Of a stretch of DNA of 64,000 nt, positions 1 to 64,000 are shown in pieces. Source of the DNA: Erwinia sp. 198 (GTDB lineage: Bacteria > Pseudomonadota > Gammaproteobacteria > Enterobacterales > Enterobacteriaceae); the NCBI RefSeq assembly GCF_003937915.1, contig NZ_RHUM01000002.1:124001-188000 (forward strand), read 5' to 3'. The stretch's first letter is position 1. Every line of letters begins with the position of its first letter. The notes under the pieces are model-generated. The model was not told where the DNA came from, did no database searches, and saw nothing but the letters and a program-made list of their open reading frames with translations. A program made the position numbers and the translations under genes.

Positions 1-594
1 ATGTGCGGACAGGTTTTTGCACATAGTGCCCACTCGCAATTGAGCGAAGCCGAGCAAAAAGCGGCGGAAGGCGTTTTTGACAACCAGGACGTTAAGGAAA
101 GAAGCCTGACGGACTGGGACGGCGTCTGGCAGTCGGTCTACCCTCTGCTGGACAGCGGCGAGCTTGATCCCGTGCTGCAAAAGAAAGCCGAAAAAGATAA
201 AAGCAAAACCGTTGAGCAGCTTAAAGCGTATTACCGCAAGGGCTATGCCACCGATATCGATACGCTGGCGATTGAAAACGATGTTATCGAGTTTCGTCGC
301 GGCGACCAAACCAGCAGCTGTCACTACTACTACAATGGTCATCAAATCCTGACATATGCTTCGGGAAAAAAAGGCGTTCGCTATCTGTTTGAATGCCGCG
401 ACGCCAACAGCAAGGCACCAAAATACGTGCAGTTCAGCGATCACACCATTACGCCCCGCAAATCGGCTCACTTCCATATTTTTATGGGCGACACCTCTCA
501 GGAAGCGTTGCTAAAGGAAATGGACAACTGGCCCACTTTTTATCCATGGCAGCTGACCAACGCTCAGGTCGTTGATGAGATGCTGCATCATTAA
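1..594 (+). CDS. zinT: ZinT zinc-binding periplasmic lipocalin-like protein (5' end outside window)
   Basis: Periplasmic metal-binding protein that supplies zinc to the ZnuABC importer when zinc is scarce. The reading frame is open from base 1. The first visible residues, ending in VFAHSAHS, look like the end of a signal peptide followed by the His-containing mature N terminus, so the true start lies left of the window. Conserved blocks match E. coli Zin[14 protein letters not shown] near residue 40, KGYATDI near 80, [12 protein letters not shown] near 121, and the metal-binding C-terminal stretch [12 protein letters not shown] near 151. The gene faces mtr and is separated from it by a hairpin. 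Zur control is expected, but the promoter is not visible. Family assignment is secure. Confidence 0.95.
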
Positions 595-600
595 AGAAAA

Positions 601-622
601 CGGCCCGGTAATGACCGGGCCG
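601..622 (-). terminator. Rho-independent terminator of mtr
   Basis: A perfect 9-bp stem (CGGCCCGGT / ACCGGGCCG) with an AATG loop lies between the convergent zinT and mtr genes. On the minus strand it is followed by a T-rich run (from the A-rich 593-600), so it mainly serves mtr. Confidence 0.75.
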
Positions 623-627
623 AATAG

Positions 628-1875
628 CTAGCCGCGAAACACCGGCAGCCAGCCAAACCAGCTCAGCGTCCAGGCCAGCACGTTCAGCGCGCCAAACAGC
701 ATAACAACGACAATGGCTACATTTTGCCTGCCGGCGTGCATGGTTGCTTCCGGAAACTTCTGCTGCGCTTTACCCGCCAGCAGCGCAGGCACTATCACCG
801 CCCACAGCGTGGCGAACAGCCCGGCAAAGCCAATCGCGGCGATAAACCCGTCTGGAAACCACAGGGAGGCGCACAGCGCCGGTAAAAACGTCAGACAGGC
901 CGTTTTTAATCTGCCCAGCCGCGTATCCGCCATCTGCAATCGGTCGGCAATAAAATCAAACAGCCCTGCCGTTACGCCAAGAAACGAGCAGATCACCGCG
1001 AAGTGCGAGAAAACATCCATCAGCAGCGCCAGCGCGCTCACGTGCAGATAGCGTCGTAAGGCCGCCATCAGCGCCTCAATATCGCCGCCCGCATCGATAA
1101 TGGCAGGAAAAGAGCCGCGCGGAAGATTGCCCATCGTGCCGGTCAGCCAGAACAGGTAGATTACCAGCGACATAAAAGTCCCCAGCATCAGCGCCCTGTT
1201 TACCTGTTTTTTATCGCCCGCGTAGTAGCCGATCAGGCCGCTGATATTGCCGTGATAGCCGAAGGAGGCAAGACAGAACGGCAGCACTGCCAGCGTATAG
1301 GGCCAGTAGGCCTGCCCGGAGGCGCCGCTGTTAGCCAGCGTGGCAATATCCAGCTGCGTCAACAGCCCGCCAAACAGCGTGACCAGCAGCAGGATTTTCG
1401 CCAGCACGCAGAAGGTCATCAGTCGGCTGACGCCTTTGGTGCCCAGCCAGACCACTGCCGCCACGCACAGCGTGAGCATGATTTTGGCATCCGCCACGGA
1501 AAGATGCAGACCCGCGCGATTTAAAGAGCTCTGGTAGACCGGCCCGCTGGCGGAGATATAGGCATAGGTAAGAATGCCCAGCACAAACAGAATGCTCAGC
1601 CCGTTTACGGCCGCCCAGCCGCGCCCCAGCAGATCGCACGTGATGGTATCGAAACCGGCGCCCAACGGATAATGCTGGCTGGCCTGCACAAACAGTAATC
1701 CTGTCAGCAACATGCAGACCCAGCTGACCATCAGGATCAGCAATGACCAGCCGTACCATGCGCCGGCCATGACCACGGGAAGCGTAAACATACCGGCGCC
1801 AACCACGGTTCCGCAGACGATCATGGCGCCCCACCATACCGAAGGCCGATGGCGGGCTAACGAACTCTCCCTCAT
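628..1875 (-). CDS. mtr: Tryptophan-specific H+ symporter Mtr (HAAAP family)
   Basis: Inner-membrane aromatic amino acid permease of the hydroxy/aromatic amino acid permease family, 415 residues against 414 for E. coli Mtr. The family start motif GTVVGAGMFTLPVVMAGAW lies near residue 22 and the block LPFCLASFGYHGN near 200. About eleven hydrophobic segments run to a C terminus ending LPVFRG. The match to Mtr is closer than my recollection of TyrP or TnaB, so tryptophan is the likely substrate, though TnaB-type function cannot be excluded. It is a single-gene unit diverging from ynaJ. I found no convincing TrpR or TyrR box upstream. Confidence 0.82.
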   Translation of the reverse strand: MRESSLARHRPSVWWGAMIVCGTVVGAGMFTLPVVMAGAWYGWSLLILMVSWVCMLLTGLLFVQASQHYPLGAGFDTITCDLLGRGWAAVNGLSILFVLGILTYAYISASGPVYQSSLNRAGLHLSVADAKIMLTLCVAAVVWLGTKGVSRLMTFCVLAKILLLVTLFGGLLTQLDIATLANSGASGQAYWPYTLAVLPFCLASFGYHGNISGLIGYYAGDKKQVNRALMLGTFMSLVIYLFWLTGTMGNLPRGSFPAIIDAGGDIEALMAALRRYLHVSALALLMDVFSHFAVICSFLGVTAGLFDFIADRLQMADTRLGRLKTACLTFLPALCASLWFPDGFIAAIGFAGLFATLWAVIVPALLAGKAQQKFPEATMHAGRQNVAIVVVMLFGALNVLAWTLSWFGWLPVFRG

Positions 1876-2069
1876 AAGTTTCCTGCTAAATAAATGACGT
1901 TAAGCCCGCAATTCTACTGCAAATGCCCCGCTATAACTGTACATAATTCCGCCCTACTGAGAAAAACCGCTCGCGGCCGGATTGAGGAGACGATTTTGCC
2001 AGGTTTCAGGAACGCTTTGCAAAGGGAGTTGTTATACTGCGGCGCACTATTTGCTTGTGGAAACGGGTT

Positions 2070-2318
2070 ATGAAACGGAAAGAAACAAAGCGGTTTATCG
2101 CCGCGCTGGCTGTGGTACTGGTTATTGCGCTTACGGTGATGTCAAAAGTGATGATCGGCGGCGCGATTGACGAATACCATATCCCTTTGCATGACTGGTC
2201 AGCGGGCATGCTGGCGCCACAGCTGTTTATGATCGTCGTCTATTCGCTGGTCTTTACCGGGCTGCTGGCTATTCCGCTCTGGTACTGGTTTTTGGGCGAA
2301 AAAGCGCCGGATGCCTGA
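2070..2318 (+). CDS. ynaJ: YnaJ-like small membrane protein (DUF2534)
   Basis: A small inner-membrane protein of unknown function with two hydrophobic segments, roughly residues 9-27 and 46-72. The pattern IGGAIDEYHIPLHDW then VYSLVFTGLLAIPL matches E. coli YnaJ (IGGVIEQYNIPLSEW; VYSLVFTVLLAIPL). I chose ATG at 2070 over an in-frame TTG at 2055: the ATG is preceded by a weak GGAA, and the longer start adds only five residues. A TATACT at 2035-2040 could be a -10 element, with no good -35. In E. coli ynaJ is next to uspE; here uspE is more than 61 kb away. Confidence 0.85.
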   Translation: MKRKETKRFIAALAVVLVIALTVMSKVMIGGAIDEYHIPLHDWSAGMLAPQLFMIVVYSLVFTGLLAIPLWYWFLGEKAPDA

Positions 2319-2432
2319 CGCCGTGACTCACTGTACGACGCCCTTATAGCCTTATTATTTTCTTGTCTAACGGCATGCTGGCCGCCGGTCACGCAGGCGG
2401 CTTCATCAGAAAGAGAAATTTTGCTCAACCCA

Positions 2433-2447
2433 CCATTGAATAATGTT
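2433..2447. promoter_or_regulatory. Short palindrome upstream of the SDR gene
   Basis: TTGAA-TAATG-TTCAA is a perfect 5-bp inverted repeat in the 264-base gap between ynaJ and the dehydrogenase, 136 bases before the latter's start. Size and AT-rich centre fit a repressor operator, but no regulator can be named and chance occurrence is possible. Confidence 0.25.
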
Positions 2448-2582
2448 CAACTCACTTAAAGTCATGATTTATCTGGTTTTATAAGTAAAAATTGCGGGGG
2501 GGTACCGCCGACCGCCCGCGCCTCGCTTTTTTGCTGCCAGGATTAAAAGAGCGCTAACGCAGAATATAAAAGAGGATCGGGT

Positions 2583-3374
2583 ATGAATAAAATTGCATTA
2601 ATTACCGGGGCTTCCAACGGGATCGGACTGGAACTGGCCAGGATTTTTGCGAAAAACGGTTATGACATTGTGGCCGTAGCGCGTAATGAGGAAAAACTGC
2701 ACAAGGCCTGCGAGGAGCTGCGCAGCTACGGCACCAGGATCCATGCACTAAGCGCGGATTTAAGCCGCTATGATGAGATCGAAAAGCTGAAGCAGCGTAT
2801 TGATAACGACGGGCTGGCGCTGGATGCGCTGGTTATCAATGCCGGTCAGGGTCTGGGCGGCCGCTTTATTGGCGGCACGTCGCTGGAAAAAGAGCTACAG
2901 CTAATCCGTCTTAATGTCGATTCTTACGTCCATATGGCTAAAATTTTCCTGCCCGCGATGATCGAACGTCAAAGCGGCCACGTCCTGATGACCTCTTCCA
3001 TCTCCGGCACCTCGCCTGTGCCTTTCGAGGCGATTTATGGCGCGAGTAAAGCCTTCGTCAATTCCTTCTTCTGGGCCATTCGCAACGAGCTGAAAGGGTC
3101 GGGCCTGAATATGACGCTGCTGATGCCCGGCGCGACGGAAACCAACTTCTTTAAGAACGCGGGCCAGGCCAATACCAAAGTCGGTGCCAGTCAGCCGACC
3201 AAACCCGCGGAAGTGGCTGAACGCGCGTGGTATGCATTAATGAGTGGTCATGAATATGTTTACGGCAGCGATGAGGCTGAACATGAGGGCGACGTGCTGA
3301 ACCGCCTTCAGAGCGAATCGCAAAAGGCGCAGCGCCACCGCATTATTTCAGAGCCGGATTCGGCGTCGCGCTAA
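2583..3374 (+). CDS. Short-chain dehydrogenase/reductase (classical SDR)
   Basis: A cytosolic NAD(P)-dependent oxidoreductase with a Rossmann fold; the substrate cannot be inferred. The cofactor motif TGASNGIG lies at residues 8-15, NAGQG near 87, the catalytic Ser in TSSISG near 137, and YGASK near 150 carries the Tyr-x3-Lys pair. After the catalytic core comes PGATETNFF, typical of the nucleotide-ribose side. Length 263 fits the classical subfamily. The charged C-terminal tail (about 30 residues, rich in Glu/Gln/Arg) is unlike most SDR cores. It stands alone, with a good ribosome site (AGAGGA) before ATG 2583 and its own terminator. Confidence 0.85.
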   Translation: MNKIALITGASNGIGLELARIFAKNGYDIVAVARNEEKLHKACEELRSYGTRIHALSADLSRYDEIEKLKQRIDNDGLALDALVINAGQGLGGRFIGGTSLEKELQLIRLNVDSYVHMAKIFLPAMIERQSGHVLMTSSISGTSPVPFEAIYGASKAFVNSFFWAIRNELKGSGLNMTLLMPGATETNFFKNAGQANTKVGASQPTKPAEVAERAWYALMSGHEYVYGSDEAEHEGDVLNRLQSESQKAQRHRIISEPDSASR

Positions 3375-3377
3375 TCC

Positions 3378-3415
3378 CTTTGCCTGCCGGTTTTACCGGC
3401 AGGCAAAGCTTATTT
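3378..3415 (+). terminator. Terminator after the SDR gene
   Basis: A 14-bp stem (3378-3391 with 3395-3408, core TGCCTGCCGGT) and a 3-base TTT loop, followed by CTTATTT. It closes the dehydrogenase transcript and may also stop read-through from the converging yncE-like gene. Confidence 0.75.
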
Positions 3416-3605
3416 AATAAGCTACGCCCCTGTCTTTGTTGAATAAAATTAAATTTAGCCGTTATATAACCCCGGTAATTTTCTGACCTGAGGCTTTATC
3501 GTTTAATCTGTCTCAACATCAGGATTTCATTCACCTTCTCCCTGATACGAGCCGGAAACGCGTCCGTTAAGCAGCCGATAAAAACACGCAGGCGGTGCCT
3601 TTTGC

Positions 3606-4682
3606 TTATTTCAGCGCGATACGGGCTACGCTGTCCTTGCCTTTAGTAGAATCATCTTTGTTGAAATCCTGCTTGAGCGTGACGTAAAGCGTCTGCCCGT
3701 CCGGCGAAACCAGCAGGCTGTTCGGGCTGCTGTCGAACGACCAGCTGTTTTTCACTGCATAGCTGGTGGCGTCCAGCTGTAACACCTTTCTGGATCCGCG
3801 CTGGCTGATATACAGCTCGTTACGCTTCGCGTTAAACTTGATGCCCAGCGCATCGCCTTCGATGCGTTTAATCACTTTACCGCTGCGCTCATCAAACACC
3901 AGCGTGGTTTTTGCCTTCGAGCTGTCAGTAACGAACAGGCGGCCGGTGGCCGGATCTTCCGCCAGGTTCAGCAGCAGATAAGCTTTGCCATCGCCCGCCG
4001 TCCAGCGTTTTTCGATTTTCTGCGTACGCGGGTTGATCACCAGCACTTCGCCGCCGCCGTTAGCCGCGTAAAGACGGTCGGTTACCGGCGAATAAATAAT
4101 GCCTGTCACCCACTTGCCGGCGTTCCTGATGGTCTTGCTCAGCTTCAGCGTTTTGGCATCCACCACCCAAATCACGCCCGGATCGCCCACGCCGCCTATG
4201 TAAAGCTTCCCTTCGTGCCAGAAAATTTCACGCGCGCCGTAAGGCGAGCCGTCTTTGCCCTTCTCGCTGAATGCCAGACGTTTCAACACTTTGCCGCTTT
4301 CTGCATCTACTTTAGAAATGGTGCCGTCGAGCGAGTTAGTGGTGTAGAACACGCTGCCGTCCGGCTCGACCGCCATACCAAAGTTTTTCAGATCGGTGTG
4401 GGTTTCACCGGTGGTTGCCAGCGTGGCGGGATCCAGACGATACAGAATGCCGCCGTTGACGTTTTTAAAAGATTGTGCGCTGGCGACGTAAAGCGCTTTC
4501 GGCGTCCAGGCCATTTCATACAGTCCATCGCCCAGCGCACGCTCGGCAGGCTGCGCTTGCGCTTTTGCCGTCGCGGCAGAATTAACGGGCGCTTCTGGTT
4601 TTTTTGCCGGGGTCTGACAGGCGGCCAGACTGAATGCAGCAACGACCGCAAGGGCTGCTTTACGCGGGCTAAAAGATTTCAT
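3606..4682 (-). CDS. yncE: YncE-like beta-propeller lipoprotein
   Basis: A seven-bladed beta-propeller (YVTN/NHL-like repeats) of the YncE family, 358 residues. The start at 4682 gives MKSFSPRKAALAVVAAFSLAAC with lipobox LAAC (Cys22) and Gln at +2, so lipidation and outer-membrane sorting are predicted. GGAGT lies 5 bases before the ATG. A longer in-frame start at 4751 would bury the signal peptide. Repeat landmarks include YRLDPATLATTGE, GTISKVDAESGKV and SPDGQTLYVTLKQ. E. coli YncE is, as I recall, a soluble periplasmic protein beside the TonB receptor yncD. Here the propeller again diverges from a TonB receptor, but of FhuE type. Function unknown. Confidence 0.82.
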   Translation of the reverse strand: MKSFSPRKAALAVVAAFSLAACQTPAKKPEAPVNSAATAKAQAQPAERALGDGLYEMAWTPKALYVASAQSFKNVNGGILYRLDPATLATTGETHTDLKNFGMAVEPDGSVFYTTNSLDGTISKVDAESGKVLKRLAFSEKGKDGSPYGAREIFWHEGKLYIGGVGDPGVIWVVDAKTLKLSKTIRNAGKWVTGIIYSPVTDRLYAANGGGEVLVINPRTQKIEKRWTAGDGKAYLLLNLAEDPATGRLFVTDSSKAKTTLVFDERSGKVIKRIEGDALGIKFNAKRNELYISQRGSRKVLQLDATSYAVKNSWSFDSSPNSLLVSPDGQTLYVTLKQDFNKDDSTKGKDSVARIALK

Positions 4683-4822
4683 GCAGGACTCCATCAATGG
4701 ATAAGCGGCCTGATAGCCGCTAAAAAGAATGAGAATCATACGCATTAGCAAAGGAGATGTAAATCTGCGCCATGCGTCGGACGGGATAGAGCGGCGCGGC
4801 TAACACGTTTCCCCTGTAAAAA

Positions 4823-4835
4823 TAACAAGTTGTTA
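4823..4835. promoter_or_regulatory. Palindrome between yncE-like and fhuE-like genes
   Basis: TAACAAGTTGTTA is a perfect 13-bp palindrome (6-bp arms, one central base) in the divergent promoter region, 140 bases before the yncE-like start. It could be an operator shared by both genes. The regulator is unknown. Confidence 0.35.
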
Positions 4836-4850
4836 CACTTTACTAACGGG

Positions 4851-4897
4851 TTGCTTAGAGACTACCTAAAAGCCAATAATTATCATTACCATTCTCA
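4851..4897 (+). promoter_or_regulatory. Fur-box-like promoter of the FhuE-type receptor
   Basis: TTGCTT (4851-4856) and AATAAT (4875-4880) form a -35/-10 pair with an 18-base spacer. The -10 runs into AATAATTATCATTACCATT (from 4875), which resembles the Fur consensus (GATAATGATAATCATTATC). Iron-dependent repression is inferred from this overlap. Confidence 0.6.
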
Positions 4898-4989
4898 CTG
4901 CGATCTCTTCGCTGCATAGCGCAGCCGGAGCGCCGTGAACGCACGTCCCACCGGACAATAAAAAAGCAGTGGCCTATTGTGAGAATGTT

Positions 4990-7131
4990 ATGTCTTTAAA
5001 CCTCAGGGGAAACGGTGCGCGAGCGCCGGTGTTTACCGTCTCGCTGCTGGCGCTGGCTGTCCATGCCCTGCTTACTCCGGCCCTGGCCGAAGAGTCTGAT
5101 ATGGTCGTTAATGCGGCTTCTGATGACGGCAGCACCAGCGAACAGCAGGATTACAGCGTTAAAACCACGCGCGCGGGCACAAAAATGCTGATGACGCCGC
5201 GCGACGTGCCGCAGTCGCTCAGCGTGGTAACCAGGCAGCGCATGGCGGATCAAAATTTGCAGTCGGTCGGCGAAGTGCTGGATAACACCACCGGCATCGC
5301 CAGCGAGGTTATCGACAGTGAACGCTCCGCTTATTTTTCACGCGGTTTCCAGATTACTAATTTTACCTATGACGATATTCCCACCTCCGTCAGCGATACC
5401 TGGAACTTTGGCGATGCGGCGGAAGATACCGCTATCTATGACCGTATCGAAGTGGTACGTGGTGCGACTGGCCTGATGACCGGCGCAGGCAGCCCTGCCG
5501 CTTCGGTTAATATGGTGCGCAAACACGCCGACAGTAAAACCTTTACCGGCAACGTGTCGGCCAGCTACGGCAGCTGGCACAAACAGCGCTACGTGGTTGA
5601 CGCTTCCGGCCCGCTGAGCGAGTCCGGCAACGTGCGCGGCCGCGTGGTGGCAGGCTATCAGGATGGCGATAGCTGGCTGGATCGCTACCATAAAGCCAAA
5701 AAATTTGTCTATGGGGTTATCGATGCCGATGTGACCGACAGCACCACGGTTTCGCTCGGTTACGACTATCAGCAGACCCATACCGGTAACCCTACCTGGG
5801 GCGGCCTGCCGACCTGGTACAGCAACGGCACGCGTACGCATTACGATCGCCACACCAGTACGGCAGCGGACTGGACGCGCTATAGCGTGGATTCGCGTAA
5901 AGTATTCGCCAATATCAGCCATCAGTTCGACAACGGCTGGATCTTCCGCGCCGATGGTACCCATGCGGAAGAAACCTTTAACGACAAGCTGCTTTATCTG
6001 CAGCAGTGGCCGGATGAACAAACGGGCGAAGGCACGACTGGCTTCGGCAGCAAGGACAGAGGCAAGCGCAGGCTGGATGCTTTCGATACCTATGCCAGCG
6101 GCCCGTTCAGGCTGTTTGGCCGCCAGCACGAGCTGGTGGCTGGCAGCAGCTACAGCCGTCAGCATAATGCGACCTACAGCGCCGACGGCCCTTACGACGA
6201 AGGCCAGATCGGCAGCTTCCACGACGGCTGGAACGGCGATGCGAACGAGCCTGCCTGGGGAAACTGGTATCAGAATGCGGACGATATGGTCAGGCAGAAA
6301 GCGTTGTACGGCGCCGCCCGCTTCTCGCTGGCCGATCCGCTGTCGCTGATTGTCGGCGCACGCTATACCCAATGGCGCACCACCGGCAGCAGCGGCGATG
6401 TGAAAAAGAACGATATCACGCCTTACGGCGGGCTGGTGTATGACATTAATGATACCTGGTCAGCCTATGCCAGCTATACCTCGATCTTCCAGCCGCAAAC
6501 GTATCGCAGCAAAAACGGCGGCTATCTGTCGCCGGTAACCGGCAAAAATTACGAAACGGGCCTGAAATCCTCATGGGACGATGGTCGCCTGACCGCCACT
6601 TTCGCCCTGTTCCGTATTGAACAGGAAAACGCAGCTGAAGCCGATGGCGATAATTATGTGAACGGCTCCAGCGAACAGGCTTATGTTGCGACCAAGGGCG
6701 CAGTGAGCAGAGGCGCGGAATTCGAGCTGAACGGCGCGGTGACGGATAGTCTACAAATGACTTTCGGCGCGACGCGCTTTGTCGCGACGGACTCTACCGG
6801 GCGCTACAACAGCCAGATGCCGCAAACCCAGCTGAAACTGTTTACCCGCTACCGTCTGCCGATGCTTCAGCAGCTGACCGTCGGCGGTGGCGTAAACTGG
6901 CAGAATCGTACTTTCCAGGACGCAACCGGCCCGGACGGCGAAACCAAACGGCTTTATCAGGGCAGCTATCCACTGGCTAACCTGTTTGCCCGCTATCAGG
7001 TAACGACGCAGCTGGCCGTGCAGGCCAACGTCAATAATCTGTTTGACCGCACTGAATATACCTGGCTAAGCGACTCTGCGGTTTACGGTCAGCCGCGTAA
7101 TTATGAGGTCAATCTCTCCTATAGGTTTTGA
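4990..7131 (+). CDS. TonB-dependent ferric siderophore receptor, FhuE type (paralogue 1)
   Basis: An outer-membrane gated beta-barrel for ferric hydroxamate-type siderophores, 713 residues. The signal peptide ends ALA at about residue 33, and a TonB-box-like DMVVNA lies at 37-42. Then come the plug (PRDVPQSLSVVTRQRM, near 72; VVRGATGLMTGAGSPAASVNM, near 160, is the plug core) and a barrel ending in Phe (VNLSYRF). It follows FhuE throughout (KNDITPYGGLVYDIN, YTSIFQPQTYRS) but is clearly diverged from the second copy at 7378-9573, especially around residues 285-420, so ligand preference may differ. I chose ATG 4990 over GTG 4969 because it begins directly before the signal peptide. Ends in a terminator. 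Confidence 0.88.
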   Translation: MSLNLRGNGARAPVFTVSLLALAVHALLTPALAEESDMVVNAASDDGSTSEQQDYSVKTTRAGTKMLMTPRDVPQSLSVVTRQRMADQNLQSVGEVLDNTTGIASEVIDSERSAYFSRGFQITNFTYDDIPTSVSDTWNFGDAAEDTAIYDRIEVVRGATGLMTGAGSPAASVNMVRKHADSKTFTGNVSASYGSWHKQRYVVDASGPLSESGNVRGRVVAGYQDGDSWLDRYHKAKKFVYGVIDADVTDSTTVSLGYDYQQTHTGNPTWGGLPTWYSNGTRTHYDRHTSTAADWTRYSVDSRKVFANISHQFDNGWIFRADGTHAEETFNDKLLYLQQWPDEQTGEGTTGFGSKDRGKRRLDAFDTYASGPFRLFGRQHELVAGSSYSRQHNATYSADGPYDEGQIGSFHDGWNGDANEPAWGNWYQNADDMVRQKALYGAARFSLADPLSLIVGARYTQWRTTGSSGDVKKNDITPYGGLVYDINDTWSAYASYTSIFQPQTYRSKNGGYLSPVTGKNYETGLKSSWDDGRLTATFALFRIEQENAAEADGDNYVNGSSEQAYVATKGAVSRGAEFELNGAVTDSLQMTFGATRFVATDSTGRYNSQMPQTQLKLFTRYRLPMLQQLTVGGGVNWQNRTFQDATGPDGETKRLYQGSYPLANLFARYQVTTQLAVQANVNNLFDRTEYTWLSDSAVYGQPRNYEVNLSYRF

Positions 7132-7144
7132 TTTCTCTGAGAGC

Positions 7145-7167
7145 ACCCGGCCTGGCGCCGGGTTTTC
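7145..7167 (+). terminator. Terminator after receptor paralogue 1
   Basis: Stem ACCCGGC / GCCGGGT with a 5-base loop (CTGGC), then TTTT, 14 bases after the stop codon. Confidence 0.8.
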
Positions 7168-7335
7168 ATCATGCTCCTGAAAATATAAGCAAAAAGTGGT
7201 CGATGACAGCATAGCCGCAAAATCACAGGGGGCTTTGCTGTTATATCGATGGTCATCGGATTGTCCCGGATAGCGCATGTAGCCTTGCAAGCGAATCAGC
7301 CGCCCTCTACTGGCTCCCCGCATTGACTTACGGCC

Positions 7336-7365
7336 AAAAAAATAGCTCCCGCAGGAGCTATTTTT
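7336..7365 (-). terminator. Terminator of fhuE
   Basis: A 12-bp stem (AAAAATAGCTCC / GGAGCTATTTTT) with a 4-base loop. On the minus strand a run of T residues follows, so it ends fhuE transcripts; the symmetry would let it work both ways. Confidence 0.85.
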
Positions 7366-7377
7366 ATCTGTACCGCA

Positions 7378-9573
7378 TCAGAACTTATAGCTTGCCGTTA
7401 ATGAGAAATTACGCGGTTCGCCGTAAACGATATATTGGTTCACGCTGGTGTCATACTCTTTATCAAACAGGTTATTGATATTGGCCTGTAGCGTCAGCTG
7501 CTTAGTTACCTCATAGCGACTGAACAGGTTCACCAGCGCATAGCTGCCCTGCTCCGCGTGCCAGGTGCCGTTGCCTTCCGGCGCGGGCACATCCTGCCAG
7601 ACGTGCGTCTGCCAGTTTACGCCGCCGCCGACCGTCAGCGCCTGTAGCGACGGCAGACGATAGCTGGTAAACAGCTTCAGCGACGTGCGCGGCAGATAAG
7701 GATTAACCGCTTCGTCTTCGCTGTCTTCCGCTACGTAGCGGGTACCGCCCACGGTCATTTGCCAGTTATCGGTCAGCGCGCCGTTCACTTCAAATTCAAT
7801 CCCGCGGCTAACGGTGCCGGATTTGCCTACGTAGGCGGTATCGGTCGTTCCGGCAATGATCTGTCCGGTGCTCTGGGCTACGTTGTCCTGTTCAATGCGG
7901 AACACCGACAGCGAGGTCGTGAGGCGGCTGTTCATCCAGTCAGACTTCAGGCCTGCCTCATAGTTTTTACCCACCACCGGCGACAGGTAGCTGCCGTTGA
8001 TATCACGATAGGTCTGCGGCTGGAATACCGACGTATAGCTGCCATAGGCCGACCAGTTTTCGTTGATGTCATACACCAGGCCGCCGTAAGGCGTGATGTT
8101 GTTTTTCTCCATATCCTGGGTCAGCGTATTGGTGCTCCAGCGCGTATAGCGCGCGCCGAGGATCAAATGCAGCGGATCGGCCAGGGTAATACGGGTCGCC
8201 ATATAGGCAGATTTCTGACGCGTAACGTCTTCCTGGGCGAGCGTTCGCCCGCTCCATTCGGTTTCCGGGTATTGGCCGTTAAAGCTGTTAAAATCGCCCA
8301 GCATCTCTGAAGAAATGTTGTCAAAAGCGCTGTAATAAGTGTTCTTCTGCCTGCTGTAGCTGACGCCCGCCATCAGCTCGTGCTGGCGACCAAACAGCTC
8401 GTAAGGGCCGCTGGCGAAGGTATCGACCGAGTCGACTTTGCGTTTGCCGGTGTTATAACCGGTGCCGCCTACGACCGGGTAATTCGCATAGGAGGAGACG
8501 CCCGCACCGGTGTTCTTATCAAAGAAACCGTCGATATAGAGCTGACGGCTGTCAAGGAAGGTTTCGTTATGGGTGCCGTTCAGCGTCAGCATCCAGCCGT
8601 TGTCAAAACGCTGCTTCAGGTTAACAAAAACCTTTTTGCTTTCTTTATCGTTATAGGCCCACTCTGGCGCCGTGTTATAGCCGCGGCGATAGTCGGTAGA
8701 GGATCCATCGCTATGCCAGCGAGGCACGCCGCTCCAGGTTGGGCTGTCCGCGTTGGTTTCCTGATATTCGTAGCCAACGGAAAGCGTGGTGTAATCGGTC
8801 AAATCGGCATCTACCACGCCGTAGATAAATTTCTTTTCTGCGCCGTAGCGCTCAACGAAGCTGTTGTTGTCCTGATAACCAGCAACGACACGGCCTCGTA
8901 CGTTGCCGGATTCACTCAAGGGCGAAGAGAGATCGGCTACGTAACGCTGCTTGTCCCAGCTGCCGTAAGTGGCGGAAAGCTCCCCGGTCGCGGTTTTGCT
9001 GTCCGCATGTTTGCGCACCATATTGACCGCAGCGGAAGGGTTGCCCGCGCCGGTCATCAGGCCGGTTGCGCCACGTACGACTTCAATACGTTCATACAGC
9101 GCCGTATCGGACTGGGCGTCGCCCAGATTCCAACGCCCCTCAAATACGGTCGGGATGCCATCAACCATATAGTTGTCGATCAGGAAACCACGCGAGTAAT
9201 AGGTGCGGCGATCCATATCTGCCACGGACTGCATCACGCCCGTCGTATTGTTCAACACATCGCCCAGCGATTGCAGCTGCTGATCCGCCATGCGCTGCTT
9301 GCTGATAATACTGACCGACTGGGGAATATCGCGCGCAATCATCGGCATTTTGGTGCCTGAAGAGGTGACGGGAACGCTGTAATCGGTTGCAGAAGTGTCA
9401 GTTGTGGCATTATCCGACGCGGCGCTTACCGTAAGCGTTTGTTCTGTGGTTTCCGCCGCTGCTGCCTGAGGCATCTGTAATGCCACGGCGACCAGCGCGG
9501 CGACGATGGAGTAAGAAGTGGCTACGCCGCCATGCCGACGGATTTCCCTGTTAATGTGCTGAGCAGAAAACAT
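7378..9573 (-). CDS. fhuE: FhuE ferric coprogen/rhodotorulate receptor
   Basis: An outer-membrane TonB-dependent receptor for fungal hydroxamate siderophores (coprogen, rhodotorulic acid; ferrioxamine B in E. coli), 731 residues against 729. Very close to E. coli FhuE along its length: SAGTKMxM-like SSGTKMPMIARDIPQSVSII, YYSRGFLIDNYMVDGIPT, WNLGDAQSDTALYERIEVV, RMTLADPLHLILGARYT-like ITLADPLHLILGARYT, and VYGEPRNFSLTASYKF at the end. The signal peptide ends near residue 40 and TonB box TLTVSA lies at 46-51. I placed the start at 9573: AGGT lies 6 bases upstream and this matches the E. coli length. An in-frame ATG at 9624 precedes any ribosome site. Convergent with paralogue 1. Confidence 0.95.
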   Translation of the reverse strand: MFSAQHINREIRRHGGVATSYSIVAALVAVALQMPQAAAAETTEQTLTVSAASDNATTDTSATDYSVPVTSSGTKMPMIARDIPQSVSIISKQRMADQQLQSLGDVLNNTTGVMQSVADMDRRTYYSRGFLIDNYMVDGIPTVFEGRWNLGDAQSDTALYERIEVVRGATGLMTGAGNPSAAVNMVRKHADSKTATGELSATYGSWDKQRYVADLSSPLSESGNVRGRVVAGYQDNNSFVERYGAEKKFIYGVVDADLTDYTTLSVGYEYQETNADSPTWSGVPRWHSDGSSTDYRRGYNTAPEWAYNDKESKKVFVNLKQRFDNGWMLTLNGTHNETFLDSRQLYIDGFFDKNTGAGVSSYANYPVVGGTGYNTGKRKVDSVDTFASGPYELFGRQHELMAGVSYSRQKNTYYSAFDNISSEMLGDFNSFNGQYPETEWSGRTLAQEDVTRQKSAYMATRITLADPLHLILGARYTRWSTNTLTQDMEKNNITPYGGLVYDINENWSAYGSYTSVFQPQTYRDINGSYLSPVVGKNYEAGLKSDWMNSRLTTSLSVFRIEQDNVAQSTGQIIAGTTDTAYVGKSGTVSRGIEFEVNGALTDNWQMTVGGTRYVAEDSEDEAVNPYLPRTSLKLFTSYRLPSLQALTVGGGVNWQTHVWQDVPAPEGNGTWHAEQGSYALVNLFSRYEVTKQLTLQANINNLFDKEYDTSVNQYIVYGEPRNFSLTASYKF

Positions 9574-9698
9574 CACTACCTCGATCTTGTCATTATTGAT
9601 AAACGGTCTGAGCCGTTTAGCCACTGTGATTTTGGTTTTATTGAACGCTTTTACCGACGCTGCTACCCCGGCGATCGCCGAATGATACAGCCATCTAC

Positions 9699-9741
9699 AA
9701 ATGCGAATGAGAACTATAATTTTTTTTATTTCTTATGTAAA
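9699..9741 (-). promoter_or_regulatory. fhuE promoter with overlapping Fur box
   Basis: Reading on the minus strand, TTTACA (9736-9741), a 17-base spacer and TATAGT (9713-9718) form a good sigma-70 promoter. The -10 overlaps a Fur-like site (AATGCGAATGAGAACTAT on the plus strand, 9700-9717). This fits iron repression of fhuE. Confidence 0.7.
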
Positions 9742-9825
9742 AGACTATTAATGAACTTTTCAGGATTTTGTAAGACGTAAACCACGATGGGTAATTCCGC
9801 TACATAAAGACGTTCTGAAAGGTTT

Positions 9826-10195
9826 ACAGCGACGCTTATTATTGCGCTGATGATGTGTGCCCTGCTGGCTTCGCTGGCAATTTTTACCGGGCCTTGCGGC
9901 CTTTATCCGTTCCCTGCTCTGCCGGGCTTTGGCTGACTATTGCCGTACTGGAGGCAGGCGCCTCTTTGGTGATAAGCCTTTCTCTGTTCGGTCTGCGGTC
10001 GGACAATCGTCATCAGGCATGGCGCAATGCGTAAGTTATTCTCCGACTATCTGACCATGCTGAGCCGCTGTTTTTTGCCATGCTGCACGAGGATTTTGAC
10101 AGCTGGTCGATTCCGCTGCTGTTTACGATTGGGTTAAGCCTGGTAGAGGTGGCGGTTGCGCTGCTGGCGGGAATAGCCGCTTCGTGCCCGATTTG
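9826..10195 (+). pseudogene. Frameshifted relic of a small multi-pass membrane protein
   Basis: No single frame is long, but protein-like hydrophobic pieces follow one another in different frames. From 9826 one frame gives LIIALMMCALLASLAIFTG and stops near 9931. A second frame across the same point continues LTIAVLEAGASLVISLSLFG and stops at about 10030. A third starts at an ATG near 10027 (MRKLFSDYLTMLSR), and a frame change then gives FFAMLHEDFDSW and PLLFTIGLSLVEVAVALLAG to a stop at 10195. Joined, they make a protein of roughly 120 residues with three or four membrane segments, broken by at least three frameshifts. I cannot name the family. Sequencing error is less likely than decay, because several shifts are needed. 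Confidence 0.45.
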
Positions 10196-10211
10196 ACACG
10201 GCACCCTTCCC

Positions 10212-10442
10212 TTAAAAAATGCGATAGCCTGTGTTTGACCTGGCTGGATTTTAGCCTGCATAAACGCGTGTTATCTCTGTAGTTCAGGTATGGAGATGTT
10301 ATCGGTATGCTTAGCATGATGTAACTAAAATAAGCGCAAGGCCTCCGTGAGCCGGTTTTATCCACCATGATTATCGGAAAACAGCGATCTTGCCCTCTCA
10401 GGCGCGTCAGGTCCTGGTTTGCGCCGGTTAAAAAATGCGATA
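10212..10442 (+). repeat. Direct repeat pair of 15 bp
   Basis: TTAAAAAATGCGATA occurs exactly at 10212-10226 and again at 10428-10442, 216 bases apart, in the non-coding stretch after the decayed gene. The repeats could mark the ends of a lost or inserted segment, or share a regulatory role. Confidence 0.5.
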
Positions 10443-10506
10443 AGGCACTTTTTAAGAAGAGACCTGACTGTTTTCGGGCGCGGACAGACGTTAAAATAGT
10501 GCCTTA
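10441..10506. promoter_or_regulatory. Long-range inverted repeat in the leader of the lipoprotein gene
   Basis: TAAGGCACT (10441-10449) pairs with AGTGCCTTA (10498-10506). Pairing extends into TTTTAA / TTAAAA with one unpaired base, making a stem of about 15 bp with a loop of about 35 bases. It ends 26 bases before the lipoprotein start, so it may be a transcript hairpin or an operator. Confidence 0.4.
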
Positions 10507-10532
10507 AAAGCCGTAGAGGATAGTGAGGTATA

Positions 10533-10988
10533 ATGATCTGTCGTTTCACTTTGGCCGTAGCGATGGCCGCCATAACCCTGACCGGCTGCACCAGCCATAA
10601 GAAAGATGAACCGGCCACAACATCGATAACGGCATCGGCTAAAGATTTCTTTAAAGGCCCGCCCGTGGTTTCGGCCGAAGATTTTTCCACGGGGCCAACC
10701 CAGGTTGACGTTTCCCACGTCACCAGCCGCACCGATGACGGCTCTGCCGTTTATGTCACCGTGGACGGTAAAGATGCCGGCGCGCTGATCCGTGGTCAGA
10801 GCCTGCAGCTTCATCTACCCGCAGGCGAGCATCAGGTTGGCGGCTATGTCCCTACCCTGCTCGGCTTTGGGCGTGTCACTATCCCGGCGGTAAAAGTTAC
10901 CACCACGCCGGAAAAAGTAAAAAAAGTCGCCTATACGACGGGCCTGAAGAAACCAGCCTTTACCGAAACGGACGCAGGCCAGGGATAA
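10533..10988 (+). CDS. Uncharacterised outer-membrane-type lipoprotein
   Basis: 151 residues with a lipoprotein signal peptide ending LTGC (Cys19) and Ser at +2 (TSHKKDE follows), so outer-membrane retention is likely. After a polar, Thr/Ser/Ala-rich linker (20-65) comes a compact region from about 67 to 140: VYVTVDGKDAGALIRGQSL, LPAGEHQVGGYVP, RVTIPAVKVTTTP. That pattern of a small beta-rich fold with 'xVDGKxxGxLxxG...LPAGxH' resembles the PEGA/DUF2846 type carbohydrate- or surface-associated domains. This is inference from pattern only. GAGG lies 5 bases before the ATG. No partner gene is adjacent. Confidence 0.75.
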   Translation: MICRFTLAVAMAAITLTGCTSHKKDEPATTSITASAKDFFKGPPVVSAEDFSTGPTQVDVSHVTSRTDDGSAVYVTVDGKDAGALIRGQSLQLHLPAGEHQVGGYVPTLLGFGRVTIPAVKVTTTPEKVKKVAYTTGLKKPAFTETDAGQG

Positions 10989-11022
10989 GAACATATCATT
11001 GCCTGCCCGGTCTGGGTAAGCT

Positions 11023-11051
11023 AAAAAAAACGGCGACCGCAGGGTCGCCGT
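11023..11051 (-). terminator. Terminator of ahr
   Basis: Perfect 9-bp stem ACGGCGACC / GGTCGCCGT with a GCAG loop. The A8 run at 11023-11030 becomes the U-tract on the minus strand. It lies between the converging lipoprotein gene and ahr. Confidence 0.85.
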
Positions 11052-11079
11052 TCAGCATATCAGCAGCTAAAAGGCCGCA

Positions 11080-12096
11080 TCAGAAATCCGCTTTCAGCAC
11101 CACGCGATAGTTCGCCTTACCGGCGCGCACGTGATCCAGCGCTTCATTGATTTTTGACATCGGGAAATATTCCACGCGCGGCGCAATATCGCGGCGTGAA
11201 GCCAGCTTCAGCAGCGAACGCAGCTGGCCGGGAGAACCGGTAGACGAACCGGTCAACGCTTTATCGCCCATAATCAGCTGGAAAGCGGAGACTTCAAACG
11301 GTTTCAGCACGGCGCCCACGGTGTGGAATTTGCCCTGCGGCGCCAGCGCGTCGAAGTAAGGTTTCCAGTCCAGATCCACAGCTACGGTACTGATAATCAG
11401 ATCGAAACGGCCCGCCTGACTTTTCAGCGCTTCCGGATCGCGGCTGTTGATGACCTCGTCCGCACCCATTTCCAGGATAGACTGCTTTTTATCCGGCGTG
11501 GAGCTGAACGCCACCACTTCCGCACCCATTGCGCGCAGGATCTTAATAGCGATATGGCCCAGGCCACCAATGCCAATTACGCCCACGCGGCTGGTCGCCG
11601 TGATGTTGCTCATCAGCAGCGGTTTAAAGACGGTAATGCCGCCGCATAACAGCGGGCCAGCAGTCGCCGCATCCAGGTTTTCCGGCAGCGGAATAACCCA
11701 TTGCCAGTCGGCGCGAAGCTTCTCGGCAAAGCCGCCGTTATTCAGAATGGTAGGGATTGAACCCTGCTCGCAGTTAACCTGCTCGCCATTAATACAAGCG
11801 TCGCAGTGCTGACAGCTTTTCGCCGTCCAGCCAATGCCCACACGCTGGCCGACGGAAAGCCCTTTGGACTTCGCCGCTTCGCCCATGGCGGATACGCGAC
11901 CAATCACTTCATGGCCGGCAATAGTCGGGTAGCGTGAGATGCCCCACTCGTTATCGATCATTGAGAGATCGGAATGGCAGACGCCGCAATATTCCACTTC
12001 GACTTCCACTTCCTCGGCGCTCAGCTCCGGCGCATCATACTCATACAGCTCCAGGGCCTTACCGGCTTCCATTGCTGCATAGCTTTTGATTTTCAT
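11080..12096 (-). CDS. ahr: NADPH-dependent aldehyde reductase Ahr (zinc alcohol dehydrogenase family)
   Basis: A cytosolic zinc-dependent medium-chain reductase that converts aldehydes to alcohols with NADPH, 338 residues, close to E. coli Ahr (YjgB). The catalytic-zinc region [10 protein letters not shown] begins near residue 37, with GHEVIGRV near 62. The structural-zinc Cys cluster [15 protein letters not shown] runs from about residue 93 to 107, and the cofactor motif GIGGLGH lies near 175. The C terminus [12 protein letters not shown] matches the family. It forms a single-gene unit with its own terminator. The start at 12096 is supported by the alignment ([12 protein letters not shown] vs IKSYAAKEAG). 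Confidence 0.93.
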
Positions 12097-12261
12097 GCTC
12101 TCTTCCTCTGTTTCGTTAACGGACTGAGTTTAGCAAAGCTCGCCGGATGGTCAGGGAGCGAAACGAGTCATTAGTCGCAGGGAGTGTATCAGGATGTAAA
12201 AATTGACGATCTGCGCCGCAACATGCCTATTATTGCGGCAACCCGGCGGAAGATGAAGTCA

Positions 12262-13578
12262 CTATTTGATTAGATGCTGCGTCACGTTGCCGATGGCTTC
12301 CACCACCTGCTCGGAATTGTTCTGAATATTGACGATAACGTCGCCCGCTTCTTTTACCAGCGCTACGCCGCTGTCGGCCCGCGCCAGGTTTGCGGTAATA
12401 TTTTTTTGCGCCAGCTGTGCCAGCTGCTGGTTACGATCGACCACGCTCGCGATCTCCTGGCTGGCGCTATTGATATTGGCCGCCAGGCTGCGCACCTCGT
12501 TAGCCACGACAGCGAAACTGCGTCCGTGCGTGCCCGCTCTGGCCGCTTCAACGGCGGCGTTTAACGCCAGCAGGTTGGTCTGATTGGCAATAGAACGGAT
12601 CGTTTCCACTATCTCGCCGATTTGCGCAGACTGGGAGCTAAGGCCGTGGATGTCTGCTGAGACTTTATGCATCTCGCCGGCAACTTCGTTCATGCGCGCC
12701 ACGCTGTTTTCAATCACGCTGACGCCGAGCCGCGTGTTTTGACTGGTTTCCACCGCCGCTTTATACGCGTGATCGACCGCTTCGCGCTCCTGCTGGTTTT
12801 TCTCTACCTGCGCCGTTACATCGGTAGCGAATTTGACCACCTCATAAAGCTCGTTGTTAGCGTCAAAAATCGGATTATAGGTGGCGCGCAGCCAAATCGT
12901 TTCGCCTTTGCTGTTAACGCGGGGGAATTGCCCGGCGACAAAGTCGCCCTTTTGCAACTTGTGCCAGAACTCGCTGTATTCACGGCTGTTATACACTTCC
13001 GGCGCGCAAAACATGCGGTGATGACGCCCGATAATTTGCTCATGGCTATAACCGGTAGTTTTTAAAAAGTTCTGGTTGGCGCGTAAGACTTCACCCTTCA
13101 GGTTAAAAGCGATCACCGCCATCGAGCGGCTGATAGCGGTCGTCATCGCCCGCTGCTCCTGCGCATCCTGGATATGGCGAGTAATATCGGAAGCCAGCTT
13201 AACAATTTTAATCACCCGGCCGTGGCGATCCTGTACCGGCACATAGTTAGCTTCAAGCCAGATCGGGCGCTGATGTTTTGTCAGCCGCAGGAACTTATCG
13301 CTGAAGCTTTCGCCACGCGCAAGACGCTGCCAGAACTGATCATATTCCGGCGAGTGGATTAGCTCGTCAGTACAGAAAAGCCGATGATGCTTGCCAACGA
13401 TTTCGCTCAGTTTGTAGCCCATTGCCTCCAGAAAAAGCGCGTTTGCCGTCAGGATATGCCCCTGTGGCGTAAATTCGATCATGGCGATGGCATTGCTCAG
13501 CGAGCTGAGCGTTGCGCGTAAATGGCGGGCTTTGGGTTTCAGCCAGGACAATATCCCCGATTTTGTAGAGTCGATCAT
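12262..13578 (-). CDS. Soluble methyl-accepting chemoreceptor with two PAS domains
   Basis: A cytoplasmic chemotaxis transducer of BdlA/Aer-like architecture, 438 residues, with no membrane segment. PAS 1 spans about 30-125 ([16 protein letters not shown]), PAS 2 about 150-248 ([16 protein letters not shown]). Each is followed by a PAC-type motif ([28 protein letters not shown]). The methyl-accepting signalling domain runs from about 260 to the end and carries the hairpin tip [17 protein letters not shown]. The paired HHRLFC/HHRMFC motifs suggest haem- or flavin-type PAS ligands, but this is inference. The start at 13578 has AAGG 8 bases upstream; an upstream ATG at 13614 has none. It diverges from srfABC and has a sigma-28 promoter. 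Confidence 0.9.
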
Positions 13579-13621
13579 GTTGTAACCTTTTGTCATATTT
13601 ATGGTATTCGTCACAAAATCG

Positions 13622-13648
13622 TTATCGGCATTTTTGGCAATAAATTAA
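13622..13648 (-). promoter_or_regulatory. Sigma-28 (FliA) promoter of the PAS chemoreceptor
   Basis: On the minus strand TTAA, 15 bases, then GCCGATAA: an exact flagellar sigma-28 -10 element with the expected spacing, 44 bases before the start codon. Confidence 0.8.
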
Positions 13649-13656
13649 CCCCGGCC

Positions 13657-13687
13657 GCGCCTGTTAATGCAATAGGCGCCGCTTTTT
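13657..13687 (+). terminator. Terminator-like hairpin in the srfABC leader region
   Basis: GCGCCT (13657-13662) pairs with AGGCGC (13674-13679) and is followed by CGCTTTTTTC on the plus strand. No plus-strand gene ends upstream. It therefore either attenuates distal transcription into srfA or blocks antisense transcription from the chemoreceptor side. Confidence 0.4.
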
Positions 13688-13856
13688 TCAGCTATTTTCC
13701 TTAAAAATTAACCTGTTCCTGACTTTTTTTTGCATCATGAGCTGAGTAAAACATGCTTTACCCTCTTATTTCTGCATTTGATTTAAGTCCACTCGACTAC
13801 AGTAAATAGAAATTTGGATTAAAACTTATTGAATCCTGACTAAAAAAGGTCTTTGC

Positions 13857-15335
13857 GTGGCTAAACTATTTTTACGCAGCGGAAGCCTGGACGCGGTTCT
13901 GCCTCTTGGCGAAAACGGTCAGCCCGTTTATTTATCAGCCCTGCAGCTGCGCGAGACGCTGCGCCTGCGGAAACAGCAGCAGATTGCTGACTGTCTGGCT
14001 ATTCCTCAACCCAACGATGCCGGCGATCGTCTGGACTGGTATTCGCCCATCTCCGGCAAAGTTATCTCCTGGGCCGCGGCCAGCGATAGCGCACGGGCGC
14101 ACGCGTTAAATCAGCTGGTCGCCTGTCAGCAAACGGTGGCCGACCTGTGTCAGCGTGCGCTGCAGTCGGATAAAAACAGCCAGAAACTTTTTGGCGCACT
14201 GCTGGCTAAAGCGATTCAGTTTCCCGATCAAAACTTTGTGTACCTGGTCGGCGGCAAACCCGTTCTGACCTTCTGGGGATTTGTCAGCCTGGAGAAAAAA
14301 GGCCAGCTGGATCCGCTGGATTGTCTGCGCGCTGTCGAAGAAGAAGCGCCGTTGACGCTGTCGAAAATGACGGCGGCCGCACCGGTAGTTGCCGTCGCGC
14401 CTGCAGTAAGCGCGACGCCTGCCGCTGCTGCTGTCACGCCTGCCGCTGCGCCCGCCATCGCGGCTTATCAGACCTCCGCCGAGCCGGAAAATACGCCTGA
14501 GCCACCGCCCGCTGCATCAGCGCCCGTGAAACCAAAACCAGTAAAAAATACCGCCAGGCAAAACCTGCTGCGCTATGGCTGGATACTGCCTGCTGCCGCG
14601 CTGCTGGTTGTTTTTGGCGTACAGATGAAAAACTATTTCTCCGCTATGCGTCAGGAAGTGACAGCGTCACCGACAGCGAACGTAAATGCGCCGAAACCTG
14701 CGGTTGCGCCCGAGAAAGCCGCTGCTGACAGACAGCAACCTGCTACCGAACCGGCTAAACAAACCACTGAAACGAAGCCTGCTGCCGATGCGATTAAACA
14801 ACCTGCCGAAACGCAGCCTGTTGCCGAACAGGACGCGGTGCTGCCGGTAGCGCCCGCCAGCGTTGCGGCCGTTGCGGCAACGCCGACGCAGACCGCTGCT
14901 GAGGCGACGCCAGCCCCGGTTGCACAGCCGCCTGCCGTGCCTGCGGGTAAAGATGATTTGGTTCTGCCGACGAACGCGGTCAAGCTAGGCTCTACCCGTT
15001 TCCTTAACGGCAACTGGCGCGTAATTGTCGGCATTAAAACCCCGCTGACCGGCAAGCCGCCCGTGCTGCGCTATCAGCTGCGCAATGGCAAAGGCCAGGC
15101 GCAGATGACCCAGGGCGACGGCACCGTTTGTCGCGTTGAGGTCTACGCGGGCGTGATGAAGTCCGGCAACCTGGTGATCAACAGCCGCACCCGAGCGAAA
15201 TGCAGCGACGGTTCGCGCTACCACATGCCTGAGCTGACCTGCGTACAGGGCGCCGAAGGCACCGCCGCCGCCTGTAGCGGCCAATATGATGCCGATACCG
15301 TATTACCGATGACGATGAAGCGCGAGAGTAAATAA
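13857..15335 (+). CDS. srfA: SrfA, membrane-anchored component of the SrfABC system
   Basis: First gene of the srfABC operon, 492 residues; biochemical role unknown. Four parts are visible. An N-terminal domain (1-165) contains SPISGKVISWAA and DQNFVYLVGGKPVLTFWGF. An Ala/Pro-rich linker (about 170-232) follows. One membrane segment lies near 238-254 (GWILPAAALLVVFGVQM). After a second Ala/Pro/Thr-rich stretch (about 260-370), a C-terminal domain (375-492) carries four Cys. This implies a cytoplasmic head and a periplasmic tail. GTG start at 13857 with AAGGT 7 bases upstream. Its stop TAA overlaps the next ATG by one base (translational coupling). Called 'putative virulence factor' in related bacteria. 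Confidence 0.85.
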   Translation: MAKLFLRSGSLDAVLPLGENGQPVYLSALQLRETLRLRKQQQIADCLAIPQPNDAGDRLDWYSPISGKVISWAAASDSARAHALNQLVACQQTVADLCQRALQSDKNSQKLFGALLAKAIQFPDQNFVYLVGGKPVLTFWGFVSLEKKGQLDPLDCLRAVEEEAPLTLSKMTAAAPVVAVAPAVSATPAAAAVTPAAAPAIAAYQTSAEPENTPEPPPAASAPVKPKPVKNTARQNLLRYGWILPAAALLVVFGVQMKNYFSAMRQEVTASPTANVNAPKPAVAPEKAAADRQQPATEPAKQTTETKPAADAIKQPAETQPVAEQDAVLPVAPASVAAVAATPTQTAAEATPAPVAQPPAVPAGKDDLVLPTNAVKLGSTRFLNGNWRVIVGIKTPLTGKPPVLRYQLRNGKGQAQMTQGDGTVCRVEVYAGVMKSGNLVINSRTRAKCSDGSRYHMPELTCVQGAEGTAAACSGQYDADTVLPMTMKRESK

Positions 15336-18319
15336 TGATGCTGGCGACCGCAGATTTTAAACCGAACATGACGCTGATTCAGAACAGCGGCATCCAGTTC
15401 CTGGATTTTGCCCTGACGCCGGATCCGGAAAACGATTTGCCGGGCAAATTTGTCCGCCAGACGGCCAACGGCCCGCTGCTGCGTCTGAACTTTAACGCAC
15501 AGAGCGGCAAATATTTGCTGCCGATCGCGGTGGGCGGTATGCCGGAAGTGGTGAAGCCCGAGTTCAGTTTCCCGCTGGCGCAGTCGCTGGCGCTGCTGGA
15601 CGGCGTGTGGCTGCCGCTGCCTTTCTTTCGCTTTAATCCGCCCCGTACTTTTATCGGCGGGCCTGATAACTGGGCGCGGGTGCAGATCGTCGCGCTGGAG
15701 AAACCCGATCAAAACGGCAAGACGCACCGTATCTGCCTGGCTTTTGAAACCCGCACCTGGCCGGAAGGCGAAGACGAGTCGCTGGCGCTGGTGGAGAGCG
15801 ATGTCAAAAACGGCGTCAGCTTCGCGCTGGCTTACCGTAGCAACGAGCTGGGCGAGTTTCTGGATCATACCTGGATCGACGGCTGGCTGCGTGAGGTGTT
15901 CAGTCAGCAGGCTGCCGCCGTCGAGCAACGTCCACAGGTTAATATCCGCACCGCGCTGCGTGAATTCGAATATCAGGCCCATTACCTGAATATCCTGCAT
16001 ATGCTTGGCCACCAGCTGGCGCTGCCGGAGCTGAAGATCAGCGCCGCCACGTTACAGGAGCCGGCCATCCCGGTCGATTTGATCCTGGACGTCGGTAACT
16101 CGCATACCTGCGGCATTATGGTGGAAGATCACGTTGACGATCATCACGGCCTCAAGCACACCTATGAGCTGCATCTGCGGGATCTGGGCACGCCGCACCG
16201 CGTCTATAACGAGCTGTTTGAGAGCCGCGTTGAATTTGCCCAGGCCAGCTTCGGCAAGCAGAACTTCTCAATGGAAAGCGGACGCGATGACGCCTTTATC
16301 TGGCCTTCGATTACCCGCGTAGGCCGCGAGGCGAGCAACCTGGCGCTGCAGCGTTTGGGCACGGAAGGTGCAACCGGCATTTCCAGCCCGCGCCGCTATC
16401 TCTGGGATGAGGATGCCTATACGCCGGGCTGGCGCTTTAGCCGCACGCCGGGCAACGCCGCGCTGGAGCCGCTGGCAACCGCCGCGCCGCTGACCAATCT
16501 GGTTAATGACGAAGGCGAGCCGCTGTTCAGCCAGCCGCTGGAAGAGCGCCTGCCGGTCTTTACGCCGCAGTACAGCCGCAGCTCTGTCATGACGTTTATG
16601 CTTGGCGAACTGCTGGCGCAGGCGCTGCTGCAAATGAACAGCCCGGCGCAGCGCCAGAAGATGCTGCACAGCAGCGCGCCGCGCCAGCTGCGTAATATTA
16701 TTCTGACGCTGCCTTCCGCCATGCCTAAACCGGAGCGCGAGATCTTCCGCCGTCGGATGCAGGAAGCGATCGCGCTGATCTGGAAAGCGATGGGCTGGCA
16801 TCCGGCCGACGACGATTTTACCAGTGCCAAAGACAAGGCGAAAAGCAGCGTGCCGGTGCCGGACGTACAGATGGAATGGGATGAAGCGACCTGCGGCCAG
16901 ATGGTTTATCTCTATAACGAAACGCAGGTGAACTTCGGTGGCCGCGCCGAGGCGTTCTTTGTCAGCATGGCGCGTCCCGATCGCGTCCGCGCGCCCGACG
17001 AGCCGGTGGGCAAAACGCTGCGTATCGCCTCTATCGATATCGGCGGCGGCACCACCGATCTGGCGATCACCCAGTATCGCCTGGATGACGGCGTTGGCAA
17101 CAACGTGAAGATTATGCCGCGCCTGCTGTTCCGCGAAGGCTTTAAACAGGCCGGAGACGATATTCTGCTGGATGTGATCCAGCTTTATGTACTGCCTGCC
17201 CTGCAGCACGCGTTCAAAGAAGCCGGTATGGTGAACCCGGAAGGCGTAATGACGCGGCTGTTCGGCCATGAAGGTCGGCTGGACGGACATTCCACGCTGC
17301 GTCAGCAGGTTACGCTGCAAATTTTCATTCCGGTGGGCCAGGCGATTCTGGAAGCCTATGAGAAATTCGATCCGTTGGAGCTGAATGCGGAGCTGGACGC
17401 GCGCTTTGGCGAGCTGCTGGCCCAGCCACCCACGCAAAAGCTGCTTGACTATATCAACCGTGAGATCCAGCGCGAGTTGCCGAACGAGGCGGAAGCTTTC
17501 GATCTGCTGCGCGTGCCGCTGGTAGTCAGGCTGAGCAAGCTTCATGCAGAATTCCTGTCGCCGCGCATGAATATTACCCAGAGCCTGCGCTCGATGTCAG
17601 AAGTGGTCGCCGTGTACGACTGCGACGTGCTGCTGCTGACGGGACGCCCTTCGCGCTTCCCTGGCGTGCAGGCGCTGTTCCGTCATCTTCAGCCGCTGCC
17701 GGTAAGCCGTATTCTGTCACTGGACGGCTACCACACTAACGACTGGTATCCCTTTAACAAGCAGGGCCGGATTGAGAATCCGAAATCCACGGCGGCGGTC
17801 GGGGCTATGCTGTGCCTGCTGTCGCTGGATTTAAGGCTGGCGAACTTCTGGTTTAAGGCGGGCGATTTTCAGCCGTACTCCACCATTCGTTATTTGGGCA
17901 TGCTGGACGGTAACGGCAGCCTGAGCGCCGAGAACGTCTGGTATGCCGATATCGATCTGGATGACGATAATTTCCGGCTCGACCCACGCGAACGTTTTCA
18001 GGTTCGCGGCGCGCTGACGCTGGGATTCCGGCAGCTGGATAACGATCGCTGGCCCGCTTCGCCGCTTTACACCCTGTCGATCGCCGATCCACAGCTGGCG
18101 CGCAGCGTAGCAGGCGACAAGGTGTTGAAGATCAAGCTGGCGGTGGCGGAGACCAAAGGCGAATTCGGCCCGGAAAGATTTGCTATTGCCGAGGCAACGC
18201 TGGACGACGGCAGCCGCGTGCCGCTGGAACATCTGCGGCTCAGGCTGAATACGCTGGCCAGCAGCGGCTCAGGATTAACCCATTACTGGATTGACAGTGG
18301 GAGCGTATATAAAAAATGA
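15335..18319 (+). CDS. srfB: SrfB, actin/Hsp70-fold ATPase candidate
   Basis: 994 residues, the usual length for SrfB. The three signatures of the actin/Hsp70 ATPase fold appear in order. The phosphate-1 loop LILDVGNSHTCG lies near residue 249, the phosphate-2 loop IASIDIGGGTTDLAIT near 564, and an adenosine-type motif LLLTGRPSRFPGVQALF near 767 recalls the 'GGxSRxPxV' of Hsp70. Hence nucleotide-driven conformational change is inferred. A 240-residue N-terminal region precedes the first loop. ATG 15335 overlaps the srfA stop (a second ATG is at 15338), and the 3' end overlaps srfC by ATGA. No signal peptide, so cytosolic. Substrate and partner unknown, though SrfC is the obvious candidate. 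Confidence 0.88.
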   Translation: MMLATADFKPNMTLIQNSGIQFLDFALTPDPENDLPGKFVRQTANGPLLRLNFNAQSGKYLLPIAVGGMPEVVKPEFSFPLAQSLALLDGVWLPLPFFRFNPPRTFIGGPDNWARVQIVALEKPDQNGKTHRICLAFETRTWPEGEDESLALVESDVKNGVSFALAYRSNELGEFLDHTWIDGWLREVFSQQAAAVEQRPQVNIRTALREFEYQAHYLNILHMLGHQLALPELKISAATLQEPAIPVDLILDVGNSHTCGIMVEDHVDDHHGLKHTYELHLRDLGTPHRVYNELFESRVEFAQASFGKQNFSMESGRDDAFIWPSITRVGREASNLALQRLGTEGATGISSPRRYLWDEDAYTPGWRFSRTPGNAALEPLATAAPLTNLVNDEGEPLFSQPLEERLPVFTPQYSRSSVMTFMLGELLAQALLQMNSPAQRQKMLHSSAPRQLRNIILTLPSAMPKPEREIFRRRMQEAIALIWKAMGWHPADDDFTSAKDKAKSSVPVPDVQMEWDEATCGQMVYLYNETQVNFGGRAEAFFVSMARPDRVRAPDEPVGKTLRIASIDIGGGTTDLAITQYRLDDGVGNNVKIMPRLLFREGFKQAGDDILLDVIQLYVLPALQHAFKEAGMVNPEGVMTRLFGHEGRLDGHSTLRQQVTLQIFIPVGQAILEAYEKFDPLELNAELDARFGELLAQPPTQKLLDYINREIQRELPNEAEAFDLLRVPLVVRLSKLHAEFLSPRMNITQSLRSMSEVVAVYDCDVLLLTGRPSRFPGVQALFRHLQPLPVSRILSLDGYHTNDWYPFNKQGRIENPKSTAAVGAMLCLLSLDLRLANFWFKAGDFQPYSTIRYLGMLDGNGSLSAENVWYADIDLDDDNFRLDPRERFQVRGALTLGFRQLDNDRWPASPLYTLSIADPQLARSVAGDKVLKIKLAVAETKGEFGPERFAIAEATLDDGSRVPLEHLRLRLNTLASSGSGLTHYWIDSGSVYKK

Positions 18320-20697
18320 AAGCGTTGACGCCTAAGCCATCGGGGCAGTTCGGCAAAAAACTGGAAAACGTGACCAGGGGGATCGATCGCGCGCTGATTT
18401 GGCTGGAAAGCGCCCGTACCACCGCCCCACGTCTTAATATGGAAGCGGATCGCCTTGGCGTCCGGCTACGGCATCAGCACAACAAAGCAACCCGGCTGAA
18501 TGAGGCTGCGAGCAAAGAGTGCGCGGTCGGCTTTTTTGGCCTTGCGCAGGCGGGCAAAGCCTGGCTGATCGCCGCCCTGGCCGCCAGTGAAAAAGGCCGG
18601 ATGGAGCTGGCGCTGGGCAATACCACCTTTGACTATGCGCAGCTTAATCCGCAGCAGCAGAGCGCCACAATGGTCATGCGCTTCAGCGGCCGGCAGACCA
18701 GCACCGATAACGAATGGCCGGTGCAGCTGTCGCTGATGAGCGAAGAAGAGATCGCCGGGGTGCTGGCACAAATCTGGGCCAAACGCAGCGGCAGCGAAAC
18801 CGTCGCGCTGGACGAGCAGCAGATTGCCGAGCGCATGAAAAGCGTCGCCGTTTATCGCCAGGCGCAGAGCGTGGAAGGCATGAGCAGTAATAACGTGGTG
18901 GCACTGTGGCATCGGCTGAACGCCGCCCAGATTTGCCGCAGTAAGGCGCTGGAAAGCCATTTCTGGCCGCAGGCCGTAGAGCTGGCGCCGATGCTGGGCG
19001 TGGACGATCGTGCCCGTCTCTTTTCCCTGCTGTGGAATGAAGATCGCGATCTTTCCGCGCTTTATCGCCAGCTGGCGCACGTGCTGCATCATCTTTCCGG
19101 CGCGCGGCGCGTGCTGGCGCCCATCAGCACGGTGGACGATCCCGGCCTGAGCGTATTAAACAGCAGCGGCCTGCGCTATTTTAACGCCTCATCGGATCGC
19201 GTTATTCAGGTGGTGCCGCAGCATAACGGGCGCAGCCTGAGGCCGGTTAACCTTGCGCTGGGCGAGCTGAACCTGCTGAGCCGCGAAGTGCTGCTGCCGT
19301 TCTACAGCGCACCGCGTGAAAGCCTGTTTGAACAGGTCGACCTGCTGGACTTTCCCGGTTTTGAGGAGCCGTCGCTTCTGCCGGATGACAGTGCACACGA
19401 GCTGGCGTTGGCCTTTACCGTCGCCAAGCGTCCTTTCCTGTTAACCCGCGCTGCAGAGCGGCAGGACGTCGATTTGCTGATGGTCTGTAACGCTTCCAGC
19501 CAGCGCGCGGATACCCGCATCGTGGGCCGCGTGCTGGACAACTGGGTGAAGCAGACCCAGGGCCAGCCGCACAGCGGCCGTAAACCTGCGCTAATCTGGG
19601 CGCTGACGCCTTTTGACCAGCGTATTACGCACGGTCAGCACCACGACGCTGCCGTACAGCGCTACGTGGGCAATCCCGGCGACGCCTGGGGCACCATGTT
19701 GACGATGGATGACAAGGGTGTGAAGCGAATGGCGGGCTGGCTGACCAGCGAAGTCAGCCGCGAAAACAAAATGGCGCGCTTACAGGAACAGCTTAGCGAG
19801 ATCCGTCGTGAGCTGAGCGATAACCTGTTGGGCCGCTGGTATCTTGCGGCGGAAAAAGAGGAGCCGGAGGCTCGCCTGCACGTTGCCGAAACGCTGCTAA
19901 AGGCGTTGCAAACCAGGACCGGCGTGCACGGCGAGCTGCTGGAGCGGCTGCTGCCAACGCGCGAAACGCTGCGTCACCTGTTTATGCAGCAGCAACACCC
20001 CGCCGAGCGCCGCAGCAACGAAGAATACGCCCTGACGGAAGAAGATCCTTTTGGCATCGGGATGAGTATCGATCTGTTGAGCAACGATCCTTTACCGCTG
20101 CCGCTGGATGCGCAGCAAACGGGTGAGGAGAGCGAAGCGGAGAATGGCTTTGCGCAGCAGGTCTACCGTTACTGGATCAACCTGCTGGGACAGCTTCCTG
20201 AACAGGACGCGCTGCTGGAGCTGCTGGGGGTGACGCGCCCCACGCTGGAGATGCTGACAGAAGAGCTGACCACGGCCAGTATTCGTCTGGATATTGAGGG
20301 CGCGCTGGTGAAAATCCTGACGGATAAAGATGCGGCGAATACCCCGGCCGAGATGCTGGCCGATCGCCAGGTCTCCCGCGCGCTGAGCGTGCTGGGCGAT
20401 TTCGTCGCCTGGCTGGGCTTTCAGCATCTGCCAGAGGCGGCGCGCCCCGACAGTAAAATCAACCGTGGTCAGAAGATTTTCGCCCGTCCGGAAACCCAGG
20501 CCGCCAGCCTGGGGCCGGGCCAGCGGCTGACAAAGCTGGCGCTGAAGCCTAATAACCATGCCGCCTACTATATCTATGACTGGCTGGTAGGGCTGAATGA
20601 AACCATTCTGCTGAACGCCGGTTACTCCGCCGCTCGGGAGATTGACGGCGAGCACCGCGTGCAGCTGGCTGAGATTTTGAAACAGACAGGAAAGTAG
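18316..20697 (+). CDS. srfC: SrfC, GTPase-like component with an incomplete P-loop
   Basis: 793 residues, ATGA-overlapping with srfB. The N-terminal half looks like a dynamin/TRAFAC-type GTPase. A Walker-A-like FFGLAQAGKAWLIAAL begins near residue 72. Canonical GxxxxGK is present, but the next residue is Ala instead of Ser/Thr. A G3-like LLDFPGFEE lies near 343 and a TPFD in the place of the (N/T)KxD motif near 430. The C-terminal half is helical and polar (REELSDNLLGRW-like segments). No signal peptide or clear membrane segment. Possible roles: a membrane-remodelling or effector protein working with SrfB. Reduced Mg-nucleotide binding is inferred from the altered loop. Confidence 0.85.
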   Translation: MKALTPKPSGQFGKKLENVTRGIDRALIWLESARTTAPRLNMEADRLGVRLRHQHNKATRLNEAASKECAVGFFGLAQAGKAWLIAALAASEKGRMELALGNTTFDYAQLNPQQQSATMVMRFSGRQTSTDNEWPVQLSLMSEEEIAGVLAQIWAKRSGSETVALDEQQIAERMKSVAVYRQAQSVEGMSSNNVVALWHRLNAAQICRSKALESHFWPQAVELAPMLGVDDRARLFSLLWNEDRDLSALYRQLAHVLHHLSGARRVLAPISTVDDPGLSVLNSSGLRYFNASSDRVIQVVPQHNGRSLRPVNLALGELNLLSREVLLPFYSAPRESLFEQVDLLDFPGFEEPSLLPDDSAHELALAFTVAKRPFLLTRAAERQDVDLLMVCNASSQRADTRIVGRVLDNWVKQTQGQPHSGRKPALIWALTPFDQRITHGQHHDAAVQRYVGNPGDAWGTMLTMDDKGVKRMAGWLTSEVSRENKMARLQEQLSEIRRELSDNLLGRWYLAAEKEEPEARLHVAETLLKALQTRTGVHGELLERLLPTRETLRHLFMQQQHPAERRSNEEYALTEEDPFGIGMSIDLLSNDPLPLPLDAQQTGEESEAENGFAQQVYRYWINLLGQLPEQDALLELLGVTRPTLEMLTEELTTASIRLDIEGALVKILTDKDAANTPAEMLADRQVSRALSVLGDFVAWLGFQHLPEAARPDSKINRGQKIFARPETQAASLGPGQRLTKLALKPNNHAAYYIYDWLVGLNETILLNAGYSAAREIDGEHRVQLAEILKQTGK

Positions 20698-20705
20698 CAG
20701 GCACG

Positions 20706-20730
20706 GAAGTAGCCGTTGCCGGCTGCTTTA
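20706..20730 (+). terminator. Possible terminator after srfC
   Basis: AAGTAGCCG / CGGCTGCTT forms a 9-bp stem (one G-T pair) with a TTGC loop, then TATTG. The T-run is poor, so confidence is low. It lies between the converging srfC and enhancin-like genes. Confidence 0.4.
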
Positions 20731-20859
20731 TTGCAACGCGGCTTACTTTCAATAAAGGCAAAAAACGCAGAGCACTTTACTCAAGTTCTCTGCGCGTTGC
20801 GCTTTAACAGCAGCCCGAAATGGCTTAATACGCTTCAGGCTGCCTGGCTCAGGCCTGGA

Positions 20860-23307
20860 TTAGATCTCTGTCCATGGACGACCGTCGCCGTCTGCCGCCC
20901 CGGTCGTGCTCTCCAGGCCGGGTTCAGTGCCCTGCCCAATCCACCATTTAGCCAGATAGTTTCGTCCTTTATGAGTCACTCTGTCGCCGCCAACGTAGAC
21001 GCGACTGGCTTCCCACAGCGGATAAAGCGGCGGAGCCGGCACCACCGGTTCTTCAGGCACTTCAGGCACTTCAGGCACTTCAGGCACTTCAGGCACTTCA
21101 GGCACTTCAGGCACTTCAGGCACTTCAGGCACTTCAGGATGGTCCACCAGCTCGTTATACATTGAAAGATATAGATAATATTTTGCGTATAAAGTATCAC
21201 GCAGCGGACGGCTCAGGGCCATAACGGCCAGCCAGAGATCGTCTTTCGCCGCAGCATAATCCGCGGCCCCAACCGCATGGTTAGCGGCAATCGCCAGCGA
21301 AGCGCTTTCCAGTCTTTCGGCCAGATCCGACTCTGGATTGTTATTTAATTTTTCATTTTTCAGGCCGCTGGCCGTAATGACAAAATGATTGGTTTCGCTG
21401 AGGGTGTCGATTATGCCGGATGCTGCGGGCAACAACCGTAAACGAGTAGGTTCACGATGATAAATTTCAATCCGATCTCCGTAAGAGAAAGCAATTTCGT
21501 CGTGAACAATAAGACGGTCGTTACCCAGAAAAGTTCTTTTATAGATTTCTCTGTTACTGCCGTCACGGATCTTAATCTGCGCATAGGTTTGATCCGGGAA
21601 ATACACGTGTGGACTGTTGCCGGCGGCATGAACGCTGAGCAAGCCTTTGCTGTGATCCAGCTCGACGCTGGCAAAAAGAGCGTCACCCAGCCCTAACAGG
21701 TTAAATGCCTGATTAAGTAACGGCGAGGCTATTTTACGCCGGTAGCTGATACGCTGCGCCGACTGCCCGGCTTTAACGATCGGGTAGCCTGGCTGCACAT
21801 CATACTTTTGGCTTTTACCCGTGGGTAAGTGCAGCGTGTAGACGCCAACAGGCAGATCCTCCAGCAGCATTTCCTGCCGGTCAATTTTGGCCTGACGTAC
21901 GACCGTTGCGCCATCAAGCAGCGTCAGGGTTTCATTTTCAATCTGACGGAAGTCATCGATATCCAGCGTCAGACTGACGCTGCCCGTCAGGCCGGTTATT
22001 TTCAATTGCTGAACATCCACCAGCGCGAGTGGGCTATGCAAGTCGAGCTGCTGCTGCAACGCCGTCAGCCGTCCCTCTTCCACCAGCTGATTTAAAGGAT
22101 AGACCGCCTTGCCCTGGCAAAACAGATTGCTGTCGCGCTGCTGGCGAGTGAGTGGCGCGCCAACCAGCTGCATAAAAGGTGTAACGTCAATTTTAGCGCC
22201 CGCTTCGGCAAAGCTAACGGAAAGCATATCCAGCAGCGAATGTGCTTCAGCAATAAAGCCACTGCGGTTGCTGAGCTGACGGTAGTGCTGATTAAAACGG
22301 GTAAAGGCTTCCATTCCCGCCTTGTTGACCATCTGCATCATAAAGTAGAGCTTCGAGCGCAGATCCCACTGATTTACTGGCGTACCGTTACGCACAAAAT
22401 CATTAATAATCTTTTCAACGGCGGCCTGTCTGCCATAGTCGTACAGCCAGCCCTGCTGGTACTGTCTGTCGCCCATCGTCACATTTTGATAGCAGGCACA
22501 GTAGATATTGTTCCAGACCTCACGCACATCGATAAATCTGTCCGACATAAATTTGCCTTCATAACCATGGGCAATTTCGTGCAGGCAGCCCCAGCCGGGC
22601 TCTTTACTGAACAGCCAGAAGTCGCTAACGGTTGGGCTGGTTTCGGCGGTCCAGCGATCGCTGTAATAAGCCGCGCCCGGGCCGCTTTTGTCCGCTTTGA
22701 TAAAGTAACGGTTGCGGATATTACGATCGGTAACAACAGGCGTCTGGAACGAAAGGCCGATAAGCGTGTTATAAAAATCAAAGATATTTTTGTAGCCTTC
22801 TAATAAACGGTCGACGCTATTTTGCGCGTGGAGCGTACGCAGCCTTTGTTTATCAGCCGCCGGGATTAAAATATTAACAAACTCGCTGGTGATTAATGCA
22901 AACTCAGCGTTCTGGCTGTCCCAGAGATGAAAGAAAGCGCTTTCGCTACCGCCTTGCTCATAGACAGGAAGCGCTGTAGCCATATCGTCATATTCATATT
23001 CCACAACGACCGTGGAAAGCTCATAAGGGGTATCAATAAAAGGCACAGAGGGCGCGCTGGCACTTAACGTAACCCAGGCGGATCCAACGCCGACAGAAGC
23101 TTCAGTTTGATCATTATTATTCAGTAAACGCAGCGTCAATGAGCCGTTATTGGGCGATAGCTGGCGGACTTTAATCGATCGCCCCGCAGGCAGGATAATT
23201 CCCAGATGCTGACGATCGTGATTGATCCCCTTGCTCAGACCGGCCGCATCCATCCATTGCGGCCTTTCCAGGGAATATATGCTTTTTACTTTACTCAGGG
23301 TTGTCAT
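20860..23307 (-). CDS. Enhancin-like zinc metalloprotease (M60 type) with C-terminal chitin-binding domain
   Basis: 815 residues. Zinc-protease motif HEIAH at residues 243-247, with Glu262 (in REVW) as the likely third ligand, fits the gluzincin enhancin/M60 group. Those enzymes cleave mucins, including insect intestinal mucin in the peritrophic matrix. The region around 440-660 (DVQPGYPIVKAGQ, SPHVYFPDQTYAQIKIRDG) resembles the mucin/carbohydrate-binding module found beside enhancin domains. Then comes a Pro-Glu-Val linker of nine exact repeats (about residues 724-752). The last 50 residues (YPLWEASRVYVGGDRVTHKG, AKWW) form a CBM5/12 chitin-binding domain. No Sec signal peptide is visible. 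Convergent with srfC, AT-rich promoter region. Confidence 0.85.
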   Translation of the reverse strand: MTTLSKVKSIYSLERPQWMDAAGLSKGINHDRQHLGIILPAGRSIKVRQLSPNNGSLTLRLLNNNDQTEASVGVGSAWVTLSASAPSVPFIDTPYELSTVVVEYEYDDMATALPVYEQGGSESAFFHLWDSQNAEFALITSEFVNILIPAADKQRLRTLHAQNSVDRLLEGYKNIFDFYNTLIGLSFQTPVVTDRNIRNRYFIKADKSGPGAAYYSDRWTAETSPTVSDFWLFSKEPGWGCLHEIAHGYEGKFMSDRFIDVREVWNNIYCACYQNVTMGDRQYQQGWLYDYGRQAAVEKIINDFVRNGTPVNQWDLRSKLYFMMQMVNKAGMEAFTRFNQHYRQLSNRSGFIAEAHSLLDMLSVSFAEAGAKIDVTPFMQLVGAPLTRQQRDSNLFCQGKAVYPLNQLVEEGRLTALQQQLDLHSPLALVDVQQLKITGLTGSVSLTLDIDDFRQIENETLTLLDGATVVRQAKIDRQEMLLEDLPVGVYTLHLPTGKSQKYDVQPGYPIVKAGQSAQRISYRRKIASPLLNQAFNLLGLGDALFASVELDHSKGLLSVHAAGNSPHVYFPDQTYAQIKIRDGSNREIYKRTFLGNDRLIVHDEIAFSYGDRIEIYHREPTRLRLLPAASGIIDTLSETNHFVITASGLKNEKLNNNPESDLAERLESASLAIAANHAVGAADYAAAKDDLWLAVMALSRPLRDTLYAKYYLYLSMYNELVDHPEVPEVPEVPEVPEVPEVPEVPEVPEVPEEPVVPAPPLYPLWEASRVYVGGDRVTHKGRNYLAKWWIGQGTEPGLESTTGAADGDGRPWTEI
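21052..21138. repeat. Perfect 9-bp tandem repeat inside the enhancin-like gene
   Basis: TTCAGGCAC is repeated nine times without a mismatch (21052-21132), plus six bases of a tenth copy. On the coding strand each unit encodes Glu-Val-Pro, so any copy-number change keeps the frame and only alters linker length. Confidence 0.95.
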
Positions 23308-23641
23308 GATTATTCTCTTCTCAGGTTTCAGGTAAGAAGAAAGATATCAGGCAAGCGCCATCGTCAGGCGGTAATTATTGACAGCAGGCAATTATAAAAT
23401 GGAGGGAAAAATATTTTCCTGACTAACAAAAGGGTAAACGCCACAAAGAAAACAATAGCAAAATAAAAATATACTGCTGAATTAACAATAAAACCTCCCG
23501 CCATTAACCCTGCCGATAAATAATTGCTTTTTTTTAATAGAGAAACGATGGTTATTTAACAGCATACTCTGTTGCAAAAATAGCAGAAAAAAAAGGAACC
23601 TTGGGCAGGTCTCCCGCATGTTAATTTATTAGAGAGAGAAT
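23308..23641. other. AT-rich intergenic stretch upstream of the enhancin-like gene
   Basis: About 330 bases, markedly richer in A/T than the flanking genes. It must hold the minus-strand promoter of the protease. I see poly-A/T runs but no clear -35/-10 pair, no open frame of note and no mobile-element ends. A plus-strand GCCGATAA at 23512 is not followed by a plus-strand gene. Confidence 0.6.
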
Positions 23642-23666
23642 GCGACAGCAGCCGGGCTGCCGTCGC
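23642..23666 (-). terminator. Hairpin after the 4HB-type chemoreceptor gene
   Basis: GCGACAGCAGC / GCTGCCGTCGC (11 bp, one mismatch) with a 3-base loop lies just after the stop on the minus strand. The following bases (ATTCTCTCTC) are only moderately T-rich. Confidence 0.5.
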
Positions 23667-23678
23667 GTTTCTGTGGCG

Positions 23679-25259
23679 TTATACAATAGCGGAAAGCTTA
23701 AACACGCTGACGCTACGCAGCAGATTTTCAGCCTGCTGCTGCAGGGACTGCGCCGCTACGGTTGATTCCTGCGACAATGAAGCGTTCTGCTGTGTGGCAT
23801 CATCCATCTGCGTTACGGCGAGGTTGACCTGATCGATCCCGACGCTTTGCTCATTACTTGCCAGCGAGATCTCTGCCACCAGCGAGCTGACGCGGTGCAC
23901 GTTTTCCACAATATTTTCCATCGCATGGCCCGCGCGTTCGACCAACGCGTTACCCGTATTGATACGGCTGACCGAGCTGTCAATTAAGGTTTTAATATCC
24001 CTGGCGGCAGCGGCAGAACGTTGCGACAGCGCCCGTACTTCAGCGGCCACCACGGCGAAACCCCGTCCTTCGCTCCCTGCCCTTGCGGCTTCAACGGCGG
24101 CGTTCAGCGCCAGGATATTGGTCTGGAAAGCAATGCCGTCAATCAGGCTGATAATATTGCTAATCTGGCTGGAAAAATGCTGAATCTCGCCCATCGTATG
24201 CACCACTTCCTTCACCACGCTGCCGCCCAGCTGCGCGGCTGACGTGGCATCCTGAGCGATATCACTGGCATGACGCGCGTTGTCAGCATTTTTTCTGACT
24301 ACGGATGTCAACTGCTCCATCGAGGCCGCCGTTTCTTCCAGCGCGCCGGCCTGGGCCTCATTACGCCCGGAGAGATCCTGACTGCCCAGGGCAATCTGTG
24401 CCGAAGCCGAGGCAATAGTTTCCGTGCCTTCCCGCACGTCGGAAACGATACGCGTAAGATTGGTGTTCATCTCTTTCAGCGCGGCCATTAGCGAGGCCGT
24501 TTCATCCCGGCCTTTAACCACGATTTGCGTCTGCAGATCGCCGGCCGCCACCGTCTGGGCGATTTTTACTGCCTGCGCCAGCGGCTGGGTAATACTGCGT
24601 ACCAGCCACCAGGTAATAATGCAGCCGGTCAACAGCGCCAGCAGCATCGACAGGGCCAGGATCAGTCTGGTGTGCTGATAACTTTGCTGATTAGCGGCGG
24701 CGATCTGCTTATGCAGGCTTTGCGTGTGCGTCAGGACGTTGGCTACCACTTCGTCGATCATTTTTGTCGGCAGACGATCGACACCGGTGACCAGACGATC
24801 GACACGCTGCGCGCTGTCGGCATCGCCCTGCTGGTAAGCCTGTAGCGCGCTGAGATAGCGCTCTTGCAGCTCGCCATGAAGCTTACGCGTCTCCCGCACT
24901 TCACGGTTATCCATTCCCACCGTCGGCATCGTTTCGATCAGCGTGGCAAGCAGCTGCTGAGTCTTGTCGCCCTGTTCAATAAAAGCCGTCCTGTACTTAG
25001 CAAAAGCCTCCGGACTTTGGCCGCCGCGCAGCAGCGTATTTTTCCACTCCTGTACCTGAATCTTAAACTGCACCTGTGCATTTCGCGCGGTGTCGATAAC
25101 CCGCTCAATCTGCATTTCCTGCTGCATGATCTGACTGCTTTGCTTAAGCGCGTTTTCGTTGATAGCGAGGCCGCGCAGGCCAATAAATAGCGTGGCGCAA
25201 AGCAATACTGCAGCCAGCAGGCCTAAACGCACGCCGATTTTATAATTAGAAAGTTTCAT
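23679..25259 (-). CDS. Membrane methyl-accepting chemotaxis protein
   Basis: 526 residues from ATG 25259 (AGGG 7 bases upstream). The first membrane segment spans about 10-29. A periplasmic, helical ligand-binding region (about 30-195; 4HB type, e.g. [17 protein letters not shown]) follows, then a second membrane segment at about 198-220 ([20 protein letters not shown]). A HAMP domain comes next, then the signalling coiled coil with [17 protein letters not shown]. The ligand is unknown. The C terminus (SVFKLSAIV) lacks a CheR-binding xWxxF pentapeptide, so this receptor may depend on others for efficient methylation. It has a sigma-28 promoter and sits between the enhancin-like protease and ydiK. 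Confidence 0.92.
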
Positions 25260-25311
25260 TTGATGCCCTGGTAGACGAAGCGGAAGCAATTTTCCGGTTC
25301 TTCAGGGGAAG

Positions 25312-25339
25312 TTATCGGCAGACAAATAAAGAAGCTTTA
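25312..25339 (-). promoter_or_regulatory. Sigma-28 (FliA) promoter of the membrane chemoreceptor
   Basis: Minus strand: TAAAGCTT (ending the element at 25339), 12 bases, GCCGATAA (25312-25319). The -10 is exact and the spacer is one base longer than consensus. It lies 53 bases before the start codon. Confidence 0.75.
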
Positions 25340-25348
25340 TAGCGGAGA

Positions 25349-25368
25349 CTGGCCCCGGACGGGGCCAG
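25349..25368. terminator. Hairpin after ydiK
   Basis: CTGGCCCC / GGGGCCAG, a perfect 8-bp stem with a GGAC loop, 10 bases beyond the ydiK stop. Neither side has a T-run, so it may be a Rho-dependent or pausing site rather than a simple terminator. Confidence 0.4.
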
Positions 25369-25377
25369 TAAAGCAGT

Positions 25378-26397
25378 TCAAATCAGGCGGGCGTGGCGCA
25401 GTTCGCTTTTCAGATAGGCGTAAAACACCGGCGCAGCAACGACGCCCGCCAGGCCAAAGGCGGATTCAAACACCAGCATTGCCAGCAGGATTTCCCAGGT
25501 TTTAGCGTTGATACGGGAGCCAAAGATGCGGGCATTGATGAAGTATTCCAGCTTATGCACCAGAATCAGGAAAATCAGCGCGATCAGCGCTGCCTGCAAA
25601 GAGATGGAAAGCCCGATCAACACAATAACCGTGTTGGAGATCAGATTGCCGATCACCGGCAGCATTCCAGCAATAAAGGTCAGGACGATCACTGTTTTGG
25701 CAAACGGAAAATGCAGCCCGAACAGCGGCAGCACGCCGAACAGAAAGCCGCAGGTCAGCAGCGTGTTGACCAGCGAGACTTTGATTTGTGCGAAAACCAC
25801 ATCGTGAAAAGAAGCCGCAAGCAGCGTCAGACGTTTAAGCAACGCCTGGGTTAGCGGCGCATTGCTGGTATCGCTGCCGCTGATGCGCAGAGAGATAATC
25901 GCACCCAGCAGCATCCCGATAAGCATGGTGGCAAAGGTGTGCGCGGCGGTACGGCCCAGCGTTTGCACCACGACCAGATGCTCGCGCAGCCAGGCCATGA
26001 CCTGATGCTGCAGTTCATCGATATCTGCGGGCAAATAGCGCGTGACCACCGGCGACAGCGTATCCTGGGCGTCCTCAAGCAGCTTGCTGGCGGCAGCATG
26101 GAAAGCCGCCGGGCTGTGAAAGTCGTGCAGCAAAAAGCCAATCAGTTTGGTGATACCGCCCGCCAGCGCTAACAACACCACCACGGTGAGAAAGAAAATA
26201 GTGATCCAACGCGCCAGCGGCCCTTTTACCAGCCTCTCTACCCAGGGCGCCAGCGCCAGAATGGTTTCGTAAACGATAAATCCGGCCAGAAAACAAGGCA
26301 GCAGGCGTAAAGGAAAAATCAGCAGCAGCGCGATAAAGACCAGCAGATAGCTGGCGGCTTCGCAAAGCTGGCGTTTGGTGAGGTTCCGTATCTCCAT
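25378..26397 (-). CDS. ydiK: AI-2E family permease, YdiK-like
   Basis: An inner-membrane protein of the AI-2E/PerM exporter family, 339 residues from ATG 26397 (AGGA about 7 bases upstream). The typical layout is present: paired N-terminal helices (residues 15-45), a third near 62-85, a long polar central part (about 90-140), then a helix-dense C-terminal half. That half contains the conserved GMLPVIGNLISN and LVHKLEYFINARIFGSRI, the family's hallmark. Family members export diverse substrates and most, including YdiK, have no proven one. It lies downstream of the SoxS/Rob-type regulator (180-base gap) in the same direction. Confidence 0.82.
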   Translation of the reverse strand: MEIRNLTKRQLCEAASYLLVFIALLLIFPLRLLPCFLAGFIVYETILALAPWVERLVKGPLARWITIFFLTVVVLLALAGGITKLIGFLLHDFHSPAAFHAAASKLLEDAQDTLSPVVTRYLPADIDELQHQVMAWLREHLVVVQTLGRTAAHTFATMLIGMLLGAIISLRISGSDTSNAPLTQALLKRLTLLAASFHDVVFAQIKVSLVNTLLTCGFLFGVLPLFGLHFPFAKTVIVLTFIAGMLPVIGNLISNTVIVLIGLSISLQAALIALIFLILVHKLEYFINARIFGSRINAKTWEILLAMLVFESAFGLAGVVAAPVFYAYLKSELRHARLI

Positions 26398-26577
26398 AGG
26401 GATTCCTGTCTGTCTGAAGTCAAAAAGCATTATAATTCAGACAGTATACAATCCACCGCGTTTTTTCAGGCCTGTTTTGATTTGGTCGAACTTATATTTA
26501 TGTACTGCGGCGAAGAACGAAACGGAGGCGGGACAGAAAAGTCAAAGCGGGCCGCTACGCCCGCCATTGAAAAGCAA

Positions 26578-26913
26578 TCAGGCGCTGACCTGTACCTGAC
26601 GACGCCATGCGCCCGGCGACTGGCCGAACTGACGTTTGAAGCTGCGGTTAAAAGATTGTTGGGAATCGAAACCAAATGAAATCGCCACGTCCAGAATAGG
26701 CTCACCGCCTTTAGCCAGGCGCTCGGCGGATTTTTTCAGACGACGCGCGCGGATATATTCGCCTAAAGCGTGGCCGGTATGCTGCTTGAACATACGCTGC
26801 AGATGCCATTTGGAGTAGCCTGCCCGGCGGGCCACGGTATCCAAATCCATCTTGCCTTCAATATGCGTGTCGATCCACATTACCAGGTCGCTGATAAAAT
26901 CATCATGGCTCAT
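26578..26913 (-). CDS. SoxS/MarA/Rob-type AraC-family activator
   Basis: 111 residues made almost entirely of two helix-turn-helix motifs, as in SoxS (107), MarA and RamA. The first reads VARRAGYSKWHLQRMFKQH (near 31-49), the second FGFDSQQSFNRSFKRQFGQ (near 85-103), ending SPGAWRRQVQVSA. Sequence details (GHALGEYIRARRLKKSA) are nearer to the DNA-binding half of Rob than to SoxS, so I give no symbol. Such proteins activate stress and efflux genes. The start at 26913 has AGGGG 8 bases upstream; a 26988 start would add an unrelated basic leader. A TATAAT lies at 26929-26934 on the minus strand and a strong palindrome further upstream. Confidence 0.85.
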   Translation of the reverse strand: MSHDDFISDLVMWIDTHIEGKMDLDTVARRAGYSKWHLQRMFKQHTGHALGEYIRARRLKKSAERLAKGGEPILDVAISFGFDSQQSFNRSFKRQFGQSPGAWRRQVQVSA

Positions 26914-27022
26914 TGTCTTCCCCTTAGAATTATAACCTGTTTTAGCTGTTGACCTCCGCCGCCGGGCGGGGTAAAAGGTAACTGTCATTAGTGCATTTAT
27001 TAACGGTAAAACAGACGCGAGC

Positions 27023-27049
27023 TTAATGCAAGTATAATTGTTGCATTAA
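27023..27049. promoter_or_regulatory. 27-bp palindromic operator candidate upstream of the AraC-type regulator
   Basis: TTAATGCAA-N9-TTGCATTAA is a perfect inverted repeat of 9-bp arms. Its spacer (GTATAATTG) contains -10-like hexamers on both strands (TATAAT on plus, TATACT on minus). Occupancy would block a promoter. The layout recalls repressor sites that control marA/ramA-type genes, but the repressor is not identified. Confidence 0.5.
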
Positions 27050-27144
27050 ATGCGATCGCGAAGCGGCACAAAGGCAGCGCAGAACAAGCGGCGTAGCGCG
27101 CAAAGATTACGGCAGCCGTGGCGGCCCGACAGGATTTCAGGCAA

Positions 27145-27174
27145 TAAAAAAGCCGGACATTGTCAGTGTCCGGC
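27145..27174 (-). terminator. Terminator of the Rrf2-type gene
   Basis: GCCGGACA / TGTCCGGC with a 7-base loop. The A-run at 27145-27151 supplies the U-tract on the minus strand, 24 bases after the stop. Confidence 0.85.
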
Positions 27175-27197
27175 CCTATTCAGGGTTATGCAGCCCG

Positions 27198-27680
27198 TCA
27201 GGTTTCCGCATTTTCACGGGTTTTCATCGCTTCGCAGCTGCCTTCGGGATAGCGGCGGTCGCGCTCATAGATTTCCCGCAGCGCGTCGGCAACCGTCCGC
27301 TTCGCCAGCACACTGAGCGACGCCTGCTCGGCCTCGTGAGCCAGCTCTTTAAAGAACCAGCAGGTGTTGGCGCTGACCAGACAACGCGCCGGCACTTCCG
27401 GGCGGCCTGCCAGCAGCGGTTTATCCTCCAGCACGGAAGTATAGATATCGCAAAGCGTAATCTCCTCCGCCGGACGCCCCAGCCGGATAGTTCCGGTACG
27501 GCCCAGCGTAGAGACGATAATGCCGTCGCGGGTCAGCGGCACCATCATCTTACGGACAAAGCTGGGATTGGCCTCAAGGCCCATTGCCAGAATTTTGCTG
27601 GTGCTGCGTTTACCTTCCCGCTCCGCCTGGGCTATGCAGAGCACCATTTGTAACGCTGTAGGAAAACGAATATCAAGCAT
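27198..27680 (-). CDS. Rrf2-family transcriptional regulator
   Basis: 160 residues with an N-terminal winged helix (ALQMVLCIAQAE, NPSFVRKMMVPLTRDGII, GRTGTIRLGRPAEEITLCDIY), the hallmark of Rrf2 proteins. These regulators sense iron-sulfur status, nitric oxide or redox state, often through three Cys. Here only C-x7-C (about residues 99 and 107, RCLVSANTC) stands in the cluster region, with further Cys at about 77 and 149. It therefore does not match the IscR or NsrR ligand spacing, and thiol-based sensing is a fair alternative. It lies upstream of its terminator and downstream of a dehydrogenase gene on the same strand; whether they are co-regulated is not clear. Confidence 0.85.
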   Translation of the reverse strand: MLDIRFPTALQMVLCIAQAEREGKRSTSKILAMGLEANPSFVRKMMVPLTRDGIIVSTLGRTGTIRLGRPAEEITLCDIYTSVLEDKPLLAGRPEVPARCLVSANTCWFFKELAHEAEQASLSVLAKRTVADALREIYERDRRYPEGSCEAMKTRENAET

Positions 27681-27847
27681 GTTCAGATCCTTGCTTTTAG
27701 CTGTGCCTCACCGTATCGGCGGTGATCTAAAAAAGCATTAAAATCAATCAACTAATAAAGATGATAGTAAATTAATATACCAAATAGTGTTGCACTTTAG
27801 AAGAAAGCCGTTAAGCAGTTCCTGCTATTTACGCTATAACCCTGAAT

Positions 27848-27871
27848 AACAGAGGGATTATTCCCTCTGTT
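27848..27871. terminator. Bidirectional-type hairpin between the dehydrogenase and the Rrf2 gene
   Basis: AACAGAGGGA / TCCCTCTGTT, a perfect 10-bp stem with a 4-base loop, 12 bases beyond the dehydrogenase stop. The T-run is better on the plus side (GTTTTG) than on the minus side (TTATTC). Confidence 0.55.
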
Positions 27872-27883
27872 TTGACAGGAAAC

Positions 27884-28753
27884 TTACCTGTTTTCCTGCA
27901 AATAGCGATAGATGACCGACAGATCTTTTTCGCCATAGCCTGCATCCACCGCCTGCTGCCACAGTTTAGCGATGGCGGTTAATCCCGGCAGACGGCTTTC
28001 TTTTGCCGCCGCCAGCGCCAGGCGAGCATCTTTTAGCGCCCAGGTCAGGTGCATTTGCGGTTCATAGCTGCCCTCTTTAATCATACCCAGTTTCGCTTTG
28101 GCATAGGGAGCCGCCAGCGGCCCGCCGTCCAGCACGTCCCAGAATTCATCCGGCGTAAAGCCAAACTCTTCCGCCATTTGGGTACTTTCCGCCAGCCCCT
28201 GCACCATAGAGATAAGCCAGGCGTTGACCACCAGCTTCATGCGCGACGCCGCGCCCGCCTCCCCCAACCACTTCACGCCTTTTGAGATTGCCGCAAAGAC
28301 CGGCTCGACGGCCTGCGCTTTCTCCCGGTCGCCGCTGGCCAACACCAGGATTTGCGCATTTTCTGCAGGTGCTTTAGTGCCCGAAACGGGCGCATCCAGC
28401 AAAATCACGTCCGGACGCTTCTCGTGCAGGATGGCGAGCAGTTTTTCCGTCGCTTCCACGCCAATTGTGCCCATCTGCACCAGGATCGCGCCCTGTTTCA
28501 GGCTCGACAGCGTTTTTTGCAGCACCTCCCCGGTGATTTCCGCATTCGCCAACATGCTGATGACCACGTCGGCCTCTTTCACCGCCTGTTCCGGCGTTTC
28601 CGCCAGCCGCAGGCCGGCGCTTTGCAAATCTTCACCGCGCGCGCTGGTACGGTTCCAGCCGCTGGTAACAAAGCCGTTTTTCAGCAGGTTTGCGGCAAAA
28701 GCGTGCCCCATCGCGCCCAATCCCAACACGGCTACCGCGGAACGTTGATTCAT
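27884..28753 (-). CDS. NAD(P)-dependent beta-hydroxyacid dehydrogenase family protein
   Basis: A cytosolic oxidoreductase of the 3-hydroxyisobutyrate/tartronate-semialdehyde/6-phosphogluconate-like family, 289 residues from ATG 28753 (AAGGAG upstream). The dinucleotide fold starts VAVLGLGAMGHAFAANLL. The substrate-binding DAPVSGTKAPAE lies near 121-132, and the catalytic Lys is in RMKLVVNAW near 168. GxxG in LVQMGTIGVEATEK replaces the usual 'DxSTxxP', so the substrate may differ from the classic members (glyoxylate/succinic semialdehyde reductase-like enzymes are alternatives). It is upstream of the Rrf2 gene and diverges from sotB. Confidence 0.85.
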   Translation of the reverse strand: MNQRSAVAVLGLGAMGHAFAANLLKNGFVTSGWNRTSARGEDLQSAGLRLAETPEQAVKEADVVISMLANAEITGEVLQKTLSSLKQGAILVQMGTIGVEATEKLLAILHEKRPDVILLDAPVSGTKAPAENAQILVLASGDREKAQAVEPVFAAISKGVKWLGEAGAASRMKLVVNAWLISMVQGLAESTQMAEEFGFTPDEFWDVLDGGPLAAPYAKAKLGMIKEGSYEPQMHLTWALKDARLALAAAKESRLPGLTAIAKLWQQAVDAGYGEKDLSVIYRYLQENR

Positions 28754-29095
28754 AACAGACTCCTTATCGTAAGCGATCAATAACGGTATTCTCTTTCCAG
28801 GGTAGCGCAACCCCGTGCGGAATGCTGATTTTCCCGCAGCGGTTATGTAAGAAGGTGTTCACTGCCTGGCGCATCCCACAATTGTGGCTATACTCACCGG
28901 TCGACAGATTTTTCGCCGTTAAATCAAGAAACAAGGGTGAAAAGCGGTGAATGACCTTCGCCGCGTGCCGATTATGCTGATTTACATAAAAACGGCGTTT
29001 TTCAATGTCATCTGTCGCACAAATCAAACACAATATGGGTACTTTTCTGTTTTCGCGTAATGCGGAACTCACTTATCAACAAGTCGTTAAACCTG
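28754..29095. other. Divergent promoter region between the dehydrogenase and sotB
   Basis: 342 bases. They include a 12-bp perfect palindrome CCACAATTGTGG (28876-28887) followed at once by TATACT (28889-28894) on the plus strand. This suggests an operator beside a -10 element for sotB with a leader of about 200 bases. An antisense frame across it (28764-29072) has no protein-like features. No other signal seen. Confidence 0.4.
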
Positions 29096-30280
29096 ATGCA
29101 ATCAATAACCGTTTCTCGTAAGACCGCATGGCTGCGCGTCATTATGTTGGCCATCGCCGCATTTATTTTTAACACCACCGAGTTCGCGCCGGTTGGCCTG
29201 CTTTCCGATATCGCCAGCAGCTTCGCCATGCAGACCGCCCAGGTCGGCCTGATGCTGACAATCTACGCCTGGGTGGTGGCGCTGATGTCGCTGCCGATGA
29301 TGCTGCTGACGCGGCAGATCGAACGGCGTTTTTTGCTTATTGCTATCTTTCTGCTCTTTATCGCCAGCCATGCGCTTTCCGCGTTCGCGTGGAATTTCAA
29401 CGTGCTGGTGGTTTCGCGCATCGGCATCGCGCTGTCACATGCTATTTTCTGGTCAATTACCGCCTCGCTGGCTATTCGCGTGGCGCCAGCCGGCAAGAAA
29501 ACCCAGGCGCTGAGTATGCTGGCGACCGGTACGGCGCTGGCTATGGTGCTGGGTCTGCCGATTGGCCGCGTCATCGGACAGTATCTTGGCTGGCGTATCA
29601 CTTTTGGCGTAATTGGCGTGGTGGCGCTGATGACTATGCTAACCCTGGCGAAACTGCTGCCGAAGCTGCCAAGCGAACATACCGGCTCGCTGAAAAGCGT
29701 GCCGATGCTGTTCCGTCGCCCTGCGCTGGTATCGCTGTATTTGCTGATCGTGCTGATTGTTACGGCGCACTATACGGCCTATAGCTATATCGAACCGTTT
29801 ATTCAGGCCGTGGCGCAGATGGGCGGTAATTTTACCACCTTCCTGCTGCTGATTTTCGGCGCGGCGGGCATTATCGGTAGCGTGCTGTTCAGCGCATTGG
29901 GCAACAAGTTTCCGGCGACGTTTCTGCTGGGCGCGATTACGCTGGTCTCGGTCTGTATGCTCGCGCTGTTAATCGCGGCAACGCATACCGTAGCGATCTC
30001 TACGCTGTGCGTTATCTGGGGGCTGTCGATGATGATTATCGGCCTGGCGGTTCAGGTCAGAGTTCTGACGCTGGCACCGGATGCCACCGACGTGGCGATG
30101 TCGCTGATGTCCGGCATCTACAATCTGGGCATCGGCGGCGGCGCGCTGCTGGGCAATCAGGTGAGCCTGCATTTGGGGATGGCGCATATCGGCTATGCCG
30201 GCGGCGCAATCGGCCTCTTTTCGCTGGCCTGGTGCGCCTGGAGTATGAAACGCTATCCGCAGCTGCGGATTAACGGTTAA
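29096..30280 (+). CDS. sotB: Sugar/IPTG efflux transporter SotB (MFS)
   Basis: A 12-helix major facilitator of the drug:H+ antiporter-1 type that exports sugars such as arabinose and IPTG in E. coli; 394 residues against 396. Identity is plain from [73 protein letters not shown] and [14 protein letters not shown] placed the start at 29096 (MQSITVSRK), matching the E. coli N terminus. ATG 29060 is in frame but neither has a clear Shine-Dalgarno. The only local link is the divergent dehydrogenase. Terminated by a strong hairpin at 30396-30426. Confidence 0.92.
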
Positions 30281-30395
30281 TCAACATTCCGATTAATCGT
30301 CAGCTGTTTCCCTGGCCTGCGCATCTCCTGAACGGCCTCGGGATAGGTTAACGTATGAAGTTGCATGCATAGCCTCTTTGATCATTACGCCAGGC

Positions 30396-30426
30396 AAAAA
30401 GCCTGATATTAATTATCAGGCTTTTT
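30396..30426. terminator. Bidirectional terminator between sotB and rhaM
   Basis: GCCTGATA / TATCAGGC extended by A5/T5 to a 13-bp stem with a 5-base loop. T-runs occur on both strands, so it can end both sotB and the rhaBADM transcript. Confidence 0.9.
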
Positions 30427-30466
30427 GAGCGTAAACCGGTTAAGTTCAGCCGGATAAAATGCTGGC

Positions 30467-30781
30467 TTATGCCAGATAAAATACCGGTTTAAGCGCCTTA
30501 CTGACCGGGCTGAAGTCCGGGTTTGACGGCATCAGTTCACACATTGACCGCCACCAGCGCTGACACACTTCCGTGCTGGCCACCGCGTTCCAGCGCTCTT
30601 CCGATTCGATCTCCACCACCGCAAACAGCAGGTGGCGCGACTCGTCCAGAAAAATGCTGTAATGATGCGCGCCATGCGCTTTCAGCGTCTGCGCCAGTTC
30701 CGGCCAAATGGGATTATGCCGCTGCTCGTACTCCTGATGCTTATCAGGATGCACCTGCATCACGAAAGCTTTACGCAACAT
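30467..30781 (-). CDS. rhaM: L-rhamnose mutarotase
   Basis: Interconverts the alpha and beta anomers of L-rhamnose so that the isomerase receives its preferred form; small cytosolic dimer. 104 residues as in E. coli. Landmarks are [20 protein letters not shown] near the start, HNPIWPEL, the active-site-region [11 protein letters not shown], and the C-terminal [16 protein letters not shown] then [11 protein letters not shown]. It is the last gene of rhaBADM and overlaps rhaD by 11 bases, so its translation is probably coupled to rhaD. Confidence 0.97.
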
Positions 30782-31613
30782 GCGGATGCCTTGCTTCCAG
30801 CGCGGCGTGCCATGGCTGCACGTTAAACCGTTCGCCCAGCGCGACCAGCTGCTCAGTGGTAATACTCTGGCGCATTCCGCCCATCGACAGCACTTTTACC
30901 ACCACCTCGGAAGATTTTTCCGCCGTGTCGATCAGGCCAAAGGTTTCATCCAGCGTCGGGCCTGCGCCGAAAATACCGTGGAACGGCCACATCACCAGGC
31001 TGTGCGAAGCCATCTGCTCAGCGGTTTTTTCGCCGATGCCGTCGGTGCCCGGCACCATCCACGGCACAATGCCCACGCCGTCCGGGAACACCACCAGACA
31101 TTCGGTGCTGCCTTCCCACAGCAGGCGGGTAAACAGCGCGGAGTCCAGCTCCACCACATAGCTCAGCGACATAAAGTTAGTGGCGTGGCAGTGCATGATG
31201 ACGCGATCGGCGCCGTTGGTCACTTTCATGCGCACGCTGTGCGACTGGAAATGGGAGGCCAGTTCGGAAGTTGGCAGGCCGCCGTTGCTCAATCCCCAAT
31301 AAATGCTGTAGGCGCGGCCGTCTTCGCTGACGCGCAGCAGCACCAGGCAGTCCGCCGGATCCAGCTGCACGTTGCGGAAAAATTTGCCGGAGCCGGTGAC
31401 GATAAACCAGCAGTTTGCCAGTTCCGGTACGGGCTGCGTCAGCTCTACCGTGCGCGGCTCACGGTAGAAATCCTGAGCAAACGGCCGGACTTCTTCATCA
31501 AGCAAACGGTAGCTGACGTTGCCGCCGTTGCGTTCATCCCACCCTTTTAACCACATATCAGTAGTGGCTTTTACCATTCCCTGGACGAACCATGAAGTCA
31601 GAATGTGTTGCAT
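30771..31613 (-). CDS. rhaD: Rhamnulose-1-phosphate aldolase
   Basis: A class II (zinc) aldolase that splits L-rhamnulose 1-phosphate into dihydroxyacetone phosphate and L-lactaldehyde; 280 residues (E. coli 274). The zinc site is visible as the HCHATN motif near residue 146 and WPFHGIFG near 216, and the acidic catalytic residues as [17 protein letters not shown] near 110-126. It is separated from rhaA by 9 bases and overlaps rhaM. Its product lactaldehyde is the substrate of the aldA gene found just beyond rhaT. Confidence 0.97.
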
Positions 31614-31622
31614 GTTGCATCC

Positions 31623-32885
31623 TTAACGTTTGCTGAGAGTTTGTTGTTCATAATGGCGAACGCTGTCAAGCCAGCCTGCGCCCGCCGGGACATCGTGACG
31701 TACGCAGTACGCTTCCCACACGGCCTGCCACGGCAGCGATTTTTGTTCTTCCAGCAGGGCCAGACGCGCGGTGTAGTCGCCTTCCAGCTCCAGCTTTTTC
31801 AGTTTGCCCACCGGCTCCAGCAGCGCCCGCAGCAGCGCTTTTTTGGCGTTGCGCGTGCCGATAACCCAGGCGGCGATACGGTTGATGGAGGCATCGAAGA
31901 AGTCGAGACCGATATGCACTTTGTCAAACAGGCGCTGACGCACGATTTCATGCGCGATGGCCTGAGTTTCATCATCGAGCAGCACAACGTGATCGCTGTC
32001 CCAGCGTACCGGGCGGCTGACGTGCAGCAGCAGACGCGGCACGTACAGCATGGCGGTGGAGATCTTGTCGGAGATAACTTCAGTCGGATGGAAATGACCG
32101 GCGTCCAGCGTCAGCGCCGTCTGGCGGCTGGCGGCATAGCCCAGGCAGAATTCGTTAGAGCCAACGGTATAGCTTTCCGCGCCGATGCCGAAAAGCTTGC
32201 TCTCTACCGCATCGATATGGTGCGCCGGATCCAACTTTTCGCTGATGATCTCGTCAAGCGAGTTCGCCAGGCGTTCGCGCGGTGCAAAGCGATCGACAGG
32301 CAGATCCTTCATGCCGTCCGGGATCCAGATATTCATCATGGACGGTGTGCCCAGCTGCTCGCCAAACGCGGCCGAAATTTTGCGGCTGGCTTTACAGTGT
32401 TCGATCCAGAACTCACGGATCTCTTTATTGACGCTGGCCAGCGTAAAGCCGTTTTCGCTCAGCGGATGCGAAAAGCAGGACGGGTTGAAATCCAGCCCCA
32501 GGCCGTTGGTTTTTGCCCATTCCACCCAGTTTGCAAAGTGCTGCGGTTTGATTTCGTTGCGTTCGATCCGGCTGTCGCTTTCCAGATAAATGGCGTGCAG
32601 GTTCAGCCTTTTCGGGCCCGGGATCAGCGACATCGCCTGTTCCAGATCGGCGCGAAGCTCAACGGCCGTTCTGGCTCTTCCCGGATAGTTGCCGGTCGCC
32701 TGGATGCCGCCGGTCAGCGTGCCCTGAGGATTTTCAAAACCGCGGACATCATCGCCCTGCCAGCAGTGCATTGAGATCGGCAGCTGATCCAGCTGCTTCA
32801 GTGCGGCGTCTACGTCCACGCCTTGCTCGGCAAAGCGTGATTTTGCCAGTTCAAACGCCTGCTCAATTGCTTGGGTCATACGCAT
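31623..32885 (-). CDS. rhaA: L-rhamnose isomerase
   Basis: Converts L-rhamnose to L-rhamnulose with Mn/Zn in a TIM-barrel active site; cytosolic tetramer in E. coli. 420 residues against 419. Metal- and substrate-binding stretches are intact: [10 protein letters not shown] near 173, IWIPDGMKD near 208, [14 protein letters not shown] near 267, and [16 protein letters not shown] near 301. The start codon region overlaps the end of rhaB by 10 bases, so expression is probably coupled in the rhaBADM operon. Confidence 0.97.
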
Positions 32886-34348
32886 AGCTCCTTAACCGAA
32901 TGTGTCAGTGACTGAAAAAGCGTCCAGCTGCGGCGGTAAGCGTCACTGGCCTGTGGGATAAAAGTGTTCAGCGGAAAATTTTGGCTGACCAGCTGGCGGA
33001 AATGGGTGACATCCCTGACGCTGCCGTGGGCGATCAGCTGGCTGCCGATATTACCGAGCGTGGAGGCTTCGACCGGGCCGGCGACCACCGGCATACCGCA
33101 GGCGTTGGCGCAAAGCTGATTCAGCAGCGGATTCTGGCAGCCGCCGCCGACGATGTGCAGCTGGCAGAAAGGCGCGCCGCGCACGGCGGCAAGCTCTTCC
33201 AGCACAAAGCGGTAATAAAGCGCCAGACTGTCAAAAATACAGCGAGCCAGCGCGGCGGCCGTGGCAGGCGTCGGCATCCCCTGTCCGGCGCAGGCGTCCT
33301 GAATTTCGCGCACCATATTGACCGGATTAATAAAGCGTTCATCGTTGGGATTGATAATCGACCGGCAGGCGGGCTGCGTTTCTGCCTTCCGCACCAGCGC
33401 CGGCAGATCGGCGATAGCCAGTTCACGACAGACGCGCTGCAGCAGCCAAAGACCCATAATATTTTTCAGCACGCGGTAGCGCCCCTCTGCGCCGCCCTCG
33501 TTGGTAATATTGGCGGCCAGCGCGGCGGCATCGTTATAGGGTTGCCGGCTTTCAAAGCCCATTAGCGACCAGGTGCCGGAGCTGAGCCAGGCGACGTTGT
33601 CCGTGGTGAGCGGCGCCGCCAGCACGGCGCTGGCCGTATCGTGCGTAGCGACGGCGATGACCGGTACGGACAGGCCGCTGTTAGCCTTCCAGTCACCAAT
33701 TTTTACGCCGGGCGCGGTGGGCTTGCCGAACCAGGCGGGACTGGCACCCGTCCATTCCAGCAGCGCGTTATCCCACTCGCCGCTCTGGCTATTCAGCAGC
33801 TGCGTTGTGGTGGCGTTGGTGTATTCCCAGTTAAGCTTGCCGGTCAGGCGATAGTGGAAATAGTCCGGGATCAGCAAAGCGTGACGCACATCATTGAGCC
33901 ATTCTGGCTGGCTCTCGCACAGCGCGCGCAGCTGATAAAGGGTATTGAAAGGCAGGAACTGGATTGCGGTGCGCTGGTAGATGGCTTGACGTCCCAACTC
34001 AGCGCAGGCCTTCTGCATTACGCCCCAGGTTCGGTCGTCACGGTAGGAAACAGGCAGCCCAATCCGCTCACCCTGCTTATTCAGCAGCACGTAATCCACG
34101 CCCCAGGTATCAATACCGATACTGTCCGGCACAATGCCCTGCTGAATCAGCTTATCCAGCGAAGCAAGGATAAAATGTTCCAGCGCATCCACATCCCAGC
34201 ATTGCCGCTCTTCCCTGACGACCAGATTATTGACGCAGCGGGCGACCTCTTCCAGCGCCAGCTTGCCGCTTTGCAGATCATAGCGGGCCAGCATCACGCG
34301 TCCGCTGGATGCGCCCATGTCGATGGCAACACAATTTTTTAGACTCAT
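32876..34348 (-). CDS. rhaB: Rhamnulokinase
   Basis: An FGGY-family kinase that phosphorylates L-rhamnulose to rhamnulose 1-phosphate with ATP; 490 residues (E. coli 489). The N-terminal ATPase loop reads [11 protein letters not shown]. The block [12 protein letters not shown] is near residue 80 and the catalytic Asp lies in [10 protein letters not shown] near 237. [15 protein letters not shown] near 396-410 is the adenosine-site glycine loop. First gene of rhaBADM, read from the RhaS/CRP promoter in the 300-base gap to rhaS. Confidence 0.97.
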
Positions 34349-34380
34349 GGCGATGGCTTCCTGTCTGTTTAGTGCCCCCT

Positions 34381-34477
34381 AGTCTAAAAGCCGCTGCTTT
34401 TGGCACCTTCCTGCCAGTGCCAGGCGCGATCCCTTGCTGGCAACAGGACAAAGGTGAACGTGAAGCAGCTCACATTT
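34381..34477 (-). promoter_or_regulatory. rhaBADM promoter: -10, RhaS half-sites and CRP site
   Basis: On the minus strand the -10 TAGACT (34381-34386) sits in GGCTTTTAGACTAG, nearly identical to the E. coli rhaBAD -10 region as I remember it. Upstream lie RhaS-like half-sites around 34400-34424 (CCTGGCACTGGCAGGAAGG) and 34433-34449 (CTGTTGCCAGCAAGG). Further up is a CRP site centred at 34466/34467, GTGAAGCAGCTCAC. Catabolite-controlled, RhaS-activated transcription is inferred. The rest of the gap must hold the rhaSR promoter, which I could not define. Confidence 0.75.
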
Positions 34478-34648
34478 CCTGCTGAGACGCCGGCGAATTA
34501 ACGGTGTGACGCGACGCGCACTTCCCAACTTGCCTGCGCACTTTCTTGAAAAACAAGCGGATTTACCGATGTTTCCGGTCAAAAAATCAAGACGGGTCAG
34601 GCATCGACGGCGGTAAACTGGCTGCAGAGTCACCCCAGGAGATGCGCC

Positions 34649-35476
34649 ATGACCCTACTCCACAGCGTGGATTTTTTTCCCGGCGGCGGTTTGCCTGTCG
34701 CCATTGAACCTCGTATGCCGCAGGGCGCTTTCCCCGAGCATCATCATGAGGATTTTCATGAAATTGTGCTGGTCGAACAGGGTGCGGGGGTACACGTTTT
34801 CAACGGCGAGCCTCGTACGCTTTGCGGCGGATGCGTTTGCTTTGTGCGCGATCACGACCGCCATCTTTATGAAAAAACGGATCGTCTGATCCTGACCAAT
34901 GTGCTTTATCGTGGGCCGGAGGCGTTTCGCTTTGTTACCAACATCCAGCATCTTTTACCTCAGGAAAAAGAAGGACATTACCCCTCGCACTGGCGTATCA
35001 GCGGCCGGGTGATGGACCAGGCGAAAACGCTGATTAAAGAACTGGGCGCGCCGGTAGACCCGAAACAGCCCGAAGCGCGGGCCGAGCAGGAGCTACGCTT
35101 TATGCAGTTGCTGGTGCTGTTGCGGCGCGGCTGCAGCGAGCAGCCTGGTGACGATCAAAGCGGGAGAATTCGCGGCCTGCTGGACTGGCTGGCCGACCAT
35201 TACAGCGAGGAAGTGGACTGGGATGCGCTGGCGGATAAGTTTTCACTTTCGCTGCGCACGCTGCATCGTCAGCTGAAACAGCAGACGGGCAGCACGCCCC
35301 AGCGCTACCTTAATCGCCTGCGTCTGTTGCAGGCGCGGCATTTACTACGCCACAGTGAAATGCGTATTACCGATATCGCCTACCACTGCGGATTTGGTGA
35401 CAGCAATCACTTTTCTACCCTTTTTAAGCGTGAATTTGGCTTTTCTCCGCGTACCATCAGGCAAAACGACCTGTGA
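34649..35476 (+). CDS. rhaS: RhaS, L-rhamnose-responsive activator of rhaBAD and rhaT
   Basis: An AraC-family regulator, 275 residues (E. coli 278). The N-terminal cupin-like rhamnose-binding domain contains [15 protein letters not shown] and [14 protein letters not shown]. The C-terminal DNA-binding domain carries two helix-turn-helix motifs ([17 protein letters not shown] near 200; [20 protein letters not shown] near 245). The ribosome site AGGAG precedes ATG 34649. It forms an operon with rhaR (8-base gap) and diverges from rhaB. Confidence 0.96.
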
Positions 35477-35484
35477 GGTGACAC

Positions 35485-36336
35485 GTGAGCAAGCCGCTTT
35501 GTCTGGCGAAAGCCGACTATTTTCCGTCCGGGCTGATGCCGGTCGCTATTGCCGACCGCGCGCCCCAGCAAACTTTCCCGTCCCATATTCATGAGTTCTG
35601 CGAGCTGGTGATCGTCTGGCGCGGCAACGGGCTGCACGTGATGAACGATCGCCCCTGGCTTATTACCTGCGGCGATCTGTTCTACATCAGCCCTGAAGAC
35701 TGCCACAGCTATGAGTCGGTCAACGAGCTGGTGCTGGACAACGTGATCTATTGTCCGGAGCGCTTTCGTCTTGGCCTGGACTGGTCGCAGTTTCTGCCGC
35801 AGGAAAAAAAGGCCTGGCGGCTGACGACGCGCGGTATGGCTTTGGCGAGAAGCGTGATACAGCAGCTGGCGCAGGAGAGCGCCAAAAGCGATCGGCTGTC
35901 GCGTCAGCTGACGGAGGCGCTGTTTTTACAGCTGGTGTTGATCCTACAGCGTCACCGCTATGCGGCGGACGTTGCCTGGCAGCTGCCCGAGGGCGAACAG
36001 CTGGATCTGTTAATGTCGGCTATTCAGGGCCAGCTGGCCCATTTCGATCTTAGCGATTTTTGTCTCCAGCATCAGCTGTCGGAGCGCGCGCTCAAGCAGC
36101 TGTTCCGTCAGCAGACCGGCATGACGCCAGGCCAGTATCTGCGGCAGCTGCGCATGTGTAAGGCTAAATTTTTGCTGCGCAGCACGCCTTCGCTGATTGG
36201 CGACGTGGCCGCGCTGTGCGGCTTCGAGGACAGCAACTATTTTTCCGTCGTGTTTACCAGGGAAACCGGCATAACGCCCAGCGCCTTTCGTCAGCAGTTC
36301 GAGCAACACAGTCAGAAAAAAGCCGCCGCATGGTAA
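35485..36336 (+). CDS. rhaR: RhaR, L-rhamnose-responsive activator of rhaSR
   Basis: The AraC-family paralogue of RhaS that activates rhaSR transcription; 283 residues from GTG 35485 (GAGGTG upstream). The sensor domain has [20 protein letters not shown] and the DNA-binding domain [20 protein letters not shown] then [19 protein letters not shown]. Its 3' end is only 25 bases from the end of the converging rhaT, with no obvious terminator between them. Confidence 0.95.
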
Positions 36337-36361
36337 GCGACGTCTCCCTGTGGCATCCCGC

Positions 36362-37396
36362 TCAGGAGATCATCCCCAGGCCAACGATGTTGGCGGCAAG
36401 AATAATAACCAGACAGCCGCCGCACAGCACGCTGACCGGACGTCTGCCGACGTTCTTCCACTCTTTCAGCACCAGCCCGACCAGCCCTCCGCACAGCACG
36501 TAGAAACTCATGTGCAGCATCCAGCTGATAAAGTCATACTGCGCGGGAATACGGGCGTGGCCCCAGGCATAGAAGAAAAATTGCAGATACCACATGGTGC
36601 CGCCCAGCAGCGACAGCAGCAGATTGCTGACCAGCAGCGGTTTCGCTATCGAGAAATCCGCCTTTATTGACAGGCTGGACAGATTAGCCAGCCGGATAAA
36701 GCAGTAGCCCAGGTTAACCAGCGCGCCGCCGCCCATAATCACCACATAGCTGGGCAACGCGGCATATAAAGGATTGATGCCCAGTTCGAGCGCGGCGTCG
36801 TGCATCGGCCTGGCGGCGTTCATCGCAAACGACATGCCGGCGGAGAAGATCCCGCAGAACACAGCCAGCACCAGCCCTTTTTTAAGGTTAAATTCTTCCG
36901 CCGCAATGCCCATCGCCCGCTCTTTCAGCAGCCCGGCACGGGAAACAATCGCCACGCCGCACAGCGCTACCAGTACCCCCAGCAGCGTCAGCCGGCCGCC
37001 CGTGGAGCTGAACAGTTCGACAAATCGCCCCTGTAGCAGCGGCGTCATCAGCGTGCCGACTACCAGCGTTACGCCGATAGCAATCCCTATACCCATCGAC
37101 ATGCCCAGGTAGCGCATGGTTAAACCATAGTTAATATTGCCGATCCCCCACATTGCGCCGAACAGAAAAACAGGCAGCAGCTGCGCGAGCGAAAAAGAGC
37201 CGTAAAATTCCCAAAAATTGGGCAGCAGCGCGGCGCTGACGGCCCAGGGCAGAATAAGCCATGACATGATCCCGCCTACGGACCACATGGTTTCCCAGGA
37301 CCAGTGACGCACTTTTTTAAACGGCGCATAGAAGCAGGCGGCGCTGGCCGCGCCAACCAGATGCCAGAAAATACCTGCAAAAATAAGGTGGCTCAT
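36362..37396 (-). CDS. rhaT: L-rhamnose/H+ symporter
   Basis: Inner-membrane proton-coupled rhamnose importer, 344 residues with about ten membrane segments. Clear RhaT signatures: the N terminus [60 protein letters not shown] and [20 protein letters not shown]. Read divergently from aldA and convergently to rhaR. Its promoter shares the TAGACT -10 found at rhaB, so RhaS control is expected. Confidence 0.97.
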
Positions 37397-37734
37397 GCTT
37401 TTTTCCTTCGTAGGAGGGTAAAATTCCCGGTAGGCTGAGTCTACGAAGGTTGCCTCTCTCCATACCTTAGGCTGGCTGCCTGCGCCAGCGTGAAAATGGC
37501 AAAATCCCCCCTCTTATCCCGTCTGCGATCACAGATACAGGTTATTCTGAAAACAGCCAATCTTTCCATTAACCTGCTGTTTATTCAGTACTCCTCATCA
37601 AATCTCTTTGCCTTTTTGCCAGTTTTATATGTTGCGTGGCGCTCAGAGAAAGGCGCCATCCCTCGCAATACAACAGCATAATCGCAACATTAAATTAACC
37701 AAAACTTAAAACACTATTTACGGAGGCTACGCCT
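37397..37734. promoter_or_regulatory. Divergent rhaT/aldA control region
   Basis: 338 bases. On the minus strand TAGACT at 37439-37444 matches the rhaB -10, and the upstream GC-rich stretch to about 37490 is where RhaS half-sites would lie. On the aldA side an inverted repeat TGGCGC-N10-GCGCCA (37637-37658) is an operator candidate. GGAGG at 37722-37726 serves the GTG start of aldA. No open frame of note. Confidence 0.5.
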
Positions 37735-39171
37735 GTGACGCGCCTGTATCATTGTTTTATTAACGGCCAGTTTGTTGAAAATCGCAGCGACCGCTGGATT
37801 GACGTGATTAATCCCGCTACCGAAGCGCTGCTGTGCCGCATCCCGCAAAGCGATAAAGAAGAGGCCGATCGCGCCATCAGTGCGGCCAAAGCTGCCCAAC
37901 CCGCCTGGGAAGCGTTACCGGCCGTTGAACGTGGCCGCTGGCTGCGCCAGATTGCGTCAGGCATTCGTCGTCGTGAAGCTGAGCTGACCGCCACTATCGT
38001 GGCGGAAGGCGGCAAAACGCAGCAGCTGGCCCAAACGGAAGTGCTTTTTACCGCAGACTACCTGGACTATATGGCCGAATGGGCGCGCCGTTATGAAGGG
38101 GAGATCGTACAAAGCGATCGCCCTGATGAGACCATCCTGATATTAAAGAAAGCGATTGGCGTAACCACAGGGATCCTGCCGTGGAACTTCCCTTTTTTCC
38201 TGATTGCCCGCAAAGCCGCTCCGGCATTGATAACCGGCAATACCATTGTGATCAAACCCAGCGAGCTGACGCCGGCCAACGCGATAATATTTGCTGAAAT
38301 CGTTGAAGAAATTGGGCTGCCGCCCGGCGTGTTTAATCTGGTAACCGGCTATGGGCCAGAGGTAGGACAGGCTCTGGCCGCCAACCCGCAAGTGGGGATG
38401 GTCAGCCTGACCGGTAGCGTAAACGCCGGGATCGCCACGCTGGAGGCGGCAGCGAAGAACGTCACCAAAGTCGCGCTGGAGCTGGGCGGCAAAGCGCCTG
38501 CCATCGTAATGAACGATGCGGATCTGGATCTGGCGGTAAAAGCCATAGTGGCTTCGCGCATGATTAATACCGGGCAGGTCTGCAACTGTACGGAGCGTCT
38601 TTATGTCCAGGAAGGCGTTTATAATGAGGTCGTGTACCGCCTGACGACGGCTTTTAATGCGGTCAGCTGCGGCGATCCCGCGCAGGACGACACGCTGGAT
38701 ATGGGCCCGCTGATTTCTGCCGACGCGCTGGCGCGGCTGGAGCACAAAGTGGCCCATGCTGTGGAACAGGGGGCGACTGTGGCGGCTGGCGGCAAACGCA
38801 AAGGCGACCGCGGGTTCTTCTTTGAGCCAACGCTGCTGACTAACGTACGCCAGGATATGGCTATCGTCCGGGAAGAGACCTTTGGCCCGGTGCTGCCGGT
38901 TATCCCTTTTGCAACGCTGGATGACGCGATCGCGCTGGCTAACGACAGCGAATATGGACTAACCTCCTCCATTTTTACCGAAAGCCTGAACACGGCGATG
39001 CAGGCAATAAAAAAGCTGCGGTTTGGCGAAACCTACGTTAACCGTGAAAATTTTGAAGCAATGCAGGGTTTCCATGCTGGCTGGCGTAAATCCGGCATTG
39101 GCGGCGCCGACGGCCGTCACGGTCTGGAAGAATATCTACAGACCCACGTCGTTTATTTGCAGGCACGCTGA
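37735..39171 (+). CDS. aldA: Lactaldehyde dehydrogenase AldA
   Basis: NAD-dependent aldehyde dehydrogenase that oxidises L-lactaldehyde (from rhamnose or fucose) to L-lactate, and also glycolaldehyde; 478 residues (E. coli 479). The catalytic Cys lies in NTGQVCNCTERLY near 284 and the general-base Glu in ALELGGKAP near 251. The cofactor region reads GILPWNFPFF near 143 and the C terminus AMQGFHAGWRKSGIGGADG. Start GTG 37735 with GGAGG 9 bases upstream. Placed directly next to rhaT, it completes aerobic rhamnose use within one cluster. Confidence 0.96.
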   Translation: MTRLYHCFINGQFVENRSDRWIDVINPATEALLCRIPQSDKEEADRAISAAKAAQPAWEALPAVERGRWLRQIASGIRRREAELTATIVAEGGKTQQLAQTEVLFTADYLDYMAEWARRYEGEIVQSDRPDETILILKKAIGVTTGILPWNFPFFLIARKAAPALITGNTIVIKPSELTPANAIIFAEIVEEIGLPPGVFNLVTGYGPEVGQALAANPQVGMVSLTGSVNAGIATLEAAAKNVTKVALELGGKAPAIVMNDADLDLAVKAIVASRMINTGQVCNCTERLYVQEGVYNEVVYRLTTAFNAVSCGDPAQDDTLDMGPLISADALARLEHKVAHAVEQGATVAAGGKRKGDRGFFFEPTLLTNVRQDMAIVREETFGPVLPVIPFATLDDAIALANDSEYGLTSSIFTESLNTAMQAIKKLRFGETYVNRENFEAMQGFHAGWRKSGIGGADGRHGLEEYLQTHVVYLQAR

Positions 39172-39178
39172 ATAACCA

Positions 39179-39203
39179 GGGCCGATGGTAGTCGGCCTTT
39201 TTT
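39179..39203 (+). terminator. Terminator of aldA
   Basis: GGCCGA / TCGGCC with a 6-base loop and six T residues, 8 bases after the stop. Confidence 0.85.
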
Positions 39204-39530
39204 CACTCAAAAGTTATCACGTGCTTATAGTTCTGCGTCTTACATCCTCTTAATTAATTTTTAAATTATAAAATATATTATATTTTCAGCCTGGTTTTTA
39301 TCCCTCCTGATTATTAACCCTCAACAAACCCTCTCAGCAAAATAATAAAGCGCGCGTTAAGGCTTTTTAATATCCGATGCGAGATCCGGATCACTGTTTA
39401 TCCGGCATGTTCAGGTTAGCTTTCTTGCCGCCGCCTGGGTAGTTTAATATCGCGCTCGGGGCGGAATAACCCATACTAAATTTTGATAATCTGGCAGATT
39501 TTTAGATTATTATTTTAACCGGAGAGTATA
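39204..39530 (+). promoter_or_regulatory. AT-rich leader region of sdaCB with an inverted repeat
   Basis: About 330 bases, very AT-rich at 39240-39295. Two features stand out: a 10-bp palindrome GATCCGGATC (39383-39392), and an inverted repeat ATAATCT-N11-AGATTAT (39486-39510) that ends 10 bases before the Shine-Dalgarno GGAGAG of sdaC. The repeat could be an operator or a hairpin that affects translation start. CRP and Lrp control are known for the E. coli gene, but I could not define their sites here. Confidence 0.45.
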
Positions 39531-40808
39531 ATGCATATTCCTCAGGCAGCCGCAGAACCGCATGCCGCTACTACGTGGCGTAAAACCGACACCGTCTGGA
39601 TGCTGGGGCTATACGGCACCGCCATCGGCGCAGGGGTGCTTTTCCTGCCGATCAATGCCGGCGTTGGCGGGCTAATTCCGCTGATTATAATGACCCTTCT
39701 CGCCTTCCCTATGACCTATTACGCCCACCGCGGGCTGACTCGGTTTGTGCTGTCGGGTAAAAGTCCCGGCGAAGATATAACGGAAGTGGTGGAAGAACAT
39801 TTTGGTCGCGGCGCAGGCAAGCTGATAACCCTGCTCTATTTTTTAGCTATCTACCCTATTCTGCTGGTTTACAGCGTGGCGATAACCAATACGGTAGAGA
39901 GTTTTCTGACGCATCAGCTGGGGATGAGCAGCCCGCCGCGTATGGTACTGTCGCTGCTGTTGATCGTGGCGATGATGGCTATCGTACGGTTTGGCGAACA
40001 GACGATCGTAAAAGCGATGAGCGTGCTGGTTTTTCCTTTTGTCGCCGCGCTGATGGCGCTGGCCGTTTATCTGATCCCTCGCTGGAACAGCGCCGCGCTG
40101 GATACGCTTTCTTTTAATACGGCCAGCTCAGGCAGCCTGATGTTGACGCTCTGGCTGGCGATACCGGTAATGGTGTTTTCTTTTAACCATTCGCCGATTA
40201 TCTCTTCTTTTGCCGTCGCCAAACGTCAAGAGTATGGCGCGGACGCCGAGCCAAAATGTTCCCGCATTCTGGCACGCGCACACGGCATGATGGTGCTGAC
40301 GGTGATGTTTTTTGTTTTCAGCTGCGTCCTCAGCCTGACGCCGGCCGATCTGGCCGCGGCTAAAGTACAAAATATCTCCATTCTTTCTTATCTGGCCAAT
40401 CATTTTAACGCCCCGGTTATCGCCTGGATGGCGCCGATTATCGCCATGATCGCTATAACAAAATCTTTCCTGGGCCACTATTTAGGCGCGCGCGAGGGCT
40501 TTAACGGTATCGTAGCAAAATCGTTGCGCTCCGTCGGGAAAGAGATCGAGCCGAAAAAGCTCAACCGCCTGACGGCGCTGTTTATGCTGCTGACCTGCTG
40601 GCTTGTCGCCACGCTGAACCCCAGCATTCTGGGCATTATTGAAACGCTCGGCGGGCCGGTGATCGCCATGATCCTGTTCCTGATGCCGATGTATGCGATC
40701 CGCAAGATCCCGGCGATGCAGCAGTATCGCGGCCATCTCAGTAACCTTTTCGTGGTGCTGGCAGGCCTGGTCGCCATTTCGGGTATTGTTTACTCGCTGA
40801 TGAATTAA
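39531..40808 (+). CDS. sdaC: Serine/H+ symporter SdaC
   Basis: High-capacity inner-membrane L-serine importer of the HAAAP family, 425 residues (E. coli 429), about eleven membrane segments. The match is near-continuous: DTVWMLGLYGTAIGAGVLFL, PGEDITEVVEEHFG, SFNHSPIISSFAVAKRQEYG, NISILSYLANHFNAP and TKSFLGHYLGAREGF. It feeds the serine deaminase encoded 34 bases downstream, so the pair is an operon for serine use. Confidence 0.97.
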   Translation: MHIPQAAAEPHAATTWRKTDTVWMLGLYGTAIGAGVLFLPINAGVGGLIPLIIMTLLAFPMTYYAHRGLTRFVLSGKSPGEDITEVVEEHFGRGAGKLITLLYFLAIYPILLVYSVAITNTVESFLTHQLGMSSPPRMVLSLLLIVAMMAIVRFGEQTIVKAMSVLVFPFVAALMALAVYLIPRWNSAALDTLSFNTASSGSLMLTLWLAIPVMVFSFNHSPIISSFAVAKRQEYGADAEPKCSRILARAHGMMVLTVMFFVFSCVLSLTPADLAAAKVQNISILSYLANHFNAPVIAWMAPIIAMIAITKSFLGHYLGAREGFNGIVAKSLRSVGKEIEPKKLNRLTALFMLLTCWLVATLNPSILGIIETLGGPVIAMILFLMPMYAIRKIPAMQQYRGHLSNLFVVLAGLVAISGIVYSLMN

Positions 40809-40842
40809 TCGGCCGGGCCTTCTCCTTTCGCGCGGAGTTTTT

Positions 40843-42210
40843 ATGATTAGCGTTTTCGACATGTTTAAAATCGGTATCGGGCCTTCCAGCTCGCATACCG
40901 TCGGGCCAATGAAGGCCGGTAAAACTTTTGTTGATGAATTAATCGCCCACCATCTGCTCCCTGACGCCACCTCGCTGGTTGTGGATTTATACGGCTCGCT
41001 TGCGGCGACGGGCAAAGGGCACAATACCGACACCGCTATTATTATGGGGCTGGCCGGCTGGTTGCCGGAAAGCGTCGATATTGATGCCATTGCGCCCTTT
41101 ATGCAGCAGCTGGCAGCTACGGGTCTTCTTCCCGTGGCTGAAGGCAAACACAAAGTCGCCTTTCCGCTTGAGCAGTGCATGGTTTTTCACAGCGTGAATT
41201 TGCCGCTTCATGAAAATGGGATGCGTATTACCGCTTTTGCCGGTTCCCGGCGCCTGTTGACCAGAGTCTACTACTCCGTGGGCGGCGGCTTTATCGTTGA
41301 TGAAGCGCATTTTCATCAGCCACGGCAAAGCGCCGTTGCGGTGCCCTGGCCCTATAAAAATTCCGCCGACCTGCGCCAGCACTGCGCCGAAACCGGACTG
41401 TCGCTTTCCGGGCTGATGATGCAAAACGAGCGGGCTTTACATTCTCCGCAGGAGTTGGATGCTTATCTGCTGCGGTTGTGGGAAGTAATGAGTAACGGCA
41501 TTGCCCGCGGCATGACTACGGAAGGCATTATGCCAGGCAGTTTGCGGGTGCCGCGTCGTGCGGCAGCCCTGCGCCGCACGCTGGTCAGCAGCGATAAAAC
41601 CAGCAGCGATCCCCTGGCGGTAGTTGACTGGATCAATATGTTTGCGTTGGCGGTCAGCGAGGAAAACGCTACGGGCGGCCGCGTGGTAACCGCACCGACC
41701 AACGGCGCCTGCGGTATTATCCCGGCGGTGCTTGCCTATTACGATAAGTTTATTCGTAAAGTCAACGCCGGGTCGCTGGCTCGTTTTATCCTGGCCGCCA
41801 GCGCTATTGGCTCGCTATATAAGATGAACGCCTCGATTTCGGGCGCGGAAGTAGGCTGCCAGGGCGAAGTGGGCGTCGCCTGCTCCATGGCGGCCGCCGG
41901 GCTGGCCGAACTGCTGGGCGGCAGCCCAGCCCAGGTTTGCATCGCGGCGGAAATCGGCATGGAGCATAATCTTGGGCTGACCTGCGATCCGGTGGCGGGC
42001 CAGGTGCAGGTACCCTGCATTGAGCGCAACGCCATCGCGGCCGTCAAAGCGGTTAACGCGGCACGGATGGCGCTTTATCGCGTCAGCGAGCCTCGGGTCT
42101 GTCTGGATAAGGTGATTGAAACCATGTATGAAACGGGAAAAGATATGAATGCTAAGTATCGTGAGACTTCCCGTGGTGGCCTGGCAATTAAAGTGGTCAC
42201 CGCCAGTTAA
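40843..42210 (+). CDS. sdaB: L-serine ammonia-lyase (iron-sulfur type)
   Basis: Deaminates L-serine to pyruvate and ammonia using an oxygen-sensitive 4Fe-4S cluster; 455 residues, equal to E. coli SdaB. N-terminal domain FKIGIGPSSSHTVGPMKAG; catalytic domain with TAPTNGACGIIPAVLAYYDK, GCQGEVGVACSMAAAGL, and the Cys-bearing LTCDPVAGQVQVPCIERN, which includes the cluster ligands. SdaA is very similar, but the sdaC-sdaB order identifies it. GGAG sits 6 bases before the ATG. Confidence 0.95.
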   Translation: MISVFDMFKIGIGPSSSHTVGPMKAGKTFVDELIAHHLLPDATSLVVDLYGSLAATGKGHNTDTAIIMGLAGWLPESVDIDAIAPFMQQLAATGLLPVAEGKHKVAFPLEQCMVFHSVNLPLHENGMRITAFAGSRRLLTRVYYSVGGGFIVDEAHFHQPRQSAVAVPWPYKNSADLRQHCAETGLSLSGLMMQNERALHSPQELDAYLLRLWEVMSNGIARGMTTEGIMPGSLRVPRRAAALRRTLVSSDKTSSDPLAVVDWINMFALAVSEENATGGRVVTAPTNGACGIIPAVLAYYDKFIRKVNAGSLARFILAASAIGSLYKMNASISGAEVGCQGEVGVACSMAAAGLAELLGGSPAQVCIAAEIGMEHNLGLTCDPVAGQVQVPCIERNAIAAVKAVNAARMALYRVSEPRVCLDKVIETMYETGKDMNAKYRETSRGGLAIKVVTAS

Positions 42211-42250
42211 GCCAGGGTTGGCTTAGCCTTATCGATCGCCGCCCTGTTTG

Positions 42251-42278
42251 GCCCGCGTCACAACCACGCGGGCTTTTT
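42251..42278 (+). terminator. Terminator of sdaCB
   Basis: GCCCGCGT / ACGCGGGC with a 7-base loop, then TTTTTAT. Confidence 0.85.
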
Positions 42279-42325
42279 ATCGCTTTTAGCAACGCGCGTG
42301 CCTGTCGCGTTTGGTTGCTACACAT

Positions 42326-42363
42326 AGCCTGAAAGACGCATATCCGTTGTTTCAGGCTGGTTT
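42326..42363. terminator. Second hairpin between sdaB and the MHS transporter
   Basis: AGCCTGAAA / TTTCAGGCT, 9-bp perfect stem with a 15-base loop, followed on the plus strand by GGTTTT. It could back up the sdaCB terminator or act for the converging transporter gene. Confidence 0.4.
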
Positions 42364-42439
42364 TATAAGGCACGTATCTTTTGTTCCTGGGTTGCCAGCG
42401 TTTTTAACAAAGGCATGAAACTTTCGTTTCGGGCTGCTT

Positions 42440-43747
42440 TTATAGCGCTTCACCCCGCTCGCCCGTTTTTTCTTCTCCTGGCCTGATTTGACTTTTCAGT
42501 AGCGCCCAGCCGCTGAGCAGCGTCAGTGCCATCAGATAATAGCCCGGTGCCAGGCTGGTACCGGTCGCGCTAATCAGTAACGTACAGATCAGCGGCGCAA
42601 AACCCCCAAACAGGGTTACAGCGACGTTGTAACTAATTGCCATACCGCTGGCGCGCGTGGTCACCGGAAAGAGATCGGCCATCATTGAGGGCACCACGGA
42701 GAAGTAGACCGATTTCAGCAGCGCCAGCCAGCCGACCAGCAGCAGCAATCTGCCCGCCGTCGGCTGGTTCACCACCAGCGCGAAAGCCGGATAGATAGTC
42801 ACCAACAGCAGCGATAGCGAGCCCCACATCAGCGGCCTGCGCCCGATTTTTTCCGCCCACAGCCCCATCAGCGGCGTGACCACCGTCAGAATTATGCCCG
42901 CAAGCAGCGTGGCGCTGAAGGCCGTGGTCGCCGAAAGATGCAGGCTTTTGGTGGCATAGGTCGGCACGTAGTTAAGCATATAGTTGATGCCGGTTGAGAT
43001 AATCATCAGGCCGATCGCCAGCAGCATCAGGCTTTTCTGCTGCCCGACCAGCAGCCGAAGCGGTGAACGAATTTTCTCACGACGGCTGAAGCTTTCCGGC
43101 TCGTGCAGATGACGACGAATGTACAGCCCGACCGGGCCAATCAGCAGGCCGAAGGCAAAAGGAAGACGCCAGCCCCAGCTTTCCATCTGCGCCTCGCTCA
43201 GAGAGTGTGCCAGCCCAAGACCAAACGCCGAAGCCATTAGCGTGCTGGCTCCCTGAGTGGCGAACTGCCAGCTGGCGATAAAAGCACGGCGATGCGGGAA
43301 GTGCTCAACCAGGAAAGCCGTCGAGCTGCCGAATTCGCCGCCGGCGGAAAACCCCTGGATCAGGCGAGCCAGCAGCACCATCACCGGCGCGGCCAGGCCG
43401 ACAGTGGCGTAAGCGGGCATAAAAACAATGACAGCGCCGCCCAGCATCATCAGGGAAATGGACATCAGCAGCGCTTTTTTGCGCCCGACGCGATCGGCGT
43501 AGGCACCCAGCACCACCGCGCCCAGCGGACGGATCAGAAAAGAAACGCCAAAACTGCCGAAGGTCAGCAGCAGCGACACCGCCGGATCCGCCGTCGGGAA
43601 AAAAGCCTGCGCGATATAGCTGGCGAAGAAACCATAAATCGCAATATCGAACCACTCCAGCGCGTTGCCGATACAGGTGGCGAACAGCGTTTTATACAGG
43701 CTGGGCGTGGCCGCTACAGAACGCTGCCGGCCGATTAATGTATTCAT
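42440..43747 (-). CDS. MHS-family metabolite:H+ symporter (MFS)
   Basis: 435 residues, 12 predicted membrane segments. The metabolite:H+ symporter signature is clear: GNALEWFDIAIYGFFASYIA at the start, RPLGAVVLGAYADRVGRKKA, RLIQGFSAGGEFGSSTAFLV, and ASWQFATQGASTLMASAFG. Relatives carry citrate, alpha-ketoglutarate, proline, shikimate or dicarboxylates, and the substrate cannot be told. Its start overlaps the stop of the M20 peptidase gene (ATGA), so the two form an operon. A role in taking up the peptidase's substrate, or a product-related acid, is inferred. Confidence 0.88.
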   Translation of the reverse strand: MNTLIGRQRSVAATPSLYKTLFATCIGNALEWFDIAIYGFFASYIAQAFFPTADPAVSLLLTFGSFGVSFLIRPLGAVVLGAYADRVGRKKALLMSISLMMLGGAVIVFMPAYATVGLAAPVMVLLARLIQGFSAGGEFGSSTAFLVEHFPHRRAFIASWQFATQGASTLMASAFGLGLAHSLSEAQMESWGWRLPFAFGLLIGPVGLYIRRHLHEPESFSRREKIRSPLRLLVGQQKSLMLLAIGLMIISTGINYMLNYVPTYATKSLHLSATTAFSATLLAGIILTVVTPLMGLWAEKIGRRPLMWGSLSLLLVTIYPAFALVVNQPTAGRLLLLVGWLALLKSVYFSVVPSMMADLFPVTTRASGMAISYNVAVTLFGGFAPLICTLLISATGTSLAPGYYLMALTLLSGWALLKSQIRPGEEKTGERGEAL

Positions 43748-45174
43748 TGTGCGCCTCCCTGTTGCTGCCTGAACCGCTGGTGGCTGGCAACCAGTTCACT
43801 GCCCTTCTCACCCAAATCCCACAGCAGTCGGGTCATTATCTGCAAACCTTCACGCGCGATGGATTGCAGCATATGTTCATCCACGGCGTGCTGGCCACAG
43901 GCCGGATAGGAGTGCGGGATCCAGAGCGTGGGCAGGTTCAGAATATGCGCGAAGACGTCATTCGGCAGCGAACCGCCCAGGTTTGGCAGCAGCGCGGGCT
44001 TTTTGCCGCTGACCTGCTGCATAGTTTCCAGCGCCCAGCCCACCAGCGGATTGCGCGGATCGAGCCGGGTTGCTGGCGAGCCGCGCAGCATCTTCACTTC
44101 TACCTGGCTGAATCCTGCTGCGGCCAGGTGCTCACGCAGATGGCGCTCAATGTTTTCCCAGTCGGTGCCCGGCACAAAACGCAGCTGGCAGACCGCCGTC
44201 GCACTGCCGGGAATAGCGTTCATCGGCCGCGCCGGATTGCCCGTCAGAAAAGACAGCAGCTCCAGGGTGTTCCAGCCGTAGAGCCGTTCAGTGGGCGTCA
44301 ACCCCGCTTCGCCCCATTGCGCATCGATCTGCGGGCCGTTGTCATCCTGTTGCAGGGTAATGTCGCTCAGGATCGCGCGGATCGCTTCCGTCAGCGCCGG
44401 CGGCTTCAGCGCCGCAACCTGAAGCTGGCCGTGCTGGTTCACCAGAGCGGAAAAAGCGTTCGCCAGCCGGGTGCCAGGATTGCTGAGCAGACCGCCCCAG
44501 TTGCCGGAATGGTAGTCGCGATCGCGGGCGTTGATGCTCAGGCGAACGTTTACCGCACCGCGCGAGCCAAGAAACAGCGTGGGCCTTTCGGCGCTCAGCC
44601 TGGGGCCGTCAGAGGCGATAAAAATATCCGCGCCGAGCAGTTCCGGGTTTTCGCGACAGATTTGCGCCAGACCGGGCGAGCTAATCTCTTCGCCCATCTC
44701 GAACAAAAATTTGCAGTTAAACCCCAGCCTGCCGCCGCGAGCCGCGTATACCTGTTCGAGCGCGGCAATATTGACCGAGTGCTGACCTTTGTTGTCCGCG
44801 CTGCCTCGCCCGTACCAGCGGTCGCCTTCTTCCGTCAGCCGCCAGGGAGTCAGCCCTTCGCGCCAGTTTTCATCGTCGCCGAACACTACGTCGCCGTGTC
44901 CGTAGCAGAGCAACGTCGGCAGCGAGGCGTCTTCGATGCGCGAGGCCAGCAGAAACGGACAGCGCGGCGCCTGGGGATTATCGATTGCGATTAGCTCAAA
45001 GCCCATAGCCTGCATTGCCGGGGCGATTTCCTGCTGCAGATAACGCTGGATCTCCGCCTCGCGGTTCTCCCGCTGGCTTTCGGAACGAATGGCGATGCGT
45101 CTGGCCAGCACCTGTTTAAATTCACCGCTGTCAAACCATGCCGTGGCCTGCGTCAGAAGCTGCTCGAGGGTCAT
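43744..45174 (-). CDS. M20-family metallopeptidase (dipeptidase/deacetylase type)
   Basis: 476 residues; a two-metal M20 hydrolase. Metal-site motifs in order: LCYGHGDVV near 89 (His and Asp), YGRGSADNKGQ near 117 (bridging Asp), FEMGEEISSPG near 150 (catalytic Glu pair), IASDGPRL near 174, and a late His in CGQHAVDEHM near 432. A lid/dimerisation domain sits between, about 195-350. No signal peptide, so cytosolic. Substrate unknown: peptides or N-acyl amino acids are usual. Co-translated with the MHS transporter and diverging from a LysR regulator that probably controls both. Confidence 0.88.
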   Translation of the reverse strand: MTLEQLLTQATAWFDSGEFKQVLARRIAIRSESQRENREAEIQRYLQQEIAPAMQAMGFELIAIDNPQAPRCPFLLASRIEDASLPTLLCYGHGDVVFGDDENWREGLTPWRLTEEGDRWYGRGSADNKGQHSVNIAALEQVYAARGGRLGFNCKFLFEMGEEISSPGLAQICRENPELLGADIFIASDGPRLSAERPTLFLGSRGAVNVRLSINARDRDYHSGNWGGLLSNPGTRLANAFSALVNQHGQLQVAALKPPALTEAIRAILSDITLQQDDNGPQIDAQWGEAGLTPTERLYGWNTLELLSFLTGNPARPMNAIPGSATAVCQLRFVPGTDWENIERHLREHLAAAGFSQVEVKMLRGSPATRLDPRNPLVGWALETMQQVSGKKPALLPNLGGSLPNDVFAHILNLPTLWIPHSYPACGQHAVDEHMLQSIAREGLQIMTRLLWDLGEKGSELVASHQRFRQQQGGAQ

Positions 45175-45325
45175 AAATCACCTGTGTTTGCTTTAATAGC
45201 GTTATGGCTTCCATCTAAGCTAAAATCTGGCTTTGCCACAATTATAAAAATATCAAACAAGCTTTGCTGAAAAAGCAAAGGTTCGCTGCACTACCAGGCA
45301 GCATGCACCATAAAGAGGCAGAATT

Positions 45326-46234
45326 ATGCTTAGTCCTGAAGTCCGCTATTTTCTGGCCGTCGCCAGTACGGGATCGCTTAGCGCTGCCAGCCAGCAGCTG
45401 TTTGTGGCCGTTTCGGCTATCAGTCGTCAGATCCAGCGTCTGGAGGCGGATATGGGTGCGCCGCTGTTTGAGCGTCATGCGCGCGGTATGATCCTTAACG
45501 ATGCGGGCCGGATTTTTGAGGGCCACGTCAGGCGAAGCCTGCTGGGCATGGAGCAGGCAAAAGCGGAAATCAAAGGCCTGAAAGCGGTACGGCGCACGGC
45601 GCTGCGCATCGCCTGTACCGACGGTATGGCGTTCAGCCTGCTGCCGGGGCTGTGTTCGCGGTTCCGTCAGCTCAATCCGGCAGTCAGCTTTAACCTGACC
45701 GTAGGAAGCGTTGAAGAGGTAGCGGATATTTTGCGCCAGGGTGAATGCGACGCGGCTTTTCAGTTCAGCCTGCATCCGGAGCGCGGCGTCGAAGTGCTGG
45801 GCTCCTGGCCTGCGCCAGTGCTGATGGTGATGCGTAAAGACCATCCGCTGGCGGAAAAGTCGATCCGGCTGCAGGATTTATCCGCCTGGCCGATGGCGCT
45901 ACCCGATCGCGCTACCACGGTGCGCCAGCTGTTTGACCTCTCCTGTCAGATGAACGGCACCTTTATCGAGCCGGTACTCACCTGCAATAATTTCAGCACG
46001 CTCTATGCATTTTTACAGCAAAACCCGCTGGCGATCACGCTGTGCAGCCCGTTCACGGTGCTGTTCCAACACGCCGGACTGGATCTGGCGCTGCGTTCTC
46101 TCGGGATCGATCAGCTGACCCAGCGTACACTGCAGGTTCAGACCGTGACCGGCCGTCAGCGTTCAGCGGCGCTAAATCTGTTCCTCGCCTATACCTGTGA
46201 AGAATTAGGCAAGCACAGCGGGAACGGACGCTGA
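45326..46234 (+). CDS. LysR-type transcriptional regulator
   Basis: 302 residues. N-terminal winged helix: FLAVASTGSLSAASQQLFV, AISRQIQRLEADMGAPLFER, then RTALRIACTDGMAFSLLPG opens the periplasmic-binding-like effector domain. It diverges from the M20/MHS operon (151-base gap), the classic arrangement for a LysR activator and its target, and ends 31 bases before the end of the converging DppA-like gene. A leader hairpin CTTTGCT-N5-AGCAAAG lies at 45262-45280. Effector unknown. Confidence 0.9.
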   Translation: MLSPEVRYFLAVASTGSLSAASQQLFVAVSAISRQIQRLEADMGAPLFERHARGMILNDAGRIFEGHVRRSLLGMEQAKAEIKGLKAVRRTALRIACTDGMAFSLLPGLCSRFRQLNPAVSFNLTVGSVEEVADILRQGECDAAFQFSLHPERGVEVLGSWPAPVLMVMRKDHPLAEKSIRLQDLSAWPMALPDRATTVRQLFDLSCQMNGTFIEPVLTCNNFSTLYAFLQQNPLAITLCSPFTVLFQHAGLDLALRSLGIDQLTQRTLQVQTVTGRQRSAALNLFLAYTCEELGKHSGNGR

Positions 46235-46265
46235 AATGGTCCGCTCCCGCACCGGATAGCCGCGT

Positions 46266-47858
46266 CTATTTGAGATCGACCTGCCAGAAGAGATGCTTGC
46301 CAAAAGGATCAACCTGGTAACCCGTTACCTCTTTGCGTACCGGCTCAAAAATAGTGGAATGGGCAATCATCACCGCCGGCATTTGATCGTGCATCATCTG
46401 CTGCGCCTGGCGGTAAAGGGCCACGCGCTTTTGATGATCCTGTTCCGAGCGCGCCTCGGTAATCAGCGCATCGAACGGCTTGTAACACCACTTAGCCGAA
46501 TTCGATCCGCCTTTCGCCGCGGTACAGCTAAACAGCGGTCCGAAAAAATTATCCGGGTCGCCTGTTGCGGTGGTCCATCCCATCAGCGCCGCCTGATGCT
46601 CGCCGTTTTTAACGCGCTGCAGGTACTCGCCCCATTCAAAGGTGACGATATGGGCATTGATGCCCACTTTTTGCCAGTCGGCCTGAATCATCTCCGCCAT
46701 ACGGCGTGCGTTGGGGTTATAAGGCCGCTGAACCGGCATCGCCCACAGCTCTATGGCGGTACCCGGCGCCACCCCCGCCTCTGTTAACAGCGCTTTAGCG
46801 CGCTGCGGATCGTAAGGATAATCCTGTAAATCGCTGGCGGCGCTCCAGACGTCAGGCGGCAGCAAATTTTTCGCCGTCGTGCCCGTACCCTGAAAAATAG
46901 CATCGATAATCGCAGGTTTGTTGATCGCCATCGCCAGCGCCTGGCGCACCCGGACGTTATCCGTCGGGGCTTTTTGCGTGTTAAAAGCCAGAAAGCCCGT
47001 GTTCAGCCCGGATTTTTGCATCACCACCAGATTGCTGTCCGCCCGTATTTTGGGCAAATCGGCCGGGTTGGGAAACGGCATCACCTGGCATTCATTTTTG
47101 GTCAGCTTGGCGAGGCGTACCGAGGCATCCGGGGTAATAGAGAAAACCAGCCTGTCCAGCTTCGCTTTCCCCTGCCAGTACTCAGGGAATGCGCGGTAAA
47201 GAATGCGCGAATCTTTCTGATACTGCGCGAGTACAAAAGGCCCGGTGCCAAGCGGATCGCTGTCGACCTTCTCTGGCGTGCCCGCTTTCAGCATGGCATC
47301 GGCATAGTCAGCCGAAAGGATAGAAGCAAAATACCAGGCCAGATCGGCCAGGAACGGCGCTTCGGCATGGGCCAGCGTAAAGCGCACGGTATGCTCGTCC
47401 AGCTTCTCGATATTTTTAATCAGCGAGCCGAACTCCAGGCTTTCAAAATTAGCGTAGGTGCCGCCGGAAACGTTGTGATAAGGGTGCTGCGGATCTTTCT
47501 GCCGCATAAAAGAAAAAATGACGTCGTCCGCGCCAAAATCGCGCGTGGAATGAAAATAGCGGTTGCTTTGAAATTTCACGCCTTTGCGTAAATGAAAGGT
47601 GTAGACGGTGCCGTCCGCACTGATATCCCAGCGTTCTGCCAGGCTCGGTATAAGTTCAGTGGTGCCGGGCTTAAAGTCCACCAGCCGGTTATAAACGGTC
47701 GCGGCGCTGGCATCCACGCTGGTGCCTGACGTATAAAGCTGCGGATTAAAATTTTCTGGCGACCCCTCCGAGCAGAATACCAGCGTGTTGGCCGCCGCGC
47801 CCGATGCCGCTGCCAGTAGCATAGCGGCTGTTACCCCTTTCAATACCGATTGCTTCAT
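46266..47858 (-). CDS. DppA-like periplasmic dipeptide/haem-binding protein
   Basis: Solute-binding component of a Dpp/Opp-type ABC importer, 530 residues (E. coli DppA 535). The signal peptide ends SGAAA near residue 23. Very close to DppA: TLVFCSEGSPENFNPQLYTSG near the mature start, NECQVMPFPNPADLPK, ELWAMPVQRPYNPNARRM and HSTIFEPVRKEVTGY. No permease or ATPase genes are adjacent, so it must borrow a DppBCDF-type transporter encoded elsewhere, as MppA does in E. coli. Strong ribosome site (GGGGAG). Its closeness to the M20/MHS/LysR genes suggests a peptide-scavenging module. Confidence 0.9.
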   Translation of the reverse strand: MKQSVLKGVTAAMLLAAASGAAANTLVFCSEGSPENFNPQLYTSGTSVDASAATVYNRLVDFKPGTTELIPSLAERWDISADGTVYTFHLRKGVKFQSNRYFHSTRDFGADDVIFSFMRQKDPQHPYHNVSGGTYANFESLEFGSLIKNIEKLDEHTVRFTLAHAEAPFLADLAWYFASILSADYADAMLKAGTPEKVDSDPLGTGPFVLAQYQKDSRILYRAFPEYWQGKAKLDRLVFSITPDASVRLAKLTKNECQVMPFPNPADLPKIRADSNLVVMQKSGLNTGFLAFNTQKAPTDNVRVRQALAMAINKPAIIDAIFQGTGTTAKNLLPPDVWSAASDLQDYPYDPQRAKALLTEAGVAPGTAIELWAMPVQRPYNPNARRMAEMIQADWQKVGINAHIVTFEWGEYLQRVKNGEHQAALMGWTTATGDPDNFFGPLFSCTAAKGGSNSAKWCYKPFDALITEARSEQDHQKRVALYRQAQQMMHDQMPAVMIAHSTIFEPVRKEVTGYQVDPFGKHLFWQVDLK

Positions 47859-48204
47859 CCCTTTCTCCCCTGATTAATAGATTAGGTCAGTGCCGGATAT
47901 CAATGCCGTGAAGCCTGAGTCGGAATCGAGCCGCAAACCACTATTAACCTTGTTTTATCCAAATAGCAAAGGGAATTGGGTTTACTATTTATCCATACAA
48001 ATTACTGATGTTGCGGTTAATCCTGAACAGGCCACCCGCCCGAAGCGAAATAAATAACGTGTGGAAGATAACGTTGATTAAACAGACCTGCTGCCAGCAT
48101 CGGCCGGCTATTCAGAGGATATTTCCCGTGGGGATTCAGTTAACGGGTAATTAGCAACACGTTGCCAGTGCGCTATAAAAAGATTTTCAGGAGAAAAACA
48201 GATA
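47859..48204. other. Intergenic region between the DppA-like gene and osmC
   Basis: About 345 bases holding the minus-strand promoter of the DppA-like gene. I see AT-rich runs near 47945-48010 (a TTTATCC motif occurs twice, at 47956 and 47989), but no convincing promoter pair, operator or small gene. Confidence 0.4.
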
Positions 48205-48228
48205 ATACCCTGCCGGGCGGCAGGGTAT
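48205..48228 (-). terminator. Terminator of osmC
   Basis: ATACCCTGCC / GGCAGGGTAT, a perfect 10-bp stem with a GGGC loop. On the minus strand TATCTGTTTTT follows, 10 bases after the osmC stop. Confidence 0.75.
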
Positions 48229-48238
48229 CGGGGCCCGA

Positions 48239-48667
48239 TTAGTTCAGCTTATAATCCAGCGTAATTTCCGCATTCATCAGCTGGGAAACCGGACAGCCCG
48301 CTTTGGCCTGATTGATGATTTCATCAAATTTGGCGCTGTCAACGCCCGGCAGGGCGATCTGGCTCTGCAGCGCGATTTTGGTGATCTTAAACCCTTCGCC
48401 AACTTTATCCAGCGAGACGTCCGCCGTGGTGTCAATGCTGTCCGGCACCAAACCTTCGTTGCCCAGCATTAGCGAGAGCGCCATCGAGAAGCAGGCAGCG
48501 TGTGCCGCGCCGATAAGCTCTTCCGGGTTGGTGCCCGGCTTGCCTTCAAAGCGGGTATTGAAACCGTAAGGCTGTTCTTTCAGCGCGCCGCTTTCGGTGC
48601 TGATAGTCCCCTTACCTTTCTTGATATCACCTTCCCAGTGTGCCTGACCTTTCTTATGAATAGTCAT
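48239..48667 (-). CDS. osmC: Osmotically inducible peroxidase OsmC
   Basis: A thiol-dependent organic hydroperoxide reductase, 142 residues (E. coli 143). The two redox Cys are conserved: Cys59 in GAAHAACFSMALSLM and the one in KAGCPVSQLMNAE near 124. N terminus MTIHKKGQAHWEGDIKKGKG matches exactly, fixing the start at 48667 with GGGAGG upstream. An upstream in-frame start at 48751 would run across the promoter. Sigma-S control is supported by the promoter. Confidence 0.97.
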   Translation of the reverse strand: MTIHKKGQAHWEGDIKKGKGTISTESGALKEQPYGFNTRFEGKPGTNPEELIGAAHAACFSMALSLMLGNEGLVPDSIDTTADVSLDKVGEGFKITKIALQSQIALPGVDSAKFDEIINQAKAGCPVSQLMNAEITLDYKLN

Positions 48668-48699
48668 CAATATCCTCCCGTTTGCTTTGCGTGAAGGGT

Positions 48700-48707
48700 A
48701 AGTATAG
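48700..48707 (-). promoter_or_regulatory. Sigma-S-type -10 of osmC
   Basis: Minus strand CTATACTT, the extended -10 preferred by stationary-phase sigma factor, 33 bases before the osmC start. No matching strong -35, as usual for sigma-S promoters. Confidence 0.6.
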
Positions 48708-48791
48708 TGACTTTTCAGCCGTTTGCTGACGAAGCGCTTGCAAATGCTCATTTACTGACCGTTAATAGAAGGAGACCACAGGAGAAATACC

Positions 48792-48971
48792 ATGTTTAAA
48801 ACTGATGATATTGTGCAAAGTAAAACCGGCGGCCCAAAGATGGTGGTGTTGCAGGTTAAAGGCGAGACGCTTTATTGTGCCAGAGTGGATGACGCCGACA
48901 AAAAAGAGATCGAGGTGCCTGCCAGCTCGGTCAACCTTTACCATGAAGACGGCGACTTTGGCGTCTGCTGA
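48792..48971 (+). CDS. YodC-like small protein (DUF2158)
   Basis: A 59-residue protein. It begins FKTDDIVQSKTGGPKMVVLQ and continues ETLYCARVDDADKKEIEV. The 'GDxVxxKSGGPxMxV...CxW' pattern is that of the DUF2158/YodC family, here with GGPKMVV and a single Cys in LYCARV in place of the usual CxW. Function unknown; cytosolic. AGGAG lies 7 bases before ATG 48792 and a terminator follows, so this is a real gene. It diverges from osmC, 124 bases away, and may share stress control. Confidence 0.8.
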   Translation: MFKTDDIVQSKTGGPKMVVLQVKGETLYCARVDDADKKEIEVPASSVNLYHEDGDFGVC

Positions 48972-48976
48972 TAAGC

Positions 48977-48998
48977 AGGGCCGTCCGGCCCTTTTCTT
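48977..48998 (+). terminator. Terminator of the YodC-like gene
   Basis: AGGGCC-GTCC-GGCCCT stem-loop followed by TTTCTTCT, 6 bases after the stop. Confidence 0.75.
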
Positions 48999-49019
48999 CT
49001 CTTAAGCACAGGATTGTCT

Positions 49020-50258
49020 ATGTCTCATCAACTGGCCAGCCAGTTAACCAGCCGTTTTTTCCGCTATCTTGCTGTCACCAGCCAGAGCGATGCCGCCGCG
49101 ACCAGCCTGCCCAGCACGCCCGGTCAGCAGACGCTGGCTAACCTGCTGGCGGAAGAGCTACGCGCCCTGCGGCTGGAAAATGTGCAAGTCGATGACTGCG
49201 CGACCGTTACCGCTGTCCTGCCCGGTAAGGCAGCGGGCGCGCCGCGTATCGGTTTTATCACCCATATCGACACCGTCGATGTCGGCCTCTCCCCCCATAT
49301 TCACCCGCAGATTTTGCGCTTTGAAGGCCAGGATCTCTGCCTGAACAGTGAACAGGAGATCTGGCTGCGGGTGGCTGAACACCCGGAGCTCGTCCCTTAT
49401 CAGCATGAGGAAATTATCTTTAGCGATGGTACCAGCGTGCTGGGTGCCGATAATAAGGCGGCCGTTACGGTAGTGATGACGCTCCTGGAAAATCTCCGTG
49501 ATGCGGCGACGCATGGCGATATCCTGGTCGCCTTTGTGCCCGATGAGGAGATCGGCCTGCGCGGCGCAAAAGCGCTGGATCTGGAGAAACGCTTTAACGT
49601 CGATTTCGCTTATACCATCGACTGCTGCGAGCTGGGCGAGGTGGTCTATGAAAACTTCAACGCGGCGTCGGCGGATATCCGCTTCACCGGCGTGCCGGCG
49701 CATCCGATGTCAGGCAAAGGCGTACTGGTGAACCCCCTGCTGATGGCCTGGGATTTTATCAGCCATTTTGACCGCCGACAGACGCCGGAGCACACGGCCG
49801 GACGCGAAGGCTATATCTGGTTTAATGAGATGACGGCAAACGCGAGCGAGGCAAGACTAAAAGCCTCTATCCGTGATTTCAACCTGACGGGCTTTGCGCA
49901 GCGCAAGCAGCAAATCAACGAGGTCGCCGCCTTAATTGCCGCACAGTATCCGACCGGCAAGGTGGAGGTCAGCATCAGCGAGATCTACAGCAATATCAGC
50001 AACGCTATTGGCGAAGACCGGCGAGCGATAGATCTGCTGTTTGCCGCACTGGAGACGCTGAACATTACCGCGAAGGTTACGCCGATGCGCGGCGGCACCG
50101 ACGGCGCGGCGCTGTCGGCGAAGGGCCTGCTGACACCAAACTTTTTCACCGGCGCGCACAACTTTCACTCCCGCTTTGAATTTCTGCCGGTCTCCTCCTT
50201 TGTGAAGTCTTACCAGGTGGCAGAGCAGCTTTGCCTGCTTGCCGCGCGGCAGGCATAA
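49020..50258 (+). CDS. pepT: Peptidase T (tripeptide aminopeptidase)
   Basis: A cytosolic M20B zinc aminopeptidase that removes the N-terminal residue of tripeptides, 412 residues. Metal and catalytic motifs: THIDTVDVG near 80, LGADNKAAVTV near 140, the catalytic pair in VPDEEIGLRGA near 173, and GAHNFHSRFEFLP near 378. The usual TVDGG stretch reads TIDCCELGE here, keeping the Asp ligand but placing two Cys beside it. ATG 49020 has AGGA 8 bases upstream; an in-frame TTG lies two codons earlier. Confidence 0.95.
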   Translation: MSHQLASQLTSRFFRYLAVTSQSDAAATSLPSTPGQQTLANLLAEELRALRLENVQVDDCATVTAVLPGKAAGAPRIGFITHIDTVDVGLSPHIHPQILRFEGQDLCLNSEQEIWLRVAEHPELVPYQHEEIIFSDGTSVLGADNKAAVTVVMTLLENLRDAATHGDILVAFVPDEEIGLRGAKALDLEKRFNVDFAYTIDCCELGEVVYENFNAASADIRFTGVPAHPMSGKGVLVNPLLMAWDFISHFDRRQTPEHTAGREGYIWFNEMTANASEARLKASIRDFNLTGFAQRKQQINEVAALIAAQYPTGKVEVSISEIYSNISNAIGEDRRAIDLLFAALETLNITAKVTPMRGGTDGAALSAKGLLTPNFFTGAHNFHSRFEFLPVSSFVKSYQVAEQLCLLAARQA

Positions 50259-50282
50259 AAAAAGCGCCGGGTTACGGCGCTT
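50257..50282 (-). terminator. Terminator of the third chemoreceptor gene
   Basis: AAGCGCC / GGCGCTT with a 7-base loop. The A-run 50257-50263, which includes the pepT stop region, gives the minus-strand U-tract. Confidence 0.8.
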
Positions 50283-50303
50283 CAGGCTAAGGCATAACGA
50301 GGA

Positions 50304-51962
50304 TCAGAAAGAAACCCAGTCATCGGCGCTGGCTTTCGCCACGGCTGGCCGTGCGCTAATCGGCGCGGCCTTGACGTAAGGCGTCGGTGACGGCCTGGCG
50401 GCTGTAGCCGGTGAGAGACGGAACTTAGAAACGGAGAGCGTCAGCTCTTCGGTCTGGCGTGCCAGCGCGCTGGCGGCTGTAGAAACCTCTTCCACCAGCG
50501 AGGCGTTTTGCTGCGTCACGCTGTCCATTTCGGTAATGGCGGTACCAATTTGCGAAATGCCCTTGCTTTGCTCTTCTGAAGCGGAGGCGATCTGCTTCAT
50601 GATCTCCACGACTTCCGCTACCGCCTGTAACATGTCGTCCATGGTGCTACCGGCTTCGCCAACCAGTCGGGATCCCTGATTTACGCGAGTAACGGAATCC
50701 GCGATCAGCGTTTCAATCTCTTTAGCCGCCCCGGCACTGCGTTGGGCAAGATTGCGCACTTCGCTGGCTACCACGGCGAAACCCCGGCCCTGCTCGCCTG
50801 CCCGCGCCGCTTCTACCGCTGCGTTCAGCGCCAGGATGTTGGTCTGGAAAGCGATGCTGTTAATCACGCTGGTAATTTCCGCAATCTTGCGAGAGCTGCC
50901 GGAAATGCCCTGCATGGTATCCACCACGTCTTTTACCAGCTTGCCGCCTTTGCTGGCAGTCGTTGAGGCACTCTGCGCCAGTTCGCTGGCCTGACGCGCG
51001 TTGTCGGCGTTGAATTTCACGGTGGCCGTTAATTGTTCCATGCTCGCGGCGGTTTCTTCCAGCGCGGCGGCCTGCTGTTCAGTGCGGGAAGAAAGATCGT
51101 TGTTACCGGAAGAAATCTCCGCCGCGCCACGGTAGATATTATCCGTACCGCTGCGAATGGCGCTGACGGCTTCACGCAGGCTATCCTGCATGGCACGCAG
51201 CAGCGGCATCAGTCTGCCAACGCAGTTGCGGCCGGTATCTTCCAGCGGATGGCTCAGGTCGCCCTCGGCGATGCGGCGGAAGTGCTCGCGCATTCCATCC
51301 AGCGGACGCACCAGCATTTTTACCAGGTAGCGGTCGGTAAAAAGCAGGATCAGCAGGCCGGCAATCACCGCCATGACAATGATCATTTTAGTCATGTCGG
51401 TCAGGTGATCGACGGTGACCCGCGTGACGTCCAGCTTCTCGCCAGCGGCAAGGTTGAATTTATCCACGCTGGCACCAAAAGCGCGGCTGAGCGGCGGCGT
51501 CACGCTGGCGGCATGACGACGAAAATCGTCCGGCGACGCCTGCTGCGCCAATTGCATCTGCGGCAGAACCCCTTCGTCCAGCAGTTTCTGCCAGTTGGCG
51601 ATAACGGCGGCAGCATAGCCTGGCGCCAGTGGGCCTGGCGCTTCGGCTTTGAAATCGGCCAGCAGCGTGGTCATGTTATCCAGCGCTTTTTGTACCGAGG
51701 CCATATCCGCAGCCGCCGTTGGGCTTCCCGCCTGGCGAGATTCCACTGCGCGTGTCAGACGAGTAATAAAGCGAAAGTATTGATCGTTGCCCTTGCTCAG
51801 GGTGGTCATCTGGTTCACCAGCTCACGGTCAACCTCGTTACCCTGGCCCAGCGAATTCAGCGCGCAGACGCTGTAAATACCCACCGCCGTCCACAGCAGG
51901 CAGAAAAGCCCGAGGATCGACAGCAATACGCTGCGGATGGTAAAATCTTTTAGCAAATTCAT
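50304..51962 (-). CDS. Membrane methyl-accepting chemotaxis protein with CheR-binding tail
   Basis: 552 residues. Membrane segment 1 at about 11-32, a Tar/Tsr-like four-helix periplasmic sensor (about 33-195, [13 protein letters not shown]), segment 2 at about 194-212 ([16 protein letters not shown]), HAMP, then the signalling domain with [20 protein letters not shown]. The C terminus is a Pro/Ala-rich flexible tail ending DWVSF, an xWxxF pentapeptide equivalent to NWETF of Tar/Tsr that tethers CheR and CheB. It is thus a major-type receptor and may help to methylate the two tail-less receptors in this window. Ligand unknown. Sigma-28 promoter upstream. Confidence 0.93.
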
Positions 51963-52025
51963 AACTACTCCGTAACGATGTTAAAACCCGAGTGCTCGTC
52001 CTGCGTGGTGGACGCTTGACAGGGG

Positions 52026-52052
52026 TTATCGGCATCGCCTACAAAATCATGA
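52026..52052 (-). promoter_or_regulatory. Sigma-28 (FliA) promoter of the third chemoreceptor
   Basis: Minus strand TCATGATT, 11 bases, GCCGATAA (52026-52033): exact -10, correct spacing, five of eight -35 bases. It is 64 bases before the start codon. Confidence 0.75.
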
Positions 52053-52168
52053 GTAATTATTTCTTTCTTATTCAGGGCGTTACTGACCATGGCACAGCGT
52101 TAAGTCCTTGCTGCGGCTCTTATTTGTTTTTTAGTCCGTTAAAACCCGGCCGGACAATGTTAAAAAAA

Positions 52169-53698
52169 TTATTCCCGGAGTTTAACAATATTCTTCATCA
52201 GCAGGCGAAACAGCTGCATTCGCCTGCGCATAAAGTTTTTCTCCAGCCTGAGCGTCGGGCCCTTTTCGCCGAAGCGCATCATCACGTCTGCGCCAGGCTG
52301 CCAAACCGGCCAGTCAGGTTCGCCTTCGAGCCGGTGAGAAAAGAGGCTGGCGTGGCGGGCAAAATTCAGCCAGTAACCGCTCACCTTTTTAGCAAACTCG
52401 CGATCGCCTGCGGTAAAGGGGCACTCGCTCATTTGCGTGGTCAGCTCGTCAAGGGTATTCAGCGTATAGGGGATCTCATTGCCGTGCCAGGTCCCGTCAG
52501 GATAAAGGTCGCGTGAATTTTCCGAGACGTAATCAAAGTAGTAGCGCCAGACAGGAATACCTTTGCGGGCGTGGGACAGCGCGGCGATATAGCCCATTGC
52601 GGTGAAGGTCATATCACGCGCCACCTGCCTGCCGAGCTTATCGTCATCGTACAGGCCATCGTACAGCAGGCGGATCATTTTCATACGCAATCCCAGACGC
52701 TGGGTGGCGCGCAGCTGCCGGATAATCAGCGCCGGATCGACCCCGAAATAGCTGAGAACGCTGGCCTCATCGCTGTTGCTGCCGATCATTAACGGCAGTT
52801 TGTGCTGGGCGGCATTGTTAAAGACTGTCAGCATGGGTACGGGTAAAACCCGATCGCCCGCTATCGCTACCGGGCCGTTAGCCAGCGAACTCTCCAGCGG
52901 CCAGAATGCGTCGGCAGGCAGCGCGCGCAGCTGTCCGGCCGTGGCGTGCGGCAAATCAAAATGGCGGGCCAGCTTTTCACCGTTTGCCAGCGCCTTTTCA
53001 CGCGGCAAATCGGGCAGCGCATAGGGGCTTTGCGCGATGCCTTTATGGAACAATCCGACCGAAAGCGGCGAGGAGAAAAGCGAAAGCACGCTGCGCGCGC
53101 CGGATGATTCTCCAAAGATCGTCACGTTGTGCGGATTGCCGCCGAAGGCAGCAATATTACGCTGTATCCACTGCAAAGCGGCGATTTGATCCAGCAGCGC
53201 AAAATTATTGACGACCTCGCCCGGCGCATACTCCTTATCCAACGCCGGATGTGCAAAAAATCCCAGATGACCCAGCCGATAGTTAAGGGTTACCACCACC
53301 ACGCCCTGCGAGGCCAGCGGCTGACCGATATAGGGTGCCAGGCCCGCCGCGCCGATGGTAAAACCGCCGCCGTGGATCCAGACCATGACCGGCATGGGGC
53401 CGGCCGGCTCCGTTTCCGGCGTCCAGACGTTCAGATAGAGACAATCCTCACTGAACGCGCCCGGATCGCCGCCGCCCACCGCCATGCAATATTGCCGGTT
53501 CTGCCAGCTGGCCGCCCCCCATGTCGTAGCGTCGCGCTCTCCCTGCCACGGCGTTACCGGCTTGGGCGACCGCCAGCGATACTCGCCGACAGGCGGGGCG
53601 GCGTAAGGTATGCCTCTGAAAACAAAAACGTTCTTATCCAGACTGCCGCACAGGGTTCCCTCTGCCGTCCTTATGCTTATTAAGCGTTCGTTTTTCAT
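52169..53698 (-). CDS. Type-B carboxylesterase
   Basis: An alpha/beta-hydrolase of the carboxylesterase type-B (COesterase) family, 509 residues from ATG 53698 (AGGAC upstream). The nucleophile Ser198 sits in FGESSGARS. The oxyanion loop WIHGGGFTIGAAG is near 107, EDCLYLNVWTP near 80 is the family signature, and the acid and His are probably in SDEAS (near 300) and WHGNEIPY (near 400). No signal peptide. Relatives include para-nitrobenzyl esterases and carbamate hydrolases; the natural substrate is unknown. Stands alone. Confidence 0.88.
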   Translation of the reverse strand: MKNERLISIRTAEGTLCGSLDKNVFVFRGIPYAAPPVGEYRWRSPKPVTPWQGERDATTWGAASWQNRQYCMAVGGGDPGAFSEDCLYLNVWTPETEPAGPMPVMVWIHGGGFTIGAAGLAPYIGQPLASQGVVVVTLNYRLGHLGFFAHPALDKEYAPGEVVNNFALLDQIAALQWIQRNIAAFGGNPHNVTIFGESSGARSVLSLFSSPLSVGLFHKGIAQSPYALPDLPREKALANGEKLARHFDLPHATAGQLRALPADAFWPLESSLANGPVAIAGDRVLPVPMLTVFNNAAQHKLPLMIGSNSDEASVLSYFGVDPALIIRQLRATQRLGLRMKMIRLLYDGLYDDDKLGRQVARDMTFTAMGYIAALSHARKGIPVWRYYFDYVSENSRDLYPDGTWHGNEIPYTLNTLDELTTQMSECPFTAGDREFAKKVSGYWLNFARHASLFSHRLEGEPDWPVWQPGADVMMRFGEKGPTLRLEKNFMRRRMQLFRLLMKNIVKLRE

Positions 53699-53969
53699 TG
53701 CTGCGTCCTGAGTAATCTGCTGACTATTATTTGCAAGCGCCACGGCAAAGTCCAACAGGCGACCTCATTTACAGAAAATGCTTACGGTCTATTAACACTC
53801 AGACAAAGTATTTTAATTTTTTTATTATAAATCAATTAAATACCATTTATCGCACCGTTAATTTTATGCTTTAATTTGCAGCCTGCCGGTCAACAGAACC
53901 AGGAAAGCAACGGCGTTCTTTTACAGGGCGTAAGAGGATATTTACAGCCAAAGTCAGCTAAAGCCGCGC
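53699..53969. other. Intergenic region upstream of the carboxylesterase
   Basis: About 270 bases (378 to the next gene, counting the tandem repeat). A strongly AT-rich core at 53790-53880 probably contains the esterase promoter on the minus strand, for example TATAAT-like runs, but no clear pair can be assigned. Confidence 0.35.
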
Positions 53970-54081
53970 CGTTTCCGACACGGATGTGATAACAAAAGGG
54001 CGATGGCTGGCTGGAAGCTATTATCATATCGTTTCCGACAGGCTTCGATAACGAAATGGCGACGGCTGACCGAAAACTATT
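53970..54081. repeat. Imperfect tandem repeat of about 53 bp at the end of the MFS gene
   Basis: 53970-54022 and 54030-54081 align almost end to end. Both start CGTTTCCGACA, both contain GATAAC-AAA, GGCGA and GGCTG at matching places, and both end CTATT. They differ by about ten substitutions and one indel. The second copy covers the stop codon of the transporter gene (54077-54079), so the first looks like an older duplication of its 3' flank. Confidence 0.65.
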
Positions 54082-55405
54082 CTTCGTTACGCTGGTGGCC
54101 GAAGCGGTATTTCGCCAGCAGCATCAGCGAGGTCAGTACCGCCGGAATGGCCAGGCTGGAGAACACTTCCGTAATGTGCCAGCCCATTGCCAGCATCTGC
54201 GCGCCGGCAAAGGCGCTGAGAATAGCGCCCATGCGCCCTACGCCGTGCATCCAGCTGGAACCGGTCGCGCGGGCGTGGGTAGGATAGTAGCTGGCCGACA
54301 GCGCGTTCATACCGGTATTAGCACCGTTAAGGCAGAAACCGCTGCAAAAAGCGACCAGGCTCAGGATTAGCGTATTTGCCGGCGCGTAGCCAATCGCTAC
54401 CGTCGCGATAGCGCCGGTAAAATAGATGGCGGCCAGCGCCAGATTGGCGTTAAAGCGATCCATCATCCAGCCGGCAAACAGCGAACCAACGGTACCGCCG
54501 GCCTGATACATGGCGGTCACCAGCGCGGCCTGAGTGACGGTCATGCCCATATCTTTCACCAGCGAAGGCAGCCAGCTGCCGATCAGATAGACCAGAAACA
54601 GCCCCATAAAGTAGCTGCCCCATAGCAGCACGCTGCCGGAGAGATAAGGGCGCGTCAACACCAGCTTCACCGCGCCCTCGCGCTGCGCTTTTTCCACCAT
54701 GGCGAACTGGCTGCCCTGCTGCACCTGGCCCGGCGCCATTTTTTCAACAATCTGTCGGATACGCTCTACGGGCGCCTGCCGCGAAAGCAAAAAGCGCACC
54801 GATTCCGGTAATCCTTTCAACAGCAGCGGGACGATCAGCAGCGGCAGCAGGCCGCCTAAAATCAGCACGGCGTGCCAGCCGTAATGAGGGATCAGCCAGG
54901 ACGCAGCAAAGCCACCGCCCGCCGCGCCGAAGGTAAAGCCGCAGAACACCACGGTAATAATGAAAGCGCGCTTGCGATCGGGAGAGTATTCCGCCACCAG
55001 CGTGCCGACGTTGGGCATGGCCGCGCCCAGCCCAAGGCCGGTAAGAAAGCGAAACAGCATCATCTGATCGGCGTTATGCGAAAAAGCGGTCGCCAGCGTC
55101 CACAGGCCAAAGAAAAAAACGCTGCTGATGATGATGACGCGACGGCCAAAGCGATCGGCTAGCGGGCCGGCAAACAGCGCGCCCAGCGCCAGACCGATCA
55201 GCGCGGCGCTGATGATAGCGCCCAGCTGCTGCGTGGTGACGCCCCAGGAAACCTTAAGCGCCGGCGCGATAAAGCCCATCAGAGCAATATCCATGCCGTC
55301 CATCGCCACCACCGCAAAACAGAGAGCGATAATACGCTGCTGATAGCGACTGACGCTGCCTTCGTTGATCAGGGTGCGGACATCTGTCGCAACAATACTC
55401 TCCAC
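54077..55405 (-). CDS. Aromatic acid:H+ symporter-type MFS transporter (PcaK/BenK-like)
   Basis: 442 residues, 12 membrane segments. The AAHS signature DGMDIALMGFIAPAL follows helix 1 (residues 36-50), then GPLADRFGRRVIIISSVFFF, and the loop-8/9 equivalent AGWMMDRFNANLALAA. This subfamily imports 4-hydroxybenzoate, protocatechuate, benzoate or phenylpropanoids, so an aromatic acid is likely. It diverges from a PcaQ-type LysR regulator, as expected for a regulated uptake gene, although no ring-cleavage enzymes lie in the window. Confidence 0.85.
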   Translation of the reverse strand: MESIVATDVRTLINEGSVSRYQQRIIALCFAVVAMDGMDIALMGFIAPALKVSWGVTTQQLGAIISAALIGLALGALFAGPLADRFGRRVIIISSVFFFGLWTLATAFSHNADQMMLFRFLTGLGLGAAMPNVGTLVAEYSPDRKRAFIITVVFCGFTFGAAGGGFAASWLIPHYGWHAVLILGGLLPLLIVPLLLKGLPESVRFLLSRQAPVERIRQIVEKMAPGQVQQGSQFAMVEKAQREGAVKLVLTRPYLSGSVLLWGSYFMGLFLVYLIGSWLPSLVKDMGMTVTQAALVTAMYQAGGTVGSLFAGWMMDRFNANLALAAIYFTGAIATVAIGYAPANTLILSLVAFCSGFCLNGANTGMNALSASYYPTHARATGSSWMHGVGRMGAILSAFAGAQMLAMGWHITEVFSSLAIPAVLTSLMLLAKYRFGHQRNEE

Positions 55406-55714
55406 GTTAGCGCTCCATGGCCAGCAATGTGCAAAGCGGCTGGCGTCGGTTCCGAAAAAAAGTGTTGGCTATCATAACGGATTGTTATCGATTTCACCCA
55501 GTGAATTACCCGTTTGCTTAGCAATTCCCCCGCAAAAAGCAAGCATCCGCAAGGAAAAAAAGGGCTTTTATCAGTAAAGGTGATGAGGCTATTGCCTCCG
55601 GGCAGCGAAAAGTGATGGAAAAACGCTATTATGTTAATGAAATTTTGCAATAAGGTTAACAGTATTCCAACGCGCCGCTTGCCTGCCCGCTGCCTTGCTG
55701 GCTACGCTGCAGTT
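55406..55714. promoter_or_regulatory. Divergent control region of the aromatic transporter and PcaQ-type regulator
   Basis: 309 bases. LysR-type sites (T-N11-A with dyad symmetry) are expected here; ATCATAACGGATTGTTAT around 55470-55488 has partial symmetry and is the best candidate. I could not fix -35/-10 boxes with confidence. Confidence 0.35.
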
Positions 55715-56638
55715 ATGGAAAATAATTACCTTTTTAATCAGCGCATTCGTCTGCGCCATCTGCATACTTTTGTCGCCGTGGCTCAGCAAGGCACGCTGGG
55801 GCGCGCCGCCGAGGTGCTGTCGCTTAGCCAGCCTGCGCTGTCAAAAACGCTGAACGAGCTGGAGGAGATGGCCGGGGCCAGACTGTTTGAGCGAGGCCGT
55901 CTTGGCGCGCAGCTGACCACGGCGGGCGAGCAGTTTCTGACCCATGCAGTACGGATTCTGGATGCGCTTAACCATGCCGGGCAGTCGCTCAGCCCCGTGG
56001 TCGCACGCGATCCGGCAGTGCTGCGCATCGGCGTGCTGACCACGGTAGCGCTGGGAATGCTGCCTTCAATCCTGGAACGCTTTCATCAGCAGCAGCCCAG
56101 AACGCTGGTTCAGGTCGCTACGCTGCACAACAACGTGCTGCTTGCCGGACTGAGAGCGGGCGAATTTGAAGTAGGCATCGGCCGCATGGCCGAAACGGAA
56201 ATGATGACCGGCCTGACCTATGAGCTGTTATTTCTGGAGTCTTTGCGGCTGGTGGTAAGGCCCGAACACCCGTTATTAAGTGACAACGTCACGCTGTCGC
56301 GAGCGCTTAGCTGGCCGGTGGTAATTTCGCCGGAGGGCACCGCGCCGCGCCGTATCGCCGATGCGATGCTCAAAGATCACGGCTGCCGCCTGCCGGATGC
56401 GGTAGTGGAAACCTCTGCGACCTCGCTCGCCCGTCAGCTGGCGCTTCGCTATAACTATGTCTGGTTCGTGCCTTCCGGCGCGATCAAAGATGACCTGCTG
56501 CATAATGCGCTGGTTGCGCTGCCTGTCGCCTCACATGGGCCGGGCGAACCGGTCGGCATTATTACCCGTACCGGTGCGCCCCTTAGCCGCAGCGCCGAAG
56601 TGCTGATGGCGACCATCCGTAAATCCCACTCCGGCTAG
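55715..56638 (+). CDS. LysR-type regulator, PcaQ-like
   Basis: 307 residues. Winged helix RLRHLHTFVAVAQQGTLGRA, SLSQPALSKTLNELEEMAGA and RLFERGRLGAQLTTAGEQFL closely follow the PcaQ/GbpR pattern; the effector domain begins PAVLRIGVLTTVALGMLPSI. PcaQ activates protocatechuate genes in response to beta-carboxymuconate-type intermediates. Here the divergent transporter is the likely target. I preferred ATG 55715 (MENNYLFNQRIRLRHL) to 55631 since it matches the usual length; neither has a strong ribosome site. The stop overlaps the end of converging smrA by 4 bases. Confidence 0.85.
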   Translation: MENNYLFNQRIRLRHLHTFVAVAQQGTLGRAAEVLSLSQPALSKTLNELEEMAGARLFERGRLGAQLTTAGEQFLTHAVRILDALNHAGQSLSPVVARDPAVLRIGVLTTVALGMLPSILERFHQQQPRTLVQVATLHNNVLLAGLRAGEFEVGIGRMAETEMMTGLTYELLFLESLRLVVRPEHPLLSDNVTLSRALSWPVVISPEGTAPRRIADAMLKDHGCRLPDAVVETSATSLARQLALRYNYVWFVPSGAIKDDLLHNALVALPVASHGPGEPVGIITRTGAPLSRSAEVLMATIRKSHSG

Positions 56639-57201
56639 CGGCTGCGCTTGGCGTGCCGTTCGCGGTTGTCCAGGCGCGCCTGCTCGCTTTTACGTAGCCC
56701 CACATAGCAGGCGCCGTTGCCGCCGTGCTGCGGCTGAGCACTACAAAACGTTTGTACCTGATCAAACTGCTGTAGCCAGCGCGCCAGATAGCTGCGGACG
56801 ATATTGGCGTGCGATTCGTCCTCTTTGCCTTTGCCATGCACGATCAGCAGATTGCGGTAATTTTCACGCTCCGCCTGCAGCATAAAGCTGTAAAGCGACT
56901 GCCGGCAGATTTCCACCGGCTGACGCAGCAGATTCAGGCTGGCGTCAATTTGATATTTACCCAACCGCAGCTTATCCAACACGCCCTGCTGGATCCCCTC
57001 CGCTTTGTATTCCAGCGGCGTTTCCCGGGGGATAACGGTTAAAAAGCCGCTGGTCAGCGGATTATCCAGCTGCTGCTCTTCCTGGCGCTGGCGGGACGAT
57101 TTCGTCGAAGGGGATTTTAACCAAAGAATGTTGCTGCAGTCCTTGAGCGGCGTGACGTCTTCCATGGCGTCTTTAAACAGGTCTTCATCATTAAAGCTCA
57201 T
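56635..57201 (-). CDS. smrA: Smr-domain endonuclease SmrA
   Basis: 188 residues, equal to E. coli SmrA (YdaL, 187). The N-terminal EDLFKDAMEDVTPLK is conserved. The Smr domain (about 90-175) shows ASLNLLRQPVEICRQSLYSF, the HGKG motif in LLIVHGKGKEDESHANIV, and GGNGACYVGLRK. The MutS2-type Smr domain nicks DNA in vitro and may resolve or restrict recombination. In E. coli it lies a few kilobases from fnr, so its position here, with fnr beyond the dal operon, is partly conserved. Confidence 0.95.
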   Translation of the reverse strand: MSFNDEDLFKDAMEDVTPLKDCSNILWLKSPSTKSSRQRQEEQQLDNPLTSGFLTVIPRETPLEYKAEGIQQGVLDKLRLGKYQIDASLNLLRQPVEICRQSLYSFMLQAERENYRNLLIVHGKGKEDESHANIVRSYLARWLQQFDQVQTFCSAQPQHGGNGACYVGLRKSEQARLDNRERHAKRSR

Positions 57202-57272
57202 GATACAGGTCCCCGGTGGCCACGATTAAGGATAGTGTAATGGTATCCTCACCGGGCCGCTCTGGCAAAACT

Positions 57273-58226
57273 TCAGGCGGATGTCGCCAGCGCATAACGC
57301 GCGCTCGCCTCGTCGGTGACCAGCCCGCTGATCCAACCGCCCTTTAGCACGGCGGCTATCGCCCGATGCTTTTCGCTGCCTCCCGCAAAGGCGACGATAT
57401 TGCGTTGGGTGTGGGCCGTCAGCCGCACGCTGGTCAAACGGCTGTCCAGATCGGTTGCCGCCCTTTCGCCTTCTTCGCCGATAAAATGGCCAAGCATCTC
57501 TGCGGCCACCCGATCCGCCAACAGCGTGGCCACTTCATCGTCGCTGATAAAGCCGTCCGCATTCAGCGGGCAGCCCGGCGAAACCTGACCAATGCCGACA
57601 AACATAATATCCGCCTGGGCGGCCTTCTCCGTGACGGTGCGGTAGATGCGATGATTGCACCACAAATCGCGATCGTCGACGCTGTCGGCATACAGCGGCG
57701 CGGGCAGGATAAAATAGCGTCCCTGGGTTTTTTCCGCCATCCACAGCGGCACATCGTAACGGGTACAGGAGCCGTCGCTGGCGATAGCGCCGATTAACGA
57801 TACGCAGCTGTGCTGAGGCCTGTCCAGCTCTGGCAGCTCGTTAATAGTGGCACGCAGGGTTCTTCCCGATCCTACCGCGACAATTTGCGGCCGCTCGCTT
57901 TTCAGCGTTTGCGCCATCACTTCTGCACCCGCTACGGCAATCATCTGCTGTAAGCCGTCGCCTTCCACATTGCCAGACGGCACTACCTGACAAAACGCCA
58001 GGCTGAATTTTTCCTGCAGCTGCTGCGCCAGCGTCATGCAGTCGGCTACGGCATGATTAACGCTGACGCTCACCAGCCCCTGCTCTGATGCCAGCGCCAC
58101 CAGCCGCTGCGCCACCTGACGCGATACGCCAAGCTTTTCAGCAATATCCTGCTGGGTTTGTCCCGCCACGTAATACATCCAGGCAGCTCTGGCCGCCAGA
58201 TCCAGCTTTTTGTCGTGCTTGCTCAT
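57273..58226 (-). CDS. dalR: SorC-family regulator of the D-arabitol operon (DalR-like)
   Basis: 317 residues. N-terminal helix-turn-helix [20 protein letters not shown] then [21 protein letters not shown]-terminal sugar-phosphate-binding domain (about 60-317) with [17 protein letters not shown] and [17 protein letters not shown]. Such SorC/DeoR-C proteins usually bind a phosphorylated pathway intermediate or the polyol. It diverges from dalDKT (166-base gap) with a palindrome between, which is the operator candidate. Start 58226, MSKHDKK, favoured over 58361, whose extra residues run into the promoter region. Confidence 0.85.
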
Positions 58227-58261
58227 CGTGATATCCCGCTCCTTAAGCCCGGTCCGAATAA

Positions 58262-58280
58262 TTGCCCGATTAACGGGCAA
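58262..58280. promoter_or_regulatory. Operator candidate of the dal operon
   Basis: TTGCCCG-ATTAA-CGGGCAA is a perfect 19-bp inverted repeat in the dalR/dalD divergent gap, 36 bases from dalR and 112 from dalD. It is the obvious binding site for the SorC-type regulator. A CRP-like half-site TGTGATCG follows at 58291. Confidence 0.6.
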
Positions 58281-58392
58281 AAGCAAATTTTGTGATCGCT
58301 CCCGCAGACCGCTGGTAAAAAATTCACCAGGCTGTAACGCAACCAAGCAAAAGCTCAACACAAGAGCAAAAGCCCATTTACAGGAGAGAATG

Positions 58393-59787
58393 ATGACCGC
58401 TGCTTCCCCCTCTGTCTGGCTACATATTGGCGCCGGTTCTTTTCACCGCGCCCATCAGGCCTGGTATCTGCATCGTCTGTTGCAGCAGGACGGCCCGCGC
58501 TGGGAAATCGCGCTCAGCAATATTCGCGATGATGCCGTTCCCTTGCTGAATGCCCTGACGCAGCAAAACGGCGAATACGTGCTGGAAACGGTCACCCCGA
58601 CAGGCGAACGTCAGTATGAGAAAATCACCTCAATCAAACATATCGTCCCCTGGGATGCCGGGCTGACGGCCATGGTTGCGCGAGGGGCGGATCCCGCCAC
58701 GAAAGTGATCGCCTTTACCGTCACCGAGAGCGGCTATTACCTGGATAGCGACCATCGTCTCGATCCGCGTCACCCTGATATTACCGCAGATTTGCAGGGC
58801 GAAGCGCGTACGCTTTATGGCGCTTTACGCCGCGTTTTGCAGGCGCGAATGCAGGCGCACGGTCAGCCGGTTACGCTGTTAAACTGCGATAATCTGCGGC
58901 ATAACGGCGAGCGTTTCCGTGAGGGCTTTCTCGCTTTTCTGCGTTTATGTCACGACGATGCGCTGCTGGACTGGGTAACGGAGCAGACGACCTCGCCTAA
59001 TACGATGGTGGATCGCATCACTCCGCGCCCGACGGCGGATATTGCCCCGCGCGTGTTGGAAGCGACCGGTTTTGCCGACGGCGCGCCGGTGATGGGCGAA
59101 GCCTTTATTCAATGGGTGGTTGAAGATAATTTTGCCGCCGGACGACCGGCGCTGGAGAAGGTCGGCGTGACCCTGGTCGATACCGTTCTGCCGTGGGAAG
59201 AGGCGAAAATCCGTATTCTTAACGCCAGCCACAGCTGTATTGCCTGGGCTGGGACGCTGGTCGGACAGGACTTTATTCACCAGAGCACGCGGACACAGGC
59301 GATCAAAGAGATGGCCTGGGAGTACGTGACCCAGGACGTTATTCCCTCGCTGTCGCCCAGCCCGCTTGAGCTGGAGACGTACCGCGACGTAGTGCTGGCC
59401 CGCTTTGCCAATCCTTATATCCGCGATACCAACCAGCGGGTCGCAGCGGACGGCCTGTCAAAAATTCCGGGATTTATTACGCCAACCCTGACGGAATGCT
59501 ACGCCCGTGGCGAGACGCCTCGCGCGACGGCAGTGCTGCCCGCGCTTTTCTTCCTGTTTTTACAGCGCTGGCATCGCGGCGAGCTTCCTTATGTCTATCA
59601 GGATGGCGCGCTGGAAGCGGAAAGCTGGCACCGCCTTATGGCAAGCCCGGACGCGCTTGCCCGTTTTACCGCCGACGAGGCGCTGTTTGGCCCGCTTGCC
59701 CACGATGACGCTTTTGCCACGCTGCTGGCGGAGACGGTTGCCACGCTCGATGAATGGGCCAAAGTCCCTCAACCGGTGAATGAGTGA
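58393..59787 (+). CDS. dalD: D-arabinitol 4-dehydrogenase
   Basis: NAD-dependent polyol dehydrogenase of the mannitol dehydrogenase family (455 in the Klebsiella enzyme as I recall; 464 here) that oxidises D-arabitol to D-xylulose. Begins with the family's [20 protein letters not shown]. Other motifs: [34 protein letters not shown], and the catalytic helix around [20 protein letters not shown] 58393 is 6 bases after AGGAG (an adjacent ATG is at 58390). First gene of the dalDKT operon; the next gene starts 10 bases later. Confidence 0.92.
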
Positions 59788-59797
59788 GGAGTCGGTA

Positions 59798-61267
59798 ATG
59801 TATCTCGGGATCGATCTTGGCACCTCTGAACTCAAAACGCTGGTTATCGATGCCGCAGGCGAAATCGTGGCCGCCAGCGGTGTAAAACTGGACGTACAGC
59901 GGCCACAGCCCCACTACGCGGAGCAGGATCCGCACAGCTGGTGGCTGGCGCTGGAGCAGGCCATTGACGAGCTGCGCCAGCGGACTGGCTGTCGCTGGCA
60001 GCAAATTCGCGCCATCGGGCTTTCCGGCCAGATGCATGGCGCGGTGCTGCTGGATCCTGAGCATAAGGTTTTGCGCCCGTGCATATTATGGAACGACACG
60101 CGTAGCGCAGCCGAGTGCGAGGAGCTGACGCAACGGGCTACCGACCTGCACAGCGTGGCGGGCAATCTGGCGATGCCCGGTTTTACCGCCCCGAAGCTGC
60201 TGTGGGTCGCTCGCCATGAACCCGAGATTTTTTCTCGCATCGCCTGCGTTCTGCTGCCTAAGGACTATCTGCGCTGGCAGATGTGTGGCGAAATGATCGG
60301 CGATATGTCCGATGCCGCCGGCACGCTGTGGCTGGATATCGCCAGGCGCGACTGGTCGGACGCCCTGCTGGCGGCCTGCGGACTGAACCGCGATCGGATG
60401 CCGCGGCTTACGGAGGGATCGCAGCCCGGCGGCAGGCTACAGGCTGACGTCGCGCGACGCTGGGGTCTGCAGGAAGGCATAGTGATTGCGGGCGGCGGTG
60501 GCGATAACGCGGCCAGCGCGGTTGGGCTGGGGGCGATCGAACCCGGCGACGCTTTTATTTCCCTTGGCACCTCCGGCGTGCTGTTCGCGGTCAACGATCG
60601 TTTTCGTCCCGCGCCCGACTCGGCCATACACGCTTTTTGCCATGCCTTGCCCGATCGCTGGCATCAGATGAGCGTTATGCTGACGGCGGCCTCCAGTCTG
60701 CGCTGGCTGTGCGGGTTGCTGAACGTCACCGAAACCGACCTGCTGGCTGAGGTAGCGGCGCTAAGCGAGACGGTTCAGCGCAGCGCCCCGCTCTTTTTGC
60801 CTTACCTTTCCGGTGAACGTACGCCGCATAACGATCCGCAGGCCACCGGCGCTTTTCATGGTCTGACCCATGCCACTAATCGCGCAGCGCTGGCCTACAG
60901 CGTGTTGGAGGGCGTCGCCTTCGGCATTGCCGACGGCCTACAGGCATTGCGGGCGGCCGGCACCGAGCTGGAAAGCTGTTCATTGACCGGCGGCGGCGCG
61001 CGTAGCGGATTCTGGGCGCAGCTGATTGCGGATACGCTGGATCTCCCTATAGTCACCCATCAGGGCGGCGAAGCGGGCGGCGCGTTGGGCGCGGCGCGTC
61101 TCGGCTGGCTGGCCGACGGCGGCGATCCGGCCGAGGTCTGCCGTAAACCTGCCGTGCTGCGGCGCTATCTGCCCAATGCGCTTCGTCATCATTATTTGCA
61201 AAGGCGGCTCGACCATTTCCGCCTGCTCTACCAACAGCAGCGCGATGCTCGCGTATTCGGTTTCTGA
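59798..61267 (+). CDS. dalK: D-xylulokinase of the D-arabitol operon
   Basis: FGGY-family kinase, 489 residues, phosphorylating D-xylulose to D-xylulose 5-phosphate, which enters the pentose-phosphate pathway. The ATPase loop MYLGIDLGTSELKTLVID and substrate motif GLSGQMHGAVLLD are near 72-84, and the catalytic Asp is probably in IAGGGGDNAASAVGLGAIE near 230. LTGGGARSGFWAQLIAD is near 395. XylB is the same enzyme, but the neighbours assign it to arabitol. ATG 59798 has GAGGAG upstream; the longer frame from 59780 overlaps dalD. Confidence 0.92.
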   Translation: MYLGIDLGTSELKTLVIDAAGEIVAASGVKLDVQRPQPHYAEQDPHSWWLALEQAIDELRQRTGCRWQQIRAIGLSGQMHGAVLLDPEHKVLRPCILWNDTRSAAECEELTQRATDLHSVAGNLAMPGFTAPKLLWVARHEPEIFSRIACVLLPKDYLRWQMCGEMIGDMSDAAGTLWLDIARRDWSDALLAACGLNRDRMPRLTEGSQPGGRLQADVARRWGLQEGIVIAGGGGDNAASAVGLGAIEPGDAFISLGTSGVLFAVNDRFRPAPDSAIHAFCHALPDRWHQMSVMLTAASSLRWLCGLLNVTETDLLAEVAALSETVQRSAPLFLPYLSGERTPHNDPQATGAFHGLTHATNRAALAYSVLEGVAFGIADGLQALRAAGTELESCSLTGGGARSGFWAQLIADTLDLPIVTHQGGEAGGALGAARLGWLADGGDPAEVCRKPAVLRRYLPNALRHHYLQRRLDHFRLLYQQQRDARVFGF

Positions 61268-61276
61268 ACACTGATG

Positions 61277-61297
61277 CGGACGCATCAGGCGTCCGTC
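61277..61297 (+). other. Intercistronic hairpin dalK-dalT
   Basis: Two alternative stems share this stretch: TGATGCG-GA-CGCATCA lies just left of it, and CGGACGC-ATCAG-GCGTCCG forms the other. It may stabilise or tune the downstream transporter mRNA. Confidence 0.4.
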
Positions 61298-61319
61298 ACC
61301 TGCATGCCTGAGAGGAAAT

Positions 61320-62615
61320 ATGATGAAATCAGCCACTAACTGGTTCGGCCTCCCCTTGTCGTTAATATGGGGTTATATCGCTATCGCCGTCTTTATGAGC
61401 GGGGACGGCTTTGAAATGGCCTTCCTGTCGAAGCACATTACCGATCTCGGCTTTTCGCCCGCGCAGTCTGCGCTGGTGTTCACGGTTTACGGCGGCGCAG
61501 CGGCGCTGGCGGCCTGGAGCTCCGGCGTAGTCGCGGAGATCATTACGCCGCAGCGCGCAATGCGTATCGGTTTTCTGCTGTGGGTAGTGATGCATATTCT
61601 GTTTATGACGCTGGGCCTGGGGCTGCGCAACTACCCGCTGATGCTGCTGTTCTATGGCATTCGCGGTCTCGCCTATCCGCTGTTCATTTATTCGTTTGTA
61701 ATGCTGATTGTGCAGAACGTGCCTAAACACCAGCTCTCTTCCGCCATGGGCTGGTTTTGGGCGATGTATTCCATCGGCATCGGCTGCGTCGGCAGCTATC
61801 TGCCCAGCTTTACCATTCCCTGGCTTGGTGAAACCGGCACCCTGTGGTTTGCTATTGCCTGGGTAGCGGCGGGCGGGCTGATGGCGATGACTTTGCTGCG
61901 CAAGGTCGGCGGCGAAAGCGAAAAAGCCAATCTTTCCCCGCGTGAAAAGCTGACCGAGCTGTCGCGGGCGGTGACTATTCTCTTCACTAACCGTAACATT
62001 TTCCTGGCCTGCCTGATCCGCATTATCAATACGCTGTCGCTGTTTGGCTTTGCGGTGATTATGCCGATGCTGTTTGTCGGTCGCCTGGGCTTTACCATGT
62101 CGGAATGGCTGCAAATCTGGGCGGTATTCTTTTTCGTTACCATCTTCACCAATATTATGTGGGGCGTGCTGGGCGAATATATCGGCTGGATCCGTCAGGT
62201 GCGCTGGTTTGGCTGTCTGGGCTGCGCGATATCCAGCCTGGCATTCTATTATCTGCCGGTGACCTTTGGTCATAACTTCTGGATGGCGCTGGTGCCCGCC
62301 GTCATGCTGGGTATTACGGTTGCGGCGTTTGTGCCAATGACGGCGGTATTTCCCGTGCTGGAGCCGAAGCATAAGGGGGCGGCGATTTCCATTTACAACC
62401 TCTCCGCTGGCCTGAGCAATTTTCTTGCGCCCGCGATCGCCTCGCTGATACTGCCCTTTTTTGATATCAAGGGCGTGGTCTGGACCTACACCGCGCTTTA
62501 CCTGTTTGCCGGGGTGCTGACATTGATTATTCAGGTAGAGCAACCTTCCAGAAAAAGCGCTAAAAGCAACCTTAATAACTACGGTTCAACGGCCGTGACG
62601 CCTGATAAAACGTAG
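61320..62615 (+). CDS. dalT: D-arabinitol transporter
   Basis: MFS polyol:H+ symporter of the RbtT/DalT family, 431 residues, 12 membrane segments. Typical stretches are SLIWGYIAIAVFMSGDGFEM near the start, FLSKHITDLGFSPAQSALVF, RGLAYPLFIYSFVMLIVQN and LEPKHKGAAISIYNLSAGLS. Two adjacent ATGs (61320 and 61323) follow AGAGGA. Third gene of the dal operon and ends in a strong terminator. Its position after the kinase completes uptake, oxidation and phosphorylation of D-arabitol. Confidence 0.93.
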   Translation: MMKSATNWFGLPLSLIWGYIAIAVFMSGDGFEMAFLSKHITDLGFSPAQSALVFTVYGGAAALAAWSSGVVAEIITPQRAMRIGFLLWVVMHILFMTLGLGLRNYPLMLLFYGIRGLAYPLFIYSFVMLIVQNVPKHQLSSAMGWFWAMYSIGIGCVGSYLPSFTIPWLGETGTLWFAIAWVAAGGLMAMTLLRKVGGESEKANLSPREKLTELSRAVTILFTNRNIFLACLIRIINTLSLFGFAVIMPMLFVGRLGFTMSEWLQIWAVFFFVTIFTNIMWGVLGEYIGWIRQVRWFGCLGCAISSLAFYYLPVTFGHNFWMALVPAVMLGITVAAFVPMTAVFPVLEPKHKGAAISIYNLSAGLSNFLAPAIASLILPFFDIKGVVWTYTALYLFAGVLTLIIQVEQPSRKSAKSNLNNYGSTAVTPDKT

Positions 62616-62641
62616 GTTTGGCTTTTGACACTTTTTTAAAC

Positions 62642-62674
62642 GGGACGTCACCAAAAGTGACGTCCCTGTTTTTT
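62642..62674 (+). terminator. Terminator of the dal operon
   Basis: GGGACGTCAC / GTGACGTCCC, a perfect 10-bp stem with a CAAAA loop, followed by TGTTTTTT. Confidence 0.92.
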
Positions 62675-62729
62675 ATGTGGCTAAAAAGGCCTGGATGAGT
62701 TCCCTTTGCTGAGCAAAAAATGTTAAAAT

Positions 62730-62743
62730 TGACCTCAATCAAT
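62730..62743 (+). promoter_or_regulatory. FNR box in the fnr promoter
   Basis: TTGACCTCAATCAA matches TTGAT-N4-ATCAA with one change. It lies 20-33 bases before the start codon, just after a TAAAAT -10-like hexamer (62725-62730). That placement fits autorepression by FNR without oxygen. Confidence 0.7.
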
Positions 62744-62762
62744 AATCACTCGAGCCAACACT

Positions 62763-63518
62763 ATGATCCCGGAAAAACGTGTTATCAACAGACGTATCCA
62801 GTCTGGCGGTTGTGCGATTCACTGTCAGGATTGCAGCATCAGCCAGCTCTGTATTCCTTTCACGCTGAACGAGCATGAACTCGATCAGCTGGATAACATC
62901 ATCGAGCGGAAAAAGCCTATTCAGAAAGGGCAAACGCTGTTCAAAGCCGGTGACGAACTGAAGTCGCTGTACGCCATTCGTTCCGGGACCATCAAAAGCT
63001 ATACCATTACCGAACAGGGCGACGAGCAGATCACCGGCTTTCACCTGGCGGGCGACCTGGTAGGCTTCGACGCCATCAGCGGCGGTCAGCACCCCAGCTT
63101 TTCCCAGGCGCTGGAAACCGCTATGGTCTGCGAAATTCCGTTTGAAACTCTGGACGATCTGTCTGGCAAAATGCCCAGCCTGCGTCAGCAGATGATGCGG
63201 CTGATGAGCGGCGAGATTAAGGGCGATCAGGAGATGATCCTGCTACTGTCGAAGAAAAATGCGGAAGAGCGTCTTGCCGCCTTTATCTATGGCCTCTCCC
63301 GCCGCTTCGGCGAGCGCGGCTTCTCCCAGCGCGAATTCCGTCTGACCATGACCCGTGGCGATATCGGTAACTACCTCGGCCTGACGGTTGAAACCATCAG
63401 CCGCCTGCTGGGCCGCTTTCAGAAAAGCGGTATGCTGGCGGTAAAAGGCAAATACATCACTATCGAAAATCATGAGGTGCTGTCGCAGCTGGCTGGTCAA
63501 AGCCGCGCGATTGCCTGA
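62763..63518 (+). CDS. fnr: FNR, oxygen-sensing global regulator
   Basis: CRP-family regulator of anaerobic gene expression, 251 residues. Four N-terminal Cys (17, 21, 24, 30) and Cys123 are present. Four of these hold the oxygen-labile 4Fe-4S cluster, by analogy with C20, C23, C29 and C122 of E. coli. Cyclic-nucleotide-like domain about 30-140, dimer helix to about 165, and the helix-turn-helix [19 protein letters not shown] near 200-218 with the ETISR recognition core. Followed by uspE, as in E. coli. The ogt neighbour seen in E. coli is not beside it. Confidence 0.98.
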
Positions 63519-63524
63519 TGCCAT

Positions 63525-63558
63525 GCCGGATTGGTTCGCCAGTCCGGCTGCTTTTTTT
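63525..63558 (+). terminator. Terminator of fnr
   Basis: A 10-bp stem (one T-G pair) GCCGGATTGG / CCAGTCCGGC capped by a TTCG tetraloop, then TGCTTTTTTT. Confidence 0.92.
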
Positions 63559-63847
63559 CGCTCGGTGGCCCGGTGCCAATGCGGCCGTTTTCCATTGCCT
63601 GGCCCGGCGCGCTGACCTGGCTGTTTTGCCCATCCTGCCGCTTGACTTGCCTCTTTTCACTTGCCCTTTACCAGACTGTCATCGCCCCCTTTAGCGGTTT
63701 TCTCACGGTGCCAAAGCGGACAGAAGACCGTACCAGCCGCTTTTGGCGAACCTTTTGTTATAATATTGATCTGGCTATAACTTTTTCTTTCTTTCCCGAC
63801 GTTGATTGGGCTATCTTTTAAGCTAACCAGCGTATGGAGGACCCGTT
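63559..63847 (+). promoter_or_regulatory. Promoter region of uspE
   Basis: With the fnr terminator, the gap is 329 bases. A consensus -10 TATAAT stands at 63759-63764, 84 bases before the uspE start; no good -35 is present, so an activator or alternative sigma factor may assist. GGAGGA precedes the ATG. No open frame with protein-like content is seen. Confidence 0.5.
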
Positions 63848-64000
63848 ATGGCTAAGTACCAAAACATTCTCGTGGCGATCGACGCGCAACAGGACGACCA
63901 GCCAGCGCTGCGCCGTGCTGTCTATCTCAATCAGCGCCTCGGTGGTCAGATCACGGCTTTTCTGCCTATCTATGATTTTTCTTACGAAATGACGACGCTG
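63848..64000 (+). CDS. uspE: Universal stress protein E (3' end outside window)
   Basis: The first 51 residues of UspE, a tandem universal-stress-domain protein linked to stress resistance, motility and aggregation in E. coli. [20 protein letters not shown] and [20 protein letters not shown] match E. coli UspE almost residue for residue. The frame runs off the window at FSYEMTTL. Start fixed by GGAGGA upstream of ATG 63848. Confidence 0.95.

What the first reader, a model, noticed from the sequence alone, without database searches (positions are those of the whole stretch)
13857..20697. SrfABC reads as a coupled actin-fold ATPase / GTPase-like machine with a membrane anchor
SrfB shows all three nucleotide-site signatures of the actin/Hsp70 fold, in order (near residues 249, 564 and 767). 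SrfC shows GTPase-like G1, G3 and G4 motifs, and SrfA has one membrane segment with a long periplasmic part. The stop/start overlaps (1 base and 4 bases) imply fixed stoichiometry. The family is usually annotated only as 'putative virulence factor'. My hypothesis is a nucleotide-driven envelope or effector complex.
Basis: partly seen in the sequence, partly recalled or inferred. Interest (0 to 1): 0.78.

Follow-up and report, generated by a model that had tools for sequence, protein, structure and literature searches.

The report
SrfABC: stripped-down envelope-sensor output complex
Three bacterial genes long labelled only as a putative virulence factor look like an Hsp70-shaped protein and a dynamin-shaped protein held at the inner membrane, the leftover half of a larger cell-envelope sensing system, and in this genome both look as if they no longer burn nucleotide in the usual way.

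The parts
13857..15335 (+). srfA: 492 aa, bitopic inner-membrane protein, about 236 aa cytoplasmic N-part and about 237 aa periplasmic C-part (orientation inferred from basic residues before the segment)
   Evidence: ORF; NF040486 SrfA_fam 543 bits; hydropathy
14565..14621 (+). SrfA transmembrane segment (residues 237-255)
   Evidence: hydropathy 1.85 over 19 residues
15335..18319 (+). srfB: 994 aa, Hsp70-type (ASKHA) fold; the true start may be the second ATG at 15338
15335..16063 (+). SrfB N-terminal domain (about residues 1-243), outside the Hsp70 match
   Evidence: structure matches begin at residues 243-248
16064..17842 (+). SrfB Hsp70-NBD-like domain (residues 244-836)
17843..18316 (+). 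SrfB C-terminal beta-rich part (residues 837-994); some Hsp70 rows extend over it at the place of SBD-beta, at rmsd 6-8
16085..16114 (+). SrfB phosphate-1 motif LDVGNSHTCG (251-260)
16391..16393 (+). SrfB R353, position aligned with catalytic K70 of DnaK (SSPRRYLWD against FAIKRLIG)
   Evidence: hhalign; R in 21 of 21 short, K in 24 of 24 other operons, (39 of these 45 also)
16877..16897 (+). SrfB WDEATCG (515-521), E517 aligned with the Glu of the Hsp70 NEPT motif
17036..17059 (+). SrfB phosphate-2 motif DIGGGTTD (568-575)
17630..17653 (+). SrfB adenosine motif LLLTGRPS (766-773)
18316..20697 (+). srfC: 793 aa, bacterial dynamin-like fold (G domain plus helical neck)
18538..18561 (+). SrfC degenerate P-loop GLAQAGKA (75-82)
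19339..19359 (+). SrfC G3-like DLLDFPG (342-348)
19603..19620 (+). SrfC G4-like LTPFDQ (430-435), lacks the K of [NT]KxD
19621..19660 (+). SrfC: site where relatives outside the short clade carry about 80 more residues (13 here against 72-102)

Best explanation
Ancestral system, kept in many Proteobacteria: a T6SS-independent envelope-sensing machine. An outer-membrane TagQ-like lipoprotein, a periplasmic FGE protein (TagR-like), an FtsX-type ABC pair (TagS/TagT-like) and a secreted vWA protein (the periplasmic half of PpkA without its kinase) detect envelope damage. The signal crosses the inner membrane through bitopic SrfA/c5 proteins to SrfB, an Hsp70-fold ATPase, and SrfC, a dynamin-like GTPase, which act on the inner membrane where SrfA anchors them. 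In the window's enterobacterial clade the sensor genes were lost, SrfB changed the catalytic-lysine position to Arg, and SrfC lost part of its G domain and then often its P-loop. The window operon is therefore most likely a SrfA-anchored complex of a nucleotide-binding but poorly hydrolysing Hsp70-fold protein with a pseudo-dynamin, conserved as a scaffold or regulator at the inner membrane, perhaps in surface motility as reported for Salmonella. Supported by computation here: predicted folds, gene order, residue states, one-branch reduction, purifying selection in the clade. Shown by others: SrfA/B/C complex (Xenorhabdus), damage sensing by TagQRST-PpkA (P. aeruginosa), swarming defect (Salmonella). 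Inferred: damage sensing by the Srf version, the cell location of the tag-like parts, action on membranes, loss of hydrolysis, scaffold role.
For: Folds. Extended operon. Profiles from the srf-operon genes match, in 4 of 4 fetched PpkA-Tag clusters and in the same gene order, PpkA's C-half (612-628 bits, from profile position 15-24 to 656 of 656), TagT (267-278), TagS (362-387), TagR (302-310) and TagQ (43-49) (six-frame search; first seen with a cruder gene caller). PpkA of L115 has Pkinase at 165 bits (1 of 4 scanned); 0 of 8 srf vWA proteins scanned has a kinase match. The vWA profile hits 15 of 32 genomes and not the window genome; the FGE protein finds only a 21-bit partial hit in the window genome. 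TssC absent in 8 of the 13 vWA-bearing genomes searched for both (2 further vWA-bearing genomes were not searched for TssC). Reduction: 21 short operons form one clade (SH-aLRT 100) nested among long ones; K to R one change; post-G4 segment 12-15 residues in 21 of 21 short against 72-102 in 22 of 22 others; P-loop lost in 14 of 21 short and 0 of 22 others, at least 4 changes. dN/dS 0.02-0.16 for each measurable gene in 9 short-clade pairs. K71 of Hsp70 essential for hydrolysis: PMC6762143, passage; K70 as gamma-phosphate sensor: PMC12406271, passages.
Against: No experiment here. The K70 mapping rests on a weak profile alignment (hhalign probability 47%, E 2e-4) supported by fold and motif order, not on inspected coordinates. 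Arginine can still make polar contacts and might support ATP sensing or slow hydrolysis. Three loci classed 'other' (L042, L084, L110) have no vWA gene that I found nearby (for L042 and L084 none in the genome) yet keep K and GKS, so losing the sensor does not always go with losing the catalytic residues. G4 is not a strict [NT]KxD even in many long forms, so GTP specificity is unproven. SrfC's Foldseek hits are weak (2 with E up to 0.001), model confidence is moderate and residues 562-605 are under pLDDT 50. The window itself is not in the dN/dS pairs. Published claims treat SrfABC as secreted toxin or effector (PMC6950479, PMC11942329).
Confidence: 0.6

Rival explanations
1. SrfABC is an active nucleotide-driven envelope complex in the window organism too: SrfB and SrfC hydrolyse ATP/GTP in spite of the substitutions.
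For: The other SrfB site residues are kept; SrfC keeps K81, D345 and P347, invariant in 18 aligned SrfC, and D434, nearly so; strong purifying selection in clade members.
Against: R353 at the catalytic-lysine position in 21 of 21 short operons, P-loop GKA, about 80 residues lost after G4.
Confidence: 0.2
2. SrfA, SrfB and SrfC are secreted or injected virulence proteins (tripartite cytotoxin or type III effectors) acting on host cells.
For: PMC6950479 (abstract and passages): purified proteins enter HeLa cells, induce apoptosis and form a complex; PMC11942329 (passages): SrfA reported to act on IRAK-1 signalling.
Against: SrfA has a membrane segment; SrfB and SrfC show no hydrophobic segment over the threshold used and have Hsp70/dynamin folds; the family occurs in Pseudomonas jessenii, Vreelandella, Methylococcus, Cereibacter and Gluconobacter next to tag-like genes. 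No export route was seen in the flanks that I read.
Confidence: 0.12
3. The long operon is a post-translational control module of a type VI secretion system, with SrfB/C as T6SS accessory parts.
For: TagQRST/PpkA homology in the same order; 5 of 13 vWA-bearing genomes have TssC.
Against: 8 of 13 have none; kinase domain absent from 8 of 8 vWA proteins scanned; the window genome has two TssC genes but no vWA or FGE gene of this kind.
Confidence: 0.08

Closest known systems
SrfABC operon (PF07520, PF10139, NF040486), Salmonella and Xenorhabdus
   Same: The window proteins match the families; same order; FlhDC-regulated in Salmonella (PMC4219756, passage).
   Different: Family annotation gives no fold or mechanism; this work assigns Hsp70 and dynamin folds and shows that the common enterobacterial form is reduced.
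srf-tag neighbourhood of host-associated Deltaproteobacteria (PMC3608642, passages)
   Same: srfABC with tagQ, ppkA, tagR, tagS, tagT, a Hap-like protein and 'ligA'; T6SS machinery in only one of those genomes.
   Different: That paper names the vWA gene ppkA and discusses it as a kinase; here no kinase domain is found, the linkage is seen in gamma- and alphaproteobacteria and one Bacteroidota MAG, and I saw no reduction or residue changes in the passages read.
PpkA-TagT-TagS-TagR-TagQ of H1-type T6SS
   Same: Five homologous parts in the same gene order; detects outer-membrane damage in P. aeruginosa (PMC11881912, passages).
   Different: Kinase and Fha/T6SS output replaced by SrfA, SrfB, SrfC and c5.
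Hsp70 (DnaK) family
   Same: Nucleotide-binding-domain fold, phosphate-1, phosphate-2 and adenosine motifs.
   Different: Extra N-terminal 243 residues; Lys to Arg in the window clade; chaperone function not shown.
Bacterial dynamin-like proteins and mitofusins (BDLP, Fzo1, MFN1, IniA, SynDLP)
   Same: G domain with helical neck fold by AF2 and structure search.
   Different: No significant sequence match to solved dynamins (GBP5 at E 1.5 is the nearest of that kind); G1 and G4 degenerate in the window.
TssR of Bacteroidota T6SS
   Same: TssR_VWA 86 bits in the L048 vWA protein.
   Different: In L048 it stands with ABC, FtsX-like, SrfB and SrfC genes and no TssC was found.

Membership tests
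SrfABC (PF07520 / PF10139 / NF040486) | Matches over curated cut-offs, genes adjacent in order A-B-C | tested here: met
   SrfC matches in two stretches, because the middle of the profile is missing
Hsp70 / ASKHA superfamily (SrfB) | Hsp70-NBD fold | tested here: met
   predicted model
Hsp70 / ASKHA superfamily (SrfB) | Catalytic lysine (DnaK K70) | tested here: not met
   R353 in the window by hhalign; K in SrfB outside the short clade. Mapping moderately certain
Hsp70 chaperone proper | Substrate-binding domain and J-protein/GrpE partnership | tested here: inconclusive
   C-terminal part overlaps SBD-beta in several rows at rmsd 6-8; partners not tested
Actin / MreB filament proteins | Closest fold actin-like, filament formation | tested here: inconclusive
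   rows shown are Hsp70/Hsp110 chains (plus Hsp70-sized chains of a ciliary complex not named as such); MreB and FtsA only at E 2.2-2.4 by sequence
Bacterial dynamin-like proteins (SrfC) | Dynamin G domain plus helical bundle neck | tested here: met
   predicted model
Bacterial dynamin-like proteins (SrfC) | G1 GxxxxGK[ST] | tested here: not met
   GLAQAGKA in the window; GK[ST] in 22 of 22 long and other forms
Bacterial dynamin-like proteins (SrfC) | G4 [NT]KxD | tested here: not met
   TPFD in the window; variable in long forms
Bacterial dynamin-like proteins (SrfC) | Membrane binding, GTP-dependent oligomerisation | not testable with these tools
   needs purified protein
TagQRST-PpkA module | vWA-ABC-FtsX-FGE-TagQ genes with the operon | tested here: not met
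   not in the window flanks; vWA and FGE not found in the window genome; present in long-operon relatives
TagQRST-PpkA module (long-operon relatives) | PpkA kinase domain | tested here: not met
   0 of 8 vWA proteins against Pkinase 165 bits in the one true PpkA scanned

The most novel reading that the evidence does not exclude
The PpkA-vWA/TagTSRQ sensor is not a T6SS part as such but an exchangeable envelope-damage detector with at least two outputs: a kinase that fires the T6SS, and a SrfA-anchored Hsp70-fold plus dynamin-fold pair that repairs or remodels the inner membrane at the damaged site. Enterobacterial SrfABC is a domesticated, hydrolysis-poor remnant of that second output.
Probability: 0.38. 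Interest if true: 0.88.

Novelty: new variant of a known kind. Interest (0 to 1): 0.72.

Why it matters
It gives a concrete, testable biochemical identity to a widespread family still filed as a putative virulence factor. It also separates the Tag damage sensor from the T6SS and predicts a bacterial dynamin-like/Hsp70-like membrane response to envelope damage. And it warns that assays on the Salmonella-type proteins may miss the activity, because that clade has altered both nucleotide sites.

Tried and rejected
Viral origin: one viral-contig scan with A1 found no relative. Anti-phage defence: no PADLOC match for window SrfB and SrfC, a 13-bit Cmr5 match for SrfA, and of six L039 proteins only the ABC ATPase matched, as ABC ATPases do. 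Known structures by sequence: no convincing match for SrfB or SrfC profiles, so the fold calls rest on predicted structures. MreB/actin as nearest fold: not among the rows shown, which does not exclude a relation. T6SS accessory role: TssC survey. Global hhalign of SrfB to DnaK gave nothing; only the local low-threshold alignment was used. A sigma-70 scan gave nothing useful: 4 promoter-like sites against 2.6 expected; terminator-like sites were 18 against 9.2 expected, mostly inside genes. An FlhDC site upstream of srfA was not tested.

'Short' means no vWA gene in the flanks fetched; genome-wide absence of the vWA was tested for the window and the 11 genomes of L072-L082 plus that of L037, not for L033-L036, L038, L041, L113, L114. 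The FGE query gave partial 19-34-bit hits in three of the short-operon genomes searched. Near-identical rows (L035/L036, L041/L072/L073) count apart in k-of-n figures; the tree counts changes. The K353 column was left in the tree alignment (1 of 1005 columns). L054, L061 and L108 are long-form members of Enterobacterales.

Literature: 10 searches of the PMC library. Nothing in the listings or in the passages seen gives SrfB an Hsp70 fold or SrfC a dynamin fold; most listed papers were not opened, and subscription papers and preprints are not held, so this is no proof of absence. Papers were seen as passages only, by term search; none was read whole.
Full report
What is there. The window holds srfA (13857-15335), srfB (15335-18319) and srfC (18316-20697), all on the + strand, with family matches over the curated cut-offs. 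SrfB residues 251-260, 568-575 and 766-773 carry the phosphate-1, phosphate-2 and adenosine motifs. The key residues are invariant in 20 aligned SrfB sequences down to 25% identity. SrfA has one clear membrane segment, 237-255; SrfB and SrfC have none over the threshold used.

The wider operon. SrfB occurs in 22 of 398 genomes sampled across the phylum, 21 of them over the family cut-off. Outside the window's clade the operon usually continues with c5 (bitopic, about 340 aa), a secreted vWA protein (about 650 aa), an ABC ATPase, an FtsX permease, an FGE/SUMF1 protein, a TagQ-like lipoprotein, and often a small lipoprotein and a second SrfA-like protein. A vWA gene near srfB was seen in 18 of the 24 loci outside the short clade (L046 ends before it; L071 has it on another contig; L042, L084, L051 and L110 have none that I found). 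Not every part is always there: Methylococcus (L047/L060) and the Acetofilamentum MAG L048 (Bacteroidota) show no FGE gene next to the permease. Public annotation shows the vWA-ABC-permease-SUMF1 part in Klebsiella pNH25.1, Enterobacter sp. 638, Cereibacter and Gluconobacter plasmids. A Mesorhizobium plasmid has srfB, srfC and one further gene but no vWA.

Link to the T6SS sensor. TagQ (NF041250) over its cut-off was found in 16 of 59 genomes of the genus of P. jessenii; 4 of these regions were fetched. That these are H1-type T6SS clusters rests on the family name and on recall, since the rest of the T6SS lies outside the fetched stretch. Profiles built from the srf-operon genes match all 4 in the same order: PpkA C-terminal half 612-628 bits (from profile position 15-24 to 656 of 656), TagT 267-278, TagS 362-387, TagR 302-310, TagQ 43-49 (six frames; with a cruder gene caller had scored PpkA in 3, TagT in 2 and TagS in 3 of 4). 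The PpkA of L115 carries a Pkinase domain (165 bits); 0 of 8 srf vWA proteins do. Thus the kinase is missing and SrfA/B/C/c5 stand in its place. TssC is absent in 8 of 13 vWA-bearing genomes searched for both (G391, G114, G363, G506, G507, G512, G513, G514); some are drafts. TagQRST-PpkA detects outer-membrane damage in P. aeruginosa (PMC11881912, passages). The srf-tag neighbourhood was already described for host-associated Deltaproteobacteria (PMC3608642, passages), and T6SS control genes were noted near srfABC in X. stockiae (PMC6950479, passages).

Reduction in the window's clade. A tree of 45 SrfB puts the 21 short operons in one clade (SH-aLRT 100), nested among long ones and next to two enterobacterial long operons, L061 and L108. 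Long branches elsewhere in the tree make deeper joins unsure. Three changes fall on the branch to the short clade. First, the vWA gene is gone: 0 hits in the window genome and 0 in 12 further short-operon genomes searched; the FGE query found only partial 19-34-bit hits in 3 of them, the window genome included. Second, SrfB residue 353 is R in 21 of 21 short and K in 24 of 24 long or other; a local hhalign places DnaK K70-R71 on 353-354 together with the TPS/WPS and VG anchors, and K-R is invariant in 11 of 11 DnaK/HscA-like rows. Third, the SrfC segment after G4 is 12-15 residues in 21 of 21 short and 72-102 in 22 of 22 others. Afterwards the P-loop was lost in 14 of 21 short and 0 of 22 others, needing at least 4 changes on the tree. 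SrfC also diverges faster relative to SrfB in short operons (p-distance ratio 1.6-3.0) than in long ones (1.1-1.4, one pair 2.3). Yet dN/dS is 0.02-0.16 for each measurable gene in 9 short-clade pairs (SrfA and SrfC saturated in one pair; dS up to 2.2, so rough in the wider pairs; 6 of the 9 pairs have lost the P-loop; the window is in none). So these look like working genes, not decaying ones.

Mechanism. K71 of Hsp70 is reported essential for hydrolysis (PMC6762143, passage), and K70 of DnaK is one of two side chains that feel the gamma-phosphate (PMC12406271, passages). The window SrfB is therefore likely to bind ATP but hydrolyse poorly, and the window SrfC to be a pseudo-dynamin. I infer a SrfA-anchored scaffold at the inner membrane. 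In Salmonella the srfC mutant and srfABC loss affect swarming only, and the operon is under FlhDC (PMC4219756, passage), which fits an envelope or surface-motility role. For the long operon I infer: envelope damage, then TagQ/TagR/vWA and the FtsX-type ABC pair, then SrfA/c5, then SrfB and SrfC acting on membrane. Only the parts list and gene order are shown; the signal flow is borrowed from the T6SS case.

Results against this reading. L042, L084 and L110 lack a vWA gene that I could find but keep K353 and GKS, so sensor loss alone does not predict site loss. G4 is not strictly [NT]KxD even in long forms. The lysine mapping is moderately certain. Published toxin and effector claims (PMC6950479, PMC11942329) concern added purified or host-expressed protein and SrfA signalling; they do not exclude a home function in the bacterium.

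Noticed in passing
window 20860-23307 (-): Downstream neighbour is an M60/enhancin-like metallopeptidase with a mucin-binding domain, a CBM5/12 and a (PEV)n repeat; the repeat gives a spurious FRHFRH ORF on the other strand.
   Followed up: no
window 12262-13614 (-): Divergent upstream neighbour is a PAS-PAS-MCP signalling protein; another MCP lies at 23679-25289, so the operon sits among chemotaxis genes.
   Followed up: no
L055:3022-4506, L109:10807-12675, L048:16571-19006: Accessory genes of the module vary in their extra domain: the second SrfA-like protein carries a vWA in Pseudomonas, a trypsin-like protein sits beside srfB in Cereibacter, and a subtilase that clusters with SrfA in the Acetofilamentum MAG.
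   Followed up: partly
plasmids collection: 114 of 142 plasmid records with SrfB are Klebsiella; those listed are about 43% identical to the window, and the annotated example pNH25.1 carries the long operon on an IncFIB/HI1B plasmid.
   Followed up: partly
L050:25-7821: Upstream of the Anaerobiospirillum operon lie four tandem paralogues of about 620-650 aa with MDFEISDDGT near the start; one of the two scanned has ankyrin matches.
   Followed up: no
L048:910-7241: In the Bacteroidota MAG two vWA genes with TssR_VWA matches and a weakly TssR N/M-like gene precede srfB, although no TssC was found in that genome.
   Followed up: partly
L022: A 461-aa frame in G191 matches SrfB only over positions 552-629 at 21 bits; probably another ASKHA protein.
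   Followed up: no
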